This document shows positions 1 to 64,000 of a stretch of 64,000 nt of DNA, in pieces. Source of the stretch: an uncultured Atopobiaceae bacterium (GTDB lineage Bacteria > Actinomycetota > Coriobacteriia > Coriobacteriales > Atopobiaceae); contig CAKVON010000010.1 of NCBI GenBank assembly GCA_934792625.1, positions 3,677 to 67,676 on the forward strand, written 5' to 3'. The notes beneath the pieces are model-generated. The model was given only the letters and a program-made list of their open reading frames with translations, did not search any database and was not told where the DNA came from. The position numbers and the translations under genes were made by a program. Every line of letters starts with the position of its first letter. The stretch's first letter is position 1.

Positions 1-140
1 AACGTCGAGATCTTGTCGCCGATCGAGTCCATGTAGCGCATGCCCGAGTATCCGATCAGACAGTTTGTCAGGACGCAGGCCGCGCAGACGAGAAGTGCCG
101 TCGTCAGCGTGATGCGCCACTGCAGGGAGAGCCTTCTCAT
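1..140 (-). CDS. Sensor histidine kinase, N-terminal fragment (cut by window edge)
   Basis: Only the first 46 codons lie in the window. Reading leftward from the ATG at 140, the protein begins MRRLSLQWRITLTTALLV and continues through a hydrophobic stretch ending near CLIGYSGM. This is a short basic N-terminus followed by a first transmembrane helix, as in membrane-bound sensor kinases. The start codon overlaps the stop of the upstream response regulator (ATGA arrangement, bases 137-140), so the two are translationally coupled, which is the usual layout of an OmpR-type regulator with its kinase. No kinase domain is visible, so the assignment rests on position and on the N-terminal signal-anchor. 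The stimulus is unknown. Confidence 0.72.
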   Translation of the reverse strand, partial: MRRLSLQWRITLTTALLVCAACVLTNCLIGYSGMRYMDSIGDKIST

Positions 141-811
141 CCGATGTCCTCCATCACGTAGCCCTCGCCGATCCGGTTGCGCACGGGGTCGTGCCCCAGC
201 GCGCCGCGCAGCTTCTTGCGCAGCGACGAGATGTGCACCCGGGCCGAGTTGCTGAAGCTGTTTGCGTTGGCGTCCCACACGTGCTCGATAAGCTCCTCCT
301 GGCTCACCGGGCGCCCCTGGTTGAGCATGAGGTACTCGAGGATCCCCGTCTCCTTCCGGGTGAGTGTCAGGGTCTCGTTACCAACGACCGCCGAACGGGC
401 CTTCGTGTCGAAGGAGAGGTTTCCGCAGGTCAGGACCACATCACTCTGTGTGAACCGCCTGAGCGTGAGGCTGCGGATCCTGGCTGCGAGCTCGTCGAGG
501 TGGAACGGCTTTGTCAGGTAGTCGTTGGCCCCGGCGTCCAGCCCCGCCACCTTGTCGGAAACCTCGCCGCGCGCCGACAGAATGAGCACCTTCGTGTCGA
601 GGTCGGTCTCGCGCAGCCTTGCCAGCACCTCCATCCCGTCCAGACCCGGCAGGTTCAGGTCGAGCACGACCAGGTCGAAGCGCTCGATGGCGAGAAGTTC
701 CGTCGCCTCCAAGCCGTCATGGCAGGAGTCGACGCTGTATGCAAGGTTTCTCAGGGAGCGGACAATCGCGTCGCAAAGCTCCCGCTCGTCCTCGACGACC
801 AAAATGCGCAT
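137..811 (-). CDS. OmpR/PhoB-family response regulator
   Basis: A 224-residue two-component response regulator. The receiver domain (about residues 1-115) starts MRILVVEDE and shows the acidic pocket, the phospho-acceptor Asp51 in VVLDLNLPG, the switch Ser79 and Lys101 in YLTKPF. The C-terminal winged helix (about 125-222) carries LTRKETGILEYLMLNQG and RVHISSLRKKL, typical of OmpR-type DNA binding. The ATG at 811 is chosen because the receiver domain begins exactly there; the longer upstream reading has no homology-like character. It overlaps the kinase gene by four bases. It is divergent from the thiol-redox operon beginning at 902, which it may control; that is inference from position only. 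Confidence 0.93.
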   Translation of the reverse strand: MRILVVEDERELCDAIVRSLRNLAYSVDSCHDGLEATELLAIERFDLVVLDLNLPGLDGMEVLARLRETDLDTKVLILSARGEVSDKVAGLDAGANDYLTKPFHLDELAARIRSLTLRRFTQSDVVLTCGNLSFDTKARSAVVGNETLTLTRKETGILEYLMLNQGRPVSQEELIEHVWDANANSFSNSARVHISSLRKKLRGALGHDPVRNRIGEGYVMEDIG

Positions 812-901
812 GGGGCTCTCCAGGTGTGTGCGTCTGGCTCTTAACGCGGATTTTATATCCGATATGTTCCAATCGTGCCAGAAGCGAAGGGAGTGGTCGA
901 A

Positions 902-1048
902 TTGTTCAGGACGATAAAGCCCGCCGTCCAGATTGCGCTGCTGGTAGTTGGGGTTGCCATGGTCTGTTTTGGCGCCTTGCGCGGCGAGGCGGCAGCAGTT
1001 TTGGCAAAGGCGATCAGGCTGTGTCTGGAGTGTGTCGGAATTGGATAA
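902..1048 (+). CDS. CD1871A-type CXXC-motif small protein
   Basis: A 48-residue protein. It begins [17 protein letters not shown], forms one transmembrane helix, then has a GALRGE turn and ends in [13 protein letters not shown]. The helix, the RGE motif, and the terminal C-x-x-C followed by VGIG match what I know of the CD1871A family of tiny CXXC proteins, which usually sit beside a polyferredoxin and a TlpA protein, as here. The TTG at 902 is preferred because AAGGGAG at 886-892 is well spaced from it; a GTG at 893 is possible but overlaps that site. The stop overlaps the next gene's TTG start. A role as a membrane thiol relay between the two partners is inference. Confidence 0.72.
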
Positions 1049-1943
1049 CAAGACTCGCTCCGCGTCGCGGCTCCTTGCTCGCTTTCGCGGCTGGATTCAG
1101 GCGGCGGCCACGCTGCTGTCGAACGTCCACCTGCCCAACTTCGTCAGGGGTGGCATCTACCAGGGGGCTGGCAAGGTGGCCTGCGTACCGGGCCTCAACT
1201 GCTATTCCTGCCCCGCGGCGTCGGGCGCCTGCCCGATCGGATCGTTCCAGGCGGTGGTCGGCTCGTCGAGGTTCAGCTTCTCCTATTACGTGACGGGGAC
1301 GCTCATCTTGCTCGGTGTTCTTCTCGGCAGGTTTGTGTGCGGCTTTCTGTGCCCGTTCGGTTGGCTGCAGGAGCTTCTGCACAAGGTTCCCGGCAAGAAG
1401 CTGTCCACGCGCGGGCTCAGGCCGCTGACCTACCTCAAGTACGCCGTGCTGGCGCTGGCCGTGGTCGCGCTGCCCGTGCTGGTGGTGGACGACATCGGTA
1501 TGGGAGACCCGTTCTTCTGCAAGTACCTCTGCCCGCAGGGCGTGCTCGAGGGCGCGATTCCGCTGGCCGCCACCAACCCCGGCATTCGCGCCGCGCTGGG
1601 ACCGCTGTTCTCCTGGAAGCTGGCGGTGCTTGTGGCGGTGGTCGTGCTGAGCGTGGTGTTCTTCCGCCCGTTCTGCAAGTGGATCTGCCCGCTCGGCGCG
1701 TTCTACGGCCTGATGAACAAGGTGTCGCTGCTCGAGGTCAGCCTCGACCACGACAGGTGCGTCTCGTGCGGGAAGTGCGCGGCGGCGTGCCAGATGGATG
1801 TCGACGTCACGGCCTCGCCAAACAGCGCCGAGTGCATCCGCTGCGGCAAGTGCATCGGTGCCTGTCCCGTCGACGCGCTCGACTTCCACTACGGCCTTTC
1901 CCCGTCGGGCGGCAAGCGCGCCCGGCGATGCGAGGACAAGTAA
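1041..1943 (+). CDS. 4Fe-4S polyferredoxin membrane protein (NapH/CcdA-partner type)
   Basis: About 300 residues, from a TTG at 1041 that overlaps the preceding gene's stop. Several transmembrane helices are separated by cysteine-proline motifs: [16 protein letters not shown] and CKWICPLG. The C-terminal part is a two-cluster ferredoxin with [12 protein letters not shown] and [12 protein letters not shown], each a CxxCxxCxxxC ligand set. This architecture belongs to NapH/RdxA/YccM-type membrane electron-transfer proteins. Between a CXXC membrane peptide and a TlpA lipoprotein, it probably passes electrons from cytoplasmic donors across the membrane to extracytoplasmic thiols. A longer reading to 948 lacks a good ribosome site and overlaps the small gene, so I reject that start. 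Confidence 0.85.
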
Positions 1944-1995
1944 GTAAGGACAAGTAAGCAAGAAGCAGGTATCGACCCAAATTGGAGGAATGGTA

Positions 1996-2958
1996 ATGAA
2001 GCTCACGAAGATCGCGACGGCCCTGCTGGTCCCCCTGCTGGCGATTAGCCTTGCGGCATGCTCCGCCCCCAAGGGTGGCGCCGCCGACGCCAAGACGGCC
2101 GACTCCGAGATCGCGGCCCTGATGTCGGAGGACCCGAGCACGGCCGACGCGGCAGCCAAGCTCTACCAGAAGCTCATGCAGAAGGAGAACGACATCCTCT
2201 CCACGAACTCCCAGCTTTGGGAGAAGGTCTTTCTGTCGGCCAACAAGAACATGACGATGATCGAGGACGGCAAGAACTACGGCGACTTCCTTCTGGACAC
2301 GATTGAGGCCGCCAAGGACAAGTTCACCGCCGACGAGCTCAAGACGCTCAAGGCCGGTGCCGAGCAGATCAAGGAGATTGAGGGCAAGCTGACGATCCTC
2401 GAGCAGAAGTACCCCGACTGCGGCGCCGCCCCGGGCGCGGGCGACAGCGTCGACGGGTCGAGCGCCGGAATGCCTGCCGACGCCGCCGAGCTGACCAAGT
2501 TCCCGACCTTCAAGGGCAAGGACCTCGACGGCAACGACGTGAGCAGCGACGAGATCTTCTCCCGCAACAAGGTCACCGTCGTCAACTTCTGGTTTACCAG
2601 CTGCAAGCCGTGCGTCGGCGAGCTGGGCGAGCTCGAGGCCCTCAACAAGAGGCTTGCCGAGAAGGGCGGCGAGGTCGTCGGCATCAACTCCTTCACGCTG
2701 GACGGTGACAAGCAGGCGATCGCCGAGGCCAAGGACGTCCTGTCGAAGAAGGGCGTGACCTACAAAAACGTCTGGTTCAAGACTGCCAGCGAGGCCGGCC
2801 AGTTTACCTCGGGCCTGTACTCCTACCCGACCACCTACGTCGTCGACAAGAACGGGCAGATCGTCGGCAGCCCGATCGTGGGTGCGATCACGTCCGGTGA
2901 GCAGCAGAAGGCGCTCGACAAGCTGATCGACCAGGCGATCGCGAGCAGCCAGAGGTAG
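1996..2958 (+). CDS. TlpA-family thiol-disulfide oxidoreductase lipoprotein
   Basis: A 320-residue exported lipoprotein. The signal peptide MKLTKIATALLVPLLAISLA is followed by Ala-Cys, with lipidation expected at Cys22. Residues 30-170 form a charged, probably helical domain, and the C-terminal 150 residues are a thioredoxin fold with FWFTSCKPCVGEL, active-site Cys203 and Cys206. The cis-proline loop is YSYPTTYVVDKNG. Of two in-frame ATGs, the one at 1996 is chosen because GGAGG at 1984-1988 sits 7 bases upstream of it but only one base from the ATG at 1990. It closes the CXXC/polyferredoxin/TlpA operon. Reduction of surface disulfides or of an electron carrier is the likely job; the substrate is not evident. 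Confidence 0.9.
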   Translation: MKLTKIATALLVPLLAISLAACSAPKGGAADAKTADSEIAALMSEDPSTADAAAKLYQKLMQKENDILSTNSQLWEKVFLSANKNMTMIEDGKNYGDFLLDTIEAAKDKFTADELKTLKAGAEQIKEIEGKLTILEQKYPDCGAAPGAGDSVDGSSAGMPADAAELTKFPTFKGKDLDGNDVSSDEIFSRNKVTVVNFWFTSCKPCVGELGELEALNKRLAEKGGEVVGINSFTLDGDKQAIAEAKDVLSKKGVTYKNVWFKTASEAGQFTSGLYSYPTTYVVDKNGQIVGSPIVGAITSGEQQKALDKLIDQAIASSQR

Positions 2959-2981
2959 GCTGGGGCAACGTCGCACGAGCA

Positions 2982-3024
2982 AGGGTCCCGACGCAGCCGG
3001 ATAAGGCGCGTCGGGACCCTCTTT
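2982..3024. terminator. Intrinsic terminator, shared by convergent genes
   Basis: A 13-base perfect stem (AGGGTCCCGACGC at 2982-2994 with its complement at 3008-3020) encloses a 13-base loop and is followed by CTTT. It lies between the converging tlpA-like and yitT-like genes and could stop transcription from the left operon and possibly from the right. Confidence 0.85.
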
Positions 3025-3049
3025 GGTCGGTCGGGGCATTGCCGGGTCG

Positions 3050-3919
3050 TCAGATTCCCTCGGGCAGACGGTCCTTCTCGACAGGGCTCTTTACGTGGTT
3101 GCCGATGATCTCGGAGACGTCGGAGATCGAGACGAACGCGGAGTGGTCGACCAAGTCGATGACCTCGCGCAGCTCGCGGACCTCGTACTTGGTGATGACG
3201 CAGTACAGGACCTTCTTGCGGCCGCTGAGCATGCCCTTGCCGTCCATGATGGTCACGGTGCGGCCCATGCGCTCGTAGATCCGCGAGCAGATCTGACGGG
3301 CGTCGTTGGTGATGATGACCGCGGCCTTGGCCTGGTTCATCTCGGACTCGACCATGTCGAGCACCTTGGACGTGATGAAGTACGTGAGCAGCGAGTACAG
3401 CGCGCGGTCGATGCCAAACAGCACGCCCGCCATGCCGTAGATGACGATGTTCATGCCCAACACCATCTGTCCGACGGCAAGGTCGGTGCGTCGGCTTACC
3501 AGGATCGCCACGGCCTCGGTGCCGTCGAGGCAGCCGCCCTCGCGGATGACGATGCCCACGCCCAGGCCAAGCAGCACGCCGCCGAAGCAGACGGCCAGAA
3601 GCGTCTCGCCGGTGGCGTTGGCCCAGCCGCTGAACAGCTCGACGCAGCAGGAGAACACCGTCATCGAGAACGCCGCGCGCACGGTGAACCCGCGGCCGAG
3701 CCTTACCCCGCCCAGCACGAGGAAGGGCACGTTGAGAAGTACGGTGAGAAGCGCGAGCGGAATCCCGGTGATGTGCGAGACCATCATGCCGACGCCGATG
3801 ACGCCGCCGTCCAGGATGGTGTTGGGGACGAGGAACTCCTCGACGGCGAACGCCGCGATGGCGGAACCCAGCGCCAAAAGCGCGAAGTTGAAGATCGGGC
3901 GAGAGGGTCGTCGGTTCAT
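3050..3919 (-). CDS. YitT-family membrane protein (DUF161 + DUF2179)
   Basis: A 289-residue protein with five or six transmembrane helices in the first 200 residues. GGVIGVGMMVSHITGIP and GGCLDGTEAVAILVSRRT are typical of the YitT/YebE (DUF161) membrane domain. The cytoplasmic C-terminus, containing VLYCVITKYEVRELREVI, is the DUF2179 domain. The family's transported substrate is not established. The ATG at 3919 is chosen because the first membrane segment follows directly; the longer reading adds an unrelated 17 residues. A near copy of the CTGCCGAGAAG motif (one base different, minus orientation) falls inside the last codons near 3073. The gene faces the tlpA-like gene across a shared terminator. 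Confidence 0.9.
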   Translation of the reverse strand: MNRRPSRPIFNFALLALGSAIAAFAVEEFLVPNTILDGGVIGVGMMVSHITGIPLALLTVLLNVPFLVLGGVRLGRGFTVRAAFSMTVFSCCVELFSGWANATGETLLAVCFGGVLLGLGVGIVIREGGCLDGTEAVAILVSRRTDLAVGQMVLGMNIVIYGMAGVLFGIDRALYSLLTYFITSKVLDMVESEMNQAKAAVIITNDARQICSRIYERMGRTVTIMDGKGMLSGRKKVLYCVITKYEVRELREVIDLVDHSAFVSISDVSEIIGNHVKSPVEKDRLPEGI

Positions 3920-4134
3920 GTGCGAGGGCCTTTCTACGCTCGGGGTTTGTACGCGGAAGAGTCTACCCAAGGCCCCGGGCGCGATTCGGCCGCGCGGGCG
4001 GCGGGCGCGCCATCCATCAGAAAGCCGGATGAAGTAAAGTGCAAAGGTTGCGACGGGTGCCGTCGCATGGGCAGTGCCGCGACGGGTGTCGCCATCGCAC
4101 GAGGGTCGTTCGGACGGTAGGAGAGGGAGACTCG

Positions 4135-5076
4135 ATGATCTTCTCGCTAGCCCCCATGGAGGGAATCACCGGGCACGTGTTCCGCCGGGTCCACGCCGAG
4201 GTCTTCGGCAAGATGGACAGGTATTACACGCCGTTCGTCACGCCGTCGCGCCCGGGCACGCCCCTCGGCAAGCGCTATCGCGTGGAGCTGGACCCGCAGA
4301 ACAACCGTGGCCTGGACGTCGTTGCTCAGGTGCTGACCAAGAACGCCGACGACTTCGTCTGGACGGCCGAGCAGCTGGAGCAGCTGGGATATCGGGAGGT
4401 CAACCTCAACCTGGGGTGCCCCTCGGGCACGGTCACGGCAAAAGGGAAGGGCTCTGGCTTCCTGCGCGACCCCGACGCGCTGGAGAGGTTCCTGCTGGAC
4501 GTGTGCGAGCGCTCGCCGCTGCCGGTCTCGGTCAAGACGCGCCTGGGCTTTGCGGACGACAGCGAGTACGAGGACATCCTGCAGGTCTATTGCCGCTGCC
4601 CGCTTGCCGAGCTGATCGTCCACCCGCGCGTCCGCAACGACGCCTACCGCGGCACGCCGCGCCGCGAGTACTATGGCCTGACGCTGGAGCGGGCGCCGTT
4701 TCCCGTGGCGTACAACGGCAACGTCTTTGGCCTGGGCGACATCGACTCTTTGGTGGGGGAGTGGCCGCAGACCCGACACATCATGTTGGGCAGGGGCGTC
4801 CTGTCGAACCCCGCGCTGGCACGCATGGCCAAGGGCGGCTCGCCCGTCACCCGTGACGAGCTCAGGCGCTTTCACGACCTGTTGTTCCGCGCGTACCGGG
4901 ACGAGATCGGCCCCAACGCCGTCTTCCGCATGAAGGAGTGGTGGTCCTACGCCAAGGACTGCTTTGCCGACCCGCTTGCGGTGCATCGCCTGGTCAGAAG
5001 GACGCACAGCGTCCAGGAGTACGAGTCGGGCGTCCGTCGCGCGTTCGAGGAGCAGCCCTTTCGTGCCACCTCGTAA
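4135..5076 (+). CDS. tRNA-dihydrouridine synthase family protein
   Basis: A 313-residue FMN-dependent TIM-barrel enzyme that reduces uridine to dihydrouridine in the tRNA D-loop. APMEGIT at the N-terminus, NLNLGCPSGTV (with the catalytic-loop Cys), SVKTRLGF, the His in LIVHPR, YNGNVF and GRGVLSNP in order are standard Dus motifs for FMN and tRNA contacts. The ATG at 4135 follows GGAGAGGGAGA and puts the APMEG motif at residue 6, as in the family. It is a single-gene unit, with the Ogt gene following after about 80 bases. Which of the DusA/B/C specificities applies cannot be read from the sequence. Confidence 0.92.
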   Translation: MIFSLAPMEGITGHVFRRVHAEVFGKMDRYYTPFVTPSRPGTPLGKRYRVELDPQNNRGLDVVAQVLTKNADDFVWTAEQLEQLGYREVNLNLGCPSGTVTAKGKGSGFLRDPDALERFLLDVCERSPLPVSVKTRLGFADDSEYEDILQVYCRCPLAELIVHPRVRNDAYRGTPRREYYGLTLERAPFPVAYNGNVFGLGDIDSLVGEWPQTRHIMLGRGVLSNPALARMAKGGSPVTRDELRRFHDLLFRAYRDEIGPNAVFRMKEWWSYAKDCFADPLAVHRLVRRTHSVQEYESGVRRAFEEQPFRATS

Positions 5077-5155
5077 GATGTGGGTTAGCTTTATGACGGC
5101 CCGCCCAACAAAACCAACTGTCTGATTGAGGCACTCCCTGCCGAGAAGGGCGCTG

Positions 5156-5668
5156 ATGTCGATGCTTTACATGACGTACGAGACTGGTCTTGTTGGCACG
5201 CTGACGCTCACGAGCGCGGGCGAGCTTCTCGACGGCTGCTGGTTCGAGGTCGCTTGGCCCCGCGTCGCCCAGGGTTTCCGCGAGCCGCCGGAGCGCCGCG
5301 ATGACCTGCCTGTCTTCGCGCAGGCGACGGCCTGGCTGGACCGCTACTTCGCGGGCGACGCCGGCGACCCGTGCGAGCTGCCGCTTGGCGGCGAGCTCAC
5401 CGAGTTCCAGCGGCTGGTGCGCGACGAGCTGCTGGACATCCCCTATGGCAGGACGACGACCTACGGCGATATCGCCGCCCGCATCGCCAGAAGGACCGGC
5501 CGCCGACAGTCGGCGCGTGCGGTCGGGGGTGCCGTGGGTCGCAACCCACTTGGCGTCATCGTGCCGTGCCACCGCGTGGTCGGCGCCGACGGTAGCCTGA
5601 CGGGCTTTGGCGGCGGCATGCCCGCCAAGGTGGCGCTGCTGCGGCACGAGGGCGTGCGGTTCGCCTGA
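5156..5668 (+). CDS. ogt: Methylated-DNA-protein cysteine methyltransferase
   Basis: A 170-residue suicide repair protein that takes the methyl group from O6-methylguanine onto its own cysteine. The hallmark IVPCHRVVG is present, with the acceptor Cys near residue 138. It is preceded by the helix-turn-helix YGRTTTYGDIAARI and an RAVGGAVGRNP segment with the conserved Asn. The ATG at 5156 is chosen over a TTG at 5126. Its ribosome site, GAGAAGGG, lies within a perfect copy of the recurring CTGCCGAGAAG motif (5139-5149), so that copy may double as a Shine-Dalgarno sequence. The gene converges on a methyltransferase gene; the gap holds a second, oppositely oriented copy of the motif. Confidence 0.93.
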   Translation: MSMLYMTYETGLVGTLTLTSAGELLDGCWFEVAWPRVAQGFREPPERRDDLPVFAQATAWLDRYFAGDAGDPCELPLGGELTEFQRLVRDELLDIPYGRTTTYGDIAARIARRTGRRQSARAVGGAVGRNPLGVIVPCHRVVGADGSLTGFGGGMPAKVALLRHEGVRFA

Positions 5669-5752
5669 CGCACTTCTCGGCAGGGGGGGCGAACGTCCGT
5701 GGTGGGGCGACGGGCCGACCCGTGATGCGCCGGCCCGCCGCCCGCTTGTGCG

Positions 5753-6475
5753 CTACCGCTTGCGCAGGGTGATGGCTATGGTGTTCAGGTAGTCGAGCGC
5801 GCCCGCCCTGACGGCGGCGCGGTCACCTGCGGCGTATTCGTTGTCGCAGGCAATCCAGTCCGACCAGGCCTCGCTCGTGCAGTCCATGGCGCGCGCCTCC
5901 AGGATGTCCACGCCCTCGGTCCGTCCGATCATCGCGCGCCACCAGTCGATGTCGTGCATGTACTCCAGCTGCTCGGGCGTCCACGACGCAAGCAGGCAGT
6001 CGGGCAGGCTGTCGTGGCAGTCGCGCACCATGCCGGGGATGCACAGGTACAGCATTCCGCCCGCCTTGACGTAGGGCAGAAGGCGCTTGCCCAGGTAGTC
6101 GGGGTCGCGACCGTAGTAGTTGTAGGAGTCGACGCTCACCACGGCGTCAAAGAACCCTGGCGAGAAGGGCAGTCCCTCCGAGGCGTTCGCCTTGACGGGA
6201 TGGATGGTGCCGTCCGGCACGCCCATCCGGCGAAAGAACTCCCGGTTTTGCTCGGGGTCGCTCCAGAGGTCGACCGCGTAGGTGTTCAGCCCGTACTCGC
6301 GGGCGAGCATGACACTGGTGATTCCCGTCCCGCTGCCAAGGTCGCAGACGCGGCTGCCGCGTGGCAGGCGGGCGGCGCGCAGGAGCTCCTCGCAGAGCTT
6401 GAGGGGGTTCGGCCCCATGATCTTGGTGCGGACGAGGTTGGGGTCAAAAGTGTTTGACCTGGGGAAATTCGACAT
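5753..6475 (-). CDS. Class I SAM-dependent methyltransferase
   Basis: A 240-residue methyltransferase. The glycine-rich SAM loop VCDLGSGTGITSVMLA lies near residues 45-60, followed by the acidic residue in AVDLW and motif IV FDAVVSVDSYNYYG. The small-molecule methyltransferase style (PLKLCEELLRAARLPRGSRV) suggests a metabolite rather than nucleic acid as acceptor. The ATG at 6475 follows AGGGATTACT; a longer reading adds only basic, low-complexity residues. Substrate unknown. The gene stands alone, divergent from the toxin-antitoxin locus. Confidence 0.86.
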   Translation of the reverse strand: MSNFPRSNTFDPNLVRTKIMGPNPLKLCEELLRAARLPRGSRVCDLGSGTGITSVMLAREYGLNTYAVDLWSDPEQNREFFRRMGVPDGTIHPVKANASEGLPFSPGFFDAVVSVDSYNYYGRDPDYLGKRLLPYVKAGGMLYLCIPGMVRDCHDSLPDCLLASWTPEQLEYMHDIDWWRAMIGRTEGVDILEARAMDCTSEAWSDWIACDNEYAAGDRAAVRAGALDYLNTIAITLRKR

Positions 6476-6687
6476 AGTAATCCCTGTTCGTTGTCGTTTG
6501 CGGCTATGCGACCGCGCGAAGCGCACCATCTGACGGCGGTGCCGTGGCACGGTCGGACGAACCTAACGAACAAGGACCAAAAAGACATCCCCTAAAGAGT
6601 CGTGACGGACGGTCGTCCGTCGTCTGCGGCAAGCATACTCCTCGGCGCAGCGTGCCGTGCGCGACGTTTGCCCCGAATGGCATTGTT

Positions 6688-6716
6688 CTATCAGAATTTG
6701 GATATAATTCTGATAG
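6688..6716 (+). promoter_or_regulatory. Palindromic operator over the -10 of the toxin-antitoxin promoter
   Basis: A perfect 11-base inverted repeat, CTATCAGAATT (6688-6698) and its complement (6706-6716), flanks 7 bases. A consensus -10 hexamer TATAAT lies inside it at 6703-6708. It sits 39 bases before the antitoxin start. This fits autorepression by the antitoxin or toxin-antitoxin complex, which is known for Phd/YefM modules; binding here is inferred. Confidence 0.75.
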
Positions 6717-6754
6717 CAAACCGTTCGGTAAATGCCAGCGTGAGGGGAGGCGTC

Positions 6755-7030
6755 ATGAACATCAGGCCCGTGTCCGACCTGAGGAACCACTATTCGGATG
6801 TCGAGAAGGACGTCGAGGCCGAGGGCCCGGTCTTTCTCACCAAGAATGGCCGTGGCTCGATGGTCGTCATGAGCTTCGAGCAGTACCGCCGCGTGAGCGA
6901 CACGGTGGAACAGGCGCTCGACGCCGCCGATCGCCAGGCGGCCGCGATGCCGCTGCGCTACTCGCACGAGGAGGTCTTCGGCTCGGTGAGGGAGATGCTT
7001 GCCAATGGAGACGACGCCCGGGCGCTATGA
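6755..7030 (+). CDS. Phd/YefM-family antitoxin
   Basis: A 91-residue antitoxin. The N-terminus MNIRPVSDLRNHYSDVEKDV matches the Phd/YefM DNA-binding fold, and the central VFLTKNGRGSMVVMSFEQYRR is the family's core strand-helix segment. The C-terminal third is charged and probably disordered until bound to toxin. The start follows GAGGGGAGG. The gene lies downstream of the palindrome at 6688-6716 and overlaps the toxin gene by 26 bases. It should neutralise the toxin by direct binding and repress the operon; both are family knowledge, not seen here. Confidence 0.92.
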   Translation: MNIRPVSDLRNHYSDVEKDVEAEGPVFLTKNGRGSMVVMSFEQYRRVSDTVEQALDAADRQAAAMPLRYSHEEVFGSVREMLANGDDARAL

Positions 7031-7328
7031 GCTCCGCTACCTGCCGCTGTTTTGGGAGGACCTGAGTGGGGCTGCTGCCTACATTGCGTTTGACCTCAAG
7101 AACCCCGCTGCGGCACAGCGCCTCGTTGACGGCGTCGAGGCGGGAATACTCGAGCATCTGCAGAATCCGACCATGTCGCCGACGTACCGCACGACTCGCG
7201 ACCGACCCCTGCCATACCACTGGTTTCCCGTTGGGAACTACAGGGTCTTTTACGTAGTGGACGGTGACACGGTTGAAGTGCGTCGTCTGCTGCATGGAGC
7301 TCGGGATATCGAGTCTCTGATACGCTAG
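7005..7328 (+). CDS. RelE/ParE-superfamily toxin
   Basis: A 107-residue toxin. YELRYLPLFWEDLSGAAAYIAFDLKNPAAAQRLVDGV at the N-terminus, RPLPYHWFPVGNYRVFYVVDGDTVEVRRLLHGARDI at the C-terminus and the overall length match the RelE/ParE fold. The conserved Tyr-Arg-Val-Phe-Tyr strand and the terminal His-Gly-Arg region are visible. ATG 7005 is chosen over TTG 6999 because GAGGGAG is about 10 bases upstream. Whether it cleaves ribosome-bound mRNA or inhibits gyrase cannot be told by eye. Its last codons form part of a terminator hairpin. Confidence 0.9.
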   Translation: METTPGRYELRYLPLFWEDLSGAAAYIAFDLKNPAAAQRLVDGVEAGILEHLQNPTMSPTYRTTRDRPLPYHWFPVGNYRVFYVVDGDTVEVRRLLHGARDIESLIR

Positions 7329-7356
7329 CCGGCGGCAAGCCGTCGGCTAGCGTTTT
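7322..7356 (+). terminator. Terminator overlapping the toxin stop codon
   Basis: ACGCTAGCCG (7322-7331) pairs with 7344-7353, with an additional near-perfect inner stem around CAAG, followed by TTTT starting within the stem end. The toxin's TAG stop is inside the left arm. Confidence 0.78.
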
Positions 7357-7401
7357 GGCAACGGGCGAGAAGCGCGCGTCTCCTTCGAGGGGGAGCATCG
7401 C

Positions 7402-9933
7402 ATGAACCAGATCGACCACATCGAGGTGCGTGGCGCACGCGTCCACAACCTACGCGGCATTGACGTCGACATCCCGCTCGGCGAGCTCGTGGGCATCGCG
7501 GGCGTGTCGGGCTCGGGCAAGAGCTCGCTGGCCCTGGGCGTCCTGTACGCCGAGGGGTCGCGTCGCTACCTGGAGGCGCTCTCCACCTACACCCGCCGCC
7601 GCATCTCGCAGGCGGGCAAGGCCACGGTCGACGACGTCCGCTACGTCCCCGCGGCGCTGGCACTCCACCAGCGACCCTCCGTACCTGGGGTTCGTTCGAC
7701 CTTCGGTACGTCGAGCGAACTTCTCAACAGTCTGCGCCTGCTGTTCTCGCGCGTGGGCAGCCACATGTGCCCGCACTGCGGCGCGCACGTCCCGCCGACG
7801 TTCAACGTGGCTCTCGAGTTGCCGATCGCGTGCCCTGGGTGCGGGCGGGAGTTCTTTGGCCCGGGCGCCGAGGACCTGGCCTTCAACAGCGGCGGCGCGT
7901 GTCCTGCCTGCAGCGGAACGGGCATCGTGCGCACCGTCAACCGCGCGGCGCTGGTGCCCGACGAGAGCAAGACGATCGACGAGGGCGCCGTGGTGGTGTG
8001 GGGGACCCTGATGTGGGACCTCATGAAGCAGGTCTGCGGCGCCATGGGCGTGCGCACCGACGTGCCGTTTTGCGAGCTCACGCCCAAGGAGCGACGGATC
8101 GTGTTCGACGGCCCGGCCGAGAAGCGCCACATCCTGTACAGGTCCAAGAAGGGCGACGACTTCGCGGAGCTGGACTTCACCTACTACAACGCCGTGCGCA
8201 CGGTGGAGAACTCGCTGGCCAAGGCCAAGGACGAGAAGGGCCTCAAGCGTGTCGAGAAGTACCTCGTCGAGTCGCCGTGCCCCGAGTGCGCGGGCACGCG
8301 CCTGTCGGCCGCCGCGCGCGGCCCCCTGGTGCGCGGCATCAACCTTGCCGAGGCCACGCGCATGACGCTGGACGAGGCCGTGGCCTGGGTGGCCGGGGTG
8401 CCCGCGAGCCTGCCCGACGAGATGCGCCCGATGGCGGCCTCCATCTGCGAATCGTTCCAGGGCACGGCCAGGCGCCTGCTGGACCTGGGCCTGGGCTACC
8501 TGTCGCTGGACCGCGCGGGCTCGACGCTTTCCACCGGCGAGCGCCAGCGCGTGCAGCTGGCGCGCTCGGTCCGCAACCGCACCACCGGCGTGCTCTACGT
8601 GATGGACGAGCCCTCGATTGGCCTGCACCCGGCCAACATCGACGGTCTGCTGGGCGTCATGCGCGACCTGATGGCCGACGGCAACTCCGTCGTGATGGTC
8701 GACCACGACACCAAGGTCCTGGCCGCGGCAGACCACATCGTCGAGATGGGCCCGGGGGCGGGCGCCAGCGGCGGCAGCGTCGTGGCGCAGGGTAGCGTCG
8801 CCGAGGTCGCGCGCGACCCGAACTCCCTCATCGGGCCGTACCTGACGGGCGGCAAACACGTCTCGGCACGCCCGCAGGCAAGCGCCGACACCATGTTCGA
8901 CCTGGGGCGCATTCACATCGAGTCGAGTGGCCTGCACACCGTCAGGCCCTTCTGCGTGGACGTTCCGCGCGGCAGGCTCGTGACGGTGACGGGCGTCTCG
9001 GGCTCGGGCAAGACCACGCTCGTGCTGGAGACCCTCGTGCCCGCGCTTCTGGCCGCTGCCGCGGGCGAGCGGCTGCCGTCCCACGTGACGGCCCTCGACG
9101 CGGCCGGCATCCGTCGTGCCAACCTGATCGACGCCACGCCCATCGGCATCAACGTGCGCTCGACGGTGGCAACCTACTGCGGCGCCCTCGACGACCTGCG
9201 TCGCGCCTACGCCCGCACCGACGCCGCGCGCGAGGCGGGGCTTAAGGCCGGCGACTTCTCCTACAACACCGGCAGCTTGCGCTGCCCGACCTGCGACGGC
9301 ACCGGCCAGATCTCGCTCGACGTGCAGTTCCTTCCCGACGTCGACATCGCCTGCCCGGACTGCCGTGGCAGCCGCTACGCCACCCGTGCCGCGGACGTCC
9401 GACGTGCCGAGAAGGGCCGCGAGGGCGTGGGGCTGAGCCTGCCCGAGCTGCTGGCGCTCTCGGTCGACGAGGCGCTGCCGCACGTGACCGACGTCAGGCG
9501 TGCCCATGACAAGCTGCAGGCCCTTCACGACCTGGGGTTGGGTTACCTGACGCTGGGTGAGGCCACGCCCGCGCTGTCGGGCGGCGAGGCGCAGCGCCTG
9601 AAGCTCGCGAGCGAGATGGGACGCGGGCAGGACGACGCCGTCTTCGTGTTCGACGAGCCGACCATCGGCCTGCACCCCCGCGACGTCGCGGTCCTTCTCG
9701 GCGTCTTCCAGCGCCTGGTGGAGCAGGGCGCCACCGTCGTGGTGATCGAGCATGACACCGACTTCATCGCGAACGCGGACTACGTGATCGACATGGGCCC
9801 GGGCGGAGGCGACGCCGGCGGCCGGGTCGTGGCCTACGGCACGCCCGCCGAGGTCGCGGCCAACCCCGACAGCGTCACTGGCCGCTACCTGCCCGTCGCT
9901 TGCGCGCTGGCAGGCTCGACGATCATCGGGTAG
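7402..9933 (+). CDS. UvrA-like excinuclease ABC subunit A (short paralogue type)
   Basis: An 843-residue tandem ABC ATPase. The first Walker A is GVSGSGKSS (about 34-42), the second GVSGSGKTT (about 531-539), with signature sequences LSTGERQRVQLA and LSGGEAQRLKLA. The two halves carry CPHCG/CPGCG/CPACSG and CPTCDGTG/CPDCRG zinc clusters, and each has a Walker B ending in DEPSIGLHP or DEPTIGLHP. It is about 100 residues shorter than housekeeping UvrA. That fits the UvrA2/drug-resistance branch, in which the UvrB-interaction insert is reduced; this subclass is inference. The start follows GAGGGGGAG. The last 13 or so residues (from PVACALAG) run into a decayed gene on the other strand and may not be ancestral. 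Confidence 0.88.
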   Translation: MNQIDHIEVRGARVHNLRGIDVDIPLGELVGIAGVSGSGKSSLALGVLYAEGSRRYLEALSTYTRRRISQAGKATVDDVRYVPAALALHQRPSVPGVRSTFGTSSELLNSLRLLFSRVGSHMCPHCGAHVPPTFNVALELPIACPGCGREFFGPGAEDLAFNSGGACPACSGTGIVRTVNRAALVPDESKTIDEGAVVVWGTLMWDLMKQVCGAMGVRTDVPFCELTPKERRIVFDGPAEKRHILYRSKKGDDFAELDFTYYNAVRTVENSLAKAKDEKGLKRVEKYLVESPCPECAGTRLSAAARGPLVRGINLAEATRMTLDEAVAWVAGVPASLPDEMRPMAASICESFQGTARRLLDLGLGYLSLDRAGSTLSTGERQRVQLARSVRNRTTGVLYVMDEPSIGLHPANIDGLLGVMRDLMADGNSVVMVDHDTKVLAAADHIVEMGPGAGASGGSVVAQGSVAEVARDPNSLIGPYLTGGKHVSARPQASADTMFDLGRIHIESSGLHTVRPFCVDVPRGRLVTVTGVSGSGKTTLVLETLVPALLAAAAGERLPSHVTALDAAGIRRANLIDATPIGINVRSTVATYCGALDDLRRAYARTDAAREAGLKAGDFSYNTGSLRCPTCDGTGQISLDVQFLPDVDIACPDCRGSRYATRAADVRRAEKGREGVGLSLPELLALSVDEALPHVTDVRRAHDKLQALHDLGLGYLTLGEATPALSGGEAQRLKLASEMGRGQDDAVFVFDEPTIGLHPRDVAVLLGVFQRLVEQGATVVVIEHDTDFIANADYVIDMGPGGGDAGGRVVAYGTPAEVAANPDSVTGRYLPVACALAGSTIIG

Positions 9934-10085
9934 ATGGTCAGCGGGACGAGGCCGTCGTATGCCTGCCAGAAGGTGAGCGCCCCCATGAAGGGGAGCGTCA
10001 CCAGCACGGTGCGCCTCCAGTCGAGGCTGGTCAGGCTGCGGGGCCTTCGGTCGCCCCGCATGTTGATGGTGGCTTCTGCCTGCAT
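9885..10085 (-). pseudogene. N-terminal remnant of an MFS-type transporter
   Basis: A 66-codon reading frame with a good ribosome site (AGGGAGAAG before the ATG at 10085). LDWRRTVLVTLPFMGALTFWQAYDGLVPLTIYPMI is a cationic N-terminus followed by one membrane helix, resembling the opening segment of glycoside/SLC45-type MFS permeases. After IVEPASAQ the frame stops, and no further helices follow in any frame because the DNA there encodes the end of the UvrA-like protein. I read it as a truncated transporter gene joined to the uvrA-like 3' end by deletion. It lies 25 bases after the metallophosphoesterase on the same strand. A genuine one-helix protein is the alternative. Confidence 0.5.
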
Positions 10086-10110
10086 GCTCTTCTCCCTAGT
10101 GGACTTGTTG

Positions 10111-11289
10111 CTATCTGTATCGTTCGGCGAACGCGTGGACCACGCGGCACGCGACCGCGGCTATGGCCGTGGCTGCCGCCATGAGCGCGGGTATGCGGAA
10201 GAGCTCGCGTGCCTCCTCGGCGGTCACGGGGACCTGCGAGGACAGCCAGTCGCGCAACGGTCGAGGTGCGCGCTCGCCCACGAGCGTGTGGTAGTCGAGG
10301 AGGCGCGTCTCGAAGGCGGACGGGTCGTCCTCCGCAAAGACGAAGAGTCGTGCCGCGCGGCGCGTGCCGGGGCCGTAGGTGCCGAAGCCGACGGTCGGGG
10401 CGTATCCCATCCGGATGCCCCTGTGCCGCGCGACCAGCGTGTTCTTGTGGTCGTGACCGTAGAAGACGCCGAAGAAGCAGCCCTGGCGCACAAGGGCGTC
10501 GAACTCCCCAGTGTCGGTGTCGGGGCAGCAGACGGGCTCGTGCAGGGCCCCCGACTCCCAGGCGGCCTCGTCGCAGACGAGCGTGCTGTGCGGCGCGTAG
10601 TGGGTCCTGTGGCCCGCGACGCCCCTCTCGCCCGGGTGGGCGGGACGCAGGCAGTCGTATGCCTGGGGTAGGGGGATGTGCTGGAAGAGAATCCCGCCGA
10701 CGGCCCCGCCCGCGCGTGCGGCAAGGCGGTCGGCGGTCGAGACGAGCCACCCGGTGGTGGCGACGGGGAAGGGCTCGTAGCCCCCGCCCGCGTCGCCCGC
10801 TTTGGAGTCGGCAAGCCAGACGGCCATCTTGAACTGGGATTCGTTTGCGTTGGAGGCGGCGACGGGCAGGCAGAGCGTGCCCGGGCGGAGCTCGGCCCAG
10901 GCGTGGGCGTTGAGGCAGCCCGGCAGCGCGCGGTAGAACTCGTCCTGCGCGGCATTGGGGACGCCGCACTCGCGGTCGTGGTTGCCGTAGGTGACGGCGA
11001 AGGGGATGCCGCGGACGATCATCGGTGCGCACATCTGGGTGATCGTCAGCTGCGCCAGGGCGTCGGCGGCCTGCGGGCGCTTGCCGCGAAACGCCGGGGC
11101 ATAGCCCTTTACCTGGTCGCCGGTCAAGACCACGAGGTCGGGGCGCTCGGCGTCGAGGGCGGCGCCCATCAGGATGAGGGTGTCGGTGCTCACGGGCGCA
11201 ACGTCCTGTATGTCGAAGAACTGCATGACACGAAACGTGCCGTCGGGCCTGAAGCTCAACGGCACGTTCTTCTGGTCAGGTAAGGGCAT
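10111..11289 (-). CDS. Metallophosphoesterase (calcineurin-like)
   Basis: About 392 residues. The di-metal phosphoesterase motifs appear in order: FFDIQDVAP, where the usual DxH is weak, LVVLTGDQV (GD), TYGNHDRE (GNHD) and FYGHDHKN (GHDH). The N-terminus is cytoplasmic, and the C-terminus ends in a hydrophobic helix (ALMAAATAIAAVACRVVHAF), so the enzyme may be membrane-anchored by its tail. Such proteins cleave phosphodiesters or phosphomonoesters; the substrate is not evident. ATG 11289 is preferred; a GTG at 11298 adds three residues. The small transporter remnant follows immediately on the same strand, which suggests that the pair was once an operon. Confidence 0.84.
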   Translation of the reverse strand: MPLPDQKNVPLSFRPDGTFRVMQFFDIQDVAPVSTDTLILMGAALDAERPDLVVLTGDQVKGYAPAFRGKRPQAADALAQLTITQMCAPMIVRGIPFAVTYGNHDRECGVPNAAQDEFYRALPGCLNAHAWAELRPGTLCLPVAASNANESQFKMAVWLADSKAGDAGGGYEPFPVATTGWLVSTADRLAARAGGAVGGILFQHIPLPQAYDCLRPAHPGERGVAGHRTHYAPHSTLVCDEAAWESGALHEPVCCPDTDTGEFDALVRQGCFFGVFYGHDHKNTLVARHRGIRMGYAPTVGFGTYGPGTRRAARLFVFAEDDPSAFETRLLDYHTLVGERAPRPLRDWLSSQVPVTAEEARELFRIPALMAAATAIAAVACRVVHAFAERYR

Positions 11290-11439
11290 GTGGTCCACCC
11301 ATCGCGTCTCGGTCCGCGCCCGCCCGTCGGGCGGCGCCGCTTCGAGGCCGATGATGGGCGCGGCGTTTGTGCCGCGTGGAATGCGTCGGACAGGTTCCCG
11401 TAAGGAGCGCCGGGGCTTGTCAGGACTTGCACAGGCTTG

Positions 11440-12807
11440 TCAGGACAATGCCAGCTCCCGTGGCTGCGTGCCCGGGTGGCAGTAGGCGAGGGCGCCCGCG
11501 ATGAGCAGGGCGGTGACGCCGAGGCTCACAGGGTAGGCGAGCATGACGCACGCGAAGGTGGGGTTGGCGGGAAAGACGGCCAGCACCCAGAAGAACCTGA
11601 TGCCGCACACCCCAAGCGCCGTGAGTGCCGAGGGGAGCACCGAGATGCCAAACCCGCGCAGGTAGCCCGACATGTTCTCGTACAACATGCTGAGCGTGTA
11701 CGCCGGGAAGATCGTGCAGACCCTGACGTAGGCGAGGTCGATGACGCCCGCGTCCGAGCTGAAGACGGAGAGCATCGCGCGCCCCTGCCAGACCACGAAC
11801 GCGATCAGCGCGATGGCGAGAAGGACGTCCTCGACGAGGCAGACCCTGAGGGTCTTCCTGCACCGCTCGAGGTTTTTGGCCCCGTTGTTCTGCCCGACGA
11901 AGGTCGTGCACGCCTGGCTGAAGGAGTTGAGCAGGCTGTAGCTGACGAACTCCAGCGCGAGCGCCGCGGAGGAGGCGGCCACGACCTGCGTGCCCAGGCT
12001 GTTGATGCAGGTCTGGATGAGGATGTTCGCGACCGAGAAGACGCCGCCCTGGATGCCGGCGGGAAGCCCGATCCGTACGATTTCCGCCGCCGACGTGCGG
12101 TCAGCGCGCAGGCGGGCGGGGTCGATGCGGATGGTCTCGTCCGCCCCGAGCAGGCGCACGAAGAGAAACGTCGCGCTGAAGAGGTAGCACAACACCGTCG
12201 CCAGCGCGACGCCGGCCGCGCCCCAACCGAGCACCGCCACGAACGTCGCGTCGAGCACGACGTTGAGCGCACCCGAGATCGCGAGCGCCACGAGCGGCAT
12301 GCGTGTGACGCCGACGCTCCTGAAGATAGCGGCCTCGAGGTTGTACAGAAGGATTGCGGGAATGCCCAGCAGGTAGATGCGCAGGTAGAGAAGCGCGTCG
12401 GAAAACACCTCGGGCGGGACGCTCAGGAGGTGCAGCAACGGCCTGGACACGATCTCCATCACGACCGCCACGACGATGCCCACGAGCGAGAGGACCACGG
12501 CGGTGTGTGCGCAGCGGCTCGCGCGGTCCTTCTCGCCCGCTCCGACCGCATGGGCGATGGTGACGTTGGCGCCAAGGGAGAAGCCGACGAAGAGCATGAT
12601 CAGCAGGCTCGCGATGGGCGTGGTCGAGCCGACGGCGGCCATCCCGGCCGTGCCGCCGTCGGGGGAGAAGTGCCCGATCATCAGGGTGTCGACGAGGTTC
12701 GAGAGCTGCTCCAGGATGCCCGTGATCGCGACGGGCAGCGCAAACAGGGGAATGTCTCGCCACAGCGAGCCGTGGAGGATGTCGATTCCGTTGTGCCTTC
12801 TTGCCAT
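11440..12807 (-). CDS. MATE-family efflux transporter (copy 1)
   Basis: A 455-residue protein with twelve predicted membrane helices. FALPVAITGILEQLSNLVDTL at the start and the repeated half QACTTFVGQNNGAKNLERCRK are characteristic of MATE cation/drug antiporters. ATG 12807 follows GAAGGGTTACGCC. It is the last gene of the leftward operon starting at 16260, 58 bases after an aldo/keto reductase. A second MATE gene at 49128-50594 is closely related and shares a 56-base identical stretch (11887-11942 here), which suggests gene conversion. The exported compound is unknown; the redox-enzyme neighbours hint at a detoxification product. Confidence 0.92.
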   Translation of the reverse strand: MARRHNGIDILHGSLWRDIPLFALPVAITGILEQLSNLVDTLMIGHFSPDGGTAGMAAVGSTTPIASLLIMLFVGFSLGANVTIAHAVGAGEKDRASRCAHTAVVLSLVGIVVAVVMEIVSRPLLHLLSVPPEVFSDALLYLRIYLLGIPAILLYNLEAAIFRSVGVTRMPLVALAISGALNVVLDATFVAVLGWGAAGVALATVLCYLFSATFLFVRLLGADETIRIDPARLRADRTSAAEIVRIGLPAGIQGGVFSVANILIQTCINSLGTQVVAASSAALALEFVSYSLLNSFSQACTTFVGQNNGAKNLERCRKTLRVCLVEDVLLAIALIAFVVWQGRAMLSVFSSDAGVIDLAYVRVCTIFPAYTLSMLYENMSGYLRGFGISVLPSALTALGVCGIRFFWVLAVFPANPTFACVMLAYPVSLGVTALLIAGALAYCHPGTQPRELALS

Positions 12808-12865
12808 GCGGCGTAACCCTTCGTTTGTGTCGGTCGTTCGTCGTGGTGTGGTGTCGGCCCGATCG

Positions 12866-13714
12866 CTACTTCTGGCCCTCGACGTCGGGGTGCCAGGTGG
12901 TGTAGTAGGCAAGCTTCTCGGGGGTTCGCTCGTAGAACGGCTTGCCGTGGTCGAGCGTCGCGATGGCCGCCATGTCGTCGTCGGTCAGCTCGAAGTCAAA
13001 GATGTCAACGTTGTCGGCGATGTGCGAAGGCGTCTTGGAGCCGGGGATCACGACGTTGCCCTGCTGGACGTGCCAACGCATGATGACTTGAGCGGGGCTC
13101 TTACCATACTTGTCCGCGAGCTCGCGGATGACGGGCTCGTCCATGATGCAGCCGTTGTCGCGGCCGCCCAACGGGTACCACGCCTGCAGCGCGATGTCGT
13201 GCTTGGCCAGGAGGGCCTTGAGCCCGGTCTGCGGGAAGTAGGGGTGGCACTCGACCTGGATCAGGGCCGGGGTGACCTCGCAGTGGGCAAGCAGGTTCTT
13301 GACCTCGGCCTCATTGAAGTTGGAAATGCCGATGGAGCGCAGCTTGCCAGCCTTGTAGGCGGCCTCGAGCTTGGCGTAGCCGGCGAGGTAGTCGCCTGCG
13401 GGCTGGTGCAAGATCATGAGGTCGACGTAGTCGCAGCCCAGGCGCTCGAGCGTCTCGTCGACGGCGGTGTCGGACTCGTAGAAGCAGGGCCACAGCTTGG
13501 TCTCGAGGAAGGTCGCCTCGCGGGAGCGGGCGGACTCGCGCATGCCACGGCCGACGGCGCGCTCGTTGACGTAGGCGTTTGCCGTGTCGATGAGCTCGTA
13601 GCCGTTGTCCAGCGCATAGGCGACGGATGCCTGCGCGTCGTCGGGGGCGAGCAGGAAGGTGCCCAGGCCGACCTGGGGCATCTTGACGCCGTTGTTGAGG
13701 GTGATGTACTGCAT
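12866..13714 (-). CDS. Aldo/keto reductase
   Basis: A 282-residue NADPH-dependent (beta/alpha)8 oxidoreductase. YELIDTANAYVNERAVG supplies the catalytic Asp and Tyr, ETKLWPC the Lys, and LMILHQP the His. SIGISNF and VIPGSKT are the cofactor-binding segments. It resembles 2,5-diketo-gluconate reductase/morphine dehydrogenase-type members that reduce aldehydes and ketones. The ATG at 13714 follows AAAGGAAACGAC. It lies between the flavodoxin and MATE genes of the leftward operon, one of two aldo/keto reductases there; this one belongs to a different subgroup from the gene at 15241. Confidence 0.92.
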   Translation of the reverse strand: MQYITLNNGVKMPQVGLGTFLLAPDDAQASVAYALDNGYELIDTANAYVNERAVGRGMRESARSREATFLETKLWPCFYESDTAVDETLERLGCDYVDLMILHQPAGDYLAGYAKLEAAYKAGKLRSIGISNFNEAEVKNLLAHCEVTPALIQVECHPYFPQTGLKALLAKHDIALQAWYPLGGRDNGCIMDEPVIRELADKYGKSPAQVIMRWHVQQGNVVIPGSKTPSHIADNVDIFDFELTDDDMAAIATLDHGKPFYERTPEKLAYYTTWHPDVEGQK

Positions 13715-13766
13715 GTCGTTTCCTTTCCGGTCGGGCACGTGGCCCCTTGGGTTTTCTCGCATGTGC

Positions 13767-14267
13767 CTACAGGAGCCCGCGGGCCTTCTCGACCCATTCG
13801 TCAATCTCGCCCTGCGAGGTCTCCAGGTGGTCGCCGCCCGTCGAGTCGAAGCGGACCTCGATGCTCGGCCCGAAGGTCGCGCCCACGCAGGCATCCTCGA
13901 TGTCGTCGATCACGTTGCCGGGCCAGCCGCCGTTTGTCTGGAAGGCGATGACGGTCTTGCCCTCGAAGCCGTTGGTGGACGTGAGCGTCTTGATTGCGGG
14001 GGCCATCGTGTACCACCAGGTGGGGGTTCCGATGGCAATCACGTCGTAGTTCGCGGGGTCATGCTCGAGCGGCTGGATCTCGGGCTCGAAGCCTTCGTTC
14101 ACCTCGCGCTGCCCCTGGTCCACCGTCTCCTGGTAGTCCTCGGGATAGGGCTCGAGAGTGTCGACGCGCTCGAGGTCCGCGCCGCAGGTATCGGCGAGCT
14201 GCTCGGCGATGCGCTCGGTGTTGCCACACGACCAGCTGTAATAGACGACCAACATCTTCTTGCTCAT
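13767..14267 (-). CDS. Flavodoxin family protein
   Basis: A 166-residue flavodoxin. The FMN phosphate loop is YYSWSCGNTERIA near residues 9-21, the first isoalloxazine loop is GTPTWWYTMAPAI, and the second is QTNGGWPGNVIDDIE. It lacks a long-chain insertion and a signal peptide, so it is a cytoplasmic electron carrier or small quinone reductase. It starts 3 bases after the upstream CMD-cupin gene stop, so translation is coupled. In this operon it could supply electrons to, or act with, the aldo/keto reductases and the cupin protein. Confidence 0.9.
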   Translation of the reverse strand: MSKKMLVVYYSWSCGNTERIAEQLADTCGADLERVDTLEPYPEDYQETVDQGQREVNEGFEPEIQPLEHDPANYDVIAIGTPTWWYTMAPAIKTLTSTNGFEGKTVIAFQTNGGWPGNVIDDIEDACVGATFGPSIEVRFDSTGGDHLETSQGEIDEWVEKARGLL

Positions 14268-14270
14268 GGG

Positions 14271-15014
14271 CTAGGCCTCCAGCGTGCCGTAGGCGTCGTC
14301 ATCCACGGGCTCGAGCCACTCGTTGGAGCAGTTCTCGCCGGGGAAGCTGAATGCCAGGTGGCTGAACCAGCAGCCGGCAGCGGCGCCGTGCCAGTGCTTG
14401 ACGTTCGCCGGGATCTCGACGACGTCACCGGGGTGCAGGCGCTGGGCGGGCTTGCCCTCCTCTTGGTACCAGCCCTCGCCCTCGACGCAGATGAGCGCCT
14501 GGCCGCCGCCCTTGCTTGCGTGGTGGACGTGCCAGTTGTTGCGGCAGCCCGGCTCGAAGGTCACGTTGTGGATGGGTAGGTAGTCATCGGGGCCCGTGAG
14601 CGCCTTGAGGTAGCTCTGGCCGATGAAGTACTGGGCGAAGGCGGTGTTGGGCTCGCCAAGGCCAAAGAACCCACCGTGTCCCTCGGTCTCGCCATCGGCG
14701 TGGACCTCCTTGGCCATGTTGAACGCAGCCCAGGCGTTGGGCCAGCCGGCATAGAAGGCGATGTGCGTGAGGATTTCGGCCATCTCCTCGCGAGTGACGC
14801 CGTATGCGCGGGCGCTTGCCAGATGGTACTTGTGCGAGCTGTCGGCGATGCCCTTGCCGATGAGCGCGCTGATGGTCACGATGCTGCGCAGCTTGAGCGG
14901 GAGCTTGTCCTCGCGGCTCCAAACCTCACCAAAGAGGACATCATCGTTCAGATGCGCGAACTCGGGGGCGAACTCGCCCAGTGCGTCGTGGCCTGCGGTT
15001 TGTTTGACGGTCAT
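14271..15014 (-). CDS. Carboxymuconolactone decarboxylase-cupin fusion protein
   Basis: A 247-residue two-domain protein. Residues 20-110 form a carboxymuconolactone decarboxylase/AhpD-like helical domain (LKLRSIVTISALIGKG, YGVTREEMAEILTHIAFYAGWP), but without the AhpD CxxC pair. Residues 140-240 form a cupin: FEPGCRNNWHVHH, CVEGEGWYQ, LHPGDVVEIPANVKHWHGA, with metal-binding His residues present. The ATG at 15014 follows AAGGAGCAAGC and overlaps the stop of the small gene upstream by four bases. This fusion is common beside flavodoxins and aldo/keto reductases in anaerobes. Its substrate is not established to my knowledge. Confidence 0.9.
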   Translation of the reverse strand: MTVKQTAGHDALGEFAPEFAHLNDDVLFGEVWSREDKLPLKLRSIVTISALIGKGIADSSHKYHLASARAYGVTREEMAEILTHIAFYAGWPNAWAAFNMAKEVHADGETEGHGGFFGLGEPNTAFAQYFIGQSYLKALTGPDDYLPIHNVTFEPGCRNNWHVHHASKGGGQALICVEGEGWYQEEGKPAQRLHPGDVVEIPANVKHWHGAAAGCWFSHLAFSFPGENCSNEWLEPVDDDAYGTLEA

Positions 15015-15232
15015 GCTTGCTCCTTCGTCTGGCATTCTTGATGCAGCGTATAGATGAGGTAGTCGAGGGTTTCGAGCTTTCGCTGCTCGGTGTGCATGCG
15101 GTCGAGCAGGTCGCGGCGGTATGCCTTGAGGCGACAGACGCGGGCGCATGTGCTGGGCAGCTCCGAGAGCTCGCCGATAAGCGCGTCGCAGCATCCGGCA
15201 TCGCGCAGGTTTGCCAGGGTCTTCTCGTCCAT
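15011..15232 (-). CDS. Small conserved helical protein in redox operon
   Basis: A 73-residue protein, MDEKTLANLRDAGCCDALI at the start, then a predicted helical hairpin with a Cys-Cys pair, RLKAYRRDLLDRMHTEQRKLETLDYLIYTL. I do not recognise a characterised family. It is credible as a gene because it has a ribosome site (TTAGGA about 6 bases before the ATG), sits 8 bases after one aldo/keto reductase and overlaps the next gene by ATGA. The helical spacing resembles the C-terminal coiled-coil of MerR-type regulators, which suggests a dimerisation piece without its DNA-binding half. That is inference. Confidence 0.72.
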   Translation of the reverse strand: MDEKTLANLRDAGCCDALIGELSELPSTCARVCRLKAYRRDLLDRMHTEQRKLETLDYLIYTLHQECQTKEQA

Positions 15233-15240
15233 CCGGCGTC

Positions 15241-16260
15241 CTAACGCGTCGTCTTTACCTTTGTGGTGCCGGCAAGGGCCTTCTCGCCCGGGCGCCCCTT
15301 GGGTCCGACGAGCGCATGCGGCTGGTAGGGCTCCTCGAGGAAATCGACCTCTGCGCCGGTGAGCTCGAGGTCGAGTGCCGCCACCGCGTCATCCACGCGC
15401 TCGGGCTTGGAGCAGCCCACGATGGGGGCCTCGACGCCGCGTGCCCAATGCCACGCGAGCGCGACCTGCGACATCGGCACATCGTGGTTTGCGGCCACCT
15501 TGGCCACGCGTTCGACTATGGGCATGTCGATGGCGCGATCGCGGTCGTACTTGTTGACCATCGTCTTGTCGGTGGTGCCACGCTTGCTGGCGCTCTCCCA
15601 CGTGGGGCGGCACAGGTGGCCGGATGCCATGGGGCTGTAGGGCGTGATCGCCATGTCGAACTGGCGGCACACGGGAATCATCTCGCGTTCGTCCTCGCGG
15701 TAGAGCAGGTTGTAGTGGCACTGCATGCTGGTGAACTGCTCCCAGCCGTTGTCACGCGCGATGATTTGTAGGTTGTGGAGTTGGTAGGCGTACATGGCGC
15801 TGGCGCCCAGGGCGCGGACCTTGCCCTCGCGGACGAGGTCGTTGAGCGCCTCCATGGTCTGCTCCATCGGCACGTCGTAGTCGAAGCGGTGGATGATGTA
15901 GAGGTCCAGGTAGTCGGTGCCCAGGCGCTTGAGCGACCCCTCGACCTCGCGCTTGATGGCCGTGGCGGACAGGCCGCCCTCGTTGAAGTGGACCTTGCTG
16001 GCGATTACGACATCCTCTCGGGCGACTCCGAGCTCGCGCAGGGCGGACCCGATGTACTCCTCGCTCGTGCCGAAGCTGTAGCAGTTGGCCGTGTCGATGA
16101 AGTTGACGCCCAGGTCGAGGGCGCGCTTGATGACGGCTCGGGTCTCGTCCGAGCCGATGGTCCACTGGTGGAAGTCGGGGCTTGCCTCGCCGAAGCTCAT
16201 GCCGCCAAGGCAGAGTCTCGAGATCTCGATTCCCGAGTGACCGAGGGTCGTGTACCGCAT
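15241..16260 (-). CDS. Aldo/keto reductase, YajO/Tas-like
   Basis: A 339-residue NADPH-dependent reductase. GVNFIDTANCYSFGTSEEYIG carries the catalytic Asp and Tyr, VIASKVHF the Lys, and LYIIHRFDYD the His. MRYTTLGHSGIEISRLCLG is the classic start of the larger aldo/keto reductase subgroup. The ATG at 16260 follows AAAGGTGA at good spacing. It is the first gene of the leftward six-gene operon and is divergent from the LysR regulator at 16413, which is the probable controller. Confidence 0.93.
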   Translation of the reverse strand: MRYTTLGHSGIEISRLCLGGMSFGEASPDFHQWTIGSDETRAVIKRALDLGVNFIDTANCYSFGTSEEYIGSALRELGVAREDVVIASKVHFNEGGLSATAIKREVEGSLKRLGTDYLDLYIIHRFDYDVPMEQTMEALNDLVREGKVRALGASAMYAYQLHNLQIIARDNGWEQFTSMQCHYNLLYREDEREMIPVCRQFDMAITPYSPMASGHLCRPTWESASKRGTTDKTMVNKYDRDRAIDMPIVERVAKVAANHDVPMSQVALAWHWARGVEAPIVGCSKPERVDDAVAALDLELTGAEVDFLEEPYQPHALVGPKGRPGEKALAGTTKVKTTR

Positions 16261-16412
16261 GGCATCACCTTTCCTCATGGTGTCTGTGTTGCCAAAGACG
16301 ATAGGAGGGGCGCCATGCAATGTTAAATGCCTATATTTACTAATTGGATATACGCAATACGTATCTCAGTGGGATAATGTGCACGATTGCCTCTTACCAA
16401 TCTGGGGGTGCC
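16261..16412. promoter_or_regulatory. Divergent AKR-operon / LysR control region
   Basis: This 152-base spacer is AT-rich in its centre (16320-16380), unlike the surrounding DNA. It contains ATACG-caat-ACGTAT (16350-16364), a near palindrome suited to LysR binding, and a likely rightward -10 GATAAT at 16373-16378. Leftward, TATAGG-like and TTAACAT-like hexamers lie at about 16320-16337. Assignment to the LysR gene beside it is inferred. Confidence 0.5.
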
Positions 16413-17306
16413 ATGGAGCTGCGAACGCTGCGTTACTTTCTCGCGGTCGCGCGCGAGGAGAACATGACCGAGGCGGCAAACGTCTTGCACGTGACGCAGC
16501 CCACGCTCTCGCGTCAGATCGCCGACCTCGAGCGCGAGCTTGGCGTCGAGCTGTTCGAGCGTACGAACCGCGCATGTGTGCTCACGGGCGATGGCATGCG
16601 TCTGCGCCAGCGCGCGGAGGAAATCCTTTCGCTGGTGGACCAGACCGAGTCCGAGCTTGTCGACAGCGAGCTGGGCATCACCGGCAACATCCGCATCGGC
16701 GCGGGCGAGACGCAGGCCATGCGCCTGATCCTGGACACCTTCGCCGACCTGCGGCGCGATCATCCCGCGGTGACGATTGAGCTCTACACAGGCAACGCCG
16801 ACGCGGTCGAGGAGCGCCTTGAGCGCGGCCTTTTGGACTTTGCCCTGCTGCTCGAGCCGATCAATCTCGAGAAGTACGAGTCGCTCCGCATGCCCAGGCC
16901 GGACCGCGTCGGGCTGGCGGTGGCGGCAGGGGGTCCCTGGGGCGCGCTTGCGGCGGCCAAACCCGCCGATGTCGCGCACATGCCGCTGCTGCTGAGCTCG
17001 CGCACGTCGAACAGGGCTGTCGACCTTGCCAGGTGGTCCGCTGGTGCCGTGGTTACGGATGGCGCGAACGTGGTCGGGCACTTCGACCTGATCGGCAACG
17101 CCTCGCACCTCGTGCGGTCTGGTGCGGCGTGCGCGATGGGAATCGAACACCTTATGCAGGTAGACGAGGCCTCCGACCTGCGCTTCGTTCCGCTTGACCC
17201 GCCGATGGAGATCGCCTCTCATCTTGTGTGGAAGAAGTACCGCCTTCGCTCGCGTGCCTGCGAGGAGTTCCTCGTCCGCCTGGGGACGGCGGTCGCCGCC
17301 GGGTAG
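16413..17306 (+). CDS. LysR-family transcriptional regulator
   Basis: A 297-residue regulator. The N-terminal winged helix is MELRTLRYFLAVAREENMTEAANVLHVTQPTLSRQIADLERELG, and the effector-binding type 2 periplasmic fold follows from about residue 90 (ITGNIRIGAGETQAMRLI). The ATG at 16413 follows TGGGGGTG, and the helix-turn-helix begins immediately after it. It is divergent from the aldo/keto reductase-to-MATE operon and is the obvious candidate to activate it in response to an aldehyde, quinone or related small molecule. The inducer is unknown. Confidence 0.95.
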   Translation: MELRTLRYFLAVAREENMTEAANVLHVTQPTLSRQIADLERELGVELFERTNRACVLTGDGMRLRQRAEEILSLVDQTESELVDSELGITGNIRIGAGETQAMRLILDTFADLRRDHPAVTIELYTGNADAVEERLERGLLDFALLLEPINLEKYESLRMPRPDRVGLAVAAGGPWGALAAAKPADVAHMPLLLSSRTSNRAVDLARWSAGAVVTDGANVVGHFDLIGNASHLVRSGAACAMGIEHLMQVDEASDLRFVPLDPPMEIASHLVWKKYRLRSRACEEFLVRLGTAVAAG

Positions 17307-17339
17307 CGCCAAGCGGAGGCGATTCCTGGCAGGCAGCGC

Positions 17340-18233
17340 CTACCCGCAGGCGGCCACCAGCGCGGTGCCCGCGACGACGAGGGCAAGCCCGATCGCCGCG
17401 CGTCGCGAGAGGCGCTCGCCGAACGCGAGCGCCGCAAACGCGATGGACACGAGCAGCGAGAGCTTGTCCACCTGCACGACGACGCTGACCTGGCCTGCCT
17501 GGATGGCGTAGTAGTAGCACAGCCACGACGCGCCCGTGGCCACGCCCGACGCGCCGAGAAACGCCAGCTCCCTGCGGTCGACACCTCTGACCAGCCCGGC
17601 CTTGCCCCTGGCCACGACGATTCCCCATGCCATCGCGAGAACGAACATCGTGCGTATGGCGGTGGCGAGGTTGCTCTCGACGCCCTCGATCCCCACCTTG
17701 GCCAAGACCGACGTGAGCGCGGCGAACACGGCCGTCGCCAGCGCGTACGCCAGGCTCGTCCGGTCGGCGCCCCCGTCGCCTCCCGCCTTGCCCGTCGTTT
17801 CCCCCGCCCTTCTCTCGATCATGAGGAAGGTGCCCACGGTCGCGACCAGGGTGCCCGCCAGGCGCAGCGCCAGGTCGTCCGTCTCGCCAAAAAGGACGAT
17901 GGAGAGAAGTACGGCCATGAGGGTGCTGGACTTGTCGATGGGCACGACGCGGTTGACGTCGCCCGTCGCCAGCGCCCTGAAGTAGCAGATCCACGAGGCT
18001 CCGGTGGCCATTCCCGACAGCGCGAGAAACAGCCATGACCTGGGCGTTATTTCCGCGATGGTGTCGGCGGAGCCCACGATTGCCACCATCAGCCAGGTGA
18101 AGGCGGCCACGACGCAGGTGCGCAGCGCGGTGGCCACGTCGGAGTCGATGGTCCTGATTCCGCACTTCGCGAGGATGGACACAATGCCCGCGAACAGCGC
18201 CGACGCGAGCGCGGCGACAAGCCAGAGCTGCAC
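17340..18233 (-). CDS. EamA/DMT-superfamily transporter
   Basis: About 297 residues, ten transmembrane helices in two EamA repeats. The repeats are visible as ALASALFAGIVSILAKCGIRTIDSDVATALRT and, in the second half, ALATAVFAALTSVLAKVGIEGVESNLATAIRT, with matching GMATGASWICYFRAL and GVATGASWLCYYYAI segments. The GTG at 18233 is preferred over the GTG at 18248: AGGGG precedes it at good spacing and it gives the family's usual N-terminus. Members export metabolites or amino acids; this one's cargo is unknown. It converges on the LysR gene with only 33 bases between and no clear terminator. Confidence 0.88.
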   Translation of the reverse strand: MQLWLVAALASALFAGIVSILAKCGIRTIDSDVATALRTCVVAAFTWLMVAIVGSADTIAEITPRSWLFLALSGMATGASWICYFRALATGDVNRVVPIDKSSTLMAVLLSIVLFGETDDLALRLAGTLVATVGTFLMIERRAGETTGKAGGDGGADRTSLAYALATAVFAALTSVLAKVGIEGVESNLATAIRTMFVLAMAWGIVVARGKAGLVRGVDRRELAFLGASGVATGASWLCYYYAIQAGQVSVVVQVDKLSLLVSIAFAALAFGERLSRRAAIGLALVVAGTALVAACG

Positions 18234-18346
18234 GATTACCCCTGCCACTAGACGGTTCTTCTCGCCTGTCTATGTTCCCCCGTTATGCCGGCGGCAACCG
18301 GTCTCATGGTCCCGTGTCGCCTCCTGAGTGTTCTTACGGTGTTAAA

Positions 18347-18397
18347 ATATGAGTAATTACAGGCATATTAATAGGAAACTACCCATATATGAGTAAT
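18347..18397 (+). promoter_or_regulatory. Paired direct repeats at the hipBA promoter
   Basis: ATATGAGTAAT occurs at 18347-18357 and again at 18387-18397, exactly 40 bases apart, which is about four helical turns. The second copy contains the hipB start codon. An inverted ATTACT half-site follows near 18402. A TATTAAT -10-like box lies between the repeats at 18366-18372. The layout suggests HipB autoregulation. Confidence 0.6.
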
Positions 18398-18682
18398 CTG
18401 TCATTACTTACAAAGCTATCATCGCCAGCGGATTCCGCGAGGGAGGTCGCCTGTCGCGAGAGGGCGCGTCGTCAGGCGATGGGAATCACGCAGCGGCAGC
18501 TCTCCGAGCGCTCGGGTGTCAGCCTTGGCTCGCTTCGCCGTTTCGAGCAGACGGGCCAAGCTTCGTTCGAGACGGTCGTGCGCGTCTGTCGTGCGCTCGA
18601 TTGCGAGTCGGACCTCGACACCCTCTACGCCAGGCCGGCTTACCGTTCTATTCGGGAGGTAATCGATGGGCAGGGGCGCTGA
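18389..18682 (+). CDS. hipB: HipB-like XRE-family antitoxin/repressor
   Basis: A 97-residue helix-turn-helix protein. ARRQAMGITQRQLSERSGVSLGSLRRFEQTGQASFETVVRVCRALD spans the five-helix Cro/CI DNA-binding fold. It overlaps hipA by 17 bases, so it is the antitoxin partner. The ATG at 18389 has no Shine-Dalgarno sequence and lies within an operator-like repeat, with a -10-like box about 17 bases upstream, so the message could be near-leaderless. Alternatively translation could begin at the ATG at 18479, which keeps the whole recognition helix but also lacks a convincing ribosome site. Confidence 0.86.
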   Translation: MSNLSLLTKLSSPADSAREVACRERARRQAMGITQRQLSERSGVSLGSLRRFEQTGQASFETVVRVCRALDCESDLDTLYARPAYRSIREVIDGQGR

Positions 18683-19805
18683 CGGCATTCGCGACGTTCT
18701 CCAGCTGTCGGTCTCTCTTCGCGGCAGACGCGTGGGGACTCTTGCGCAAACGCCCGAGGGCCTTGCCGCCTTCGAGTACGATCCGGCATGGCTTGCGAAC
18801 GGATACTCCATCAGCCCCCTGAGCCTTCCGCTTCGGACGGGCGTGTTCGTCCCCGAGGCAGATCCGTTCTCCGGCGTCTTCGGCGTATTCCAGGACAGCC
18901 TTCCTGACGGGTGGGGGGCGCTCCTTCTTGCCCGGATGCTAAAGAGAGAGGGTGTCGATCCCTCGTCGGTCTCGCCGATGACGATGCTTGCGCTCGTGGG
19001 CTCGGGAGGGCGAGGTGCCTTGTGCTACGAGCCGCAACTTGTGGCGGGGGATTCGGCAGCGATCGACGACCTCGATGCCTTCTCGGCATTGTGCCAGGAA
19101 ATTCTGGCCGACAGGCCCGTCGACGACCTTGACGCCGCATATGCTGCGGGAGGGTCGTCCGCTGGTGCGCGGCCCAAGGCGTATCTGCGTCGCGATGGTG
19201 CCGAGTGGCTGGTGAAGTTTCCCTCCAGCATGGATCCCGTTGGCGTCGGCGTGATGGAGTATGAGTTTTCCGAGGCGGCGAGGGATTGCGGCATCGACAT
19301 GCCACGAACCCGTCTGCTGCCCTCCGCCACCTGCGGCGGCTACTTCGCGACGGAGCGTTTTGACCGGGATGTCTCGGGCATGGGCGTGCACATGATCACG
19401 GCGTCGGGGCTGCTCGAGGTCTCCCATAGGCTCCCGGTGCTCGACTACGCCCATCTGTTCCAGGCGACGCATATGCTGACGCATGACCTTGGGCAGGCGT
19501 GGCACGTGTTCAGGCTCATGTGCTTCAACGTCTTCTCTCACAACCAGGACGACCACTCGAACAACTTCGCATGGGTCTGCCGTGACGGAGACTGGTCCTT
19601 CTCGCCTGCGTATGATCTTACCTACAGTACGTCGTTCGGCGGCGAGCACGCCACGACCGTAAACGGTAACGGTAACCCGACAATGGATGACCTGCTTCGG
19701 CTTGCCGATGCCGCGGGGTTGCCCACGCGGGAGGCGCGCCTTGCCGCGAGCGAGATTCAGGACCGTTGCAAGGGGCTCCTGGCCTCCTTGGACCTCGAGG
19801 GATAG
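18666..19805 (+). CDS. hipA: HipA-family serine/threonine kinase toxin
   Basis: A 379-residue type II toxin kinase. The N-subdomain ends in DSLPDGWGALLLARML, the glycine-rich loop is GGSSAGARPKAYL (about 161-173) with the autophosphorylatable serines, and the catalytic segment is FSHNQDDHSNNF with the presumed base Asp near residue 295. SPAYDLTYS supplies the Mg-binding Asp. Known HipA proteins phosphorylate glutamyl-tRNA synthetase and cause growth arrest; that target is assumed by family only. It is shorter than the E. coli protein (about 440), mostly in the N-terminal region. It overlaps hipB by 17 bases, and a TetR gene follows 8 bases after its stop. Confidence 0.92.
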   Translation: MGRGADGIRDVLQLSVSLRGRRVGTLAQTPEGLAAFEYDPAWLANGYSISPLSLPLRTGVFVPEADPFSGVFGVFQDSLPDGWGALLLARMLKREGVDPSSVSPMTMLALVGSGGRGALCYEPQLVAGDSAAIDDLDAFSALCQEILADRPVDDLDAAYAAGGSSAGARPKAYLRRDGAEWLVKFPSSMDPVGVGVMEYEFSEAARDCGIDMPRTRLLPSATCGGYFATERFDRDVSGMGVHMITASGLLEVSHRLPVLDYAHLFQATHMLTHDLGQAWHVFRLMCFNVFSHNQDDHSNNFAWVCRDGDWSFSPAYDLTYSTSFGGEHATTVNGNGNPTMDDLLRLADAAGLPTREARLAASEIQDRCKGLLASLDLEG

Positions 19806-19813
19806 GGGATGCC

Positions 19814-20383
19814 ATGGCCGCGAACGTCATCACGCGAGAAGAGCTGCTGGACGAGGCGTATCGCATCGCCGACGCCGACGGGGTGGCGGCGCTGTCCATC
19901 CGCTCGCTCGCGCAGGCGTGTCACGTGAGCGTGGGCACGATCTACAACCACTTCTCGTCGAAGGACGAGCTGACCACGGCCACCATCGAGCTCTACTTCC
20001 GACGTGCCGTGTTCGACGGTTTCTGCAGGCTCGACGCCCGGATGGGGTTCGTCGACTACTGCGAGGGGCTGTACGACTCGTTGGCGCTGGTGGTCGAGCG
20101 CTTCCGTAACAGGTGGCTCAGGGGCGCCGAGGTCTTGCCCGCCTCCGAGAAGGCCGCCGCACACCTGCGCGAGCGCGAGGTGCTCGACCACGCGTTCCAC
20201 GGCCTGGTCGAGGTCTACGACGCCGACCCCGCCATCCGCCGCGACCTGCCCGCGGGACTCGACGCGCAGTCCGTCTGCCGGTTCACGTTGGACAACCTGG
20301 TCGCCGCGCTGCACGCCGACGCCGACGGATGCCCCGTCCTGTTCGGGCTTCTCAGAAGGGCGCTGTACGACCCGGCGGAATGA
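19814..20383 (+). CDS. TetR-family transcriptional regulator
   Basis: A 189-residue regulator. The helix-turn-helix is REELLDEAYRIADADGVAALSIRSLAQACHVSVGTIYNHFSSKDEL (residues 8-53), typical of TetR/AcrR. The C-terminal ligand domain is not recognisable. The ATG at 19814 follows AGGGGATGCC. It starts 8 bases after hipA, so at least part of its expression may come from the hipBA promoter. It precedes the HsmA-like membrane protein gene by about 107 bases and probably controls that gene; inference. Confidence 0.92.
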   Translation: MAANVITREELLDEAYRIADADGVAALSIRSLAQACHVSVGTIYNHFSSKDELTTATIELYFRRAVFDGFCRLDARMGFVDYCEGLYDSLALVVERFRNRWLRGAEVLPASEKAAAHLREREVLDHAFHGLVEVYDADPAIRRDLPAGLDAQSVCRFTLDNLVAALHADADGCPVLFGLLRRALYDPAE

Positions 20384-20490
20384 ACAAGACATGATGGATG
20401 TTCACTTGCGACGCCCCCACAATCGTTTCCGGTCAGGCGCAGAGAAGGACGCGCCGACCCCAAACGACCAACGGAAGGAAGCAAGGACAT

Positions 20491-20967
20491 ATGAGCCCGC
20501 TCATCATGGCCGCCTCGACGGCAATCACGCTCGCGCTCGTCTTCTACACCATCGGCGTCTTTGGCGAGAGGCGCGCCGGCTCGCTGCAGAGGAGGCACCT
20601 CATCCTGTTTTGGATCGGCCTCGCGTGCGACACGACGGGCACCACGATCATGACCATCATCGCCCGCTCGTCCCACGGCGCCGGCTCCCCGCTGCACGCG
20701 GTGACGGGCCTGCTGGCGATCGTCCTCATGCTCTTCCACGCCCTGTGGGCGACCCTCGTCCTTCTCCGTGGTAGCGAGAAGAGCCGCGAGGGCTTCCACA
20801 GGCTCAGCGTCGGCGTTTGGCTGGTCTGGCTCGTCCCGTACTGCGTGGGCCTGCTCGTCGGCATCCCCGCCATCCACCTGGGCGACGCCGCGACGCTGGC
20901 GATCTCGGTCCTCGTGCCCGTGGCGATCGCCGGCGCCCTGCGCGTCGGCTCCGGCAGGCGTGCCTAA
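20491..20967 (+). CDS. HsmA/TIGR03987-family membrane protein
   Basis: A 158-residue protein with four transmembrane helices: TAITLALVFYTIGVFGERR, HLILFWIGLACDTTGTTIM, LHAVTGLLAIVLMLFHALWA and the C-terminal pair WLVWLVPYCVGLLVG and AISVLVPVAIAGAL. The pattern of Gly-Leu-Ala-Cys-Asp-Thr-Thr-Gly-Thr and His-Ala-Xaa-Trp-Ala matches what I recall for the TIGR03987 family of small membrane proteins, whose function is not established. The ATG at 20491 follows AAGGACAT. Its 3' end overlaps the convergent flavoprotein gene by four bases. Confidence 0.75.
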   Translation: MSPLIMAASTAITLALVFYTIGVFGERRAGSLQRRHLILFWIGLACDTTGTTIMTIIARSSHGAGSPLHAVTGLLAIVLMLFHALWATLVLLRGSEKSREGFHRLSVGVWLVWLVPYCVGLLVGIPAIHLGDAATLAISVLVPVAIAGALRVGSGRRA

Positions 20968-21587
20968 CGGATGAAGTTCGTGGCGGGGCCGCGCTCGGCC
21001 TCGGGGGCCTCGATGCCCGCGGCCCTGCCCGCCTCGATGCAGCGCAGGATCCAGGCCATGTTGTGCGCGAGGTTGCGCATGGTGCGCAGACCCTCCTCGT
21101 CCCGGGCGGCCTCGCCGGGAGCGCAGCCGTGGACGATGTTCCAGTACGTGGACGCCACGACCGGCATCTGGTTGATGGTGAGGTACTTGTTGAGCACGTC
21201 GAACGACGCCGTGGTGCCGCCGCGGCGGGCGACGGCGACGGTGGCGCCGGGCTTGTGGCAAAATGCCGCGCCGCCCGCGAAGAAGGCGCGGTCGAGCGCG
21301 CACTGGATGCGGCCCGAGGGGTGCGCGTAGTAGACGGGCGTGCCAAAGACGAAGGCATCCGACCCCTCGGCCTTCTCGATAAGCTCGTTCACGACGTCGT
21401 CGATCGCACAACGACTGCCCAGCTCGGAGCACCTGCCGCAGTCCAGACAATCGTTGACGGGCTTGGTGCCAAGCCACAGCGTCTCGGTCTCCATCCCCTC
21501 CGCCTCGAGCGTGCGGGCGACCTCGACCAGCGCCGTGGCGGTGTTGCCCTGCCTGCGCGAGCTCCCGTTGACGAGAAGAACCTTCAT
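20964..21587 (-). CDS. Iron-sulfur flavoprotein / NAD(P)H-dependent FMN reductase
   Basis: A 207-residue flavodoxin-fold protein. MKVLLVNGSSRRQGNTATALVEVA is the FMN phosphate loop. CLDCGRCSELGSRC follows near residue 48, a CxxCxxCx6C pattern like the 4Fe-4S ligand set of archaeal and clostridial iron-sulfur flavoproteins. FGTPVYYAHPSGRIQCALDR is the flavin loop. It probably moves electrons from ferredoxin or NAD(P)H to small acceptors. The ATG at 21587 follows AGGAGGGG. A strong hairpin with a T-rich tail sits immediately before that ribosome site. Confidence 0.86.
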   Translation of the reverse strand: MKVLLVNGSSRRQGNTATALVEVARTLEAEGMETETLWLGTKPVNDCLDCGRCSELGSRCAIDDVVNELIEKAEGSDAFVFGTPVYYAHPSGRIQCALDRAFFAGGAAFCHKPGATVAVARRGGTTASFDVLNKYLTINQMPVVASTYWNIVHGCAPGEAARDEEGLRTMRNLAHNMAWILRCIEAGRAAGIEAPEAERGPATNFIR

Positions 21588-21596
21588 CTCGAATCC

Positions 21597-21655
21597 CCTC
21601 CTAAAGAGAAATCCCTACGCCTGCCATGCTACAGCCGCGCGGCAGGCGTAGGGAT
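21597..21655 (-). terminator. brnQ terminator abutting the flavoprotein ribosome site
   Basis: A 15-base perfect stem (21611-21625 with 21641-21655) encloses a 15-base loop. Read leftward it is followed by TTTCTCTTTA and then directly by AGGAGGGG, the flavoprotein's Shine-Dalgarno sequence. It ends the brnQ transcript, or acts as an attenuator allowing some read-through. Confidence 0.82.
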
Positions 21656-21707
21656 CGTGTTTGACGGGCGTTTGTTGCCGACCGTTGCCAGGTCTACGGT
21701 GCCAGGC

Positions 21708-23102
21708 CTACCTGTCGCCGGGGCGTGCCGCCGAGGCGACCACGCCCACGACGGCGGCGCAGGCGGCGGGCAGCACCCAGCCCAGGCCGATGTCGGCAAG
21801 CGGCAACGCATCCAGCGGGAGCGCAACGCCGGCGAAGAAGGCGTCTCGCACCGACGTGACGACACTCACCGCGGTCGTGACGCCGACGGCCCACGGCCAG
21901 ATGAGCGGGAAGCGATCGCACGTGTGATGCGCCATGCCCATGGCCACCAGCAGGATGGACACGGGGTACAGCGCGTTGAGCAGCGGGACCGAGAAGGTCA
22001 GGATGGCGTCCAGCCCAAAGTTGGAGACGAAGCACGAGAAGATGGCGAAGGCCGCGGCCCACACGGGGTAGGTCAGGCGAGCCAGCGGGCCCTTCTCGGC
22101 AGCGGCGGGCGCTGTCCCAGTGGCGGACGAGGCCCCGGCGCCCGTCGCGCCCCCGAAGGTCTCCGCGAAGTAGGTGCCGCAGCAGCTGATGAGGCCGATG
22201 CACACGTTGAGGCAGGCCAGAAGGTAGATGGCAGCGATGATTACGGTGCCGGCGAGGCCAAAGTGCAGCGTGGCCGCGGTGGTGAGAAGGACGGCGCCGT
22301 TGGTGGCGTCGGGCATGACGGTGCCGAGGCTCGCGCCAACGAACGCCAGGCCGCAGTAGACGACGGCCATGAGCGCGCCCGCGACCACGCCCGCGCGCGA
22401 GACCTCGCGCATGACGCCGCGCGAATCGGTGACGCCGAGCGCCCGGACGTTCTCGGCGATGACGATGCCGAACGTGAGCGACGCCAACAGGTCCATCGTC
22501 TGGTAGCCGGAGAGAAAGCCCTGGATGGGGGCGGCGGAGTCGTAGGGAGCGACCGGCGCCTGCGCGACGCCCGCCGGGGCGACCAGAGACGAGCCCACGA
22601 CCATCACCAGAAGGACGAGCAGCGCGGGGCCCGTGATCCGTCCGAGCAGCTTGGTCAGGGCGCCGGGGCGCATGGCCAGCGTGTAGGCGGCCGCGAAGAA
22701 CAAAATCGAGAAGACCAGGCGCACCGCGCCGACGGATACGCCCTGGGGCAGCAGCGGCACGAGCATCTCGAAGGCGGTCGAGCTGGTGCGCGGGATCGCC
22801 AGGCACGGCCCGATGGAGAGGTAGATCGCCGCGACGAAGACGGCGGAGAACATGGGGTGGACGCGGTCGGTCAGCTCGCGCGCGGTGCCCACAAGCGCCA
22901 CGGCGACGATGCCTAGCACCGGCAGGCCGATTGCCGCGACAAGAAAGCCGACCATAGCCGGGACGCAGTTGGTTCCCGCCTGCAGCGCGAGCAGCGGCGG
23001 CAGGATCAGGTTACCCGCGCCGAAGAACATCGAGAAGAGCGTGATGCCCACGGCAAGGGACTGGCGGGTCGAGAGCGCGTCTCGGGATGGCTGGTCGGAC
23101 AT
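21708..23102 (-). CDS. brnQ: Branched-chain amino acid carrier BrnQ
   Basis: A 464-residue Na+-coupled uptake carrier with about twelve membrane helices. SLAVGITLFSMFFGAGNLILPPLL near the N-terminus is the family signature, and YLSIGPCLAIPRTSSTAFEM follows. The ATG at 23102 follows AAAGGCTCACC; a longer reading to 23240 runs through the upstream AT-rich operator region of the next gene and is rejected. It imports leucine, isoleucine and valine by family knowledge. A perfect copy of the recurring CTGCCGAGAAG motif lies inside the coding sequence at 22092-22102 (minus orientation relative to the plus strand). Confidence 0.93.
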   Translation of the reverse strand: MSDQPSRDALSTRQSLAVGITLFSMFFGAGNLILPPLLALQAGTNCVPAMVGFLVAAIGLPVLGIVAVALVGTARELTDRVHPMFSAVFVAAIYLSIGPCLAIPRTSSTAFEMLVPLLPQGVSVGAVRLVFSILFFAAAYTLAMRPGALTKLLGRITGPALLVLLVMVVGSSLVAPAGVAQAPVAPYDSAAPIQGFLSGYQTMDLLASLTFGIVIAENVRALGVTDSRGVMREVSRAGVVAGALMAVVYCGLAFVGASLGTVMPDATNGAVLLTTAATLHFGLAGTVIIAAIYLLACLNVCIGLISCCGTYFAETFGGATGAGASSATGTAPAAAEKGPLARLTYPVWAAAFAIFSCFVSNFGLDAILTFSVPLLNALYPVSILLVAMGMAHHTCDRFPLIWPWAVGVTTAVSVVTSVRDAFFAGVALPLDALPLADIGLGWVLPAACAAVVGVVASAARPGDR

Positions 23103-23218
23103 GGTGAGCCTTTCTGCCGTGTTGCCGATGCGTAATGGGTTGCATTGTCGCACGCCACGGAGTTTGCCGAGGCGAAAATGCAGCGGACGGCGCGACCGAC
23201 CAAGGTCCTTTTGCTCAC

Positions 23219-23273
23219 ATCTTGCAAAGTAGAACTGCAAGATTTATTATATCTTGCAGGATAGAACTTCAAG
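23219..23273 (+). promoter_or_regulatory. Promoter with paired dyad operators before the DUF4143 ATPase
   Basis: Two imperfect 23-base direct repeats lie at 23219-23241 and 23251-23273 (19 of 23 identical). The first contains the dyad CTTGCA-N9-TGCAAG. A good promoter, TTGCAA (23222-23227) then 17 bases then TATTAT (23245-23250), lies with its -35 in the first repeat and its start region in the second. Binding would block transcription. Confidence 0.7.
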
Positions 23274-23286
23274 TAAGGAGTTCAAC

Positions 23287-24642
23287 ATGCCCTTCAACAC
23301 GCTCGTCCAGGAGAAGATTCTCGATTTTGAGAGACTGGGGATTCCGTCGGTCTTCGAGCGTGACATGGGGTTCCTCCCGATTCAGAAGCCCATGCGCAAT
23401 AACCTTGCGCAGGTGGTTGTGGGTACGCGTCGATGCGGCAAGACCTACCGCCTGTTCCAAGAGATGCATGACGTATTGCGCGCGGGTTATGACGCGCAGA
23501 ACCTCTTGTATTTCAACTTCGAGGACGAGCGCCTCAAGCCTTACTCTTCCGAGCTGCTCTCAGACGTCGTTGACACCTTCTTTGCCATGCGCCCGTCAGC
23601 AAAGGTGGATGGCTGCTTCCTATTCTTTGACGAGATTCAAGAGGTGCCCGAGTGGAGTACGTTTCTTCGTCGACTCATCGATTCCGAAAAGGTGACGGTG
23701 TACGTTACGGGCTCCTCGTCCAAGATGCTCTCCGCGGAACTCGCTTCGGAGTTCCGCGGGAGGTCGATCTCGCGTGAGCTCTTTCCGTTGAGCTTCAAGG
23801 AGTTCGTGAGGTATACCACGGGTGAATCCCCCTCTCTTTCGGATGGCCTTTCTTCGGGCGATAGCGCGGTTTTGCGCAACGCCCTTCAGGACTACCTGCT
23901 CCGAGGCGGATATATCGCGGCCCTGTCGCTTCCCGCTCCCGAGGGCATGATGCTCATGCAGGAATATGCCTATCGGACGGTCGCGATGGATGTGGTCGAA
24001 CGGTATAACCTTCGAACCCCTCAGGTGGCGGTGAGCTTCCTTTCGCGTTGCCTGGCATCCTCGGCACGCGAGCTGTCCGTGAACAAGGTGACCAACGAGT
24101 TCAAAAGCCGCGGCGTCTCGACCTCACGCGAGACCCTAGGCAGCCTGTTGTCGTATTACGAGGAGGCCTACCTGCTGTTTTCCCTTGGAGACCTCAGTAG
24201 GTCACTGGCGGACAACTCCCGCTCGAGTGCCAAAGTCTACGCGGTGGACCCAGGCATGTTCGTGGCATTTTCGCGCGCAACAAGCCGCGAGGACGGCCAA
24301 CGTCTGGAAACGGCGGTATACGACAAGCTGCGCAGGGGAGCTTCCGATGCGCGCATGGGATCTATCGCGCGCCTGACGTTTTCGTATGAAGGCAGGTCGC
24401 ACGAGATCGACTTCGTGTCTGGCGATGCTTTGCTGGGAGACGTCTACTCCCTGGTCCAGGTCAGTGTGGGGATGGATGACCCAAAGACAAGGGCGCGCGA
24501 GCTGGGCGCTCTGGAAGCGGCGATGGACAAATACGGAATAACGGAGTCGACCGTTGTGACCATGGATTCCGAGGAAACAATCATGAGCGGGTCAGGCGTC
24601 ATTAACGTTCTTCCGGCATGGAAGTGTCTGCTCGATTCCTAG
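23287..24642 (+). CDS. AAA ATPase with DUF4143 domain
   Basis: A 451-residue P-loop ATPase of the AAA_14/DUF4143 group. Walker A is VGTRRCGKT (45-53) and Walker B is CFLFFDEIQEV. A sensor-like VYVTGSSSKMLS follows, then RSISRELFPLSFKEF, usual for this family. The C-terminal DUF4143 part shows SYYEEAYLLFSL, KVYAVDPGMF and a PD-(D/E)XK-like HEIDFVSGDALLGDVYSLVQVSV. The gene is less GC-rich, with more A/T-ending codons than its neighbours, which suggests acquisition. The ATG at 23287 follows AAGGAG. The function of this widespread family is not established; some members accompany defence or toxin loci. Confidence 0.88.
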   Translation: MPFNTLVQEKILDFERLGIPSVFERDMGFLPIQKPMRNNLAQVVVGTRRCGKTYRLFQEMHDVLRAGYDAQNLLYFNFEDERLKPYSSELLSDVVDTFFAMRPSAKVDGCFLFFDEIQEVPEWSTFLRRLIDSEKVTVYVTGSSSKMLSAELASEFRGRSISRELFPLSFKEFVRYTTGESPSLSDGLSSGDSAVLRNALQDYLLRGGYIAALSLPAPEGMMLMQEYAYRTVAMDVVERYNLRTPQVAVSFLSRCLASSARELSVNKVTNEFKSRGVSTSRETLGSLLSYYEEAYLLFSLGDLSRSLADNSRSSAKVYAVDPGMFVAFSRATSREDGQRLETAVYDKLRRGASDARMGSIARLTFSYEGRSHEIDFVSGDALLGDVYSLVQVSVGMDDPKTRARELGALEAAMDKYGITESTVVTMDSEETIMSGSGVINVLPAWKCLLDS

Positions 24643-24778
24643 CCATGCGTCTGCGACCGGCTTGCCTCTCTGACAGCGCGCAACCAACGGTTTCTTGGCC
24701 GAGGGGCATCGGGCCAGCATACTTGGGGTGCAGAGAAGTGCGTCGCGTGGAGTGCGTCGCCCGTCGAGGGGAGTCCCC

Positions 24779-25645
24779 ATGGCATTTGCCGAGAAGCTCG
24801 TGGCCGTCCGCCGAGCCCATGGCCTCACGCAGGAGCAGCTTGCGTCCAAGCTCTACGTCACCCGCCAGGCGGTGAGCCGCTGGGAGCGTGGCGAGGTCAC
24901 GCCGGGCATCGACATGATGAAGCTGATCGCCGCCGTGACGGGCGAGCCGCTGTCCCACCTGCTGGAGATGCCCGAGCACTACTGCGAGAGCTGCGGCATG
25001 TACCTCACGCCCGACGACTGCGGCACCGACGCCGACGGCGGGAGGAACGACCACTACTGCAAGTGGTGCTACGACCGTGGCGACTACACCTACGAGACCA
25101 CCATGGAGGCCATGATCGAGGATTGCGCCCCGCGCCTGGCCAAGAATGAGGGCATGACGCTGGACGAGGCGGTCTCCCTCATGGGCGCGGTCCTGCCGCA
25201 GCTCGAGCGCTGGCGTGCGGTGCGCGAGAACGAGGAGCGCTACGGAGCCGAGGCCCGCGAGCGTTACGGTGACGCTGCGGTCGACGCCGCAAACGAGGCG
25301 ATCCTGGACATGGACCCCGCCACATGGAACGACCTGAGGGAGCTCGAGCAGGCGATCCTGGGCCTTCTGCAGATGGCGATGGCGGATGGCGACGAGCGTG
25401 GCCCCGAGGCCGAAAGGCTCGTCTCGATGCACCGTCGCTGGGTCGGACTGCACTGGGGCTTCGAACCAGACGATGCGGCCTACCAGGCGCTCGTTCAGGG
25501 ATATCTTGCGGACCCGCGCTTCGTTGCCTACTATGACGGACCCTGTGGGGCAGGTGCCACGGAGTTTCTGGCCAAGGCGGCCCAAGCGTCGCTCCAGCCC
25601 CTTCCGCCGTCGGACCTCGTGGGATGCGCCACCTTCCCGGGGTAA
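24779..25645 (+). CDS. XRE - zinc ribbon - TipAS fusion regulator
   Basis: A 288-residue multidomain protein. Residues 1-60 are an XRE helix-turn-helix (LVAVRRAHGLTQEQLASKLYVTRQAVSRWERGEVTPG). Residues 68-105 are a zinc ribbon, CESCGMYLTPDD then HYCKWCYDRGDYTYE, with four cysteines. A helical linker follows (GMTLDEAVSLMGAVLPQLERWR). Residues 175-280 resemble the TipAS antibiotic-recognition domain: MHRRWVGLHWGFEPDDAAYQALVQGYLADPRFVAYYD. TipAS domains in TipAL and SkgA-type regulators bind thiopeptides or other drugs, normally fused to a MerR head. Here the head is XRE. The start follows GAGGGGAG. A drug- or stress-sensing role is inference. Confidence 0.85.
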   Translation: MAFAEKLVAVRRAHGLTQEQLASKLYVTRQAVSRWERGEVTPGIDMMKLIAAVTGEPLSHLLEMPEHYCESCGMYLTPDDCGTDADGGRNDHYCKWCYDRGDYTYETTMEAMIEDCAPRLAKNEGMTLDEAVSLMGAVLPQLERWRAVRENEERYGAEARERYGDAAVDAANEAILDMDPATWNDLRELEQAILGLLQMAMADGDERGPEAERLVSMHRRWVGLHWGFEPDDAAYQALVQGYLADPRFVAYYDGPCGAGATEFLAKAAQASLQPLPPSDLVGCATFPG

Positions 25646-25711
25646 AGTGAGAAGGGCGCGGCCCTTCTCGGCAGCGCACGCATGAAACCGACGAGCGCGA
25701 GGAGCGTGGAC

Positions 25712-26893
25712 ATGGCCGGAAACGACGTCAAGCAGCTGGCTCTCGAGAAGCACCGCGAGTGGAAGGGCAAGATCGAGGTCGTGAGCCGCGCCTCCATCTC
25801 GACTCCCGAGGAGCTTGCCGTGGCGTACACGCCCGGCGTCGCCGAGCCCTGCCTCAAGATCCGCGACGATGTCAGCGAGTCGTACACCTACACCCGCCGT
25901 GGCAACCTGGTCGCCGTCGTGACCGACGGCACGGCCGTGCTCGGTCTGGGCGACATCGGTCCCGAGGCAGGCATGCCCGTGATGGAGGGCAAGTGCGCCC
26001 TGTTCAAGACGTTCGCCGACGTCGACGCCTTCCCGCTGTGCGTCCGCTCCAAGGACGTGGACGAGATCGTCCGCACGGTCGAGCTTCTGGCAGGCAGCTT
26101 TGGCGGCGTCAACCTCGAGGACATCAGCGCCCCGCGCTGCTTCGAGATCGAGCGTCGCCTGAAGGAGGTCTGCGACATCCCCGTCTTCCACGACGACCAG
26201 CACGGCACTGCCGTCGTGACCTGCGCCGCGCTCATCAACGCGTGCCGCCTGACCGGTCGCGAGCTGGCCGACGTCCGCGTGGTCTTCTCCGGCGCTGGCG
26301 CCGCGGGCATCTCCATCGCGCGCCTGATGAAGCGCATGGGCGTCCGCGACGTCATCATCTGCGACCGTCGGGGCGCCATCTATGAGGGCCGCGAGGGGCT
26401 GAACCCCGTCAAGCGGGAGGTCGCCGCCTGGACCAACCGCGAGGGCGTCCACGGCAGCCTGGCCGACGCCGTCAAGGGCGCCGACGTCTTCGTGGGCGTC
26501 TCCGCCCCCGGCGCGCTGACGCAGGACATGGTTCGCACCATGGCGGCCGACCCGATCGTGTTCGCCTGCGCGAACCCCGTGCCCGAGATCATGCCCGACG
26601 AGGCCCTTGCCGCAGGCGCCGCCGTCGCCGCCACGGGCCGCTCGGACTTCCCCAACCAGATCAACAATGTCCTGGCGTTTCCGGGCATCTTCCGCGGCGC
26701 CCTGGACGTGCGCGCCTCCGACATCAACGACGAGATGATGGAGGCCGCCGCCTACGCGATCGCCGGCCTGGTGGATGACGACAAGCGCTGCGCCGAGTAC
26801 GTCATCCCCGGCGCCTTCGACGACCGCGTGGCCCCCGCGGTGGCGGCTGCCGTCGCCGAGGCCGCCCGCAAGTCCGGCGTCGCCAGGGCATAG
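25712..26893 (+). CDS. NAD(P)-dependent malic enzyme
   Basis: A 393-residue enzyme for oxidative decarboxylation of malate to pyruvate. Family motifs in order are [20 protein letters not shown] with the catalytic Tyr, [18 protein letters not shown] with the catalytic Lys, the metal-binding [11 protein letters not shown], the Rossmann loop [12 protein letters not shown] and [19 protein letters not shown]. It is the short bacterial type without a phosphotransacetylase domain. The ATG at 25712 follows GAGGAGCG. An upstream CTGCCGAGAAG-type motif (25664-25674, minus orientation) and a downstream terminator frame it as a single transcription unit. In a fermenter it links C4 acids to pyruvate and thus to pyruvate formate-lyase. 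Confidence 0.95.
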
Positions 26894-26959
26894 CGGCAGG
26901 GGTGCCGTCACGTGGCGGCGGGGTCGCCGCGACATTCGAACCGTGCGGGGGCGCGGGCC

Positions 26960-26981
26960 AAGGGGCCTGCGCCCCTTTTTG
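26960..26981 (+). terminator. Malic enzyme terminator
   Basis: AAGGGGC (26960-26966), a CTGC loop, then GCCCCTT running into TTT forms a compact intrinsic terminator 66 bases after the malic enzyme stop. A CTGCCGAGAAG-type motif follows at 27000-27010. Confidence 0.85.
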
Positions 26982-27056
26982 TTCCGCGAGCCGACGGCAC
27001 TTCTCGGCAGGGGCGGTCGCGGGGTGTCGTGATGGTGTCGTGATGGAATTAAACTA

Positions 27057-27072
27057 TTAGACAAACGTCTAA
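27057..27072 (+). promoter_or_regulatory. Palindromic operator of the sdpRI-like operon
   Basis: TTAGAC-aaac-GTCTAA is a perfect 16-base palindrome in a short AT-rich island 83 bases before the ArsR-type gene. ArsR-family autorepressors bind such dyads; SdpR is known to repress its own operon. Binding here is inferred. Confidence 0.65.
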
Positions 27073-27154
27073 CTATCGAGTACAGTGCTCTTGCAAGAAG
27101 GACTCGCGGGCCTCCGATGGATGGGCTCGCGAGGGAAATGGCGATTGGAGGGAC

Positions 27155-27427
27155 ATGGCGGGGGAGGGGTTCAAGGCCCTGGCGGACCCGACGCGCAGGC
27201 GGATTCTCGAGCTTTTGCGCGAGGGCGACAAGACTGCCGGTGAGCTTGCCGGGCATTTTGACATGAGCAAGCCGTCGCTCAGCCACCACCTGGCTACCCT
27301 GAGGGCGGCGGGCCTGGTGAGCGACGAGCGTCGCGGGCAGAACATCGTGTACAGCCTCAACACCACCGTCATGCAGGACTTGATCGGGTGGTTCATGGGA
27401 TTCTCCCGACAGGAGGGGGACGAGTGA
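27155..27427 (+). CDS. sdpR: ArsR/SdpR-family autorepressor
   Basis: A 90-residue winged helix regulator. FKALADPTRRRILELLREGDKTAGELAGHFDMSKPSLSHHLATLRAAGLV is the classical ArsR/SmtB recognition unit. It has no metal-binding cysteines, and the C-terminus (VMQDLIGWFMGF) is a short amphipathic helix. These features, plus the SdpI gene that overlaps its stop, identify the SdpR type, which is titrated to the membrane by SdpI. The ATG at 27155 follows GGAGGGAC. The toxin genes sdpABC are absent. Confidence 0.87.
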   Translation: MAGEGFKALADPTRRRILELLREGDKTAGELAGHFDMSKPSLSHHLATLRAAGLVSDERRGQNIVYSLNTTVMQDLIGWFMGFSRQEGDE

Positions 27428-28119
27428 TGGCAGGTTTCAGGAAGTCCGTCGCGGGGGTTCCCGCGTCCGTGTGGGCGGCGCTTGCCGCCGTGTCGGCTGT
27501 CAACGTCGTGGCGCACCTGGCCGTGCTGCCTAGTCTGCCCGCGCAGGTACCCGTGCATTGGGGAGCGTCGGGCGTGGTTGACGGGTGGGGTCCCAGCTGG
27601 TCGACGACCGCGTTCGGCGCGGTGCCGCTTGGGATGCTGGCGCTCTTCTACGTCGTGCCGCAGGTTGATCCCAAGGCTCGCGCCTATGCCGCGGCCGGCA
27701 GGTTCTACCTGGGATTCGTTTGCGCCATGACCGCGATCATGTGTGGTATGTCCTGGCTGGGCGAGCTGACCGTCTGGGGTGTCGTCCCCGCCACGGGCTC
27801 CGTCAACGCCCTGGTTGGCGTGGTGGTCGGCCTTTTGCTGGTGGGCGTCGGCAACTACATGCCGCGCGTCCGCCAGAACTACACCCTGGGGGTGAAGACG
27901 CCCTGGGCGCTCGACGACCCCGATAACTGGCGTCGCACCCAGCGCTTTGGCGGTGCCTGCCTGATGGTCGCGGGCGTCGTGGTCGCCGCGAGCGGTCTCG
28001 CGGCGTCGCTTCTGCCTGCGGGCTGGGTCATGGGCGCGATCGTCGTCGCGACCCTTTGCGCGGTCGTGGCCCCCGGCGCCTATTCCTACCTGCTGTGGCG
28101 TCGTGGCCAGAGGGGGTAG
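27427..28119 (+). CDS. sdpI: SdpI-family membrane immunity/signal protein (DUF1648)
   Basis: A 230-residue protein with six or seven membrane helices. LAVLPSLPAQVPVHWGASGVVDGWGPS is the DUF1648 segment, and the C-terminal MPRVRQNYTLGVKTPWALDDPDNWRRTQRFGG is the diagnostic SdpI signature. In Bacillus subtilis SdpI gives immunity to the SdpC toxin and sequesters SdpR. Here the operon has only sdpR and sdpI, so it may sense or protect against a neighbour's toxin. The start ATG overlaps the sdpR stop (TGATG). Confidence 0.92.
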   Translation: MAGFRKSVAGVPASVWAALAAVSAVNVVAHLAVLPSLPAQVPVHWGASGVVDGWGPSWSTTAFGAVPLGMLALFYVVPQVDPKARAYAAAGRFYLGFVCAMTAIMCGMSWLGELTVWGVVPATGSVNALVGVVVGLLLVGVGNYMPRVRQNYTLGVKTPWALDDPDNWRRTQRFGGACLMVAGVVVAASGLAASLLPAGWVMGAIVVATLCAVVAPGAYSYLLWRRGQRG

Positions 28120-28514
28120 TGGCGGGCGTGGGGCGCGACTGGTGCGCTCCGCTCCGCCGCCGAATGTTGCCGTTGCGCGGTCGTGTCGTCATGCGCGGTG
28201 CCGTTCGGCACGTTTTGCACAAACGTGTCCGAATTTGTGTCCGAACCCCTCCGTAAGGTTGTGCCACGGCAACCAAGCGATAGGGGAATTCATTAAGATG
28301 TATGTCACGCGCAGCTCGTGCTTCGGTCGCATGCCCGCGACCGCCGCGATTGCGCGTGGCCCCAGCGCGACCGCTGCATCCGTCGCGATTCACGGGATGA
28401 CGCGCCGCCTCCAAACAACCGAATGGATGAGGAATTTAATGCGACCCGCCCATGGCGCATGTCGCGTTATGCCGAGCAGCCGTCCGGCATCGGACCCATC
28501 CTTTGGAGGCAAAC
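28120..28514 (+). other. 395-base spacer before the clpP operon, with a GTGTCC element
   Basis: No credible gene is visible. At 28225-28246 is a 22-base element, GTGTCCGAATT followed by TGTGTCCGAAC, whose two halves repeat GTGTCCGAA. A close relative occurs at 50737-50758 (19 of 22 identical). TTTTGCACAAAC lies just upstream. The rest is GC-rich with no clear hairpin. An ATG at 28297 opens a frame that leads out of phase into clpP, and I do not consider it a gene. Confidence 0.5.
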
Positions 28515-29108
28515 ATGAACCAGATTCCCAGCTACAACCCCCAGGTCCTCAAGAGGACCGCCTCGGGCGTCGAGAGGTATGACATCCGCGACAGGATGCT
28601 TGCCGATCGCCAGCTCGAGCTCACCTGCCAGGTGGACGCCGAGTCGTGCTCCTCGGTCATCCGCGGTCTTCTCTACCTGCAGGGCCTCGACGCGCAGGCC
28701 CCCGTCACGCTCTACATCAACAGCCTGGGTGGCGAGGTCCAGTCGGGCCTGGCGCTCTATGACGTCATGCAGGCAGTCAGCTGCCCGGTCCGCACCGTCT
28801 GCCTGGGCATGGCGGCCAGCATGGGCGCGCTGCTGTTTATCGCCGGCGACGACCGCGAGATGCTGCCCCACAGCCGCATCATGATCCACGACCCGCTCAT
28901 CGGCGGCGGCATCGCCGGCAGCGCGCTGTCGGTCAAGGCCCGCGCCGACGACCTCATGCGCATTCGCGACGTCACGGCCGAGGTCATCGCCCGCCACACG
29001 GGGATGCCCCTCGACGAGGTCTTCTCGCTCACCGCGTCCGACACGTACTTCGAGGCCGACGAGGCAGTCAGGCGCAACCTGGCCGACCGCGTCGTCACCT
29101 CGCTGTAG
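28515..29108 (+). CDS. ClpP-family serine protease (stand-alone paralogue)
   Basis: A 197-residue protease subunit. The triad is in place: Ser102 in CLGMAASMGALL, His125 in RIMIHDPL and Asp176 in TASDTYFEADEAV. The oligomer-forming handle helix and the glycine-rich YINSLGGEVQSGLALYDVM are also standard. No clpX or other Clp unfoldase gene is beside it. Instead a VirD4/TraG-like ATPase starts 9 bases after its stop, so the two are probably co-expressed. The ATG at 28515 follows TTGGAGGCAAAC. Sequence near LSVKARADDLMRIRD diverges from housekeeping ClpP. Whether the neighbouring ATPase feeds it substrates is an open possibility. Confidence 0.93.
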   Translation: MNQIPSYNPQVLKRTASGVERYDIRDRMLADRQLELTCQVDAESCSSVIRGLLYLQGLDAQAPVTLYINSLGGEVQSGLALYDVMQAVSCPVRTVCLGMAASMGALLFIAGDDREMLPHSRIMIHDPLIGGGIAGSALSVKARADDLMRIRDVTAEVIARHTGMPLDEVFSLTASDTYFEADEAVRRNLADRVVTSL

Positions 29109-29117
29109 GGGGGCGCT

Positions 29118-30512
29118 ATGACTAGGACCACCGCAGCTAAGACCACCGTCGCGACCTCGGGCGAGAAGTGCGTCGGGCACACCGCTGCCGCGGGCCCCTC
29201 CGACCGCAGCTCCCGCGCCGCCTACCAGGGTGAGCTTCTTCTTACTCGCAACCACTCCGCAAACGCCGACTCCTGGGCCACCGGGCTCAACAACAACATC
29301 CTGGTGCTTGGCTGCTCGGGCGGGGGCAAGACGCGACACCACGTCAAGCCCACCCTTATGCAGTGCCAGGGTTCCTACGTCGTCCTCGACGGCAAGGGCC
29401 GCCTTTGGGACGAGATGGCCCCCTTCATGGCGCTCAATGGCTACATGGTCGATCGCCTGGACTTCACCGGGATCGGTGACGACTCGGTCGGCTACGACCC
29501 GCTCGCACAGGTGCGCTGGAGGCACGGCGCTCCCGTCCAGGCCGACATCATCTCCATCGCAAGGGCCATCTGCCCGGTAGACCAGCACGGGTCCGACCCG
29601 TTCTGGGGGCTTGCCGCTGCCAACTACCTGGCAAGCTTCATCGCGTACGTCTTCGAGGCGCTGCCCGAGCGAGAGTGGAACTTCTCGAGCGTAACGCGCG
29701 TCTTCGAGCAGGCGTGCGACGGCCGCGAGTGCACCATGTTCGACCAGCTTGCCGACGACGACCCCACGAGCTACGCGGTCTCCCTCTACCGTCGCGCCAA
29801 GGCAACCAAGGCGGCGAGCAAGATGCACGCCAGCATCATGGGCATCATCGCGGCGAACCTCCTGCTGCTCTCGTTTGACGCCGCCGTGCGCTGCTTTCGC
29901 AATCCCAACCAGGTCGACCTGGCGTCCTTTGGGTCCCAGAGGCGTGTCCTGTTTGTGACCATGGACGACCTCGACGACAGCCTCGCGCCGCTCACCAGCC
30001 TCTTTGTGACGCAGCTCATCCGACATCTGTGCGACGCCGCCGACGCCACGCCCGCGGGTCGGCTTGACGTGCCCGTCCGCCTTGTGTTGGACGACTTTGC
30101 CAACCTCAACCTTCCCGGCATCGACGACGTGCTCGCTGTCATCCGCAGCCGCGAGATCAGCTGCACGCTCGTCTGCCAGACGGTGAGCCAGCTCGAGGCG
30201 CGCTACGGCGTGGCCGCCGCCAACTCGATCGTCGGCAACTGCGACCGCCAGCTGGTTATGGCCTTCCAGGACGAGCGCACCGCCAGCTATTTCGGGACGC
30301 GTGCCGACAGGCCGGCCTCGGTGCTGCTGGAGACCCCCATGGACAAGTGGTGGCTCTTCGAGCGTGGCCAGGCGGGCGTGCTCGACGACGCCTACCACCT
30401 TGAGGAGCATCCCGCCTACGACAGGTTGCGTCTGACGCGTGGCTTCGAGATGGCCGGCGGCATTCGTGAGGTTGAGGCCGCCGCCGGTTCCAACCCTTCC
30501 CTTTGCGAGTAA
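29118..30512 (+). CDS. VirD4/TraG-like P-loop ATPase without membrane anchor
   Basis: A 464-residue hexameric-motor-type ATPase. Walker A is LGCSGGGKTRHHVKP (64-78), followed by GSYVVLDGKGRLWDEM, the characteristic VirD4 segment in which the usual DPKGE is replaced by DGKGR. Walker B is VRLVLDDFANLNLPG (about 320-334), and the TraG/VirD4 sensor region SREISCTLVCQTVSQLEARYG with NSIVGNCDRQLVM follows. It lacks the N-terminal transmembrane pair of true coupling proteins, so it is probably soluble. It starts 9 bases after clpP and is followed by an unknown gene after 9 bases. No relaxase or other transfer gene is near. A non-conjugative role is inference. Confidence 0.85.
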   Translation: MTRTTAAKTTVATSGEKCVGHTAAAGPSDRSSRAAYQGELLLTRNHSANADSWATGLNNNILVLGCSGGGKTRHHVKPTLMQCQGSYVVLDGKGRLWDEMAPFMALNGYMVDRLDFTGIGDDSVGYDPLAQVRWRHGAPVQADIISIARAICPVDQHGSDPFWGLAAANYLASFIAYVFEALPEREWNFSSVTRVFEQACDGRECTMFDQLADDDPTSYAVSLYRRAKATKAASKMHASIMGIIAANLLLLSFDAAVRCFRNPNQVDLASFGSQRRVLFVTMDDLDDSLAPLTSLFVTQLIRHLCDAADATPAGRLDVPVRLVLDDFANLNLPGIDDVLAVIRSREISCTLVCQTVSQLEARYGVAAANSIVGNCDRQLVMAFQDERTASYFGTRADRPASVLLETPMDKWWLFERGQAGVLDDAYHLEEHPAYDRLRLTRGFEMAGGIREVEAAAGSNPSLCE

Positions 30513-30521
30513 GGAGAGCCC

Positions 30522-31184
30522 ATGCCCATCCAGAAGAACCGGGTCAACGGCCCGATCTCGAGCCCTGACACGCGCTCGGGCGCATTCGCCCGCTCGGACG
30601 AGCGCCCCTCCCTCGACGAGCTCATCGCCCGCGCGGACTCGGAGTCGCGCGAGCACGGCCAACGCGAGGTCGCCGCCGCAAGGTTGGCCGAGTTCGACGC
30701 GAGCGATGCCTACCGCCGAAGCAGGGAGGACCTCCTTGCCCTGGTTGGCCCCATCGTCGACGTCCTGCCGACCATGGAGGGCTACCAGCGGGAAAAGGTC
30801 CCCGGCTTCTGCCCGTCGTCCGGCGCCTCGGCCGCGAAGGAGCCTCCCGTCGAGGTCGACCCCGATTGCCTGGGGTTGGTTAACCCCGCGATCGTGTTTA
30901 CGCACGACATGAAGGAGTCTCCCTACAGCCCGCTCGTCCTCTCGGACGACGATTCGTACCAGGAGGCCCTTGACGCGACCGAGATGCTCTCGCAGTTTTG
31001 GGAGGGCACGGCCTCTGCCAACGAGCTGTCGCTCGCCCGTGCCCTCATCGTGCACGTCGTGTTGGCCTACCCCGACCTGCGCGAGGCCGTCTTCGAGCGT
31101 GCGTCAATCGTCGCGCGCGGCCTGTCAGGGTCCGTCCGCTGGTGTTTCGAGGGATGGTCTAAGGCCTCCGACACCCTGCGTTAG
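30522..31184 (+). CDS. Unrecognised 220-residue protein, third gene of the ClpP/VirD4-like operon
   Basis: I do not recognise this protein. It is soluble, acidic and largely helical by appearance. The first 70 residues are polar with RPSLDELIARADSESREHGQREVAAARLAEF, probably a coiled-coil. The middle has CPSSGASAAKEPPVEVDP, a likely linker, then a folded C-terminal domain with FTHDMKESPYSPLVLSDDDSYQEALDATEMLSQFWEG and SVRWCFEGWSKASDTLR. The ATG at 30522 follows AAGGAGAGCCC and is 9 bases after the ATPase stop, so it belongs to the same operon. It could be an adaptor or substrate for the ATPase-protease pair; that is speculation. Confidence 0.8.
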   Translation: MPIQKNRVNGPISSPDTRSGAFARSDERPSLDELIARADSESREHGQREVAAARLAEFDASDAYRRSREDLLALVGPIVDVLPTMEGYQREKVPGFCPSSGASAAKEPPVEVDPDCLGLVNPAIVFTHDMKESPYSPLVLSDDDSYQEALDATEMLSQFWEGTASANELSLARALIVHVVLAYPDLREAVFERASIVARGLSGSVRWCFEGWSKASDTLR

Positions 31185-31200
31185 CCAGGCGCATCTCGCA

Positions 31201-31224
31201 CTGCCGAGAAGGACTGCCGAGAAG
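31201..31224 (+). repeat. CTGCCGAGAAGNRC motif family (tandem pair shown)
   Basis: Two perfect copies of CTGCCGAGAAG lie 13 bases apart at 31201-31211 and 31214-31224, with a decayed third copy after them. Other perfect plus-orientation copies start at 5139, 33750, 47359 and 48434. Minus-orientation copies start at 5673, 22092, 25664, 27000, 38347, 42854, 44746, 46443, 53664, 55864 and 58900. Of the 17, 14 are between genes; 22092, 42854 and 48434 are in coding sequence. In all but the copy at 47359 the core continues as N-R-C. The motif is not palindromic. Function unknown. Confidence 0.85.
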
Positions 31225-31240
31225 GACTATCGAGAGGGGC

Positions 31241-31285
31241 GGGCGGCCCCGGCTCACGGTGGAGGGGGCCGCCCTTCTCGGCGGA
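31241..31285 (+). terminator. Terminator of the ClpP/VirD4-like operon
   Basis: GGGCGGCCCC (31241-31250) pairs with 31265-31274, followed by TTCTC. The stem is nested between a plus-orientation CTGCCGAGAAG copy and an opposite near copy (31274-31284, one mismatch), which could extend the pairing. Confidence 0.65.
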
Positions 31286-31343
31286 TACGCGCGCGTCTGC
31301 CTCGTGGCACGCCTGTCTCGCGACGCGTCGCCTCGTGGCGCGC

Positions 31344-32795
31344 CTACCTCATGGCCGTGGGCCTGTCGGCGTAGCCGAAGTGGCCCTGCTCGGCGTACTT
31401 GTCCATGTCGGACGCTGCCATGCCCTGTGACCGGTCCTCGCAGTGGCGCTTCCCGTACATCGGGTCGCCCTCGTCGTCCCACAGGCGGTTTGCCACCGGC
31501 GCCCAGGCGCGTGCGGCCTCGACGGTCTTCTCGCGAAGCTGCTCCGGGGTCTCCTTCTCCACCAGGTCGGTGGAGTGGGCGCCGCTCTCGGCCACGAGCT
31601 CGGGCAACGTGTCGGGGTTCTCGAGCATGGGGCAGGGCTTGAGGTGGTTGGCGTTGAAGGGCTGGCCCTCGTAGTACTTCATGAAGATGGGGCTGGCCAG
31701 GGCGTCGAGCAGGCTCGTGTCGTGGATGTTTGCGTTGGAGTAGTGGATGAACACGCACGGCTCGACGTCGCCTGCGGCGTTGATGTGCAGGTAGCGACGG
31801 CCGCCGGCGATGCAGCCGCCCACGTACTCGCCGTCGTTTTGGAAGTCGAGCGTGAACAGCGGCTTCTTCTCGCGCATCTCGCGGACGAAGCGATACATGC
31901 GCTCACGCTGCTCGGGCGTGGGGATGAGGTCGGCCGTGGCGGCGCGACCCACCGGCATGAAGTGGAAGTACCAGCAGAACAGCGCGCCCTTCTCGATCAT
32001 CCAGTCCATGTTCTGCTTGGTGGCCACCGTGTCAGCGTTGGCGCGCGTCCAGCAGCACGAGATGCCAAACGGCAGCTGGTGGGAGCGCAGCAGGTCCATC
32101 GCGGCCTCGATCTTGGCGTAGGTGCCCTCGCCGCGGCGGGCGTCGGTCGTGTGCTCGTTGCCTTCGGCAGAGATTGCGGGCACGAAGTTGCCTACGCGGA
32201 TCATGTCCTGGCAGAACTCCTCGTCGATGAGGGTGGCGTTGGTGAAGCAGAGGAACACGCAGTCGGGGTGCTTCTCGCAGATCTTGATGAGGTCATGCTT
32301 GCGCACGAGCGGCTCGCCGCCCGTGTAGATGTATATGTGGGTGCCCAGCGCCTTGCCCTGGCTGACGATCGAGTCGATGTCGTCGAACGAGAGGTTCTGC
32401 TGGTGGCCGTACTCCGCCGCCCAGCAGCCGGTGCAGCGCAGGTTGCAGGCGCTCGTCGGGTCCAGAAGGATGGCCCACGGGATGTTGCGCTTGTACTTCT
32501 CGCGAGCCCTCTCCTGGACGGGCCACGCTAGCAGATTGCCGTCGATTAGGAGCGCCTTGATCAGCTTGGTGCGCATCTCGGGGTTGAGTTGGAATACGCG
32601 CATCATGAGGTCGTACCAGTTGCCGCGGCTCTTGATGACGTCGGTGAACGCCTGGCGCTGGACGGGGAACACGTTGTCCGGCACGAGCCTGTTGACGAGG
32701 TCCATGATCTTGTCGATGTTCTCGGTGGGGTTCTCGTCGAGATAGTCGACGAGCTTGTTGAGCGCCGCGCGCTCGGCGGTCTGGGTGAGTGACAT
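31344..32795 (-). CDS. Radical SAM protein with SPASM-like C-terminal region
   Basis: A 483-residue radical SAM enzyme. The cluster motif is ACNLRCTGCWAAEYG, with Cys117, Cys121 and Cys124. A conserved YIYTGGEPLVRKHD (GGEP) follows, and then CIAGGRRYLHINAAGDVEPCVFIHYS, a SPASM-type auxiliary cluster segment. A helical N-terminal domain of about 100 residues precedes the barrel. The start at 32795 follows GGGAGGATCGC. It is divergent from a TetR gene with tandem operator-like repeats between them, so it is probably TetR-controlled. Family relatives are annotated only as radical SAM proteins; no substrate peptide gene is seen beside it. Confidence 0.88.
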   Translation of the reverse strand: MSLTQTAERAALNKLVDYLDENPTENIDKIMDLVNRLVPDNVFPVQRQAFTDVIKSRGNWYDLMMRVFQLNPEMRTKLIKALLIDGNLLAWPVQERAREKYKRNIPWAILLDPTSACNLRCTGCWAAEYGHQQNLSFDDIDSIVSQGKALGTHIYIYTGGEPLVRKHDLIKICEKHPDCVFLCFTNATLIDEEFCQDMIRVGNFVPAISAEGNEHTTDARRGEGTYAKIEAAMDLLRSHQLPFGISCCWTRANADTVATKQNMDWMIEKGALFCWYFHFMPVGRAATADLIPTPEQRERMYRFVREMREKKPLFTLDFQNDGEYVGGCIAGGRRYLHINAAGDVEPCVFIHYSNANIHDTSLLDALASPIFMKYYEGQPFNANHLKPCPMLENPDTLPELVAESGAHSTDLVEKETPEQLREKTVEAARAWAPVANRLWDDEGDPMYGKRHCEDRSQGMAASDMDKYAEQGHFGYADRPTAMR

Positions 32796-32845
32796 GCGAT
32801 CCTCCCGTTGTGTGCGACTCCTGTGCGATTTCAGTAGATACTACC

Positions 32846-32886
32846 CATGTGTGGAATAACTAACATGTGTGGAATAACATGTGTGA
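32846..32886. promoter_or_regulatory. Tandem operator-like repeats between rSAM and TetR genes
   Basis: CATGTGTGGAATAAC occurs at 32846-32860 and again at 32864-32878, 18 bases apart. A partial third copy (CATGTGTGA) lies at 32878-32886. The block lies in the divergent spacer and is the natural binding site for the TetR regulator on its right. Confidence 0.65.
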
Positions 32887-32950
32887 CTATTCAACGAAGT
32901 CGGGTCCGATGTGGACAAATCCACAGTTCGGGACACTGATGGGAGGAACC

Positions 32951-33667
32951 GTGGCTGCAAGGGAAGCGCGTGCCGACAAGGGATTGCGTGCCGAGAAGGA
33001 CCGTCGGGTCGACGCCGCCTTACCCGTGGCCGGCCCCGATGCGTCTCGTGTCGACAGGAGGGTCGCCCGCAGTCGCGCGGCGATTCTGGGGGCGTTCGAG
33101 AAGCTCCTCGGCGAGCGGCCGCTCGCGCAGATAACCGTCTCGGCCATCGCGCGCGAGGCAAACATCGACCGCAAGACCTTCTACACGCACTTTGGCTCGG
33201 TCGACGGCCTTCTGGACGCCATCGCGCAGAGCGTCGTCACGCAGATTGCCGACGCCGTCGAGCTGGCCGTCGGCAACGCCGCAATCGAGGGAGGGGAGAG
33301 GGCGCGCGAGGCAGTCCACGTGCTCTTCCGGGCGGTCAACGCCGCCATACGGGACAACCTGCTGCTGAACCGGCGCCTGATGGAGAACCTGCCCGCAGAC
33401 GACCTCATGTCGCGCGTGCGCGGCTCGCTGGAGCGCGAGATCTCCGCGAGGAGGCTGCTGCCCGACGACCTTCTCGATGAGCTGTACGACTACTACGTCT
33501 CGTTCATCCTGTCGGGGATCGTCGGGATCTACCGCGCCTGGGCCCTCTCCGACGGGTCGGTCCCGCTGGAGCGTGTGTCCCGGGTGGCCGACGACCTTAC
33601 CATGCGGGGCCTGATGAGCCTGGAGGGGCCTGCGTCCGCCGACGCGCCCGCATCCGAGCTGCCGTAG
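32951..33667 (+). CDS. TetR-family transcriptional regulator
   Basis: About 238 residues. VARSRAAILGAFEKLLGERPLAQITVSAIAREANIDRKTFYTHFGSVDGLLDAI is the helix-turn-helix, near residues 40-95. The C-terminal domain (DDLLDELYDYYVSFILSGIVGIYRAWALSDG) is the TetR_C type common in Firmicutes and Actinobacteria. The GTG at 32951 is preferred because GGGAGGAACC precedes it; ATGs at 32867 and 32939 are in frame, but the first lies within the operator repeats. The N-terminal 35 residues carry a near copy (one mismatch) of the recurring motif around 32989. It probably represses itself and the divergent radical SAM gene. Confidence 0.85.
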   Translation: MAAREARADKGLRAEKDRRVDAALPVAGPDASRVDRRVARSRAAILGAFEKLLGERPLAQITVSAIAREANIDRKTFYTHFGSVDGLLDAIAQSVVTQIADAVELAVGNAAIEGGERAREAVHVLFRAVNAAIRDNLLLNRRLMENLPADDLMSRVRGSLEREISARRLLPDDLLDELYDYYVSFILSGIVGIYRAWALSDGSVPLERVSRVADDLTMRGLMSLEGPASADAPASELP

Positions 33668-33806
33668 GCCTGCCGCCCGCGCATGTGCCGGGCCCATGCC
33701 CGGTATCGTGGTGCAATAGGTAGACGGCGCCCATGGGGTCGCCGCCTGCCTGCCGAGAAGTGCGCTCGACTCGGGGCGCCCACAACCCTTCGGAGGTCCG
33801 ATACCC

Positions 33807-34118
33807 ATGGCAGTGGTTGGACTGTTGCTCTTCTGGCCGGTCGTGTTTTTGTGCGCCGGCGTTGCCATCTTGATCGGAGCCGCGGGCGCCGTCGTCAACT
33901 CGCTTGCGTTTCCGCTGCTCATCGCCTCGACCGTTGCCTCGGCGGTTGCCTTTGGCGTTGCGGTCCATGCGGCGTGGAAGAGGTTTCACGACCACGTGGA
34001 CGTTCCCTTGCGCAGAGTCGTGATCGCGGAGGCGGTCATTCTCGCGGTGGCGTTCGCGCTCTTCTGCGCGGCGACGTTCTACGGCGCGAACGCGCTCGTG
34101 GACTGGCTGCAGGCCTAG
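33807..34118 (+). CDS. Small hypothetical membrane protein
   Basis: A 103-residue protein with three predicted membrane helices: VVGLLLFWPVVFLCAGVAILIGAAGAVV, LLIASTVASAVAFGVAVHAAW and VIAEAVILAVAFALFCAATFYGA. A cytoplasmic loop, KRFHDHVDVPLRR, lies between the second and third. No known family is recognised. The ATG at 33807 follows CGGAGG at a slightly long spacing. A CTGCCGAGAAG motif (33750-33760) lies upstream. It stands alone between the TetR and Spx/ArsC-like genes, on the same strand as both. Confidence 0.7.
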   Translation: MAVVGLLLFWPVVFLCAGVAILIGAAGAVVNSLAFPLLIASTVASAVAFGVAVHAAWKRFHDHVDVPLRRVVIAEAVILAVAFALFCAATFYGANALVDWLQA

Positions 34119-34225
34119 TCCCGGCCGACGCGGCAACCAGTGGCGCCCGCCCGATGCGCCCGCCCGACACCTCCGCCCAACACCCCATGTTCGATTGCCA
34201 ACCCACACGCCACGGGAGTGCCCAC

Positions 34226-34567
34226 GTGAACATCCAGATCTTCGGCACCAAGAAGAGCTTCGACACCAAGAAGGCCCAGCGCTGGTTCAAGGAGCGTCGC
34301 ATTCGCTTCCAGTTCGTTGACCTTCGCGAGAAGGACATGAGCAAGGGCGAGTTGCGTTCGGTCATGCAGGCCGCGGGTGGCCTGGACGCGGTCCTGGACC
34401 CCAAGGCCAAGGATGCCGACACGCTCGCCCTGGTGCAGAACCTCGCCGAGAGCCAGCGCTTCGACAAGCTGTTGGAGAACCAGCAGCTTCTGCGCGAGCC
34501 AATCGTGCGCAACGGCCGCCAGGCGACGGTCGGCTACCGACCCGAGGTCTGGGAGGCCTGGGAGTAG
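34226..34567 (+). CDS. ArsC/Spx-family protein lacking the active-site cysteine
   Basis: A 113-residue thioredoxin-fold protein of the ArsC/YffB/Spx group: FGTKKSFDTKKAQRWFKERRIRFQFVDLREKDMSKGELRSVM at the start, and QQLLREPIVRNGRQATVGYRPEVWEAW at the end, with the Arg-Xaa-Pro-Ile-Val core. The first-loop cysteine of arsenate reductase and the CxxC of Spx are both replaced (TKKSFDTKK), and no cysteine occurs anywhere in the protein. It therefore cannot act as a thiol reductase; an Spx-like binding role is possible. The GTG at 34226 follows GGGAG. Confidence 0.82.
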   Translation: MNIQIFGTKKSFDTKKAQRWFKERRIRFQFVDLREKDMSKGELRSVMQAAGGLDAVLDPKAKDADTLALVQNLAESQRFDKLLENQQLLREPIVRNGRQATVGYRPEVWEAWE

Positions 34568-34571
34568 GGCC

Positions 34572-35048
34572 CTACCTCTCCTGAATCTGCTTTCCGCAGA
34601 GGTGCTCGATGTCGATCTGGTAGAGCTGTGCGGCAGCGGCGCCCTTGGCTACCTCGGCCTGCGCCTCGGCGGGGTCGGGATAGTACTTGAGCGCGAGCTC
34701 GCGGACCTTCTCGACAGTGAGCTCGCGGTCCTCGATGAGGTGGCAGCGGCCGAAGGCGACGGTGCTGCGCACGTAGGGGGCCCACTCGCCCTCGACGCGG
34801 ATGTCCTCGCCGATAACCGTGAAGCAGACTCGGTCGTCGCGACGCAGGGAGTCGACCTTGTGGCCGGCCTTGGCGCCGTGGAAGTAGATGCGGTTTGCCT
34901 CCGCGTCGAAGACGTAGTTGACGGGCAGCGCGAAGGGGTAGCCGTCGTCACCGTTGACGGCCAGGATGCCACGGCGGCCGCGGAGCAGAACCTCGCGGGC
35001 GCCTTCGTCGGAAATCGCGTTTGACTTGCGTCGAAGTGGCCTGAACAT
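34572..35048 (-). CDS. Pyridoxamine 5'-phosphate oxidase-type flavoprotein (NimA-like)
   Basis: A 158-residue split-barrel FMN protein. MFRPLRRKSNAISDEGAREVLLRGRRGILAVNGDDGYPFALPVNYVFD and IYFHGAKAGHKVDSLRRDDRVCFTVIGED match the NimA/PPOX-like group, including the His-Gly-Ala-Lys-Ala-Gly-His-Lys flavin segment. Such proteins include nitroimidazole reductases, but most are uncharacterised. The ATG at 35048 follows AGGGGGCACACC; a longer reading overlaps the next gene and is rejected. It is 10 bases after the upstream membrane protein gene, so the two are probably one transcript. Confidence 0.88.
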   Translation of the reverse strand: MFRPLRRKSNAISDEGAREVLLRGRRGILAVNGDDGYPFALPVNYVFDAEANRIYFHGAKAGHKVDSLRRDDRVCFTVIGEDIRVEGEWAPYVRSTVAFGRCHLIEDRELTVEKVRELALKYYPDPAEAQAEVAKGAAAAQLYQIDIEHLCGKQIQER

Positions 35049-35058
35049 GGTGTGCCCC

Positions 35059-35451
35059 CTAGCGATCGAGCTCCTTGCGAACCCTGCCGTCCAGCACGAG
35101 GCCGGCCAGTGCGAGGACGGCTGCAGCCGCGGGTGCCGCGGCGGCCACGGTCGTGCCTGCCATTGCCATGACGGCGGCCGCGCCGACACCGGCTACGAGA
35201 GCCAGGATCGAGACGACGTTGTGGCTGCCCAGGGCGCTCGGGCGGTTGGCACCGCGGATGCCGCCGGCGCAGCAGACGAGGCCAAGCAGCGCGCAGGCGA
35301 CGCAGAGCGCCTTGCCGAGCCAGGGCGTGTCGGCGACGATGCCGCTCGCGTCCGCGGCAGGCGTCGCGACGAGGGCGACGACCACGACGACGATGGCGGC
35401 GACAAACTGGATGAGGCTGACGATCTTGAGTGCCTTGCGGTTCTCGGACAT
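35059..35451 (-). CDS. Small hypothetical membrane protein
   Basis: A 130-residue protein with four predicted helices: IVSLIQFVAAIVVVVVALVATP, ALCVACALLGLVCCAGGIRGAN, VVSILALVAGVGAAAVMAMAG and AAAAVLALAGLVLDG. Low-complexity Ala/Val composition makes family assignment by eye impossible. The ATG at 35451 follows GGGAGAAG at good spacing. It precedes the NimA-like gene in the same direction by 10 bases. Confidence 0.75.
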   Translation of the reverse strand: MSENRKALKIVSLIQFVAAIVVVVVALVATPAADASGIVADTPWLGKALCVACALLGLVCCAGGIRGANRPSALGSHNVVSILALVAGVGAAAVMAMAGTTVAAAAPAAAAVLALAGLVLDGRVRKELDR

Positions 35452-35501
35452 GGCTTCTCCCTCACTGGTGTTCGCAAAGGTTTGCTGCCGATACGATAGA
35501 C

Positions 35502-35550
35502 GAAAAAGAGGGGCCAGGCACGCCCGAGGGGTTGTCGGGCATGCCTGGCC
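35502..35550 (-). terminator. Aldo/keto reductase terminator
   Basis: A 16-base stem with one mismatch (35512-35527 with 35535-35550), followed on the minus strand by CCTCTTTTTCG. It ends the aldo/keto reductase transcript before the small membrane protein gene. Confidence 0.9.
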
Positions 35551-35602
35551 GTTGGGGTCTTGCGTCGCCTGGCGCCTTGTCAGGGCCTGCGGGGCCGTGG
35601 AA

Positions 35603-36496
35603 CTACTCGCTGTCCAGCGGCATCTTGTGCGTGGGCGGCGGGAAGGCCTCGTCGATCGCGGCGAGGTCGGCCTCGTCCAGGTGGACGCGTGCCGCCGCGG
35701 CGTTGCTCTCGGCGTGTGCGGCACGGCCGGTGCGCGGGGCGGTGATGGTGTGGCCGTCGCGGATGTTCCAGGCGAGAAGGACCTGCTGGACGGTGGCGTC
35801 GTGCTTCTGGGCGATCTGGGCCAGAACCGGGCTGTCCATGAGGCCCTCGCGCAGGCGGCCGGCCTGGGCGAGCGGGCAGTACGACATCAGCGTGACGTTG
35901 TGCTCGCGCATCCAGGGGATGAGGTCGAACTCGATGCCGCGGGAGCCCATGTGGTAGAGCACCTGGTTGATCTGGCAGTTCTCGCCACCCGGGATCGAGA
36001 AGAGCTCCTCCATGTCGGCGACGTCGTAGTTGGAGACGCCCCAGGCGCGGATGAGGCCCTGCTCGCGAAGCTCCTCGAGGCAGGCGACGGTCTCGGCCAG
36101 GGGCACGTCACCCTCGCGCCAGTGGTGCAGGTAGAGGTCCATCTGCTCGATGCCCATGCGGTCAAGCGAGGCGCGACAGCAGTCGAAGATGTGGTCGCGC
36201 CCGGCGTTCCACGGGTACACCTTGGAGATGACGTAGAGCTCGTCGCGGGTGTGGTCGGCCATGATCTTGCGCATGGCGTCGCCCAGCAGGACCTCGGCCG
36301 CGCCCTCGCCGTACATCTCGGCGGTGTCGATCAGGGTGAGGCCTGCCTCGTAGCCGCGAACGAGCGACTCGAGCTCGCGGTCGTAGATGGCGGGGTCCTC
36401 ACCCAGGTACCAGGTGCCCTCGCCCAGGGCGGGGACCACGTCCCCGTTTGGGAGCGTGACCTGCGGCATGTTGTTGGCGACGACGTTTTTGGCCAT
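35603..36496 (-). CDS. Aldo/keto reductase
   Basis: A 297-residue NADPH-dependent reductase. TLIDTAEMYGEGAAEVLLG (catalytic Asp, Tyr), YVISKVYPWN (Lys), LYLHHWREG (His) and AWGVSNYDVADMEEL are all present. TITAPRTGRAAHAESN is the cofactor 2'-phosphate loop, with Pro-Arg replacing the commoner Pro-Lys. The ATG at 36496 follows TTAGGAGGGCCC. It is the third aldo/keto reductase in the window but stands alone, with its own terminator. Confidence 0.92.
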   Translation of the reverse strand: MAKNVVANNMPQVTLPNGDVVPALGEGTWYLGEDPAIYDRELESLVRGYEAGLTLIDTAEMYGEGAAEVLLGDAMRKIMADHTRDELYVISKVYPWNAGRDHIFDCCRASLDRMGIEQMDLYLHHWREGDVPLAETVACLEELREQGLIRAWGVSNYDVADMEELFSIPGGENCQINQVLYHMGSRGIEFDLIPWMREHNVTLMSYCPLAQAGRLREGLMDSPVLAQIAQKHDATVQQVLLAWNIRDGHTITAPRTGRAAHAESNAAAARVHLDEADLAAIDEAFPPPTHKMPLDSE

Positions 36497-36781
36497 GGGC
36501 CCTCCTAACATCGGGTTCCGTTATCTTTAAGGTAGCGGCTGTCGCGGATTGCCCGTGTGCCCGACCGCCCGACAGCGCGAGGCGCGTCGCGAGCGGTCGT
36601 TTTGACGGATGGGACGAGTTGCCCGTCCGATTGTTTTGCTTGTGCAAAGGCATGGCTGTCCGGTGCGGTGACGTGCCGTTTCTTGGGCTAGACTTCAGCA
36701 TGTCAGCAATGCTGTTGATGGCCTGGCCACCATTCCAGACCGTTCTTGTCTGTAGGAGACGTCTCGTAGGGGAGAGCTGCC

Positions 36782-38170
36782 ATGTTCTGTTCGAAGTGCG
36801 GTACCCAATTGGATGACGGGGTCAGGTTCTGCCCCAAGTGCGGCGCGCCCGTCGCCGGCGCCGATGCGTCTGGCGTGACGACTACCGGCGTCACGACCGA
36901 CACGACGACCACCGGCGTTGGCCCCGAGTCGGGCACGACGACCGGGGCCAAGGTCCGCAAGCGCAACCCGCTGGCGTTCGTCGTGGCCGTCCTTATCGTC
37001 ATCGCCACTGTCTGCGGTGGCGCCTACTTGGCCCTGAACCTCGTCGGTGCCGCCACGGGAGGCGGCAACCCCGTGGACAAGGTCCTTCCGCCCGCGGTCT
37101 CGGGCGCCGAGCGCGGCGAGGGCAACACGAAGGCGAACCTAATCAGCGGTGGCAGCGCCTTGTGCGCCGACGGCTACGACTACTTCATCAGCTACAGGAA
37201 GGGTGGCATCTATCGCGCCAAGGTCGGCAGCGACGAGATCGAGAAGGTCTATGGCCTCGAGAGCGATGGCACGCAGTATGCCAACTGCCTCAACTATGAT
37301 GGCGGCCGCATCTACTTCCTCGAGACGACGTACGACACCGAAAGCGCGAGCAGCGAGATGTGCATCAAGTCGGTCAAGGTCGACGGCTCCGACAAGCAGA
37401 CCGTCACCGAGCTCGACGCCAAGGACGGTGACCTCAACTTCAGCTATACCGGCCTCTACATCTACGACGGCACCCTATATGTGACCGCCAACGGCTGGAG
37501 TAGCGACTCCAGCTCCACCAAGGACACCTTCAAGGTCATGAGCCTCAAGAAGGATGGTTCTGACGAGAAGGAGATCATGTCCGAGAGCAGTAGCCGAGGC
37601 TACATGAGTTCTATCGTGACCAAGGACCGAGTCTACTGGGTCATCAACCCCTCCTCGAGCGACAGCTCCGACACCAAGGGCATCATCTGCTCCCAGAAGC
37701 TCGATGGCTCCGACTACAAGGAGGTCTATACCAGCGGCGTCGGCTACCTGCAGGTCAAGAACATCCGCGACGGTCGCATCTACCTGTACGAGAGCTCCAG
37801 CAATTCAAACAAGCAGGTCTGGTCCAGCATCAAGGAGGATGGATCCGACCGTAAGGAGATCACCTCCTTCAGCAACGATGGCGGCAGCGGCTACTCCTAC
37901 TGCATCGGATTTAGCGAGAAGAACCTCTTCTTCGTGACGACCTCGGAGTACGGCGAGGTGGACAAGCTTTGGTCCCTGCCCGTCGAGGGTGGCGAGAAGA
38001 CCGAGGTCGAGAGCCCCGACTCCAGCCTGTACAACCCCACCGTCTATGATGCCGGCGATCACGTAATCGTCATGGGCAATGGCCAGGATGTGGCTGGCGG
38101 CGGCATGCAGGTTGCGTCCATGAAGGCCGACGGCTCCGACGCGCACAACTACGTCAAGTCCTCCGACTAG
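36782..38170 (+). CDS. Zinc-ribbon, single-TM, beta-propeller-like protein (tandem copy 1)
   Basis: A 462-residue membrane protein. Residues 1-22 are a zinc ribbon, MFCSKCGTQLDDG then FCPKCGAPV. A Thr/Gly-rich linker leads to one membrane helix (NPLAFVVAVLIVIATVCGGAYLALNLV). The remainder is predicted to be outside the cell and has at least five repeats ending in DGSD (VKVDGSDKQTV, LKKDGSDEKEI, KLDGSDYKEVY, IKEDGSDRKEI, MKADGSDAHNY). This is the DUF5050/low-density-receptor-like propeller layout. The ATG follows GGGGAGAGC. The gene just downstream is a paralogue. Both are preceded by a similar TAGACT-containing promoter-like stretch. Ligand unknown. Confidence 0.85.
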   Translation: MFCSKCGTQLDDGVRFCPKCGAPVAGADASGVTTTGVTTDTTTTGVGPESGTTTGAKVRKRNPLAFVVAVLIVIATVCGGAYLALNLVGAATGGGNPVDKVLPPAVSGAERGEGNTKANLISGGSALCADGYDYFISYRKGGIYRAKVGSDEIEKVYGLESDGTQYANCLNYDGGRIYFLETTYDTESASSEMCIKSVKVDGSDKQTVTELDAKDGDLNFSYTGLYIYDGTLYVTANGWSSDSSSTKDTFKVMSLKKDGSDEKEIMSESSSRGYMSSIVTKDRVYWVINPSSSDSSDTKGIICSQKLDGSDYKEVYTSGVGYLQVKNIRDGRIYLYESSSNSNKQVWSSIKEDGSDRKEITSFSNDGGSGYSYCIGFSEKNLFFVTTSEYGEVDKLWSLPVEGGEKTEVESPDSSLYNPTVYDAGDHVIVMGNGQDVAGGGMQVASMKADGSDAHNYVKSSD

Positions 38171-38204
38171 CGCATTGCCCCGTCTTCCCAAACAATACGC
38201 CGAT

Positions 38205-38238
38205 TCGAAGGGCGCGCCTGCTTGCGGGTGCGCCCTTC
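38205..38238 (+). terminator. Hairpin between the tandem paralogues (weak terminator)
   Basis: CGAAGGGCGC (38205-38214) pairs with 38229-38238 around a 14-base loop. No T-run follows, so termination may be inefficient. Confidence 0.5.
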
Positions 38239-38383
38239 GCGGGATTCCGGGGGTTCTCGCCTCGGGGTAAGGGGCCTTCCCGGGATAGACTTTGGCTAGA
38301 TAGCAGTGCCGTTCGCGTCGGTTGGACGCCTCTCGCACCAGTCGTCCTTCTCGGCAGCAATCGGCCCGTCGAGGGGAGCGAGC

Positions 38384-39811
38384 ATGTTCTGTCCCGAATG
38401 TGGCACCCACCTGAGTGACGGGGCCAAGTTCTGCCCCAACTGCGGAGCGCCCGTCACGCCCGAGCCCGCGCCTGCCCCGGTGCCCCTCTCGCCCGCGGGC
38501 CCGCCGTCACCCCAGGCACCCAACGCGCCTGCCGCGCCTGCCCAGGCGTCCGTCTCGCCTCCGGCTCCTCCCGCCACGCCAGGCGAGGGTGGTTCCAACA
38601 AGCCCCGCAAGCGCAACGTGGCAGTGATTGTCGCGGCGGCCCTGGTTGCTGCGCTGGCGATCGGTGGCGGCATCTACCTGGCCATGGGCCTTTTCGCTGG
38701 CTCAGATGCCCCGAGTGCCCCCGATCAGGAGGTCTTGCCGGCCACGCCCGCCGAGGCAAAGCACACCCAGGGCAACACCGTCGGCAACATCGTCCATGGC
38801 GGCGAGGCGCTCTTTGCCGACGGCTACGACTACTTCTTCAGCTCCGCCGAGGACGCCGTCTGCCGCGTCAAGTCCGGCACGTCCGACGTCGAGAAGGTCT
38901 TCGAGGTCGATGGCAGCTCTGGCTTGCAGTACGTATGCGGCCTCAACTACGACGACGGACGCCTGTACTTCATCAGGGGGACGTGGGGGAGCGACTACGC
39001 CACCACCAAGACCGAGGTCATGTCCGTCAAGGTCGACGGCTCCGACGCTAAGGTCGTCTGCGAGCTCGAGTCCGAGGGCGACAAGATGTCCTACAGCGCC
39101 AACGGCCTCTACCTCTACGACGGCAAGCTCTACGTGGTGGAGAACTCGTACGCCTCCGAGGTCAACGACAACAGGGCCGGCTTCAGGGTCACCCGCTACG
39201 ACGAGGACGGCTCCAACAAGCAAGTCGTGACCGAGCAGGTCAGCTCCGACGAGTACCTGTCGCCCATCGTCTCGCGCGACAGGGTCTACTGGAGCCGCAA
39301 CCCGGCGACCAACGGCGGCGTGGCCCACGAGGGGACCCTCTGCTCGCAGAAGCACGACGGTTCCGACTACAGGGAGTTCTACACGAGCGAGGTCGGCGGG
39401 GTCAGCATCGACGACCTGCGCGGTGACACCCTCTTCGTCAACGAGAGCTCGGGCAGCTCCAACCCCCACATCTACGCCACCGTCAAGACCGACGGGTCCG
39501 ACCGCACGGAGATCCTGGTAACCGACTTCTCCGCGGACAGCGGCATGTACGAGGTGGGCTCTGGCGAGAAGTGCCGCTTCTATGCGAGGTTCGCGTCAGA
39601 CGACGTCAGCACCGAGTTCTTCTCTGCACCCGCCGCTGGCGGAGACCTGACCAAGGTCGACCTTCCGCTCGAGGACCCCTTCAACGTCACCGTGTTCGAG
39701 GCGGGAGACCACGTGATCGTCCTGTCCAACGGGCAGGACATCAGTGGCATCGGCATGCAGGTGGGTGTCATGAGGCCCGACGGCTCCGACGCTCGCACCT
39801 ACGTCAGGTAG
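38384..39811 (+). CDS. Zinc-ribbon, single-TM, beta-propeller-like protein (tandem copy 2)
   Basis: A 475-residue paralogue of the preceding gene. The zinc ribbon is MFCPECGTHLSDG with FCPNCGAPV; a 50-residue Pro/Ala-rich linker, one membrane helix (NVAVIVAAALVAALAIGGGIYLAMGLF) and an extracytoplasmic repeat domain follow. DGSD repeats occur in the same order (VKVDGSDAKVV, YDEDGSNKQVV, KHDGSDYREFY, VKTDGSDRTEI, MRPDGSDARTY). The C-terminal NGQDISGIGMQV corresponds to NGQDVAGGGMQV in copy 1. The ATG at 38384 follows GAGGGGAGC. A CTGCCGAGAAG motif (38347-38357) lies in its leader. The linker differs completely, so the copies are old or under different constraint. Confidence 0.85.
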   Translation: MFCPECGTHLSDGAKFCPNCGAPVTPEPAPAPVPLSPAGPPSPQAPNAPAAPAQASVSPPAPPATPGEGGSNKPRKRNVAVIVAAALVAALAIGGGIYLAMGLFAGSDAPSAPDQEVLPATPAEAKHTQGNTVGNIVHGGEALFADGYDYFFSSAEDAVCRVKSGTSDVEKVFEVDGSSGLQYVCGLNYDDGRLYFIRGTWGSDYATTKTEVMSVKVDGSDAKVVCELESEGDKMSYSANGLYLYDGKLYVVENSYASEVNDNRAGFRVTRYDEDGSNKQVVTEQVSSDEYLSPIVSRDRVYWSRNPATNGGVAHEGTLCSQKHDGSDYREFYTSEVGGVSIDDLRGDTLFVNESSGSSNPHIYATVKTDGSDRTEILVTDFSADSGMYEVGSGEKCRFYARFASDDVSTEFFSAPAAGGDLTKVDLPLEDPFNVTVFEAGDHVIVLSNGQDISGIGMQVGVMRPDGSDARTYVR

Positions 39812-39828
39812 CCTGACGCGCCGTCGTC

Positions 39829-40671
39829 CTAGGCCAGCAGCCGGTCGAGGGCGACGGCGATTCCGTCCTCGTTGTTGGAGAGCGTGACCATCTGGGCTGC
39901 GGCCTTGGTCTCGTCGACGGCGTTGGCCATGGCGACGCCGGTGCCTGCCCACTCCAGCATGCCGCGGTCGTTCTGGCCGTCGCCGAAGGCGACGACGTCG
40001 GCGGCCTCGATGCCCAGCTTGGGCAGGGCGCCGGCGAGCGCGTGCGACTTGTTGATGTCGGGCGCGTTGAACTCGAAGTACCAGTCGGCCGTGAACATGC
40101 CCGACAGGGTGTCGCGGAACGGCTCGTACATCCCCTCCCAGTTGGCCTCGAGGTAGGCGGGGTCGCCCGAGGTCAGAAGCTTGTCGATGTTCATGCTCCT
40201 CGCGACGTCGGCGAGGTTGGCGACCTCCTCGACGAGCATGTCGCAGCAGTCGCGCTCGTACTTGACGATGTTCATCCGGCTGCCGTCGCGCAGCGTGAGC
40301 ATGCAGCGGTAGGCATCCTCGATGTAGAGCTTTCTGCCCTGCGTGATCCAGGGGATTACGTCGAAGCCGCGCAGGTGGTCGATCAGGCGCACGACCTCGT
40401 CGGTGGGCATGGGCTGCTCGTAGAGGACCTCGTCGGTCTGCGCGTCGATCACGCACGCGCCGTTGAAGCAGACGAGAAGACCGTCGTGGGTGTCGAGCTC
40501 CAGCTCGTGCGCGAGCGCCTTGAGCCCCTGGGCGGGACGGCCCGACGCCAAGAGCAGGCGGATGCCCTCGCGCTGCGCCCGCAGCAGGCGCTCGCGCGTG
40601 CGCGGCGTGATGACCTTCTCGTCGTTGGTGAGCGTGCCGTCGATGTCCATCGCGATGGCTTTGATGGCCAT
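39829..40671 (-). CDS. Cof-type HAD-IIB hydrolase
   Basis: A 280-residue phosphatase of the Cof/YidA group. Motif I is MDIDGTLTND with the nucleophile Asp, motif II LLLASGRP (Ser), and motifs III/IV are the Lys in INKSHAL and VAFGDGQNDRGMLEWAG. A C2B cap domain occupies about residues 85-200. It dephosphorylates sugar phosphates or related metabolites by family knowledge. The ATG at 40671 follows CGGGAGGACCC. A promoter is visible upstream: GTGACA near 40717-40722 on the minus strand with TATTTA about 16 bases on. It converges on the propeller gene with 17 bases between. Confidence 0.93.
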   Translation of the reverse strand: MAIKAIAMDIDGTLTNDEKVITPRTRERLLRAQREGIRLLLASGRPAQGLKALAHELELDTHDGLLVCFNGACVIDAQTDEVLYEQPMPTDEVVRLIDHLRGFDVIPWITQGRKLYIEDAYRCMLTLRDGSRMNIVKYERDCCDMLVEEVANLADVARSMNIDKLLTSGDPAYLEANWEGMYEPFRDTLSGMFTADWYFEFNAPDINKSHALAGALPKLGIEAADVVAFGDGQNDRGMLEWAGTGVAMANAVDETKAAAQMVTLSNNEDGIAVALDRLLA

Positions 40672-40920
40672 GGGTCCTCCCGAGCAAACAAGTAATTAAA
40701 TATTTCGTACCAGTAGTTTGTCACAGCGCCGCCCTCCCGCGGCGTGCGCCCGCACAAAATGCGAACGGTTTGCACACGATCGGCGGCGTTGCTGGCCCCG
40801 ATGCGTGCGCCTGCCGTTGTGACGTGCGGCGCCGCGCGCGGACGGGCTACCCTGACATAGGTCCGTCGCGCCCGCGCGTCAGGCGGGCGACACCGACACC
40901 GAACATCGAAAGGAACGACC

Positions 40921-42198
40921 ATGGTCGACCACATTGCCCTTCTCAAGCGCGAAGTCGTGCCCGCGCAGGGCTGCACCGAGCCCATCGCGGTGGCCTTTGC
41001 CGCCTCCCTCGCCGCCGAGCAGCTCCCCACGGCCCCGCTGACGATCGAGCTCAGCCTGTCGGCCAACATCATCAAGAACGCCCTCGGCGTCGGCATCCCC
41101 GGCACGGGCATGGTCGGCATCGAGATCGCCGCCGCGCTCGGCGCGGTCGTGCGCAACTCCGCCAGCAAGCTCGAGGTCCTCAAGGGCTTCTCGTCCGAGC
41201 AGCTCGAGCGGGCCAAGGCCCTCGTCGCGCAGGGCGCCGTCGTCGTGTCGCAGAACCCCACGTCCGAGCAGCTCTACATCGACGCGCGCCTGGTCACCGC
41301 CGACGGCCACGTCGCGCGCGTGGTGGTCTGCCGCGACCACACCAACGTCGTCCGTGTCGAGAAGGACGGCGAGGTTGTGCTGGACAAGCCTCTCTCGCTG
41401 GCCGACACGTCCGCCTCGGGCGGCACCGGCCTCACTGTCGACAACATCTACGAGTTCGCCACTACGGTCCCCTTCGACGACATTGCCTTTCTGCTGGAGG
41501 CCGTGGAGATGAACTCCGCCGTCAGCGCCGAGGGCCTCGCGCACGACTACGGACTGGAGGTCGGCAAGCGCATGGGCCAGGGCAGCTCCGCTCGTGGCCA
41601 GCTCCTGAACAACATGGCGCTGCGCCTGATCGCGGCCACGGCCGCCGCCAGCGACGCGCGCATGGGCGGCTGCACGATGAGCGTCATGACCTGCGCCGGC
41701 AGCGGCAACCAGGGCCTGGCCAGCTCCCTGCCGGTGATCGAGCTCGCGCACGTCCTGGGCTCCAGCGACGAGGACCTCGCCCGCGCGCTGGCCATCTCGT
41801 TCCTTCTGGTCATCCACATCAAGGAGTACATGGGTCGCCTGTCGCCCCTGTGCGGCAGCGGCATCGCCGGCGGCACCGGCGCGTGCTGCGGCATGACCTA
41901 CCTGCAGGGCGGAAACCTCCCCGAGGTAAAGTGTGCCGTCAACAACATGCTGGCCACGCTGCAGGGCATGATCTGCGACGGCGCCAAGGCCACCTGCGCC
42001 CTCAAGATCGCCGCGGGCACCAACGCCGCCATCATGTCGAGTACGCTGGCTTTGGCCGACATCCAGCCCTCCAGCATGGACGGCATCGTGTTCGCCGACG
42101 CCGAGCAGACCATCGCGCACACGGGCAAGCTCGTGAGCGAGGGCTTTGCCACGACCGACGAGGCCATCCTGTCGATCATGCTCGCCAAGCAGCTGTAG
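40921..42198 (+). CDS. UPF0597/CyuA-type iron-sulfur lyase (cysteine desulfidase family)
   Basis: A 425-residue protein of the L-serine dehydratase alpha-like UPF0597 group. VVPAQGCTEPIAVAFAASLA at the N-terminus, CTMSVMTCAGSGNQGLASSLPVI and LCGSGIAGGTGACCGMTYLQGG contain the conserved cysteines that hold a 4Fe-4S cluster in this family. E. coli YhaM/CyuA and archaeal CdsB members break L-cysteine to pyruvate, sulfide and ammonia. The start follows GAAAGGAACGACC. It is a single gene. In a gut anaerobe this could be a source of hydrogen sulfide; substrate is inferred. Confidence 0.88.
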   Translation: MVDHIALLKREVVPAQGCTEPIAVAFAASLAAEQLPTAPLTIELSLSANIIKNALGVGIPGTGMVGIEIAAALGAVVRNSASKLEVLKGFSSEQLERAKALVAQGAVVVSQNPTSEQLYIDARLVTADGHVARVVVCRDHTNVVRVEKDGEVVLDKPLSLADTSASGGTGLTVDNIYEFATTVPFDDIAFLLEAVEMNSAVSAEGLAHDYGLEVGKRMGQGSSARGQLLNNMALRLIAATAAASDARMGGCTMSVMTCAGSGNQGLASSLPVIELAHVLGSSDEDLARALAISFLLVIHIKEYMGRLSPLCGSGIAGGTGACCGMTYLQGGNLPEVKCAVNNMLATLQGMICDGAKATCALKIAAGTNAAIMSSTLALADIQPSSMDGIVFADAEQTIAHTGKLVSEGFATTDEAILSIMLAKQL

Positions 42199-42285
42199 CC
42201 GCAGGTGCGGCACGCGATCAGCCGACCGGCTCCGTCGATGATCGATGCCGTTGACGCCCATCGCAACGGCTTGGGGCAGTTTGTG

Positions 42286-42393
42286 TGGCACGACGCGGGT
42301 ATTTGGCCAGCGTCGTGCCATACTGTGTCTCGGTTGGCTTTTCGAGCCTTGGGGGTAGGAAATATGTTCATGTTTGAGAGCGGCGCCATCTAG
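42286..42393 (+). other. Hairpin and possible 9-residue leader peptide before the MFS gene
   Basis: The 284-base spacer 42199-42482 holds two things. TGGCACGACGC (42286-42296) pairs perfectly with 42310-42320, without a T-run. Then GGGGGTAGGAAAT is followed by an ATG at 42364 that opens MFMFESGAI and stops at 42391-42393. The ribosome site is better than that of the transporter downstream, so this may be a leader peptide, or chance. A partial copy of the recurring motif lies near 42437. Confidence 0.3.
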
Positions 42394-42482
42394 TTGGCCC
42401 ATCCTCGCGTGACTGTCACGGTGCGTCAGTCCGCGGTCCTTCTCGTCCTACTATCACCATGGCTATTTTTGGAGTCGCCCCC

Positions 42483-43727
42483 ATGAATATGTTCTCCACC
42501 CCGACGCGGCGGATCGTCGCGATCGAGTTCCTGCTGATGTTCGCGCTGCAGTCCGTCTACTTCGTCGGCGTCATCGGCAGCGCCACCTACACGCTGCACG
42601 CCGGCGCCGCCGACGTGGCGCTCATAACCCTCTCGCTCAACGCGTGCCTGGTCGCGGGTAACGCCGTCGCCGGCCCCATCATCGACACGGTCGGTCCCAG
42701 GCGCACGCTTCTGGGCGTGTTCGCCCTGTGCGCGCTGTCGGGCGTCGCGGCCTGGCTCTTGCCGATGGGCTTCGTGCTGCTGTACTTCTCTGCCATGACC
42801 AACGGGCTTCTGTTTGGCGTGGGCACCACCGCCATCGACGCCTACCCGAGGTTCTTCTCGGCAGACGCCGGCGAGCTCGCGCGCATGAACGGCCTCAACC
42901 AGGTCGCGGTGGGCGCGGCGGTGATCGCGGGTCCCGCCCTGGCGGGATGGATTACCACCTGGGCGCCCACGCAGGACGTATTCGTGCTGTTGGCGGCGAC
43001 CCCCTTGCCCGCGATCGCGCTGACGTGGGCCACCCGCGAGCAGCTGACCGCCGCCGAGGCCGACTGCCGCGACGACGAGTGCGCTGCCGACCGCGACGCT
43101 GACCGCGACGCCGAGCTCACCGGCGCGGGCGAGAAGGGCGTCCCTCTCGCGACCGTCGCCGAGGGGGTCCGCATCGTCTTTGGCAACGAGGAGCTGCGCA
43201 CCCTGTTCCTGATCGGGTTCTTTGGGTTTTTCGCCTACGGCGCGTTCGACTCGCTCGAGTCGCTGTTCTATCGTGACGTCCTGCGCGTGGGCACCGGCTG
43301 GATGGGTTGGTTGTCGGCGGTGAGTGGCGTCGGTGGCATGCTCGGGTCGATGCTCGTCCTCAAGATCCCGAAGGAGCGCTTCTCGCTGAGGCTTCTGGCG
43401 GCGATCCTGGTTTTGGTCGGCGTGGGCTCGATGTTGTACACCGGCACGCCGTTCGTGCTGGTTGCCGCCGTGGGCCAGGTTGTCACGGGTGTCGGCTTCG
43501 GCGCCCTGGCGCCCGTGCGCACCACGCTCACGCAGAGGCGAAGCGACCCCACCAACGTCGGCCGTGTGACCTCGGTCATGCGCGTGGGCATGAACTCGGC
43601 GGGCGTCCTGCCGCTTCTGGCCGCACCCGCCCTCGCGTCCGCGCTCGGCGTGCAGGCTGTGCTGTTTGGCGCGTCGACCTTTGCGGCCCTGGTGGGCGTC
43701 TGGTACCTCGTTCGCATACGGTTATAG
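42483..43727 (+). CDS. MFS transporter
   Basis: A 414-residue major facilitator with twelve helices in two halves separated by a charged loop (EADCRDDECAADRDADRDAE). The loop after helix 2 reads GPIIDTVGPRRTLLG, a variant of the G-x3-D-R-x-G-R-R motif. The later NVGRVTSVMRVGMNSAGVLPLLAAPALA resembles the MFS_3/enterobactin-exporter-like branch of drug and siderophore exporters. ATG 42483 follows GGAGTCGCCCCC; the in-frame ATG at 42459 has no ribosome site. A copy of CTGCCGAGAAG (42854-42864, minus orientation) lies within the coding sequence. Confidence 0.9.
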   Translation: MNMFSTPTRRIVAIEFLLMFALQSVYFVGVIGSATYTLHAGAADVALITLSLNACLVAGNAVAGPIIDTVGPRRTLLGVFALCALSGVAAWLLPMGFVLLYFSAMTNGLLFGVGTTAIDAYPRFFSADAGELARMNGLNQVAVGAAVIAGPALAGWITTWAPTQDVFVLLAATPLPAIALTWATREQLTAAEADCRDDECAADRDADRDAELTGAGEKGVPLATVAEGVRIVFGNEELRTLFLIGFFGFFAYGAFDSLESLFYRDVLRVGTGWMGWLSAVSGVGGMLGSMLVLKIPKERFSLRLLAAILVLVGVGSMLYTGTPFVLVAAVGQVVTGVGFGALAPVRTTLTQRRSDPTNVGRVTSVMRVGMNSAGVLPLLAAPALASALGVQAVLFGASTFAALVGVWYLVRIRL

Positions 43728-43797
43728 GTCTGTCAGTCCTGTCGGATTGTCGTATGGTTGCGGCCGTCCGGCAGGCGGTTTGTTGGTTGGGAGTCAG

Positions 43798-44676
43798 ATG
43801 GGCAGCTGTGCCTTCAAAAAGTCGCACCTCGGGGTGCTTGCGTGCGCGCTGGTGGCGTGCCTTGTCGCAGGGTCGTTTTTCGACCTGGCGATCTCGTCGG
43901 CCGTCTTCGACCCGAGCGCGCCGTTCGGTAGGTTCGTCGAGGCGTTCGGCTTCGCGCCCGCCCTGGTGTTGGTGAGCGTCGTGGGCGTGACGCTCCTGCG
44001 TTGCGTCGAGCGCGACAGGCGTCGCAGCTACGGTTGGGGGGCGCTTGCCATCGTGTGCCTCGTGGTCGTGGTGGCGCTTCTCGTGGGGACGTCTGGCACC
44101 TACGAGTACTCGCCGCAGGCGACGGCCGTCACCGTGGCGGGAATCGTCGTGGTCAACGCGCTCGTGCTGCGTGCCACACGCGGGGCCGCCCGCCCCGACA
44201 TGGTGCGTTGGGCGCTGTTTGCCCTGCTGGCGCTCATCACCCAGGAAATCCTGGTCAACGGCGTAATCAAGCTCGCGTGGCCCCGCCCGCGCATGCGCGG
44301 CATCGCCGTCGTGCCCGAGCTGTCCTTCCAGCCCTGGTGGGACGGCGGCGTCGAGGGTCGTTTGGAGCTGATCGCCCGAGGTGTCGATAAGGACCTGTTC
44401 AAGTCGTTCCCCAGCGGCCACACCGCGGCGGCCGCCAGCCTGCTCGCGCTCGCGGCGCTGCCCTTCTCGGGCGCGCACGCCGAGCGTTCCCGCACCGTCG
44501 CCTTCTGGTGCGCGGTGGCCTACACCGTGCTCGTCGCCTCGGCCCGAATCCTGGCGGGCGCGCACTTCCTCACGGACGTCACCTGTGGTTTTGCCGTGCA
44601 GGTGCTCATGCTGCTGGCGGCGGACGCCCTCGTCTTGCGCCATGGCGCCCCAAAGGGGGACTCCCGCGAGCCCTAG
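43798..44676 (+). CDS. PAP2-family membrane phosphatase
   Basis: A 292-residue membrane protein with six helices. The PAP2 catalytic motifs are all there: KLAWPRPR (Kx6RP type), FPSGHTA and SARILAGAHFLTD (SRx5HxxxD type). Members dephosphorylate phosphatidic acid, undecaprenyl pyrophosphate or similar lipids at the outer face of the membrane. The ATG at 43798 follows GGGAGTCAG; the longer upstream reading overlaps the MFS gene and is rejected. A role in lipid-carrier recycling or lipid turnover cannot be separated by sequence alone. Confidence 0.88.
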   Translation: MGSCAFKKSHLGVLACALVACLVAGSFFDLAISSAVFDPSAPFGRFVEAFGFAPALVLVSVVGVTLLRCVERDRRRSYGWGALAIVCLVVVVALLVGTSGTYEYSPQATAVTVAGIVVVNALVLRATRGAARPDMVRWALFALLALITQEILVNGVIKLAWPRPRMRGIAVVPELSFQPWWDGGVEGRLELIARGVDKDLFKSFPSGHTAAAASLLALAALPFSGAHAERSRTVAFWCAVAYTVLVASARILAGAHFLTDVTCGFAVQVLMLLAADALVLRHGAPKGDSREP

Positions 44677-44802
44677 GCCGTGGCGTGGGCATGTCCTGCG
44701 GGGCTACAATAAAGAGTTGTTCGCGCGCCCTTCGGCCTCGCCGTACTTCTCGGCAGGCGAACCACTCGAGACGGGCGCAATGGCACGGAAAGGGAAACGA
44801 GC

Positions 44803-46416
44803 TTGGCCAGCCTCACAGATCAGATTAAGTCGCGTCGCACGTTCGCGATCATCTCGCACCCCGACGCGGGTAAGACCACCCTCACCGAGAAGCTCCTGCT
44901 GTACACGGGCAGCATCCAGACCGCGGGCTCGGTCAAGGGCAAGTCCAGCTCCAAACACGCCGTGTCCGACTGGATGGACATCGAGAAGGAGCGTGGCATC
45001 TCGGTCACCTCGTCGGTGCTGCAGTTTACCTACGACGGTTGCTGCGTCAACATCCTGGACACCCCCGGCCACCAGGACTTCTCCGAGGACACCTACCGTA
45101 CGCTGATGGCCGCCGACGCCGCCGTCATGGTCATCGACGGCGCCAAGGGCGTCGAGGCCCAGACCAAGAAGCTCTTCAAGGTCTGCACGCTGCGCCACAT
45201 CCCCATCTTTACCTTCGTGAACAAGCTCGACCACGACGCGCGCGATCCCTTCGAGCTGATGGAGGAGATCGAGAGCGTCCTGGGCATCAACACCTATCCG
45301 ATGAACTGGCCGATCGGAAGCGGCCGCAACTTCCGCGGCGTGTTCGACCGCCAGACCCGTCGCGTGCTTGCCTTCGAGGGCGAGGGCCGCGCCAACGCCA
45401 CCAAGAAGGTCGCCGAGATCGAGGCCGAGCTGGGCGACCCCGCGATGGACGAGCTCATCGGCGAGGAGAACCACCGCACGCTGATGGACGACATCGAGCT
45501 TCTGGACGGCGCGGGTGACGAGCTCGACCTGGACGCCGTCGCCTGCGGCCAGCTGTCGCCGGCGTTCTTTGGCTCGGCGCTCACCAACTTTGGCGTGGAG
45601 CCCTTCCTCAAGGAATTCCTGCGCCTGGCTCCGTCGCCGCGCGCCTACAACGATTGTCTGACCGGCGAGCCCGTCGCGCCCGACCGCGACGACTTCTCGG
45701 GCTTCGTCTTCAAGATCCAGGCCAACATGGACAAGAACCACCGCGACCGCATCGCCTTCGTGCGTATCTGCTCCGGCAAGTTCGAGCGCGGCATGACGGC
45801 GCGCCACGTCCAGGGCGAGCGCAACCTCAAGCTGGCCACGGGCACCTCGATGATGGCCGACGACCGCGCCATCGTGGACGAGGCATACGCCGGCGACATC
45901 GTCGGCCTGTTCGACCCGGGCATCTTCTCGATCGGCGACACCGTCTGCACGGGCAAGACCCCGGTGCGCTTCGCGGGCATCCCCACGTTCGCGCCCGAGC
46001 ACTTTGCCAAGATCTCGCAGGTGGACACCCTCAAGCGCAAGCAGTTCGTCAAGGGTATGGAGGAGCTCGCCCAGGAGGGCGCCGTCCAGATCTTCCGCGA
46101 GCTGGGCACCGGCATGGAGTCGGTCATCGTCGGCGTGGTCGGCGTGCTGCAGTTCGAGGTCCTCGAGCAGCGCCTGGAGAGCGAATACCACGTCAAGGTC
46201 TATCGCCAGGCCCTGCCCTACAACGAGATCCGTTGGATCGAGGGCCAGATGGACGAGAAGGACGTCCGCTCGCTGAGCCTCACGCGCGACACCCTGCGCG
46301 TCGAGGACATGCGCGGCGGCAAGCTCCTGCTGTTCACGAGCCCGTGGAACCTCGACTGGGCGGTCGAGCACAACCCCGACCTGCACCTCTCCGAGTTCGG
46401 AAACGTCAACTTCTAG
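44803..46416 (+). CDS. prfC: Peptide chain release factor 3
   Basis: A 537-residue translational GTPase that releases RF1/RF2 from ribosomes. G1 is SHPDAGKTT, G2 is in GISVTSSVLQF, G3 is DTPGHQDFSEDTYR and G4 is NKLDHD. The C-terminal LKRKQFVKGMEELAQEGAVQIFRE is RF3-specific. The length equals the usual RF3. The TTG at 44803 follows AAAGGGAAACGAGC and gives the family N-terminus; no ATG fits. A -10-like TACAAT lies at 44704-44709, and a CTGCCGAGAAG copy (44746-44756, minus orientation) lies in the leader. Confidence 0.96.
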   Translation: MASLTDQIKSRRTFAIISHPDAGKTTLTEKLLLYTGSIQTAGSVKGKSSSKHAVSDWMDIEKERGISVTSSVLQFTYDGCCVNILDTPGHQDFSEDTYRTLMAADAAVMVIDGAKGVEAQTKKLFKVCTLRHIPIFTFVNKLDHDARDPFELMEEIESVLGINTYPMNWPIGSGRNFRGVFDRQTRRVLAFEGEGRANATKKVAEIEAELGDPAMDELIGEENHRTLMDDIELLDGAGDELDLDAVACGQLSPAFFGSALTNFGVEPFLKEFLRLAPSPRAYNDCLTGEPVAPDRDDFSGFVFKIQANMDKNHRDRIAFVRICSGKFERGMTARHVQGERNLKLATGTSMMADDRAIVDEAYAGDIVGLFDPGIFSIGDTVCTGKTPVRFAGIPTFAPEHFAKISQVDTLKRKQFVKGMEELAQEGAVQIFRELGTGMESVIVGVVGVLQFEVLEQRLESEYHVKVYRQALPYNEIRWIEGQMDEKDVRSLSLTRDTLRVEDMRGGKLLLFTSPWNLDWAVEHNPDLHLSEFGNVNF

Positions 46417-46494
46417 GCGTTTCGCCTGGCTGGCCGGCGGTCCTTCTCGGCAGGCTTGTCGACATGGGGTCGCCCGGCTGCATCCCGCACGCAA

Positions 46495-46526
46495 AAGGGA
46501 GCGCGCCCTCGGGCACGCTCCCTTGT
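46495..46526. terminator. Bidirectional terminator between prfC and mntP
   Basis: AAGGGAGCG (46495-46503) pairs with 46516-46524 around a 12-base loop. AAAA precedes it, so it should work leftward for mntP, and weakly rightward (GTTCGT) for prfC. Confidence 0.75.
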
Positions 46527-46572
46527 TCGTATCGCGTCGGACTCTTGTTGGGGCGTCGTTCGATGTGGGTGG

Positions 46573-47154
46573 CTACAACGCCAGGATGCCCAAGTGCTCC
46601 AGCAGGACCTTCAGGCCGATGAGAATCAGGACGATGCCCCCCGCGATGCCGGCGGGGCGCTCGTAGCGCGAGCCGAAGTAGTTGCCCACGAAGACGCCCG
46701 CGACGCTCAGGACGAACGTCGTGATGCCGATAAGGACTGCCGAGAACGCGATGTCGACCGACAACGCGGCGAACGAGATGCCCACGGCCAGCGCGTCAAT
46801 CGAGGTCGCGACGGCCAGGACCAGGTACTCGCCCAGGTCGATCTTGTCGGCGGGCTTGCCGTCGCCCTCGTCCGCGTCGGTCTGGGTGACGGACTCCCAC
46901 AGCATCTTGCCGCCGATCAGGGCCAGAAGGCCGAAGGCGATCCAGTGGTCGATCGGTGCGATGACGTGCATGAACTGGCTGCCAAGCGCCCACCCGATGA
47001 CGGGCATGAGACCCTGGAAGCCACCGAAGAACAACGCCAGCACGAAGGCGACGCGCAGGTTGACCCTGCGCATGCCAAGGCCCTTGCAGATGGACACGGC
47101 GAACGCGTCCATGGACAGCCCCACCGCGATAAGCAGCAGCTCGACGATACCCAT
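46573..47154 (-). CDS. mntP: Manganese efflux pump MntP
   Basis: A 193-residue protein with six helices. GIVELLLIAVGLSMDAFAVSICKGL carries the conserved metal-site Asp, and the internally repeated half VLAVATSIDALAVGISFA carries the second Asp. FGGFQGLMPVIGWALG is also diagnostic. It exports Mn2+. The ATG at 47154 follows AGGGAGAGG; the much longer reading to 47391 crosses into the next gene's leader and is rejected. I looked for the Mn-sensing yybP-ykoY riboswitch upstream and do not see its conserved core. Confidence 0.92.
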   Translation of the reverse strand: MGIVELLLIAVGLSMDAFAVSICKGLGMRRVNLRVAFVLALFFGGFQGLMPVIGWALGSQFMHVIAPIDHWIAFGLLALIGGKMLWESVTQTDADEGDGKPADKIDLGEYLVLAVATSIDALAVGISFAALSVDIAFSAVLIGITTFVLSVAGVFVGNYFGSRYERPAGIAGGIVLILIGLKVLLEHLGILAL

Positions 47155-47378
47155 GTCTTCCTCTCCCTGTGGCACCTGCGACAGTCGTGGCCGCACTCCT
47201 CGTCGGCGCTCGTGCGACGTGTTCGAGGCGGGTTTGACCCACGTCCGTCGCAAATGGCTATCTATCATAGGACATGCCGTCGGGCGAAAAGACGCGCGGC
47301 GGCGGTCCTTACGGGCCGAACATCGTTCCAACGAATGGTTTGCGGGCGGCCGACGTGCCTGCCGAGAAGGGAGTCCCG

Positions 47379-48326
47379 ATGGAAGTAGCACTTGGAATCG
47401 ACGTTGGCGGGACCAGCATCAAGGCGGGGGTCTTCTCGACCGAGGGCAAGCTTTTGGCGGAGTGCTCCGTCCGCACGCCTGCGCTCGACAACGAGGCCGC
47501 CTATGCCATCGTGACCGAGGGTCTGACGGGCCTGCTGTCCGACAACGGGTTTGCCCCCGACGACGTCGTGGCGCTGGGCCTGGACGTTCCCGCACCCGTT
47601 GATTCCGAGGGCCGTCTGGGCTTCGTCCCCAACATGACGCTCGACGGTGACGGCCTGCGTGGCGCCATCGGCTTGGCCTTCCCGTTTGCCACCATCGCCT
47701 TCGTCAACGACGCCAACGCGGCCGCCCTGGGCGAGATGTGGGCCGGTGCCGCGGCGGGCGTCCGCGACTGCGTGATGCTCGCGCTGGGCACGGGCGTCGG
47801 CGCGGGCGTGATCGTGGGCGGCAGGCTCGTGGCGGGTGCCTTTGGCGCCGGCGGCGAGGCGGGCCACATCACCGTGAACCCCGACGAGACCCGCGTGTGC
47901 GGCTGCGGCCGTCGCGGCTGCCTCGAGCAGTACGCGAGCGCCAAGGGCATCGTCCATCGCTACCTGCAGGAGTGCGAGTCCGCGGGCGTCATGCCCGCCA
48001 AGTTGGAGCACGCCACCGACACCCTCGGCGTCTTCGGTGCGCTCGACGCCGGCGACCCGTGCGCGCGTCGTGCGGTCGACGCCATGTGCGAGCGCCTGGG
48101 CCAGGCCATGGCGCAGATCAGCTGCGTCGTCGACCCCGAACTCTACCTCATCGGCGGCGGCGTGGCCGGCGCCTTCGAGACGTTTGGCCCCGAGCTGCGC
48201 CGTCGCTTTGCCGAGCACGCGCTGCCCCCCTGCAAGGCCGCCCGCATCGAGCCGGCGGCGCTGGGCAACAGGGCGGCGATGTACGGCAGCGCCAACGAGG
48301 CCCTGCGCCGTCGCGCCGAGGCATAG
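47379..48326 (+). CDS. ROK-family glucokinase
   Basis: A 315-residue sugar kinase. The ATP phosphate loop is LGIDVGGTSIKAGVF, the sugar site includes FVNDANAAALGEMWAGAA, and ALGTGVGAGVIVGGRLVAG follows. HITVNPDETRVCGCGRRGCLEQYAS is the ROK zinc site (CGCGxxGCxE). It phosphorylates glucose in the cytoplasm. The ATG at 47379 is preceded by GAGAAGGGAG, again inside a perfect CTGCCGAGAAG copy (47359-47369), as at ogt. There is no neighbouring sugar transporter, so it is probably the general glucokinase. Confidence 0.93.
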   Translation: MEVALGIDVGGTSIKAGVFSTEGKLLAECSVRTPALDNEAAYAIVTEGLTGLLSDNGFAPDDVVALGLDVPAPVDSEGRLGFVPNMTLDGDGLRGAIGLAFPFATIAFVNDANAAALGEMWAGAAAGVRDCVMLALGTGVGAGVIVGGRLVAGAFGAGGEAGHITVNPDETRVCGCGRRGCLEQYASAKGIVHRYLQECESAGVMPAKLEHATDTLGVFGALDAGDPCARRAVDAMCERLGQAMAQISCVVDPELYLIGGGVAGAFETFGPELRRRFAEHALPPCKAARIEPAALGNRAAMYGSANEALRRRAEA

Positions 48327-48374
48327 TCGCGCCCGGGGGGGTCGGGTCGGTCGTGACGAGCGCCGACACGACCC

Positions 48375-49085
48375 CTAGCTCAGGCAGGCCCAGTCCACGG
48401 GTGTGGCGCCGTTCTCCTCCAACAGTCTGTTGGCTGCCGAGAAGGGCCTCGAGCCGACGAACGCCGCGAGGTCGTCGGTGGCGCGGCGGGCGGACAGCGG
48501 CGAGGGGTGCGTCGAGCACAGGCGGAACTTCGGCGGCGTGCCGCCCACGACCTCGTCCGCGGCGTTGGCCACCAGGCCGCCCGCGAACCTGCCCCAGCAC
48601 ATGAAGACGACGGGCTGCGGCAGCTCCAGGCAGCGACGAACGACGTGTCCGGTCACCTGCTGCCAGCCCAGGCGTGCGTGCGAGTTGGCCTTGTGTTCGA
48701 CCACCGTCAGGGTCGTGTTCAGCAGCAGCACGCCCTGCCTGGCCCAAGGCGTCAGGTCGCCCGTCGCGGGCATCTCGCAGCCGAGGTCGGCGGCAAGCTC
48801 CTTGTACACGTTGCGAAGCGACGGCGGCAGGCGGCAACCCTCGGGTACCGAGAAGGACAGGCCCATGGCCTGGCCTGGCTCGTGGTAGGGGTCCTGGCCC
48901 AAGATCACCACGCGGGTGTCGGTGGGCCCGCACAGCTCGAGCGCGCGCAGGATGGCGCCTTGCTCCGGGTAGACGACGCTGTCGGCCCGCATGTCGGCGA
49001 CCTGCCCCAGCAGGCGGTCGCAGGCGTCTCGCGTCGGGCTGCCGGGCTCGCCGAGCCAGGCAGCGATGTTGTCCCTGTGGGTCAT
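48375..49085 (-). CDS. ung: Uracil-DNA glycosylase
   Basis: A 236-residue family 1 glycosylase that removes uracil from DNA. The water-activating loop is VVILGQDPYHEPGQAMGLSFSV, LLLNTTLTVVE is the uracil pocket segment, and STHPSPLSA is the DNA-inserting leucine loop. The length matches the family. The start follows the GGAGC in GTTAGGAGCCCC. A perfect CTGCCGAGAAG copy falls within the coding sequence (48434-48444), one of only three of that kind. It converges on the glucokinase gene across about 48 bases, which include a short GGGGTCG/CGACCCC stem. Confidence 0.95.
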   Translation of the reverse strand: MTHRDNIAAWLGEPGSPTRDACDRLLGQVADMRADSVVYPEQGAILRALELCGPTDTRVVILGQDPYHEPGQAMGLSFSVPEGCRLPPSLRNVYKELAADLGCEMPATGDLTPWARQGVLLLNTTLTVVEHKANSHARLGWQQVTGHVVRRCLELPQPVVFMCWGRFAGGLVANAADEVVGGTPPKFRLCSTHPSPLSARRATDDLAAFVGSRPFSAANRLLEENGATPVDWACLS

Positions 49086-49127
49086 GGGGCTCCTAACAAG
49101 TCGTGTCAGGCGCCCGCCGGACGGGGC

Positions 49128-50594
49128 CTAACAGGTTACGTTGGACGCGTGCGGGCGTAGGCGCGCGCACGCAAGGGCGAGGACGCGGTTGCCGCCGCGC
49201 CGCGTGCGACGGGCGCCGCCGCCTCCGAGGCGACCGCCCTTCTCGCCACCCAGGGTCTGGGCGGGACGGCACACGACCAACGCGCCGAGTATCAGCACCA
49301 TGGTCGCACAAAGGCTGATGGGGTAGACGGCCATGACCGTCGAGAAGCCCGGCGAGGCCGGGAAGACGCGCGCGATCCACCAGAAGCGGATGCCGCACAC
49401 GCTGAGTGTGGTCAGTAGCGCGGGCGCGAGCGAGATGCCGTAGCCGCGCAGATACCCGGACACGTTCTCGTAGACCATGCTGAACGCGTAGGACGGGAAG
49501 ATGTAGCAGAAGCGGATGTAGCCGAGCCTGACCACCTCGGGGTCGCCGTTGAACGCGCCCAGGATCGCGTGGCCGAAGCCCAGCAGCACCGCGACGGCCA
49601 CGGCAGCGACGATGCCGTCCTCGACCATGCAGACCGCAAGGGTGTGCTTGCAGCGGGCGATCTTCTTGGCGCCGAAGTTCTGCCCGACGAAGGTCGTGCA
49701 CGCCTGGCTGAAGGAGTTGAGCAGGCTGTAGCAGGGGTACTCGATGCTCGTGGAGGCGCTCGACGCCGCCATGGCCTCGGTGCCCAGGCTGTTGATCGCG
49801 GACTGGATGATGATGTTGGCCACGGCGAATACGGCCGACTGCAGGCCGGCGGGCAGGCCGATGCGCACGATGCGCGCGAGGGTCGCGCGGTCCAGGCGGA
49901 GCCGCGACGGGACCAGCCTGATCGCGTCGCGGCGGCGCAGCAGCATGCACATCAGGATGAGGGCGCTCACGACGTACGAGATCGCCGTGGCCGCGGCGAT
50001 GCCTGCCACACCCCACCCCAAGACGGGAACGAACAGCAGGTCAAGTGCCACGTTTACCGAGAAGGACACCAGAAGTGCGACAAGTGGCGCACGCGTGAGG
50101 CCGATGCCGCGGAACACGGCGGCCTCGAGGTTGTACAGAAGGATCGCGGGCAACCCCAGGAGGTAGACGCGCAGGTAGAGAAGTGCCTCGGCGAAGGCCG
50201 CGGGCGGGACGGACAGCGCGTGCAGCAGCGGGGAGGCCGCGAGCTCGCCCACGACGGCGACCACGATGCCGAGGGCGGCCATCGCGACCGAGGTGTGCGT
50301 CGCGCGGGAGACCGCGTCGGCGTCGTCGCGGCCGACGGCGTTGGCGATGACCACGTTGGTGCCGAGGGCGAGTCCCACGAACAGGTTGATGACCAGGCCG
50401 GTGATGGGGGCGTTGGCTCCCAGGGCCGCCATCCCGATGGTCCCGTGCGGGCCCGACAGCTGTCCCATGACGGCGACGCCGACCGGGTTGGAGAGTTGCT
50501 CGAGGATGCTCGTCACCGCCACGGTGAGGGCGAACGCGGGAACCGCGCGCCAAAGCGAGCCGGACAGTACGTCGCTCGAGTTCTGTTTGCCCAT
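49128..50594 (-). CDS. MATE-family efflux transporter (copy 2)
   Basis: A 488-residue twelve-helix antiporter, paralogue of the gene at 11440-12807. FALTVAVTSILEQLSNPVGVAVMGQLSGPHGTIGMAALG at the N-terminus and LLNSFSQACTTFVGQNFGAKKIARCK match, and the C-terminal 40 residues (GGEKGGRLGGGGARRTRRG) are basic and glycine-rich, unlike copy 1. Bases 49677-49732 are identical to 11887-11942. The ATG at 50594 has GAGAAGGAC about 12 bases upstream. It lies 42 bases after ung on the same strand and is divergent from a LysR gene, which may regulate it. Confidence 0.92.
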   Translation of the reverse strand: MGKQNSSDVLSGSLWRAVPAFALTVAVTSILEQLSNPVGVAVMGQLSGPHGTIGMAALGANAPITGLVINLFVGLALGTNVVIANAVGRDDADAVSRATHTSVAMAALGIVVAVVGELAASPLLHALSVPPAAFAEALLYLRVYLLGLPAILLYNLEAAVFRGIGLTRAPLVALLVSFSVNVALDLLFVPVLGWGVAGIAAATAISYVVSALILMCMLLRRRDAIRLVPSRLRLDRATLARIVRIGLPAGLQSAVFAVANIIIQSAINSLGTEAMAASSASTSIEYPCYSLLNSFSQACTTFVGQNFGAKKIARCKHTLAVCMVEDGIVAAVAVAVLLGFGHAILGAFNGDPEVVRLGYIRFCYIFPSYAFSMVYENVSGYLRGYGISLAPALLTTLSVCGIRFWWIARVFPASPGFSTVMAVYPISLCATMVLILGALVVCRPAQTLGGEKGGRLGGGGARRTRRGGNRVLALACARLRPHASNVTC

Positions 50595-50736
50595 TCGGGT
50601 GATGCCGTCCTTCTCGGCCGAGGTCGTGTAAACGTCCCTATGGTAGTCCGCTCACATGTAGCTGACGCGCAACGTAACTCTACCGAAAAATGTGTCGTGC
50701 CGCAGTATTTGCACCGTATGGGGGGTTGGGGTGCGG

Positions 50737-50758
50737 GTGTCCCAATTAGTGTCCGGAC
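50737..50758 (+). promoter_or_regulatory. Second GTGTCC-type 22-base element
   Basis: GTGTCCCAATT followed by AGTGTCCGGAC, 96 bases before the LysR start. It matches the element at 28225-28246 in 19 of 22 positions, and both have TTTGCAC upstream within about 20-30 bases. It looks like a paired-half-site operator or an activator-dependent promoter element. Confidence 0.5.
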
Positions 50759-50853
50759 GGTCGGCTATTCTCGCCGGTAATCGGATTCCTCTTCGGGGTT
50801 CGGCGCGCCGGACACGTCGGCTGTGCCGCCCGTGGTCGGAAGGGTTGGCGTTG

Positions 50854-51783
50854 ATGAACATCAAGCAGGTCAGGTACGTGCTTGCCGTGCATGACGAGGG
50901 CAGCTTCTCTGCGGCGGCCTGCCAGCAGGGCGTGTCGGTGCAGGCCGTGTCAAAGGCCGTCGGCGACCTGGAGCGCGAGACCGTCGGTCAGCTGTTCCGG
51001 CGCACCGGTCATGGCGTCGTCTCCACCCAGTACGGCGAGGACTTCTGCCGTCGCGCCCGCGAGGTCGTCCGCCTGTTCGACGGGCTCGTGGGCTTCGCCC
51101 ACGGCACGTCCGATGACGCCTGCCTGGCGTCCCATTCCTGCAGGTTGGTGCTGTGCGTCCCGCCCTTCGTGGGGTCGGATCGGGTGGTGTCCTCCCTGGG
51201 CAGCCTGCTCACGCGCGGCGTCGGTCTCGACGTCGAGCTTGTCCTCGAGCACCCAAGCGAGGCATGTCGCATGCTGGAGCGGGGGGAGTGCAGGGCACTC
51301 ATCACCATCGGCCGCTACGAGGCCCCCGAGACCGACTGCCATGTCCTGGGGTCGCTTCCGCTGGGTATCGTTGTCTCGCGCAACCATCCGATCGCCAAGG
51401 CAGGCAAGGCGCGCCTCGAGGACCTTGCCAAGTACCCCGTCGGCCTGTCCCCGGACATCGACCTGTTCAACGAGTCCCCCTTCGTCATGTGCCGAAGGCG
51501 CGGCCTTGTGGACAGGGTCGTGCGCAACGAGACCCGCGAGGACACCATCCGCCTCCTGCTCGATAGGCAGGGCTACCTGCTCTCCGTCATGGTGCCTGGC
51601 ATCAACAGCCCCCACCTGTCGTCCGTTCTCGTGCCCCTCGAGCGGCCCGAGACCCTGTCCGTACCCATCTGCCTGGTCGCGCCCAGGGGATGCGACTGCG
51701 ATTGCTCCCACCTGATCACGGAGTTCCTGTCGGGTGAGGTCGCGAGGCTGCAGGGGCATGCCCTGGATGCGGACGGGCGTTAG
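50854..51783 (+). CDS. LysR-family transcriptional regulator
   Basis: A 309-residue regulator. MNIKQVRYVLAVHDEGSFSAAACQQGVSVQAVSKAVGDLERETVGQLFRRTGHGV is the LysR helix-turn-helix, and the substrate-binding fold follows, with LPLGIVVSRNHPIA at the hinge. The start at 50854 follows GGAAGGG. The C-terminus has a cysteine-rich CLVAPRGCDCDCSH, which could bind a metal or respond to redox state; inference. It is divergent from the MATE gene and converges on the 2-hydroxyacid dehydrogenase. The GTGTCC element lies in its leader. Confidence 0.92.
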   Translation: MNIKQVRYVLAVHDEGSFSAAACQQGVSVQAVSKAVGDLERETVGQLFRRTGHGVVSTQYGEDFCRRAREVVRLFDGLVGFAHGTSDDACLASHSCRLVLCVPPFVGSDRVVSSLGSLLTRGVGLDVELVLEHPSEACRMLERGECRALITIGRYEAPETDCHVLGSLPLGIVVSRNHPIAKAGKARLEDLAKYPVGLSPDIDLFNESPFVMCRRRGLVDRVVRNETREDTIRLLLDRQGYLLSVMVPGINSPHLSSVLVPLERPETLSVPICLVAPRGCDCDCSHLITEFLSGEVARLQGHALDADGR

Positions 51784-51810
51784 GCTGGGGCCGCCAAAGC
51801 CGGTCGTGCG

Positions 51811-52800
51811 CTAGGCGAGGGCCTCGAGTCCGGCGTCCTTCTCGCCAGACTCGAAGGCGGCGAGGCTGTCGAAGTTGCCCTTGACCATGTTGCGCACGCT
51901 CACGTCGGTGTAGAACGCGGTGTGCGGGCTCACGATGACGTTGGGGAACGACTTGAGGACCGCCAGCTGGTCGTTGTCGATGACGTCGCCCACGCGGTCG
52001 TAGTAGTACAGGCCGTTCTCGTGCTCGAGCACGTCGAGGGCGGCGCCACCCAGGTGCCCGGTGCGGATGCCGTCGATCAGCGCGGCGGTGTCCACGAGCT
52101 TGCCGCGCGCGGTGTTGACCACGACGGCGCCCTGCGGCATGCGCGCGATCGCGTCGGCGTCGATGATGTGATGGTTGGAGTCGTTGGCGTTCATGTGCAG
52201 CGTGACGACGTCGGACGCGGCCAGGACCTCGTCGAGGCTCGCGTAGGTGGCCATCGAGGCGGCCTCGTCGTTCTCGTAGGCGTCGAAGGCCATGATCTTG
52301 CAGCCGAAGCCCGACAGACGACGGATCACGGCGGTGCCGATGCGACCGGTGCCGAGCACGCCCACGGTCAGCTGCGACAGGTCGCGTCCGATCTTGCCGC
52401 GCAGGGTGTAGTCCTGCATCTGCGCGCGCTCGAGGATGTGGGGCAGGCGGCGCAGCGCGGCCAGGGTCAGAAGCAGCGTGTAGTCGGCGACCGCGGAGGG
52501 CGGGTAGCTGACGTTGTCCACATGCAGGCCGAGCTCGCGCGCGTGGGCGAGGTCGACGTGGTCGTAGCCGATGCTGCGGCACAGCGCGTAACGCACGCCG
52601 ACCTCGGCAAACCTGTCGAGCACGCCGGCGGACATGTCGCACGGCGTGAAGCTGATGGCGTCGCAGCCGCGTGCCAGCTCGATGTTGGAGTCGTTGGGGT
52701 ACTCGGTGGTGTGGACGAACTCGATGCCCGTCTCGCGTGACAGCTCCTGCGCCATGGGCAGCTCGTCGAACTCCCGCATCGAGTAGAAGCAGATCCTCAT
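51811..52800 (-). CDS. D-2-hydroxyacid dehydrogenase (D-lactate dehydrogenase-like)
   Basis: A 329-residue NAD-dependent dehydrogenase. YALCRSIGYDHVDLAHARELGL precedes the Rossmann loop VGVLGTGRIGTAVIRRLSGFG. The catalytic triad is Arg in VVNTARGKLVDT, Glu near DVLEHENGLYYYD and His in VSPHTAFYT. The profile resembles fermentative D-lactate dehydrogenases and VanH-type proteins. The ATG at 52800 follows AAAGGCG at a slightly long spacing. It would reoxidise NADH by reducing pyruvate or a related 2-oxoacid, consistent with a fermenting host. Confidence 0.9.
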   Translation of the reverse strand: MRICFYSMREFDELPMAQELSRETGIEFVHTTEYPNDSNIELARGCDAISFTPCDMSAGVLDRFAEVGVRYALCRSIGYDHVDLAHARELGLHVDNVSYPPSAVADYTLLLTLAALRRLPHILERAQMQDYTLRGKIGRDLSQLTVGVLGTGRIGTAVIRRLSGFGCKIMAFDAYENDEAASMATYASLDEVLAASDVVTLHMNANDSNHHIIDADAIARMPQGAVVVNTARGKLVDTAALIDGIRTGHLGGAALDVLEHENGLYYYDRVGDVIDNDQLAVLKSFPNVIVSPHTAFYTDVSVRNMVKGNFDSLAAFESGEKDAGLEALA

Positions 52801-52938
52801 TGCAATCGCGCCTTTCAGCCTACTCGGAATTTTGCCAATCGCGCCCCATGGTATCCCAAGGGACTTGCGACCGCGCATCCCTTACGATTGGTGGCACGAT
52901 GCGCCCGCCAGCGGGCGCCTGGCCGAGGGGAGACGCGC

Positions 52939-53616
52939 GTGGCGCCTGCAGAGAAGAACGACGGGTCGGCGGTCGAGCTCGTCCGCGACGAGGCCGGCGC
53001 GCTCGTCCTGACGGACGGCGTCATGCGCATGAGTTGCGACCTGTCCGCCTCGCTGCCGCGCCTGCGTGCGGACCGTCTTGGCCGCGAGCTGTTGGTCCGT
53101 GCGGCCCGCGTGCGCGGCGTCGACGGCCCCACCTGCGTCGACTGCACCGCCGGGCTGGGGGAGGACTCCCTCTTGCTGGCGGCGGCGGGCTTCCGCGTGA
53201 CGATGTTCGAGCGCGACCCGACCATCGCGGCGCTTTTGGCCGATGGCCTCGCCCGTGCGGCGTGCGACCCCGCGCTGGCGGACGTGGTGGCGCGCATGAG
53301 CCTTGTGGAGGGCGACAGCGTGGCGGGCCTAGCCTCGCTTGGCTTTGCCCCTGACGTCGTCTACCTCGACCCGATGTTTCCCGGTCGCACGAAGTCGGCC
53401 GCGGTGAAGAAGAAGTTCCAGCTGCTGCACCACCTGGAGCGCCCCTGCGACGATGCCGAGGCCGATGTCCTGGTGCGCGCGGCCGTGGCCTGTGGGCCGC
53501 GCAAGGTCGTCATCAAGCGTCCCGCGAAGGGCCCGCTGCTCGCGGGCGCCAAGCCGTCCTACAGCGTTTCCGGCAAGGCCGTCCGCTACGACTGCCTGGT
53601 TCCGCCGCGCGACTAG
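52939..53616 (+). CDS. rsmJ: 16S rRNA m2G1516 methyltransferase, RsmJ-like
   Basis: A 225-residue SAM methyltransferase. VDCTAGLGEDSLLLAAAGFRVTMFERD is the SAM site, and DVVYLDPMFPGRTKSAAVKKKFQLLHHL is the RsmJ-specific catalytic region (DPMFP). The C-terminal RKVVIKRPAKGPLLAGAKPSYSVSGKAVRYD also fits. It modifies the decoding region of 16S rRNA. The GTG at 52939 follows GAGGGGAG; the longer reading to 52888 lacks a ribosome site. A CTGCCGAGAAG copy (53664-53674, minus orientation) follows the gene. Confidence 0.9.
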   Translation: MAPAEKNDGSAVELVRDEAGALVLTDGVMRMSCDLSASLPRLRADRLGRELLVRAARVRGVDGPTCVDCTAGLGEDSLLLAAAGFRVTMFERDPTIAALLADGLARAACDPALADVVARMSLVEGDSVAGLASLGFAPDVVYLDPMFPGRTKSAAVKKKFQLLHHLERPCDDAEADVLVRAAVACGPRKVVIKRPAKGPLLAGAKPSYSVSGKAVRYDCLVPPRD

Positions 53617-53797
53617 GGGGCCCGCGGCACTTGCGATGCCTGCGATGCCGACGACCCGAGGCACTTCTCGGCAGGAAAACGCGCTGATACCGTGTGGGCG
53701 CGCGGCAGGGCCCAAGGCCTCGGGCGCGCCGTGGTATCGTCTGTTCGGAACATTCGGCCGCGCACGCGTTGCGCGACATACGTTAGGAGATACGAAC

Positions 53798-54097
53798 ATG
53801 GCACTCGCTGGCCGTCAGATCAGACAGCTCCGCGCCCTCGCGCACCACCTCGACGCAACCGTGTCGATCGGCAAGTCGGGCGTCGTCGAGGGCACGGCCA
53901 CCCAGGCCGTCGAGGCCCTCGAGGCACACGAGCTGGTCAAGTGCAACGTGCTGGACTCCGCCGGCCTGGACGCCTGTGACGCCGCCAACCAGCTGGCCGA
54001 GATGGTCGGCGCCGAGGTCGTGCAGGTCATCGGCCATAAGTTCACGCTGTACCGCGTCTCGTCGCGCGAGGATGCCAAGCACATCGAGCTCGACTAG
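53798..54097 (+). CDS. yhbY: YhbY-family ribosome-associated RNA-binding protein
   Basis: A 99-residue CRM-domain protein. ALAGRQIRQLRALAHHLDATVSIGKSGVVEGTATQAVEALEAHELVKCNVL shows the GxxG-like RNA loop (IGKSGV) and the Glu-Leu-Val-Lys core of YhbY, which binds pre-50S particles. The C-terminal GAEVVQVIGHKFTLYRVS completes the fold. The ATG at 53798 follows TTAGGAGATAC. It is a single-gene unit; a terminator hairpin follows at 54151. Confidence 0.93.
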   Translation: MALAGRQIRQLRALAHHLDATVSIGKSGVVEGTATQAVEALEAHELVKCNVLDSAGLDACDAANQLAEMVGAEVVQVIGHKFTLYRVSSREDAKHIELD

Positions 54098-54150
54098 CCG
54101 TCGCGCCTGGTTGGGTGGTCCGTGCCGCCCGAGCCAACAGCGATCGTATG

Positions 54151-54190
54151 GAAGCGACCCTGTCCTGCGTGGCGGGGTCGCTTCTCGTAT
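54151..54190. terminator. Terminator between yhbY and the NagZ-like gene
   Basis: GAAGCGACCC (54151-54160) pairs with 54175-54184 around a 14-base loop, followed by TCGTATTTGT. The genes converge, so it may serve both. Confidence 0.75.
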
Positions 54191-54216
54191 TTGTGGGGTC
54201 TGCGCAGCGTGCGGCC

Positions 54217-55461
54217 CTACGGCAGGATGCCCGCGGCTTGCTTGGCCGCAAGGACGCGCATGACCGACTCCTCGAGGCGCTTCTCGCTCACTCTGCCCTT
54301 CTCGACGGCGTCGAGAAGTCCCTGGTAGGCGGACGGCAGGTCCTCGGGCATGAGGATGACGTCGCCTCCCGCGGCCACGAACCTGGTTGCGGCCTCGGCT
54401 GGCGAGAAGTGCTGCGTTATTGCGCCCATGGCAAACGAGTCGGACACGACCAGGCCGTCGAACCCGAGCTGTTTGCGTAGCACCTTGCCGATCATGGTGG
54501 GGGACAGCGACGCGGGCAGGCCGTCGGCGGCGAATTTGGGCGTCTCGATGTGGCCGACCATGACCATGGGGCAGCCAGCATCGATGGCTGCCCGGAAGGG
54601 GACGAGCTCGCAGCCCTCGATCTGCTCGCGCGTGCGCGTGGCGCAGACGGCGCCGGTGTGCGAGTCGCCCGCGGTGTCGCCATGGCCGGGGAAGTGCTTG
54701 GCGCAGGGCAGCGTGCCGGTCTCGAGCATCGCGCTGAGCTCGGACACGACCATGCGCGCCACGAGGTCGGGGTCGCTTCCGAACGAGCGCTCGCCGATTA
54801 CGGTGTTGACGGGGTTGGTCAGCACGTCGGCCACGGGGGCGAAATCCACGTTGAAGCCGATGTCTCGCAGGTAGGTCCCGATGGCGCTGCCGACCTTGGC
54901 GGCCTGTCGCTCGTCGCCCGTGGACCCGACCCTTGCCATGTTGGGAAAGCGTTCGACGTCGAACAGGCCCGAGTTGGCGACGCGTGCGACGAGCTTGCCG
55001 CCCTCCTCGTCGACGGCGAGAAACGGCGGCACGCCCGCGCCGACCTTCTCGCACGCCTTACGGGTGTCTGACAGCAGGTTGCGCAGCTGGCGCGAGCCGG
55101 TGATGTTTTGGGAGAAGTAGCACAGGCCGCCGACGGGGAATTCCGCAAGCGCCTTGGCGGTGGCCTTGCCGCACGCCGTTGCCACGGCGACGCCCGTGAG
55201 CTGCTCGGGGGTTACCACGAAGAGCTGGGCGACCTTCTGGCCGAGGGTCATCTTGGCAAGCGTCTGTTCGACGGGCGATTGGCCCTCGTCGTCTGGCGGC
55301 GTCGCGCGTGTGCTGGCCGTGCGCGTCGCGGGCGACGCGCTTGCCGTGGGGGATGGCGCGTCGTCGTCCGGCCTGGCCCCGCAACCCGCGAGGGCGATGG
55401 CCTGGGTTGCTGCCAGCGCGGCGGCAATCGCGGCGCGGCGGCTGATCCTGGGCGCGTCCAT
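54217..55461 (-). CDS. Glycoside hydrolase family 3 lipoprotein (NagZ-like)
   Basis: A 414-residue exported lipoprotein. The Arg-rich start MDAPRISRRAAIAAALAA leads to a signal peptide with lipobox IALAGC, then a Thr/Pro-rich linker. The GH3 domain has FLAVDEEGGKLVARV, CAKHFPGHGDTAGDSH with the acid/base His-Asp dyad, MVGHIETPKF and the nucleophile Asp in LVVSDSFAMGAI. This matches beta-N-acetylhexosaminidases acting on peptidoglycan fragments. The ATG at 55461 is used although its ribosome site is weak; it is two bases from the upstream gene's stop, so translational coupling is plausible. Confidence 0.87.
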   Translation of the reverse strand: MDAPRISRRAAIAAALAATQAIALAGCGARPDDDAPSPTASASPATRTASTRATPPDDEGQSPVEQTLAKMTLGQKVAQLFVVTPEQLTGVAVATACGKATAKALAEFPVGGLCYFSQNITGSRQLRNLLSDTRKACEKVGAGVPPFLAVDEEGGKLVARVANSGLFDVERFPNMARVGSTGDERQAAKVGSAIGTYLRDIGFNVDFAPVADVLTNPVNTVIGERSFGSDPDLVARMVVSELSAMLETGTLPCAKHFPGHGDTAGDSHTGAVCATRTREQIEGCELVPFRAAIDAGCPMVMVGHIETPKFAADGLPASLSPTMIGKVLRKQLGFDGLVVSDSFAMGAITQHFSPAEAATRFVAAGGDVILMPEDLPSAYQGLLDAVEKGRVSEKRLEESVMRVLAAKQAAGILP

Positions 55462-55463
55462 GG

Positions 55464-55823
55464 TCAGCGCCTGCCGGTGCGTCCGCGGCCCTGGCCGTTG
55501 CGGCCGTTCGTGTGGCGATCGTCCTGCGGCGCCTTGTGTGTGAGGTGCCAGCCGTGGCAGTAGGGGCACCGGTACACGTGCAGGTCGCGCGAGCCGTGCT
55601 TTTGGCAGGCACGAAGGGAGTCCAGGGCGTCGTCGCGGGTGGGGTAGCGCTTCTTGCGCTCGCAGGCCTTGTAGCGAAGGGCGGCGTCGTGCTGCGCCTC
55701 CATCTGGCTGCGATGCTCGTCCTCGGCGGCGAAGGCCGCGTCGAGGTCACCCGTGCCGCCGAACAGCGACTCCTCGAAGTCGGCGCGCTGCCTCGCCCAC
55801 GCCGAACGCTTCTTGCTGCCCAC
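55464..55823 (-). CDS. Small conserved zinc-ribbon-like protein
   Basis: A 119-residue basic protein. The N-terminal half is helical (RSAWARQRADFEESLFGG). The C-terminal half is ALRYKACERKKRYPTRDDALDSLRACQKHGSRDLHVYRCPYCHGWHLTH, in which two upstream cysteines and the CPYCHGWHLTH pair could make a small treble-clef zinc finger. I know of similar short proteins in actinobacteria and phages but not their function. The GTG at 55823 follows AGGGGGTGTCAG. It lies two bases upstream of the NagZ-like gene in the same direction. Confidence 0.75.
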   Translation of the reverse strand: MGSKKRSAWARQRADFEESLFGGTGDLDAAFAAEDEHRSQMEAQHDAALRYKACERKKRYPTRDDALDSLRACQKHGSRDLHVYRCPYCHGWHLTHKAPQDDRHTNGRNGQGRGRTGRR

Positions 55824-55950
55824 CTGACACCCCCTAACGTGGCCCTAACATGCTTCCAACGTACTTCTCGGCAGTCCAACTGTAGCCGAACGACTTGCGG
55901 GATTCGTGTTGCTTGCGTAGCGTATGCGCAAGCGAGAAGGGGAGAAGCAC

Positions 55951-56421
55951 ATGCGATACACCGTCGTGGCCGTCGGCAAGCTGAAGGAGCGCTTCTGGCG
56001 CGATGCGTGCGCCGAGTACGTCAAGCGCCTGGGCGCGTATGCCAAGGTCGACGTGCGCGAGGTTCCCGACGTCGACCCGGCGCGCGCCGGCGGCGTCGAG
56101 GCGAGCCGCGAGCGCGAGGGCCAAACGATTCTGACGGCGATTCCCGACCGCTCGCACGTGATTCTTCTTGCGATTGACGGCAAGCAACGTTCGAGCGAGG
56201 CCTTCTCGGCCCACCTGGACGAGCTCGCGCTGCGTGGCAAGAGCGACCTGACGTTTGTGATCGGCGGCTCCGACGGCGTGGCGGCCGCGGTGCGCGCCCG
56301 CGCCGACGAGACGTTCTCGTTCGGGCCCATCACCCTGCCGCATAACCTGGCACGTGTGGTCCTTTTGGAGCAGGTCTATCGCGCCTGCAAGATCAGCCGC
56401 GGCGAGCCCTACCACAAGTAG
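55951..56421 (+). CDS. rlmH: 23S rRNA pseudouridine-1915 N3-methyltransferase
   Basis: A 156-residue SPOUT methyltransferase acting on helix 69 of 23S rRNA. MRYTVVAVGKLKERFWRDACAEYVKRL is the family start, ILLAIDGKQRSSEAFSAHL follows, TFVIGGSDGVA is part of the SAM knot, and LARVVLLEQVYRACKISRGEPYHK is the invariant C-terminus. Length is normal. The ATG at 55951 follows GAGAAGGGGAGAAGC. A CTGCCGAGAAG copy (55864-55874, minus orientation) lies upstream. Confidence 0.96.
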   Translation: MRYTVVAVGKLKERFWRDACAEYVKRLGAYAKVDVREVPDVDPARAGGVEASREREGQTILTAIPDRSHVILLAIDGKQRSSEAFSAHLDELALRGKSDLTFVIGGSDGVAAAVRARADETFSFGPITLPHNLARVVLLEQVYRACKISRGEPYHK

Positions 56422-56435
56422 CCATAAATATGTCC

Positions 56436-56484
56436 TTGCGTAACTGTATATAGCGTGTATATACTGTGCCTATCAGATATACAC
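56436..56484 (+). promoter_or_regulatory. YtrA-type promoter and operator
   Basis: TTGCGT (56436-56441), 16 bases, then TATATA (56458-56463) form a promoter. GTGTATAT (56455-56462) and ATATACAC (56477-56484) are perfect inverted arms 14 bases apart, overlapping the -10. A GntR dimer from the gene just downstream is the likely ligand. Confidence 0.7.
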
Positions 56485-56499
56485 GGCTAAGGAACATGC

Positions 56500-56880
56500 A
56501 TGGACATCATCATCTCGAACTCGAGCGACAAGCCCATCTACGAGCAGATCTGCTCGCAGCTTCGCTCGCAGATCCTGTCGGGCACCCTTGCCTCGGGCGA
56601 GCGCCTGCCCTCGATCCGGTCCCTGGCGGACGGCCTTGGCGTGAGCGTGATCACCACCAAGCGTGCCTACTCCGACCTCGAGTCCGAGGGGCTCGTCGCA
56701 ACGGTTCCCGGCAAGGGGTGCTTCGTCTCCGAGCAGAGCAGCGACCTTCTGCGCGAGCGGCGGATGCGCCACGTGGAGCAGCTTCTTGGCCAGGCTGCCG
56801 CCGAGGCCCTCGAGCTTGGGGTCTCGCGTGCGGAGCTTCATGACATGGTCGACCTCATGGCCCCCGAGGGCCTCGAGTAG
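56500..56880 (+). CDS. GntR/YtrA-family regulator
   Basis: A 126-residue short GntR regulator. KPIYEQICSQLRSQILSGTLASGERLPSIRSLADGLGVSVITTKRAYSDLESEGLVATVPGKGCFVS is the winged helix; the C-terminal 45 residues form a dimerisation tail of two helices. The YtrA subgroup characteristically precedes and controls an ABC exporter, as here. The ATG at 56500 follows AAGGAAC. It starts 16 bases after an inverted repeat placed over its own promoter, so autorepression is expected. Confidence 0.93.
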   Translation: MDIIISNSSDKPIYEQICSQLRSQILSGTLASGERLPSIRSLADGLGVSVITTKRAYSDLESEGLVATVPGKGCFVSEQSSDLLRERRMRHVEQLLGQAAAEALELGVSRAELHDMVDLMAPEGLE

Positions 56881-56895
56881 AGAAGGGCTGGAACT

Positions 56896-57795
56896 ATGGC
56901 AAACCTGCTGGAGATGCATGGCGTGTGTCGTCGGGTGAGCGAGTCCTTCTCGCTCGCGGACGTGGGCCTGGCCGTCGCTGGCGGTGAGGTCGTCGGGTTC
57001 GTCGGCGCCAACGGCGCCGGCAAGACGACGACGATTCGCGCGGCGCTTGGCCTCGTGCACGTCGACTCGGGCTCGATCGAGTTGTTTGGCATGCCGTTTG
57101 GCGCCGACGCCGATGACGCCGCGCAACGTGACGTGCGCTCGCGCGTGGGCGTGGTGCTCGACAGCTGCCCGTTCCCGCGTGACCACACGGTTGCCCAGGT
57201 GGCCGCCTGCGTTGCCTGCGCCTATCCCCTGTGGGACCAGGCGCGCTTTGACGCCCTTGTCGCACAGGCGGGAATCACCCCCAAGACGAGGGTGAGGGAC
57301 CTCTCCCGCGGTATGGGGATGAAGCTGCAGCTGGCGGTCGCGCTGTCACATGGCGCCGAGCTGCTCGTGTTGGACGAGGCCACGGCCGGGCTCGACCCTA
57401 TCGCGCGCGACGAGGTGCTCGACATGCTGCGCGCCTTCGCGAGCGAGGGTGCGGATGGGGAGGGTCCCGAGCACGCGGTCCTTCTCTCCAGCCACATCAC
57501 GAGCGATTTGGAGCGCATCGCGGATCGCGTGGTTGCCATCGATGGTGGACGGATCGTGTTTGACGTCGCGCGCGAGGACATCACCGACACGGCGGGTATT
57601 GCGCGATGTGCCGCTTCTCGCGCGCAGGAGGTGCTCTCGTGCGTCGACGGCGCCCGACTGCTTCGCCGTGAGTTTAGCTGTGATGTCTTGGTGCCCGACC
57701 GCTTCGAGTTTGCAGAGGCGTTTCCCGACATTGCCTGCGACCGCGCCAGCGTTGATGACTACCTGCACTTTTATCTGAAGGGGGAGACCCGATGA
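56896..57795 (+). CDS. ABC transporter ATP-binding protein
   Basis: A 299-residue ATPase. Walker A is GANGAGKTTTIR, the signature is DLSRGMGMKLQLAVALSHGA, Walker B LLVLDEATAGLDP, and the switch His lies in VLLSSHITSDLERIADRV. The signature (LSRGM) is the degenerate form seen in many YtrB/bacitracin-type exporters. It overlaps the permease gene by four bases and follows the YtrA-type regulator by 15, so the three are one operon. Probable role: export of an antimicrobial peptide or lipid, or cell-envelope stress relief. Confidence 0.93.
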   Translation: MANLLEMHGVCRRVSESFSLADVGLAVAGGEVVGFVGANGAGKTTTIRAALGLVHVDSGSIELFGMPFGADADDAAQRDVRSRVGVVLDSCPFPRDHTVAQVAACVACAYPLWDQARFDALVAQAGITPKTRVRDLSRGMGMKLQLAVALSHGAELLVLDEATAGLDPIARDEVLDMLRAFASEGADGEGPEHAVLLSSHITSDLERIADRVVAIDGGRIVFDVAREDITDTAGIARCAASRAQEVLSCVDGARLLRREFSCDVLVPDRFEFAEAFPDIACDRASVDDYLHFYLKGETR

Positions 57796-58469
57796 GAAAC
57801 GCCGTCGTCTGCGACCTGAGGACCCTGCTCCCGTTTTTGCCCTCGGTCGGCGTCACCCTTGTGCTCGTCTGCGCGTTTCTGACCCTTGGTGGCGGCGCCC
57901 TGTCGGCGGTTGGCAGCGTCTGCGCCATGACGTTGCTGCTGTGCATGTTCTCGCTTGGGGGCTATGACGACCAGAACGGCTGGGGCAGGTTCCGCGCCAC
58001 GCTGCCGCTCTCGCGTCGTGAGGTCGTCGTCGGCCGTTACCTGGCCGTGCTGGCGCTTGGGCTTGTCGGCGTGGTTCTCGGAGTTGCCATGGGCATGGCG
58101 TTCCAGGCTGTGGTCGCCGTCCTGCCCATGGCCGCCCATCCCGATGTGTATGGCTTGCCCGATCTCTTTGCGTCGTCCGTCGCGTCGATGGCATGCGGCC
58201 TGGTGATCTGCTCGGTGGCGATGCCCTTCTGTGTCAAGTACGGGGCCATTCGCGGCGCACGCATCTTTGCCTGTGCCGTGGCGGTCGCGGCCTCGCTTGC
58301 CATTGCGGCGGGCATGAACCTGGTGGGTCCCGAGACGCTTGCCGGAGTCGGGGCCTGGGTGGATGCGAACGTTGCCGCGTGCGTCGCGATCGTGACGGTG
58401 GTCGCTGCGGTGGCATATGCGGCGAGCTGTGCCGTCAGCCTGCGCATATACGGGGCGAAGGACCTGTAG
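57792..58469 (+). CDS. ABC-2-type permease
   Basis: A 225-residue membrane protein with six helices: LPFLPSVGVTLVLVCAFLTL, VGSVCAMTLLLCMFSLGGYDDQNGWGRF, YLAVLALGLVGVVLGVAMGMA, SVASMACGLVICSVAMPF, IFACAVAVAASLAIAAG and VAACVAIVTVVAAVAYAASCA. The segment GYDDQNGWGRFRATLPLSRREVVVGRYL is the typical ABC-2 coupling loop of small exporter permeases. ATG 57792 overlaps the ATPase stop. It completes the YtrA-regulated exporter. Confidence 0.9.
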   Translation: MRNAVVCDLRTLLPFLPSVGVTLVLVCAFLTLGGGALSAVGSVCAMTLLLCMFSLGGYDDQNGWGRFRATLPLSRREVVVGRYLAVLALGLVGVVLGVAMGMAFQAVVAVLPMAAHPDVYGLPDLFASSVASMACGLVICSVAMPFCVKYGAIRGARIFACAVAVAASLAIAAGMNLVGPETLAGVGAWVDANVAACVAIVTVVAAVAYAASCAVSLRIYGAKDL

Positions 58470-59081
58470 CCCGCAGGGGTCTTGCGGCAATTTCGGCCGA
58501 TTTTGCAAATTGGCGGCGGTTTACTGTGTTTTGGGCCCTGAATTTGGGCTTCGAAAGACAGTAAACCGTCCGTTTTTTGCACAGGGTCTCGCCTTTCGAA
58601 ATCGTCTGATTAGAACTGGAATAAAATGCCTGGTAGATGGCTTGTCACTTTCAGCGGCTCGTCTGGTGTCGGGCGACGGGGCCTCTCGCGACACAGTAAA
58701 TCGGCCATTTTTTCGAAAACACAGTAATCCGTCGGTAATTCGTGCGTGGCTCGGCGCGTGATGGTCGGGTGGCTTGCGCGACCCGCGGGCGCGGAGCGGG
58801 ACGGCTCGCGGCGCTATGCCGGTGGGAGCTCCCATGGGTCAATCGGCCCTGCCCGTCGCTAATCGGCATCGCGCGTCAGCCTCGCCTGCATCCTTCGTTC
58901 TTCTCGGCAGTATGCATATTGCGGAATCAATCATTCGAGTCTCTCGATGCTTGGTACACGATTCCCGGCCGCTCCCGGTGCCTGGGATGCCGCTCGTATC
59001 GGGAACGTCTCCCTTCCCGTGCGCCAGTGGGCAAGAATCGACGGCGTTCGAAAGAGCTTGGCCCATGAAGGGAGACTGGAA
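58470..59081 (+). repeat. Gene-free spacer with an ACAGTAAACCG repeat family
   Basis: There is no credible gene in about 600 bases. Four copies of an ACAGTAA-type repeat occur: 58517-58527 (inverted), 58558-58568, 58693-58703 and 58721-58731. The first two, CGGTTTACTGT and its perfect complement, can form a stem around a 30-base loop. Two copies are followed by CCRTTTTTT and two are preceded by TTCGAAA. Transcribed either way the region encodes short peptides around NGRFTV, which I regard as incidental. A CTGCCGAGAAG copy (58900-58910, minus orientation) lies further right. Confidence 0.7.
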
Positions 59082-60527
59082 ATGGCTGAGAAGGAGGCGT
59101 CTGCCGGCGGGATGAAGAAGGAGCTCACGCTCTTCAACTTCTTCACCATCGGCTTCGGCGCGATTATCGGCACCGGCTGGGTGCTGCTCGTTGGTGATTG
59201 GATGGTGCTTGGCGGCGGCCCCGTGCCCGCCATGATCGCCTTCGCGCTCGGCGCGATCTTGCTGGTGCCCATCGGCATGGTCTTTGGCGAGCTCACGGCC
59301 GCCATTCCCATCTCGGGCGGCATCATCGAGTACGTGGAGCGCACGGTCGGGCGCAAGTCGGGATTTATCACCGGCTGGATGCTCCTGCTGGGCAACGCCC
59401 CGCTGTGCCCGTGGGAGGCGATCGCCATCTCCACGCTTTTGACGGACCGCTTCGCGGAGTTCCCGGCGCTGGCGTGGCTGCGCAGCGTGAAGCTCTACAC
59501 GATCCTGGGCGCGGACGTCTACCTGTGGCCCACGGTCATCGCCCTGGGCTTTGCCGTTCTGGTCATCTTCCTCAACCTGCGTGGCGCCGGCGCGGCTGCG
59601 AAGCTCTCGAGCTTTCTGACCAAGGCCCTTCTCGGCGGCATGGTCCTTGCCATGGTCATCAGCTTCATGACGGGCTCGCCCGACAACGCCATGCCCGTGT
59701 TCTCGCAGGTGACCGACGCGGCCGGCGGCAGCTCCACCACGGCGACGAGCCTTCTGGGCGGCATCGTGGCGGTCCTGGTCATGACCCCGTTCTTTTACGC
59801 GGGCTTCGACACCATCCCGCAGCAGGCCGAGGAGGCCTCCGAGAACATCGACTGGAAGAAGTTCGGCCTGATCCCGGCCATCGCGCTTCTGGCCTCGGGC
59901 GTCTTCTACCTGATCTGCATCTACAGCTTCGGCAGCATCATCGACTGGCACGAGTTCGTGCGCAGCTCCGTGCCCGCCCTGGCCGTGTTGCAGCGCATCA
60001 ACCTGTTCTTCTACATCGCGATGCTCATCATCGCGACCCTCGGCCCCCTGGGTCCCATGAACTCGTTCTTCGGCGCCTCGAGCCGCCTGATGCTCGCCAT
60101 GGGCCGCAAGGAGATGCTGCCCGCCGACTTCGCCGAGATCGACCCCAACTCCGGCGTGCCCAAAAAGGCCGTCGTCGTGATGGGCGCCCTCACCCTCATC
60201 GGGCCCTTCCTGGGTCGCAACATGCTGGTGCCCCTGACCAACGTCGCCTCCCTCGGCTTCGTCTTCGCCTGCACTATGGCCGGCGTGGCGTGCTGGAAGC
60301 TGCGTCGCACCGAGCCCGACCTGCCGCGTCCGTACAAGGTCAACGGTGGCAAGTTCGGCATCGCCTGCGCCATCGCCGCCGGCCTCGTGATCATCGGCCT
60401 CATGGTCGTGCCCTTCTCGCCCGCGGCCCTCAAGCCGATCGAGTGGGCCATCACGATCGCCTGGGTCGCCATCGGCTTCGCGATTCTGGCCATCTTCGGC
60501 TCCAAGCGCGCCAAGGCGCGCAAGTAA
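59082..60527 (+). CDS. APC-superfamily amino acid permease
   Basis: A 481-residue permease with about twelve helices. LTLFNFFTIGFGAIIGTGWVLLVGDWMVLGG is the first helix with the substrate-binding Gly-rich break, ITGWMLLLGNAPLCPWEAIAIS follows, and the C-terminal half includes NSFFGASSRLMLAMGRKEMLPADFAEIDP. The ATG at 59082 follows GGGAGACTGG; the in-frame ATG further upstream lies in repeat-like DNA. An amidohydrolase gene follows after 43 bases, so the pair probably imports and cleaves the same nitrogenous compound. Confidence 0.9.
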   Translation: MAEKEASAGGMKKELTLFNFFTIGFGAIIGTGWVLLVGDWMVLGGGPVPAMIAFALGAILLVPIGMVFGELTAAIPISGGIIEYVERTVGRKSGFITGWMLLLGNAPLCPWEAIAISTLLTDRFAEFPALAWLRSVKLYTILGADVYLWPTVIALGFAVLVIFLNLRGAGAAAKLSSFLTKALLGGMVLAMVISFMTGSPDNAMPVFSQVTDAAGGSSTTATSLLGGIVAVLVMTPFFYAGFDTIPQQAEEASENIDWKKFGLIPAIALLASGVFYLICIYSFGSIIDWHEFVRSSVPALAVLQRINLFFYIAMLIIATLGPLGPMNSFFGASSRLMLAMGRKEMLPADFAEIDPNSGVPKKAVVVMGALTLIGPFLGRNMLVPLTNVASLGFVFACTMAGVACWKLRRTEPDLPRPYKVNGGKFGIACAIAAGLVIIGLMVVPFSPAALKPIEWAITIAWVAIGFAILAIFGSKRAKARK

Positions 60528-60570
60528 TAGCTGCTAGTAGGTTCGTACGTCTTTGACTGGAGGATTCATC

Positions 60571-61818
60571 ATGGGCAAGTACGCATTTGTTGGGGGCATT
60601 CTCGTCGACGGCACCGGTGCCGCCCCGATCCACGACTCCCTCGTTCTCGTCGACGACGAGAAGATCGCCTACGCCGGTCCCCGCACCGAGGTCCCCGAGG
60701 GCTACGAGGTCGAGGACTGCACGGGCAAGACCGTCATGCCCGGCCTGATCGACACCCACCTGCACTTCTCGGGCAACCTGACCGACGACGACAACGACTG
60801 GGTCATCGAGTCCGTCGCCCAGAAGCAGGCCTGCGCCGTCAAGCAGTCCTACGACTGCCTCACCCACGGCCTGACCACCGTCTGCGAGATCGGCCGCAAC
60901 GGCATCGCCGTCCGCGACCTGGTCAACATGGGCGTCATGAAGGGTCCGCGCATCTTTGCCACCGGCCTGGGCTTCTGCCGCACCGCCGGCCATGGCGACT
61001 CGCACAAGCTCCCGCTGCAGGTGAGCAAGGACTCGCACCCCTGGGGCGACCAGGTCGACGGCCCGTGGGAGCTTCGCCATGCCATCCGCCTGCGTCTTCG
61101 CGAGAATCCCGACGCAATCAAGATCTGGGCGACCGGCGGCGGCATCTGGCGCTGGGACTCCGGCAGCAAGCAGCTCATGAGCACCGAGGAGATCCAGGCC
61201 GTCGCCGAGGAGTGCAAGATGGTCGGCATCCCGCTGTGGTCGCACTCCTACAACTCGGTCAGCGCCGCCTACGACTCCGTCCGCTTCGGTGCCGAGCAGC
61301 TCATCCACGGCTTCGAGCTCGATGACAAGACCATGAACCTCATGGCCGAGCAGGGCACCTTCTTCACCCCGACCATCGGCTTCCTTCCCACCTGGTATGG
61401 CACCTACCCGCCCGAGGAGTCCGAGGCCAACGCCAAGTTCCCCGGCGACACCGTCGTCGAGCGCGAGCTGCAGCGCACCTACGCCAACCTGCGTCGCGCC
61501 AACGAGCTGGGCGTCACCCTCACCATCGGCTCCGACTCCTTCAGCTTCGTCACCCCGTACGGCTACGTCACCATCGACGAGATGTACGACTTCGTCGACA
61601 AGGCCGGCGTCTCGATTCTCGACACCATCAAGGCCGCCACGCTCAACGGCGCCAAGATGGTCCACCACGAGGACGAGTTCGGCTCCCTCGAGGCTGGCAA
61701 GTTCGCCGACCTCCTCGTCGTCAAGGGCGACGTCGCCGCCGACATCCACAACCTCACGCCCGACAACATGGACGTCATCATGAAGGAGGGCGAGAAGGTC
61801 ATCAAGGGTGCCCTGTAG
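60571..61818 (+). CDS. Metal-dependent amidohydrolase (imidazolonepropionase-like)
   Basis: A 415-residue TIM-barrel hydrolase. DTHLHFSGN supplies the HxH pair, IKIWATGGG a metal/carbamyl-type segment, LWSHSYN and IHGFELDD the two further His residues, and TIGSDSFSF the catalytic Asp. The flanking beta-domain begins KYAFVGGILVDGTGA and ends FADLLVVKGDVAAD. It resembles imidazolonepropionases, Xaa-Pro dipeptidases and related enzymes. The ATG at 60571 follows GGAGGATTCATC. It forms an operon with the permease; the LysR gene beyond the terminator may regulate both. Substrate unknown. Confidence 0.9.
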   Translation: MGKYAFVGGILVDGTGAAPIHDSLVLVDDEKIAYAGPRTEVPEGYEVEDCTGKTVMPGLIDTHLHFSGNLTDDDNDWVIESVAQKQACAVKQSYDCLTHGLTTVCEIGRNGIAVRDLVNMGVMKGPRIFATGLGFCRTAGHGDSHKLPLQVSKDSHPWGDQVDGPWELRHAIRLRLRENPDAIKIWATGGGIWRWDSGSKQLMSTEEIQAVAEECKMVGIPLWSHSYNSVSAAYDSVRFGAEQLIHGFELDDKTMNLMAEQGTFFTPTIGFLPTWYGTYPPEESEANAKFPGDTVVERELQRTYANLRRANELGVTLTIGSDSFSFVTPYGYVTIDEMYDFVDKAGVSILDTIKAATLNGAKMVHHEDEFGSLEAGKFADLLVVKGDVAADIHNLTPDNMDVIMKEGEKVIKGAL

Positions 61819-61905
61819 GCCCCTTGCGGACGGTCCTTCTCGACAGCCCCCTTGGTTCCAAGTGGTTTTCTGGCCCTTGGGCCTTTGATGCCACTCCCTC
61901 CCCTT

Positions 61906-61948
61906 GGGCTCCCCGTCGCGGAATCATCCGTGGCGGGGAGCCCCTCTT
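61906..61948 (+). terminator. Terminator of the permease-amidohydrolase operon
   Basis: GGGCTCCCCG (61906-61915) pairs with 61934-61943 around an 18-base loop, followed by CTCTTT. A near copy of the recurring motif (CTTCTCGACAG, 61836-61846) lies between the stop codon and the hairpin. Confidence 0.82.
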
Positions 61949-62011
61949 TGGGTAAAGCAAGAGGGCATGTCGCAGCCCCGTCTCGGGGCACGTCGCGCCC
62001 GGGGAGGGGCC

Positions 62012-62857
62012 ATGGATTCGAGCGTTCACAAGATTCGCGCGTTTGTCGAGGTGGCGACCTTGGGCAGCGTCTCCCGCGCCGCCGAGGAGCTGGGCTGCGC
62101 GCAGTCCACGGCCAGCCGCGCGCTGGCGAGCCTGGAGCAGGAGTGGGGCGTGCGCCTGTTCGAGCGGCGCGGTCCCGTTCTCGAGCTGACCGAGGACGGC
62201 AGGCGCCTTCTGGACGACGCCCGCGCCGCCTGCGAGGCGTACGACCTTCTGGGCAGGCGCGTCGAGAACATGGCCGAACTCGAGGACGGCAGCCTTTCCA
62301 TCGCGGCGCCGTCGAGCATCGTGTCGATGCGCCTGCCGGAGCCACTCGGCCACTTCGTCTCCGACCACCCTGGCGTCGAGGTCAACATCAGCGAGTGCAC
62401 CTACGGCGAGGCCGAGCGCCTTCTCGCCGCCGGCGAGGTCGACATGGCCTTCATCCCCAACAGGCTCAAGGGGGAGGGCTTTCTGGCGTCGGTCTACGAC
62501 AGGGACGAGATCGTCGTGGTGGCCCCGCGCGGCCACTTCCCGCCCGAGCCCGAGGACATCCCCGTCGACGACCTTTTGGGCATGCGCTTCATCGCCGACA
62601 CCGAGACGGCGCCGCTCGTGCAGCGCAAGCTCCAGGGCCCCTGCATCCGCTGTCAGACGAGCAACATCGCCGCGATTCTGGCAATGGTCGAGGCGGGCCT
62701 GGGCGTGTCGCTTCTGCCGAGCCTCGCCATCGAGCGCGCCGACTACGACGTCGACGTGCGGCACCTGGCCAACCCCGCGTATCGCACCCTCTACCTCGTG
62801 CGTCGCCGCCTGACCGACATGGGCCTGGCCGCGCGGGCGTTTCTCGACTACCTGTAG
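62012..62857 (+). CDS. LysR-family transcriptional regulator
   Basis: A 281-residue regulator. MDSSVHKIRAFVEVATLGSVSRAAEELGCAQSTASRALASLEQEWGVRLFERRGP is the helix-turn-helix, and the effector domain follows with PAPSSIVSMRLPEPL-type sequence, ISECTYGEAERLLAAGEVDMAFIPN and AMVEAGLGVSLLPSLAIE. The ATG at 62012 follows GGGGAGGGG. It lies just downstream of the amidohydrolase operon on the same strand, separated by its terminator. It may control that operon, pflB or something distant. Confidence 0.93.
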   Translation: MDSSVHKIRAFVEVATLGSVSRAAEELGCAQSTASRALASLEQEWGVRLFERRGPVLELTEDGRRLLDDARAACEAYDLLGRRVENMAELEDGSLSIAAPSSIVSMRLPEPLGHFVSDHPGVEVNISECTYGEAERLLAAGEVDMAFIPNRLKGEGFLASVYDRDEIVVVAPRGHFPPEPEDIPVDDLLGMRFIADTETAPLVQRKLQGPCIRCQTSNIAAILAMVEAGLGVSLLPSLAIERADYDVDVRHLANPAYRTLYLVRRRLTDMGLAARAFLDYL

Positions 62858-62943
62858 AGAGGGGCGCGCTGGCCCGCCTCGGGAGCGCCTGCCCGTCGCC
62901 CCACGCATTCGCCGTGTCGCCCCGTGCGTCGCAATCCATACGC

Positions 62944-62981
62944 ACCAAAAAGGGAGGCCCACCTGATGGCGGGCCTCCCTT
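62944..62981. terminator. Bidirectional terminator between LysR gene and pflB
   Basis: AAGGGAGGCCC (62950-62960) pairs with 62971-62981 around a 10-base loop. On its left CCAAAA gives a T-run for pflB transcripts reading leftward. Confidence 0.88.
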
Positions 62982-63026
62982 GCGAATCGCTCGATGCGAC
63001 GCGTCTGCCTTGTGCGGGCGCGTTGA

Positions 63027-64000
63027 CTACATGCGGTCGTGGCAGGTACGGGCGATGACGTCGAGCTGCTGCTCGCGGGTGAGGTCGATGAACTTCACGG
63101 CGTAGCCGGAGACGCGGATGGTGAAGTTGGCGTACTCGGGCTTCTCGGGGTGCTCCATGGCGTCCTTGAGCTTCTCGACGCCAAAGACGTTGACGTTGAG
63201 GTGGTGGGCACCGTTGGCGAAGTAGCCGTCAAGCACGTTGACGAGGTTGGTGACGCGCTGCTCGTCGTCGTTGCCCAGCGCGGACGGGTTGATCGTCTGC
63301 GTGTTGGAGATGCCGTCGAGGGCGTACTCGTAGGGGAGCTTGGCGACGGAGTTCAGCGAGGCGAGAAGACCGTTCTTCTCGGCACCGTAGGCGGGGTTGG
63401 CGCCCGGGGCGAACGGGGTGAACGCCTTGCGGCCGTCGGGGGTGCCGCCGGTGGCCTTGCCGTAGACGACGTTGGAGGTGATCGTCAGGATCGACGTCGT
63501 GGGCTCGGAGTCGCGGTAGGTGTGGTGCTTGGCGATCTTGGCCATGAACGCCTTGAGCAGCCAGACGGCCACGTCGTCGGCACGGTCGTCGTCGTTGCCG
63601 TACTTGGGGAAGTCGCCCTCGACCTCGTAGTCGACGACGACGCCCTGCTCGTCACGGACGGTCTTGACCTTGGCGTACTTGATGGCGCAGAGGGAGTCGA
63701 CGACGTGCGAGAAGCCCGCGATGCCCGTGGCGAAGGTGCGACGGACGTTGGTGTCGATGAGGGCCATCTCCTCGGCCTCGTAGTAGTACTTGTCGTGCAT
63801 GTACTGGATGAGGTTGAGGATGTTGACGTAGAGCTCGGCCAGCCAATCCATCATCAGGTCGAACTTGTGCATGACCTCGTCGTAGTCGAGGTACTCGCTG
63901 GTGATGGGGGCATACTCGGGGCCAACCTGCATGTGGTTGCCCTGCTTGTCCATGAACTTCTCGTCCTTGCCGCCGTTGATGGCGTAGTTCAGGCACTTGG
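63027..64000 (-). CDS. pflB: Pyruvate formate-lyase, C-terminal part (cut by window edge)
   Basis: The last 324 codons of a glycyl-radical enzyme that splits pyruvate with CoA into acetyl-CoA and formate. The radical-bearing glycine is in [10 protein letters not shown] near the C-terminus. Preceding features are [34 protein letters not shown], characteristic of PflB, and [25 protein letters not shown]. The gene enters from the right edge with [15 protein letters not shown], so the active-site Cys-Cys lies outside the window. The activating enzyme is usually adjacent and would then be downstream, but here a LysR gene and terminator follow. A near copy of the recurring motif (CTTCTCGGCAC) lies within it near 63376. 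Confidence 0.97.

Follow-up and report, generated by a model that had tools for sequence, protein, structure and literature searches.

Within the window, by which we mean the whole stretch of 64,000 nucleotides analysed here, a ClpP peptidase gene lies next to the gene of a soluble TrwB/VirD4-type ATPase, and these two genes form a conserved pair. Judging from the sequences, we see about an even chance that this ClpP is a dedicated form driven by a motor of the FtsK-HerA superfamily instead of an AAA+ unfoldase. Intact active-site motifs, near-obligate pairing, a separate ClpP lineage, and purifying selection are observed at the level of the genes, and the TrwB fold is predicted by modelling. 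The earlier note on this DNA had taken three genes as the unit; since only 9 of 15 close loci have the third, it is optional, and the conserved unit is the ClpP-ATPase pair and not the trio. The features of the operon are as follows.

28515..29108, + strand: paired-type ClpP serine peptidase, 197 aa (ORF, SD-like site, Pfam match, lineage membership)
28818..28820, + strand: codon of ClpP catalytic Ser102 (Ser in 49 of 49 paired ClpPs)
28887..28889, + strand: codon of ClpP catalytic His125, followed by Asp (His in 49 of 49 paired ClpPs)
29040..29042, + strand: codon of ClpP catalytic Asp176 (Asp in 45 of 49 paired ClpPs)
29118..30512, + strand: soluble TrwB/VirD4-type ATPase, 464 aa
29310..29333, + strand: Walker A GCSGGGKT, ATPase residues 65-72
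29388..29402, + strand: DGKGR, ATPase residues 91-95, replacing the usual coupler DPKG
29487..29495, + strand: V-G-Y tripeptide, ATPase residues 124-126, candidate docking or pore element
30081..30098, + strand: Walker B LVLDDF, ATPase residues 322-327 (D325-D326), with Asp where most couplers have Glu
30522..31184, + strand: third operon protein, 220 aa, predicted helical, optional, no useful fold match
30612..30635, + strand: N-terminal LDELIARA motif of the third protein, common to third proteins of other loci

The operon, its ATPase, and its variable partners

The three open reading frames are separated by gaps of 9 bp each, as the earlier note had described; ggagg precedes the ClpP start at 28515, and a longer frame also runs from 28452. 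That note had also placed no relaxase, T4SS, integrase, or phage gene nearby, and a Pfam scan of ten window neighbours likewise returned no such domain. These ten resemble ordinary chromosomal genes (a branched-chain amino acid transporter, AAA/DUF4143, malic enzyme, radical SAM, TetR, aldo/keto reductase, and others).

The ATPase matches the Pfam family T4SS-DNA_transf (E 7.5e-32) and reaches 236.9 bits with the NCBIfam model for VirD4-like CD1115 proteins (NF045973), under the cut-off of 250. Its predicted structure matches TrwB over residues 43-441, consistent with the core fold of type IV coupling proteins (T4CPs). It lacks their N-terminal membrane anchor, and no accompanying relaxase or T4SS genes were found, either among the ten neighbours or in the 56 loci of its family described below. 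The absence of membrane anchors, claimed earlier, is supported by hydropathy, since no membrane-type segment was detected (the highest 19-residue mean is 1.88, at residues 239-257), and by the model, in which just 56 low-confidence residues precede the core. The Walker A, two-Asp Walker B, and DGKGR segments reported before are all present in the window ATPase. Across the family the Walker B sequence DDF is found in all 56 loci, compared to hDEF[AGS] in 34 of 44 coupler sequences; three couplers have NDDF, so DDF is not exclusive to the family, and the rest fall outside the pattern. A regular expression recovered DPKG in 3 of the 52 family sequences searched and in 26 of 44 from couplers, and at the V-G-Y site a Gly precedes the Tyr/Phe in 47 of 50 scorable family sequences compared to 5 of 32 scorable couplers; both counts date from before loci L201-L204 were fetched. 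The consensus used for docking loops is [LIVMP]-G-[FLY]. The IGF/LGF-like loop that had been proposed for docking found no proven counterpart in the ATPase, and a docking tail or loop common to all family members was not detected, which counts against a two-ring reading; the V/I/L-G-Y tripeptide is a candidate at most, and the pocket on the ClpP side is altered (see below).

The third protein, described previously as unrecognised, indeed has no match in Pfam or NCBIfam. Profile searches recovered 92 homologues, and the AF2 model is helical (pLDDT 72.0, pTM 0.58); a stretch related to this protein is also present in the operon-protein profile of L051, L056, L073, and L075. An LDxRIxxA-like motif lies within the first 45 residues in 13 of 14 third proteins of different clades, compared to a background of 15 of 361, a count that is descriptive because the motif was derived from the same proteins. 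As a lead only, this motif could be a docking motif. Other partners recur as well: a protein of 212-274 aa with conserved GE, D.G.D, and FQVK, which has no Pfam match and which we take to be PD-(D/E)XK nuclease-like, is encoded within ~9.5 kb in 10 of the 15 close loci, and an SF1 helicase of 812-1011 aa is present in five other loci, directly 3' of the ATPase in L051, L072, and L074 and one or two genes beyond it in L054 and L071. The L051 helicase matches PADLOC MkoA (4.7e-37) and, weakly, DUF2726, and L141 adjoins genes matching DrmD (E 0) and DrmMII (3e-163), a DISARM-like island. Together the nuclease-like and helicase neighbours and this island hint at a connection to nucleic acids or defence. 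Genes were called with our own script, which may miss overlapping genes.

Pairing of ClpP and the ATPase across genomes

Searches with the window ATPase returned 502 homologues at E <= 0.001, and the best 120 of these are 62-73% identical to it, apart from one 99% copy. A scan of a genome collection yielded 12 loci, 11 of them in Coriobacteriia and one in Agathobacter at 26% identity. Among 396 sampled Coriobacteriia genomes, 52 match the ATPase at E <= 1e-60; 46 of these carry the family type (~259 bits or more), and the rest have ordinary couplers. A second-phylum sample of 398 genomes, taken as Bacillota because its centre (G397) is Agathobacter, contains the pair in 4 genomes; seven places there have frames below 520 aa, five of them (in the 4 genomes) with ClpP, and the two without are a 5'-shortened coupler (L135) and a frame of 511 aa (L205). 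The ATPase family belongs to Coriobacteriia, with rare members in a second phylum. A family model built from ClpP-positive loci was used to search nearly the same genomes again, and the gap of 667-724 bits versus 258 that it produced is partly circular.

Of the 56 family loci, 53 encode a ClpP on the strand of the ATPase, directly next to it in 50, compared to 0 of 54 loci with ordinary coupling-protein genes, as checked with tblastn and HMM searches on stop-to-stop frames, the coupler flanks reaching only ~1.5 kb except in L012, L083-L085, and L205-L211. The family loci (the window, L001-L011, L048-L082, L137-L141, and L201-L204) cover every family-type place in the class sample, and the coupler loci comprise 44 plus 10 added later (L205-L211, L020-L022). 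Four family loci (L201-L204) and the ten couplers were added last and gave the same pattern as the earlier counts. Excluded as repeats of the same gene were L086, L088, and L089, together with the small loci L013-L019, L023-L047, L090-L092, L103, L107, L124, L125, L127, and L172-L200. Sixteen family loci are near copies (L058-L069, L201-L204), and with fifteen of these removed ClpP is present in 38 of 41; four genomes (G001, G002, G101, G1092) contribute two loci each. One called gene separates ClpP from the ATPase in L051 and L073, a 2-kb gap without a called gene does so in L056, and the order is ATPase then ClpP in L053, L055, L071, and L081. The three family loci without ClpP are L010, where the contig edge lies inside the ATPase, L052, whose ATPase is 5'-shortened, and L078, which looks intact. 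In L081 the ATPase match has no P-loop part and ClpP is present, which counts against a two-ring reading. A one-frame ClpP-ATPase fusion in L067 was traced to the loss of one base in a single draft genome, and we disregard it as support.

At the level of whole genomes, a PF00574 search of 26 ATPase-bearing Coriobacteriia genomes recovered one strong housekeeping ClpP in each (~260-275 bits), and 24 of them have exactly as many extra ClpPs (130 bits or more) as ATPases, the two lying within ~2 kb of each other. The two remaining genomes count against a two-ring reading: G387 encodes an ATPase that looks intact but has no extra ClpP, and in G300 the ATPase is shortened and has no ClpP beside it, an extra one lying ~178 kb away. 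Among the Bacillota genomes with the pair, four in number, a single extra ClpP is present in two; the other two each encode two more in addition to it, both unpaired.

The contrast between 53 of 56 and 0 of 54 strongly supports a functional link between ClpP and the ATPase at the level of gene content, and it disfavours the alternative that the pair is left over from a conjugative or integrative element, or carried by one, with ClpP along as a passenger; the earlier note had raised conjugative remains. Homology of the ATPase to coupling proteins agrees with such an origin, as do a Mob_Pre protein and integrase in L138, an integrase in L070, and a weak integrase match (23.6 bits) in L004, but none of the 56 family loci matched VirB4, VirB6, or relaxase queries at E 1e-5. 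These queries were drawn from real coupler loci, and six further coupler loci, serving as a positive control, each matched all three. Across the family loci the pair recurs without VirB4, VirB6, or relaxase matches, and the refuting condition named in the earlier note, homologues always inside conjugative elements, did not hold. Together with the lack of a viral contig relative, the lack of matches at 60% identity or more in plasmid and phage collections, and the purifying selection and fixed site described below, this renders the conjugative origin highly improbable and, in our assessment, largely refuted.

A separate ClpP lineage with an altered docking pocket

The window ClpP has the CLP_protease domain (PF00574, E 3.7e-48) and the Ser-His-Asp triad of the S14 family, with Ser102, His125, and Asp176 complete as first described. 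It scores under the curated cut-off of every listed NCBIfam ClpP model (best 171.4 versus 249); among these sub-threshold scores, canonical ClpP models (171 bits) fit it better than does the one for head maturation (90 bits). We tallied residues in 49 paired and 22 housekeeping ClpPs, before L201-L204 were fetched, using E. coli ClpP residue numbers. The catalytic Asp position holds Asp in 45, Asn in 3, and Glu in 1 of the paired ClpPs; the four that lack Asp count against a two-ring reading. Directly after the catalytic His, 47 of 49 paired proteins have D/E where all 22 housekeeping ones have Q. In the available part of a report on C. trachomatis ClpP2 (PMC9823225), the unfoldase pocket is lined by Phe63, Tyr91, Leu49, and Phe83, which we mapped to positions 62, 90, 48, and 82 here. 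Position 82, the pocket aromatic, is F/Y in all 22 housekeeping ClpPs and in none of the 49 paired ones, and position 48 is Leu in 22 of 22 housekeeping and 19 of 49 paired ClpPs, with Arg in 23 of the latter; position 62 is Y/F in 47 of 49 paired ClpPs and position 90 is V/I in 45 of 49. Of the four positions, 82 is changed and 48 partly so, whereas 62 and 90 keep their kind of residue; the hydrophobic IGF-loop pocket of the paired ClpP therefore appears altered rather than erased. A largely kept triad with the position-82 aromatic lost in 49 of 49 would fit a partner other than ClpX.

A ClpP tree of 63 rows, constructed without 8 near-identical rows and without L201-L204, separates paired from housekeeping ClpPs by a single branch (99/95, and 100% of 200 bootstrap trees), with both phyla present on each side; the tree is flagged for long branches, L082 and L080 above all. 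By this phylogeny the paired ClpPs are one lineage apart from housekeeping ClpP. Purifying selection acts on both genes in the close-knit group L058-L069: mean dN/dS is 0.157 in the ATPase, over 28 pairs from those 8 of the 12 loci whose start motif could be located, and 0.091 in ClpP, over 63 of 66 pairs from 12 genomes. Evolutionary distances of the two proteins are correlated (Mantel r 0.82 over 37 loci, with 0 of 5000 permutations as high, and r 0.75 over 14 close loci, which none of 5000 permutations reached); the test excluded 12 near-identical rows and L201-L204 and retains shared species history, and the correlation could be due in part to shared vertical descent. Lastly, in L058-L069, 12 loci of one group, the pair occupies one fixed site beside a gene presumably encoding glucose-6-phosphate isomerase (pgi, labelled from its sequence), which argues for stable residence there.

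Possible mechanisms and relation to known systems

The near-constant pairing of a second ClpP with a soluble relative of DNA pumps suggests an undescribed motor-driven protease. In the mechanism we propose, a specialised ClpP barrel would be served by the soluble TrwB/VirD4-type ATPase, presumably assembled as a ring, which would dock on ClpP to give a two-ring machine in place of ClpX, ClpA, or ClpC. The ATPase would grip a substrate (a protein, or a protein bound to DNA), and ATP hydrolysis would pull it through the ATPase pore and into ClpP; the variable partners (the helical third protein, the nuclease-like protein, and the SF1 helicase) may choose or prepare the substrate as adaptors. Removal of foreign DNA-protein complexes, that is, defence, would be the likeliest biology, and a role against foreign DNA is possible. 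We are somewhat more doubtful than confident about the fuller version, in which ClpP and its FtsK-HerA/VirD4 motor strip or degrade proteins on (foreign) DNA while tracking along it and represent a new class of energy-dependent protease. The proteolytic machine with an unorthodox motor envisaged in the earlier note thus gains a functional ClpP-ATPase link from the locus counts; physical contact is what we infer in addition, and the coupling could be functional without contact. The known relatives of the ATPase move DNA, and we know of none that feeds a protease.

Another reading, which we consider unlikely, is that, on sensing or moving foreign DNA, the ATPase ring would activate ClpP allosterically, so that ClpP damages the cell or cleaves a partner without protein being threaded into it. 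The chamber of ClpP is closed and normally requires a threaded substrate, no PADLOC model matches the ClpP-ATPase pair itself, and residence at one fixed site in one genome group is less typical of defence genes, all of which argue against such an effector. An arrangement parallel to this one exists in HerA with SIR2, DUF4297, or NurA.

It is quite improbable, in our view, that the ATPase is a regulated DNA or nucleoprotein pump acting alone on DNA, with ClpP cleaving or turning over the ATPase or the third protein. On this view, the conserved AA with which many close ATPases end would mark them for degradation; an Ala-Ala end is present in 106 of the best 120 of the 502 homologues, which are not independent, against a dipeptide rate of 1.4%, and the match of the ATPase model to TrwB also favours a pump. 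However, the window ATPase ends in LCE, tails vary in more distant clades, and a dedicated ClpP lineage would be superfluous if the housekeeping ClpP carried out the turnover.

The ClpP machines characterised so far all run, to our knowledge, on AAA+ Hsp100 motors, and the pair, as an energy-dependent protease with an unorthodox motor, would be categorically new only if contact and degradation were shown. If the proposal is true, an unrelated motor family is able to drive compartmental proteases, DNA-pumping motors are linked to compartmental proteolysis for what would be, as far as we know, the first time, and the presence of a second ClpP with a changed docking pocket in a share of Coriobacteriia is explained; with two small soluble proteins, the system is directly testable. 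A literature search, as far as it went, found no paper on a pair of ClpP and a VirD4-type ATPase, and the earlier note knew of no described system with the trio; in their available parts PMC7824862 and PMC12419801 contain relevant words and treat other subjects.

Compared to the TrwB/VirD4/TraG couplers (NF045973), the window ATPase is homologous, but it is soluble and short, with LDDF rather than LDEF (56 of 56 loci) and, across the family, mostly without DPKG; relative to the VirD4-like CD1115 family it lacks ~30 residues in its C-terminal part, and its family has an adjacent ClpP where no T4SS genes were found. With ClpXP, ClpAP, and ClpCP the pair shares the ClpP family, the Ser-His-Asp triad, and a gene beside an ATPase of a ring-forming kind, whereas the neighbouring motor is of the TrwB/VirD4 type and not AAA+ Hsp100, and the paired ClpP belongs to its separate lineage, changed at position 82 and after the catalytic His. 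A mismatch of hexamer on heptamer occurs in ClpXP, and the proposed pairing would resemble it. Phage, jumbo-phage, and head-maturation ClpP-like proteases are likewise ClpP-like peptidases outside the housekeeping system, but the window ClpP fits canonical models better and its scanned neighbours have no phage context. HerA-SIR2, HerA-DUF4297, and HerA-NurA resemble the pair in joining an ATPase of the FtsK-HerA superfamily to an enzyme partner in one operon (53 of 56 loci here); the ATPase described here differs in being of the VirD4/TrwB type and its partner in being ClpP, and no PADLOC model matches the pair. In DUF4297-HerA, according to the available part of PMC11291478, a hexamer of the FtsK-HerA superfamily carries stacked enzyme layers.

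Sequence features at the operon

The stretch of the window that encodes ClpP, the soluble TrwB/VirD4-type ATPase and the third protein is overlapped by a long antisense frame, which looks like a shadow frame of high-GC DNA, and is followed by a short repeat:

window 28467-31055, (-) strand: antisense open frame of 862 aa, spanning the operon
window 31200-31235: imperfect 13-bp tandem repeat, immediately past the operon

The sole single-sequence match of the third protein (P0001) lies on a 1.26-kb contig; in this protein the N-terminal half of the third protein is fused to a PF00483 domain, and it is probably chimeric.

Variants of the paired ClpP, and an extra ClpP far from the ATPase

Three of the ClpPs encoded beside the ATPase, at loci L138, L141 and L082, carry Asn at the catalytic Asp position. 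At a further locus, ClpP and ATPase occupy a single 637-aa frame (L067:8833-10746) because of a one-base deletion relative to sister genomes, which may be a sequencing error. Genome G300 encodes an extra ClpP (G300:C1:2310840-2311370; 195 bits) about 178 kb from its shortened ATPase copy.

Genes near the pair at other loci

One of the loci has a DISARM-like neighbourhood:

L141:2877-8371: genes close to the pair match the DISARM-type models DrmD and DrmMII, and a nuclease gene (DUF1016/YhcG) is also nearby

A large SF1 helicase is encoded directly at the pair or one to two genes after it in L051, L054, L071, L072 and L074, and that of L051 matched MkoA in PADLOC and, weakly, DUF2726. Downstream of the operon in L002, L004, L009, L010, L011, L048 and L050 lies a gene for a 212-274-aa protein, whose conserved residues we take to be PD-(D/E)XK-like; a Pfam search with the L048 copy returned no match.

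The ATPase C-terminus

Among the close ATPase homologues (P0002-P0121, the best 120 of 502), 106 of the 120 end in Ala-Ala, unlike the window ATPase, which lacks this ending. The terminal Ala-Ala of these homologues resembles the C-terminus of the ssrA tag.
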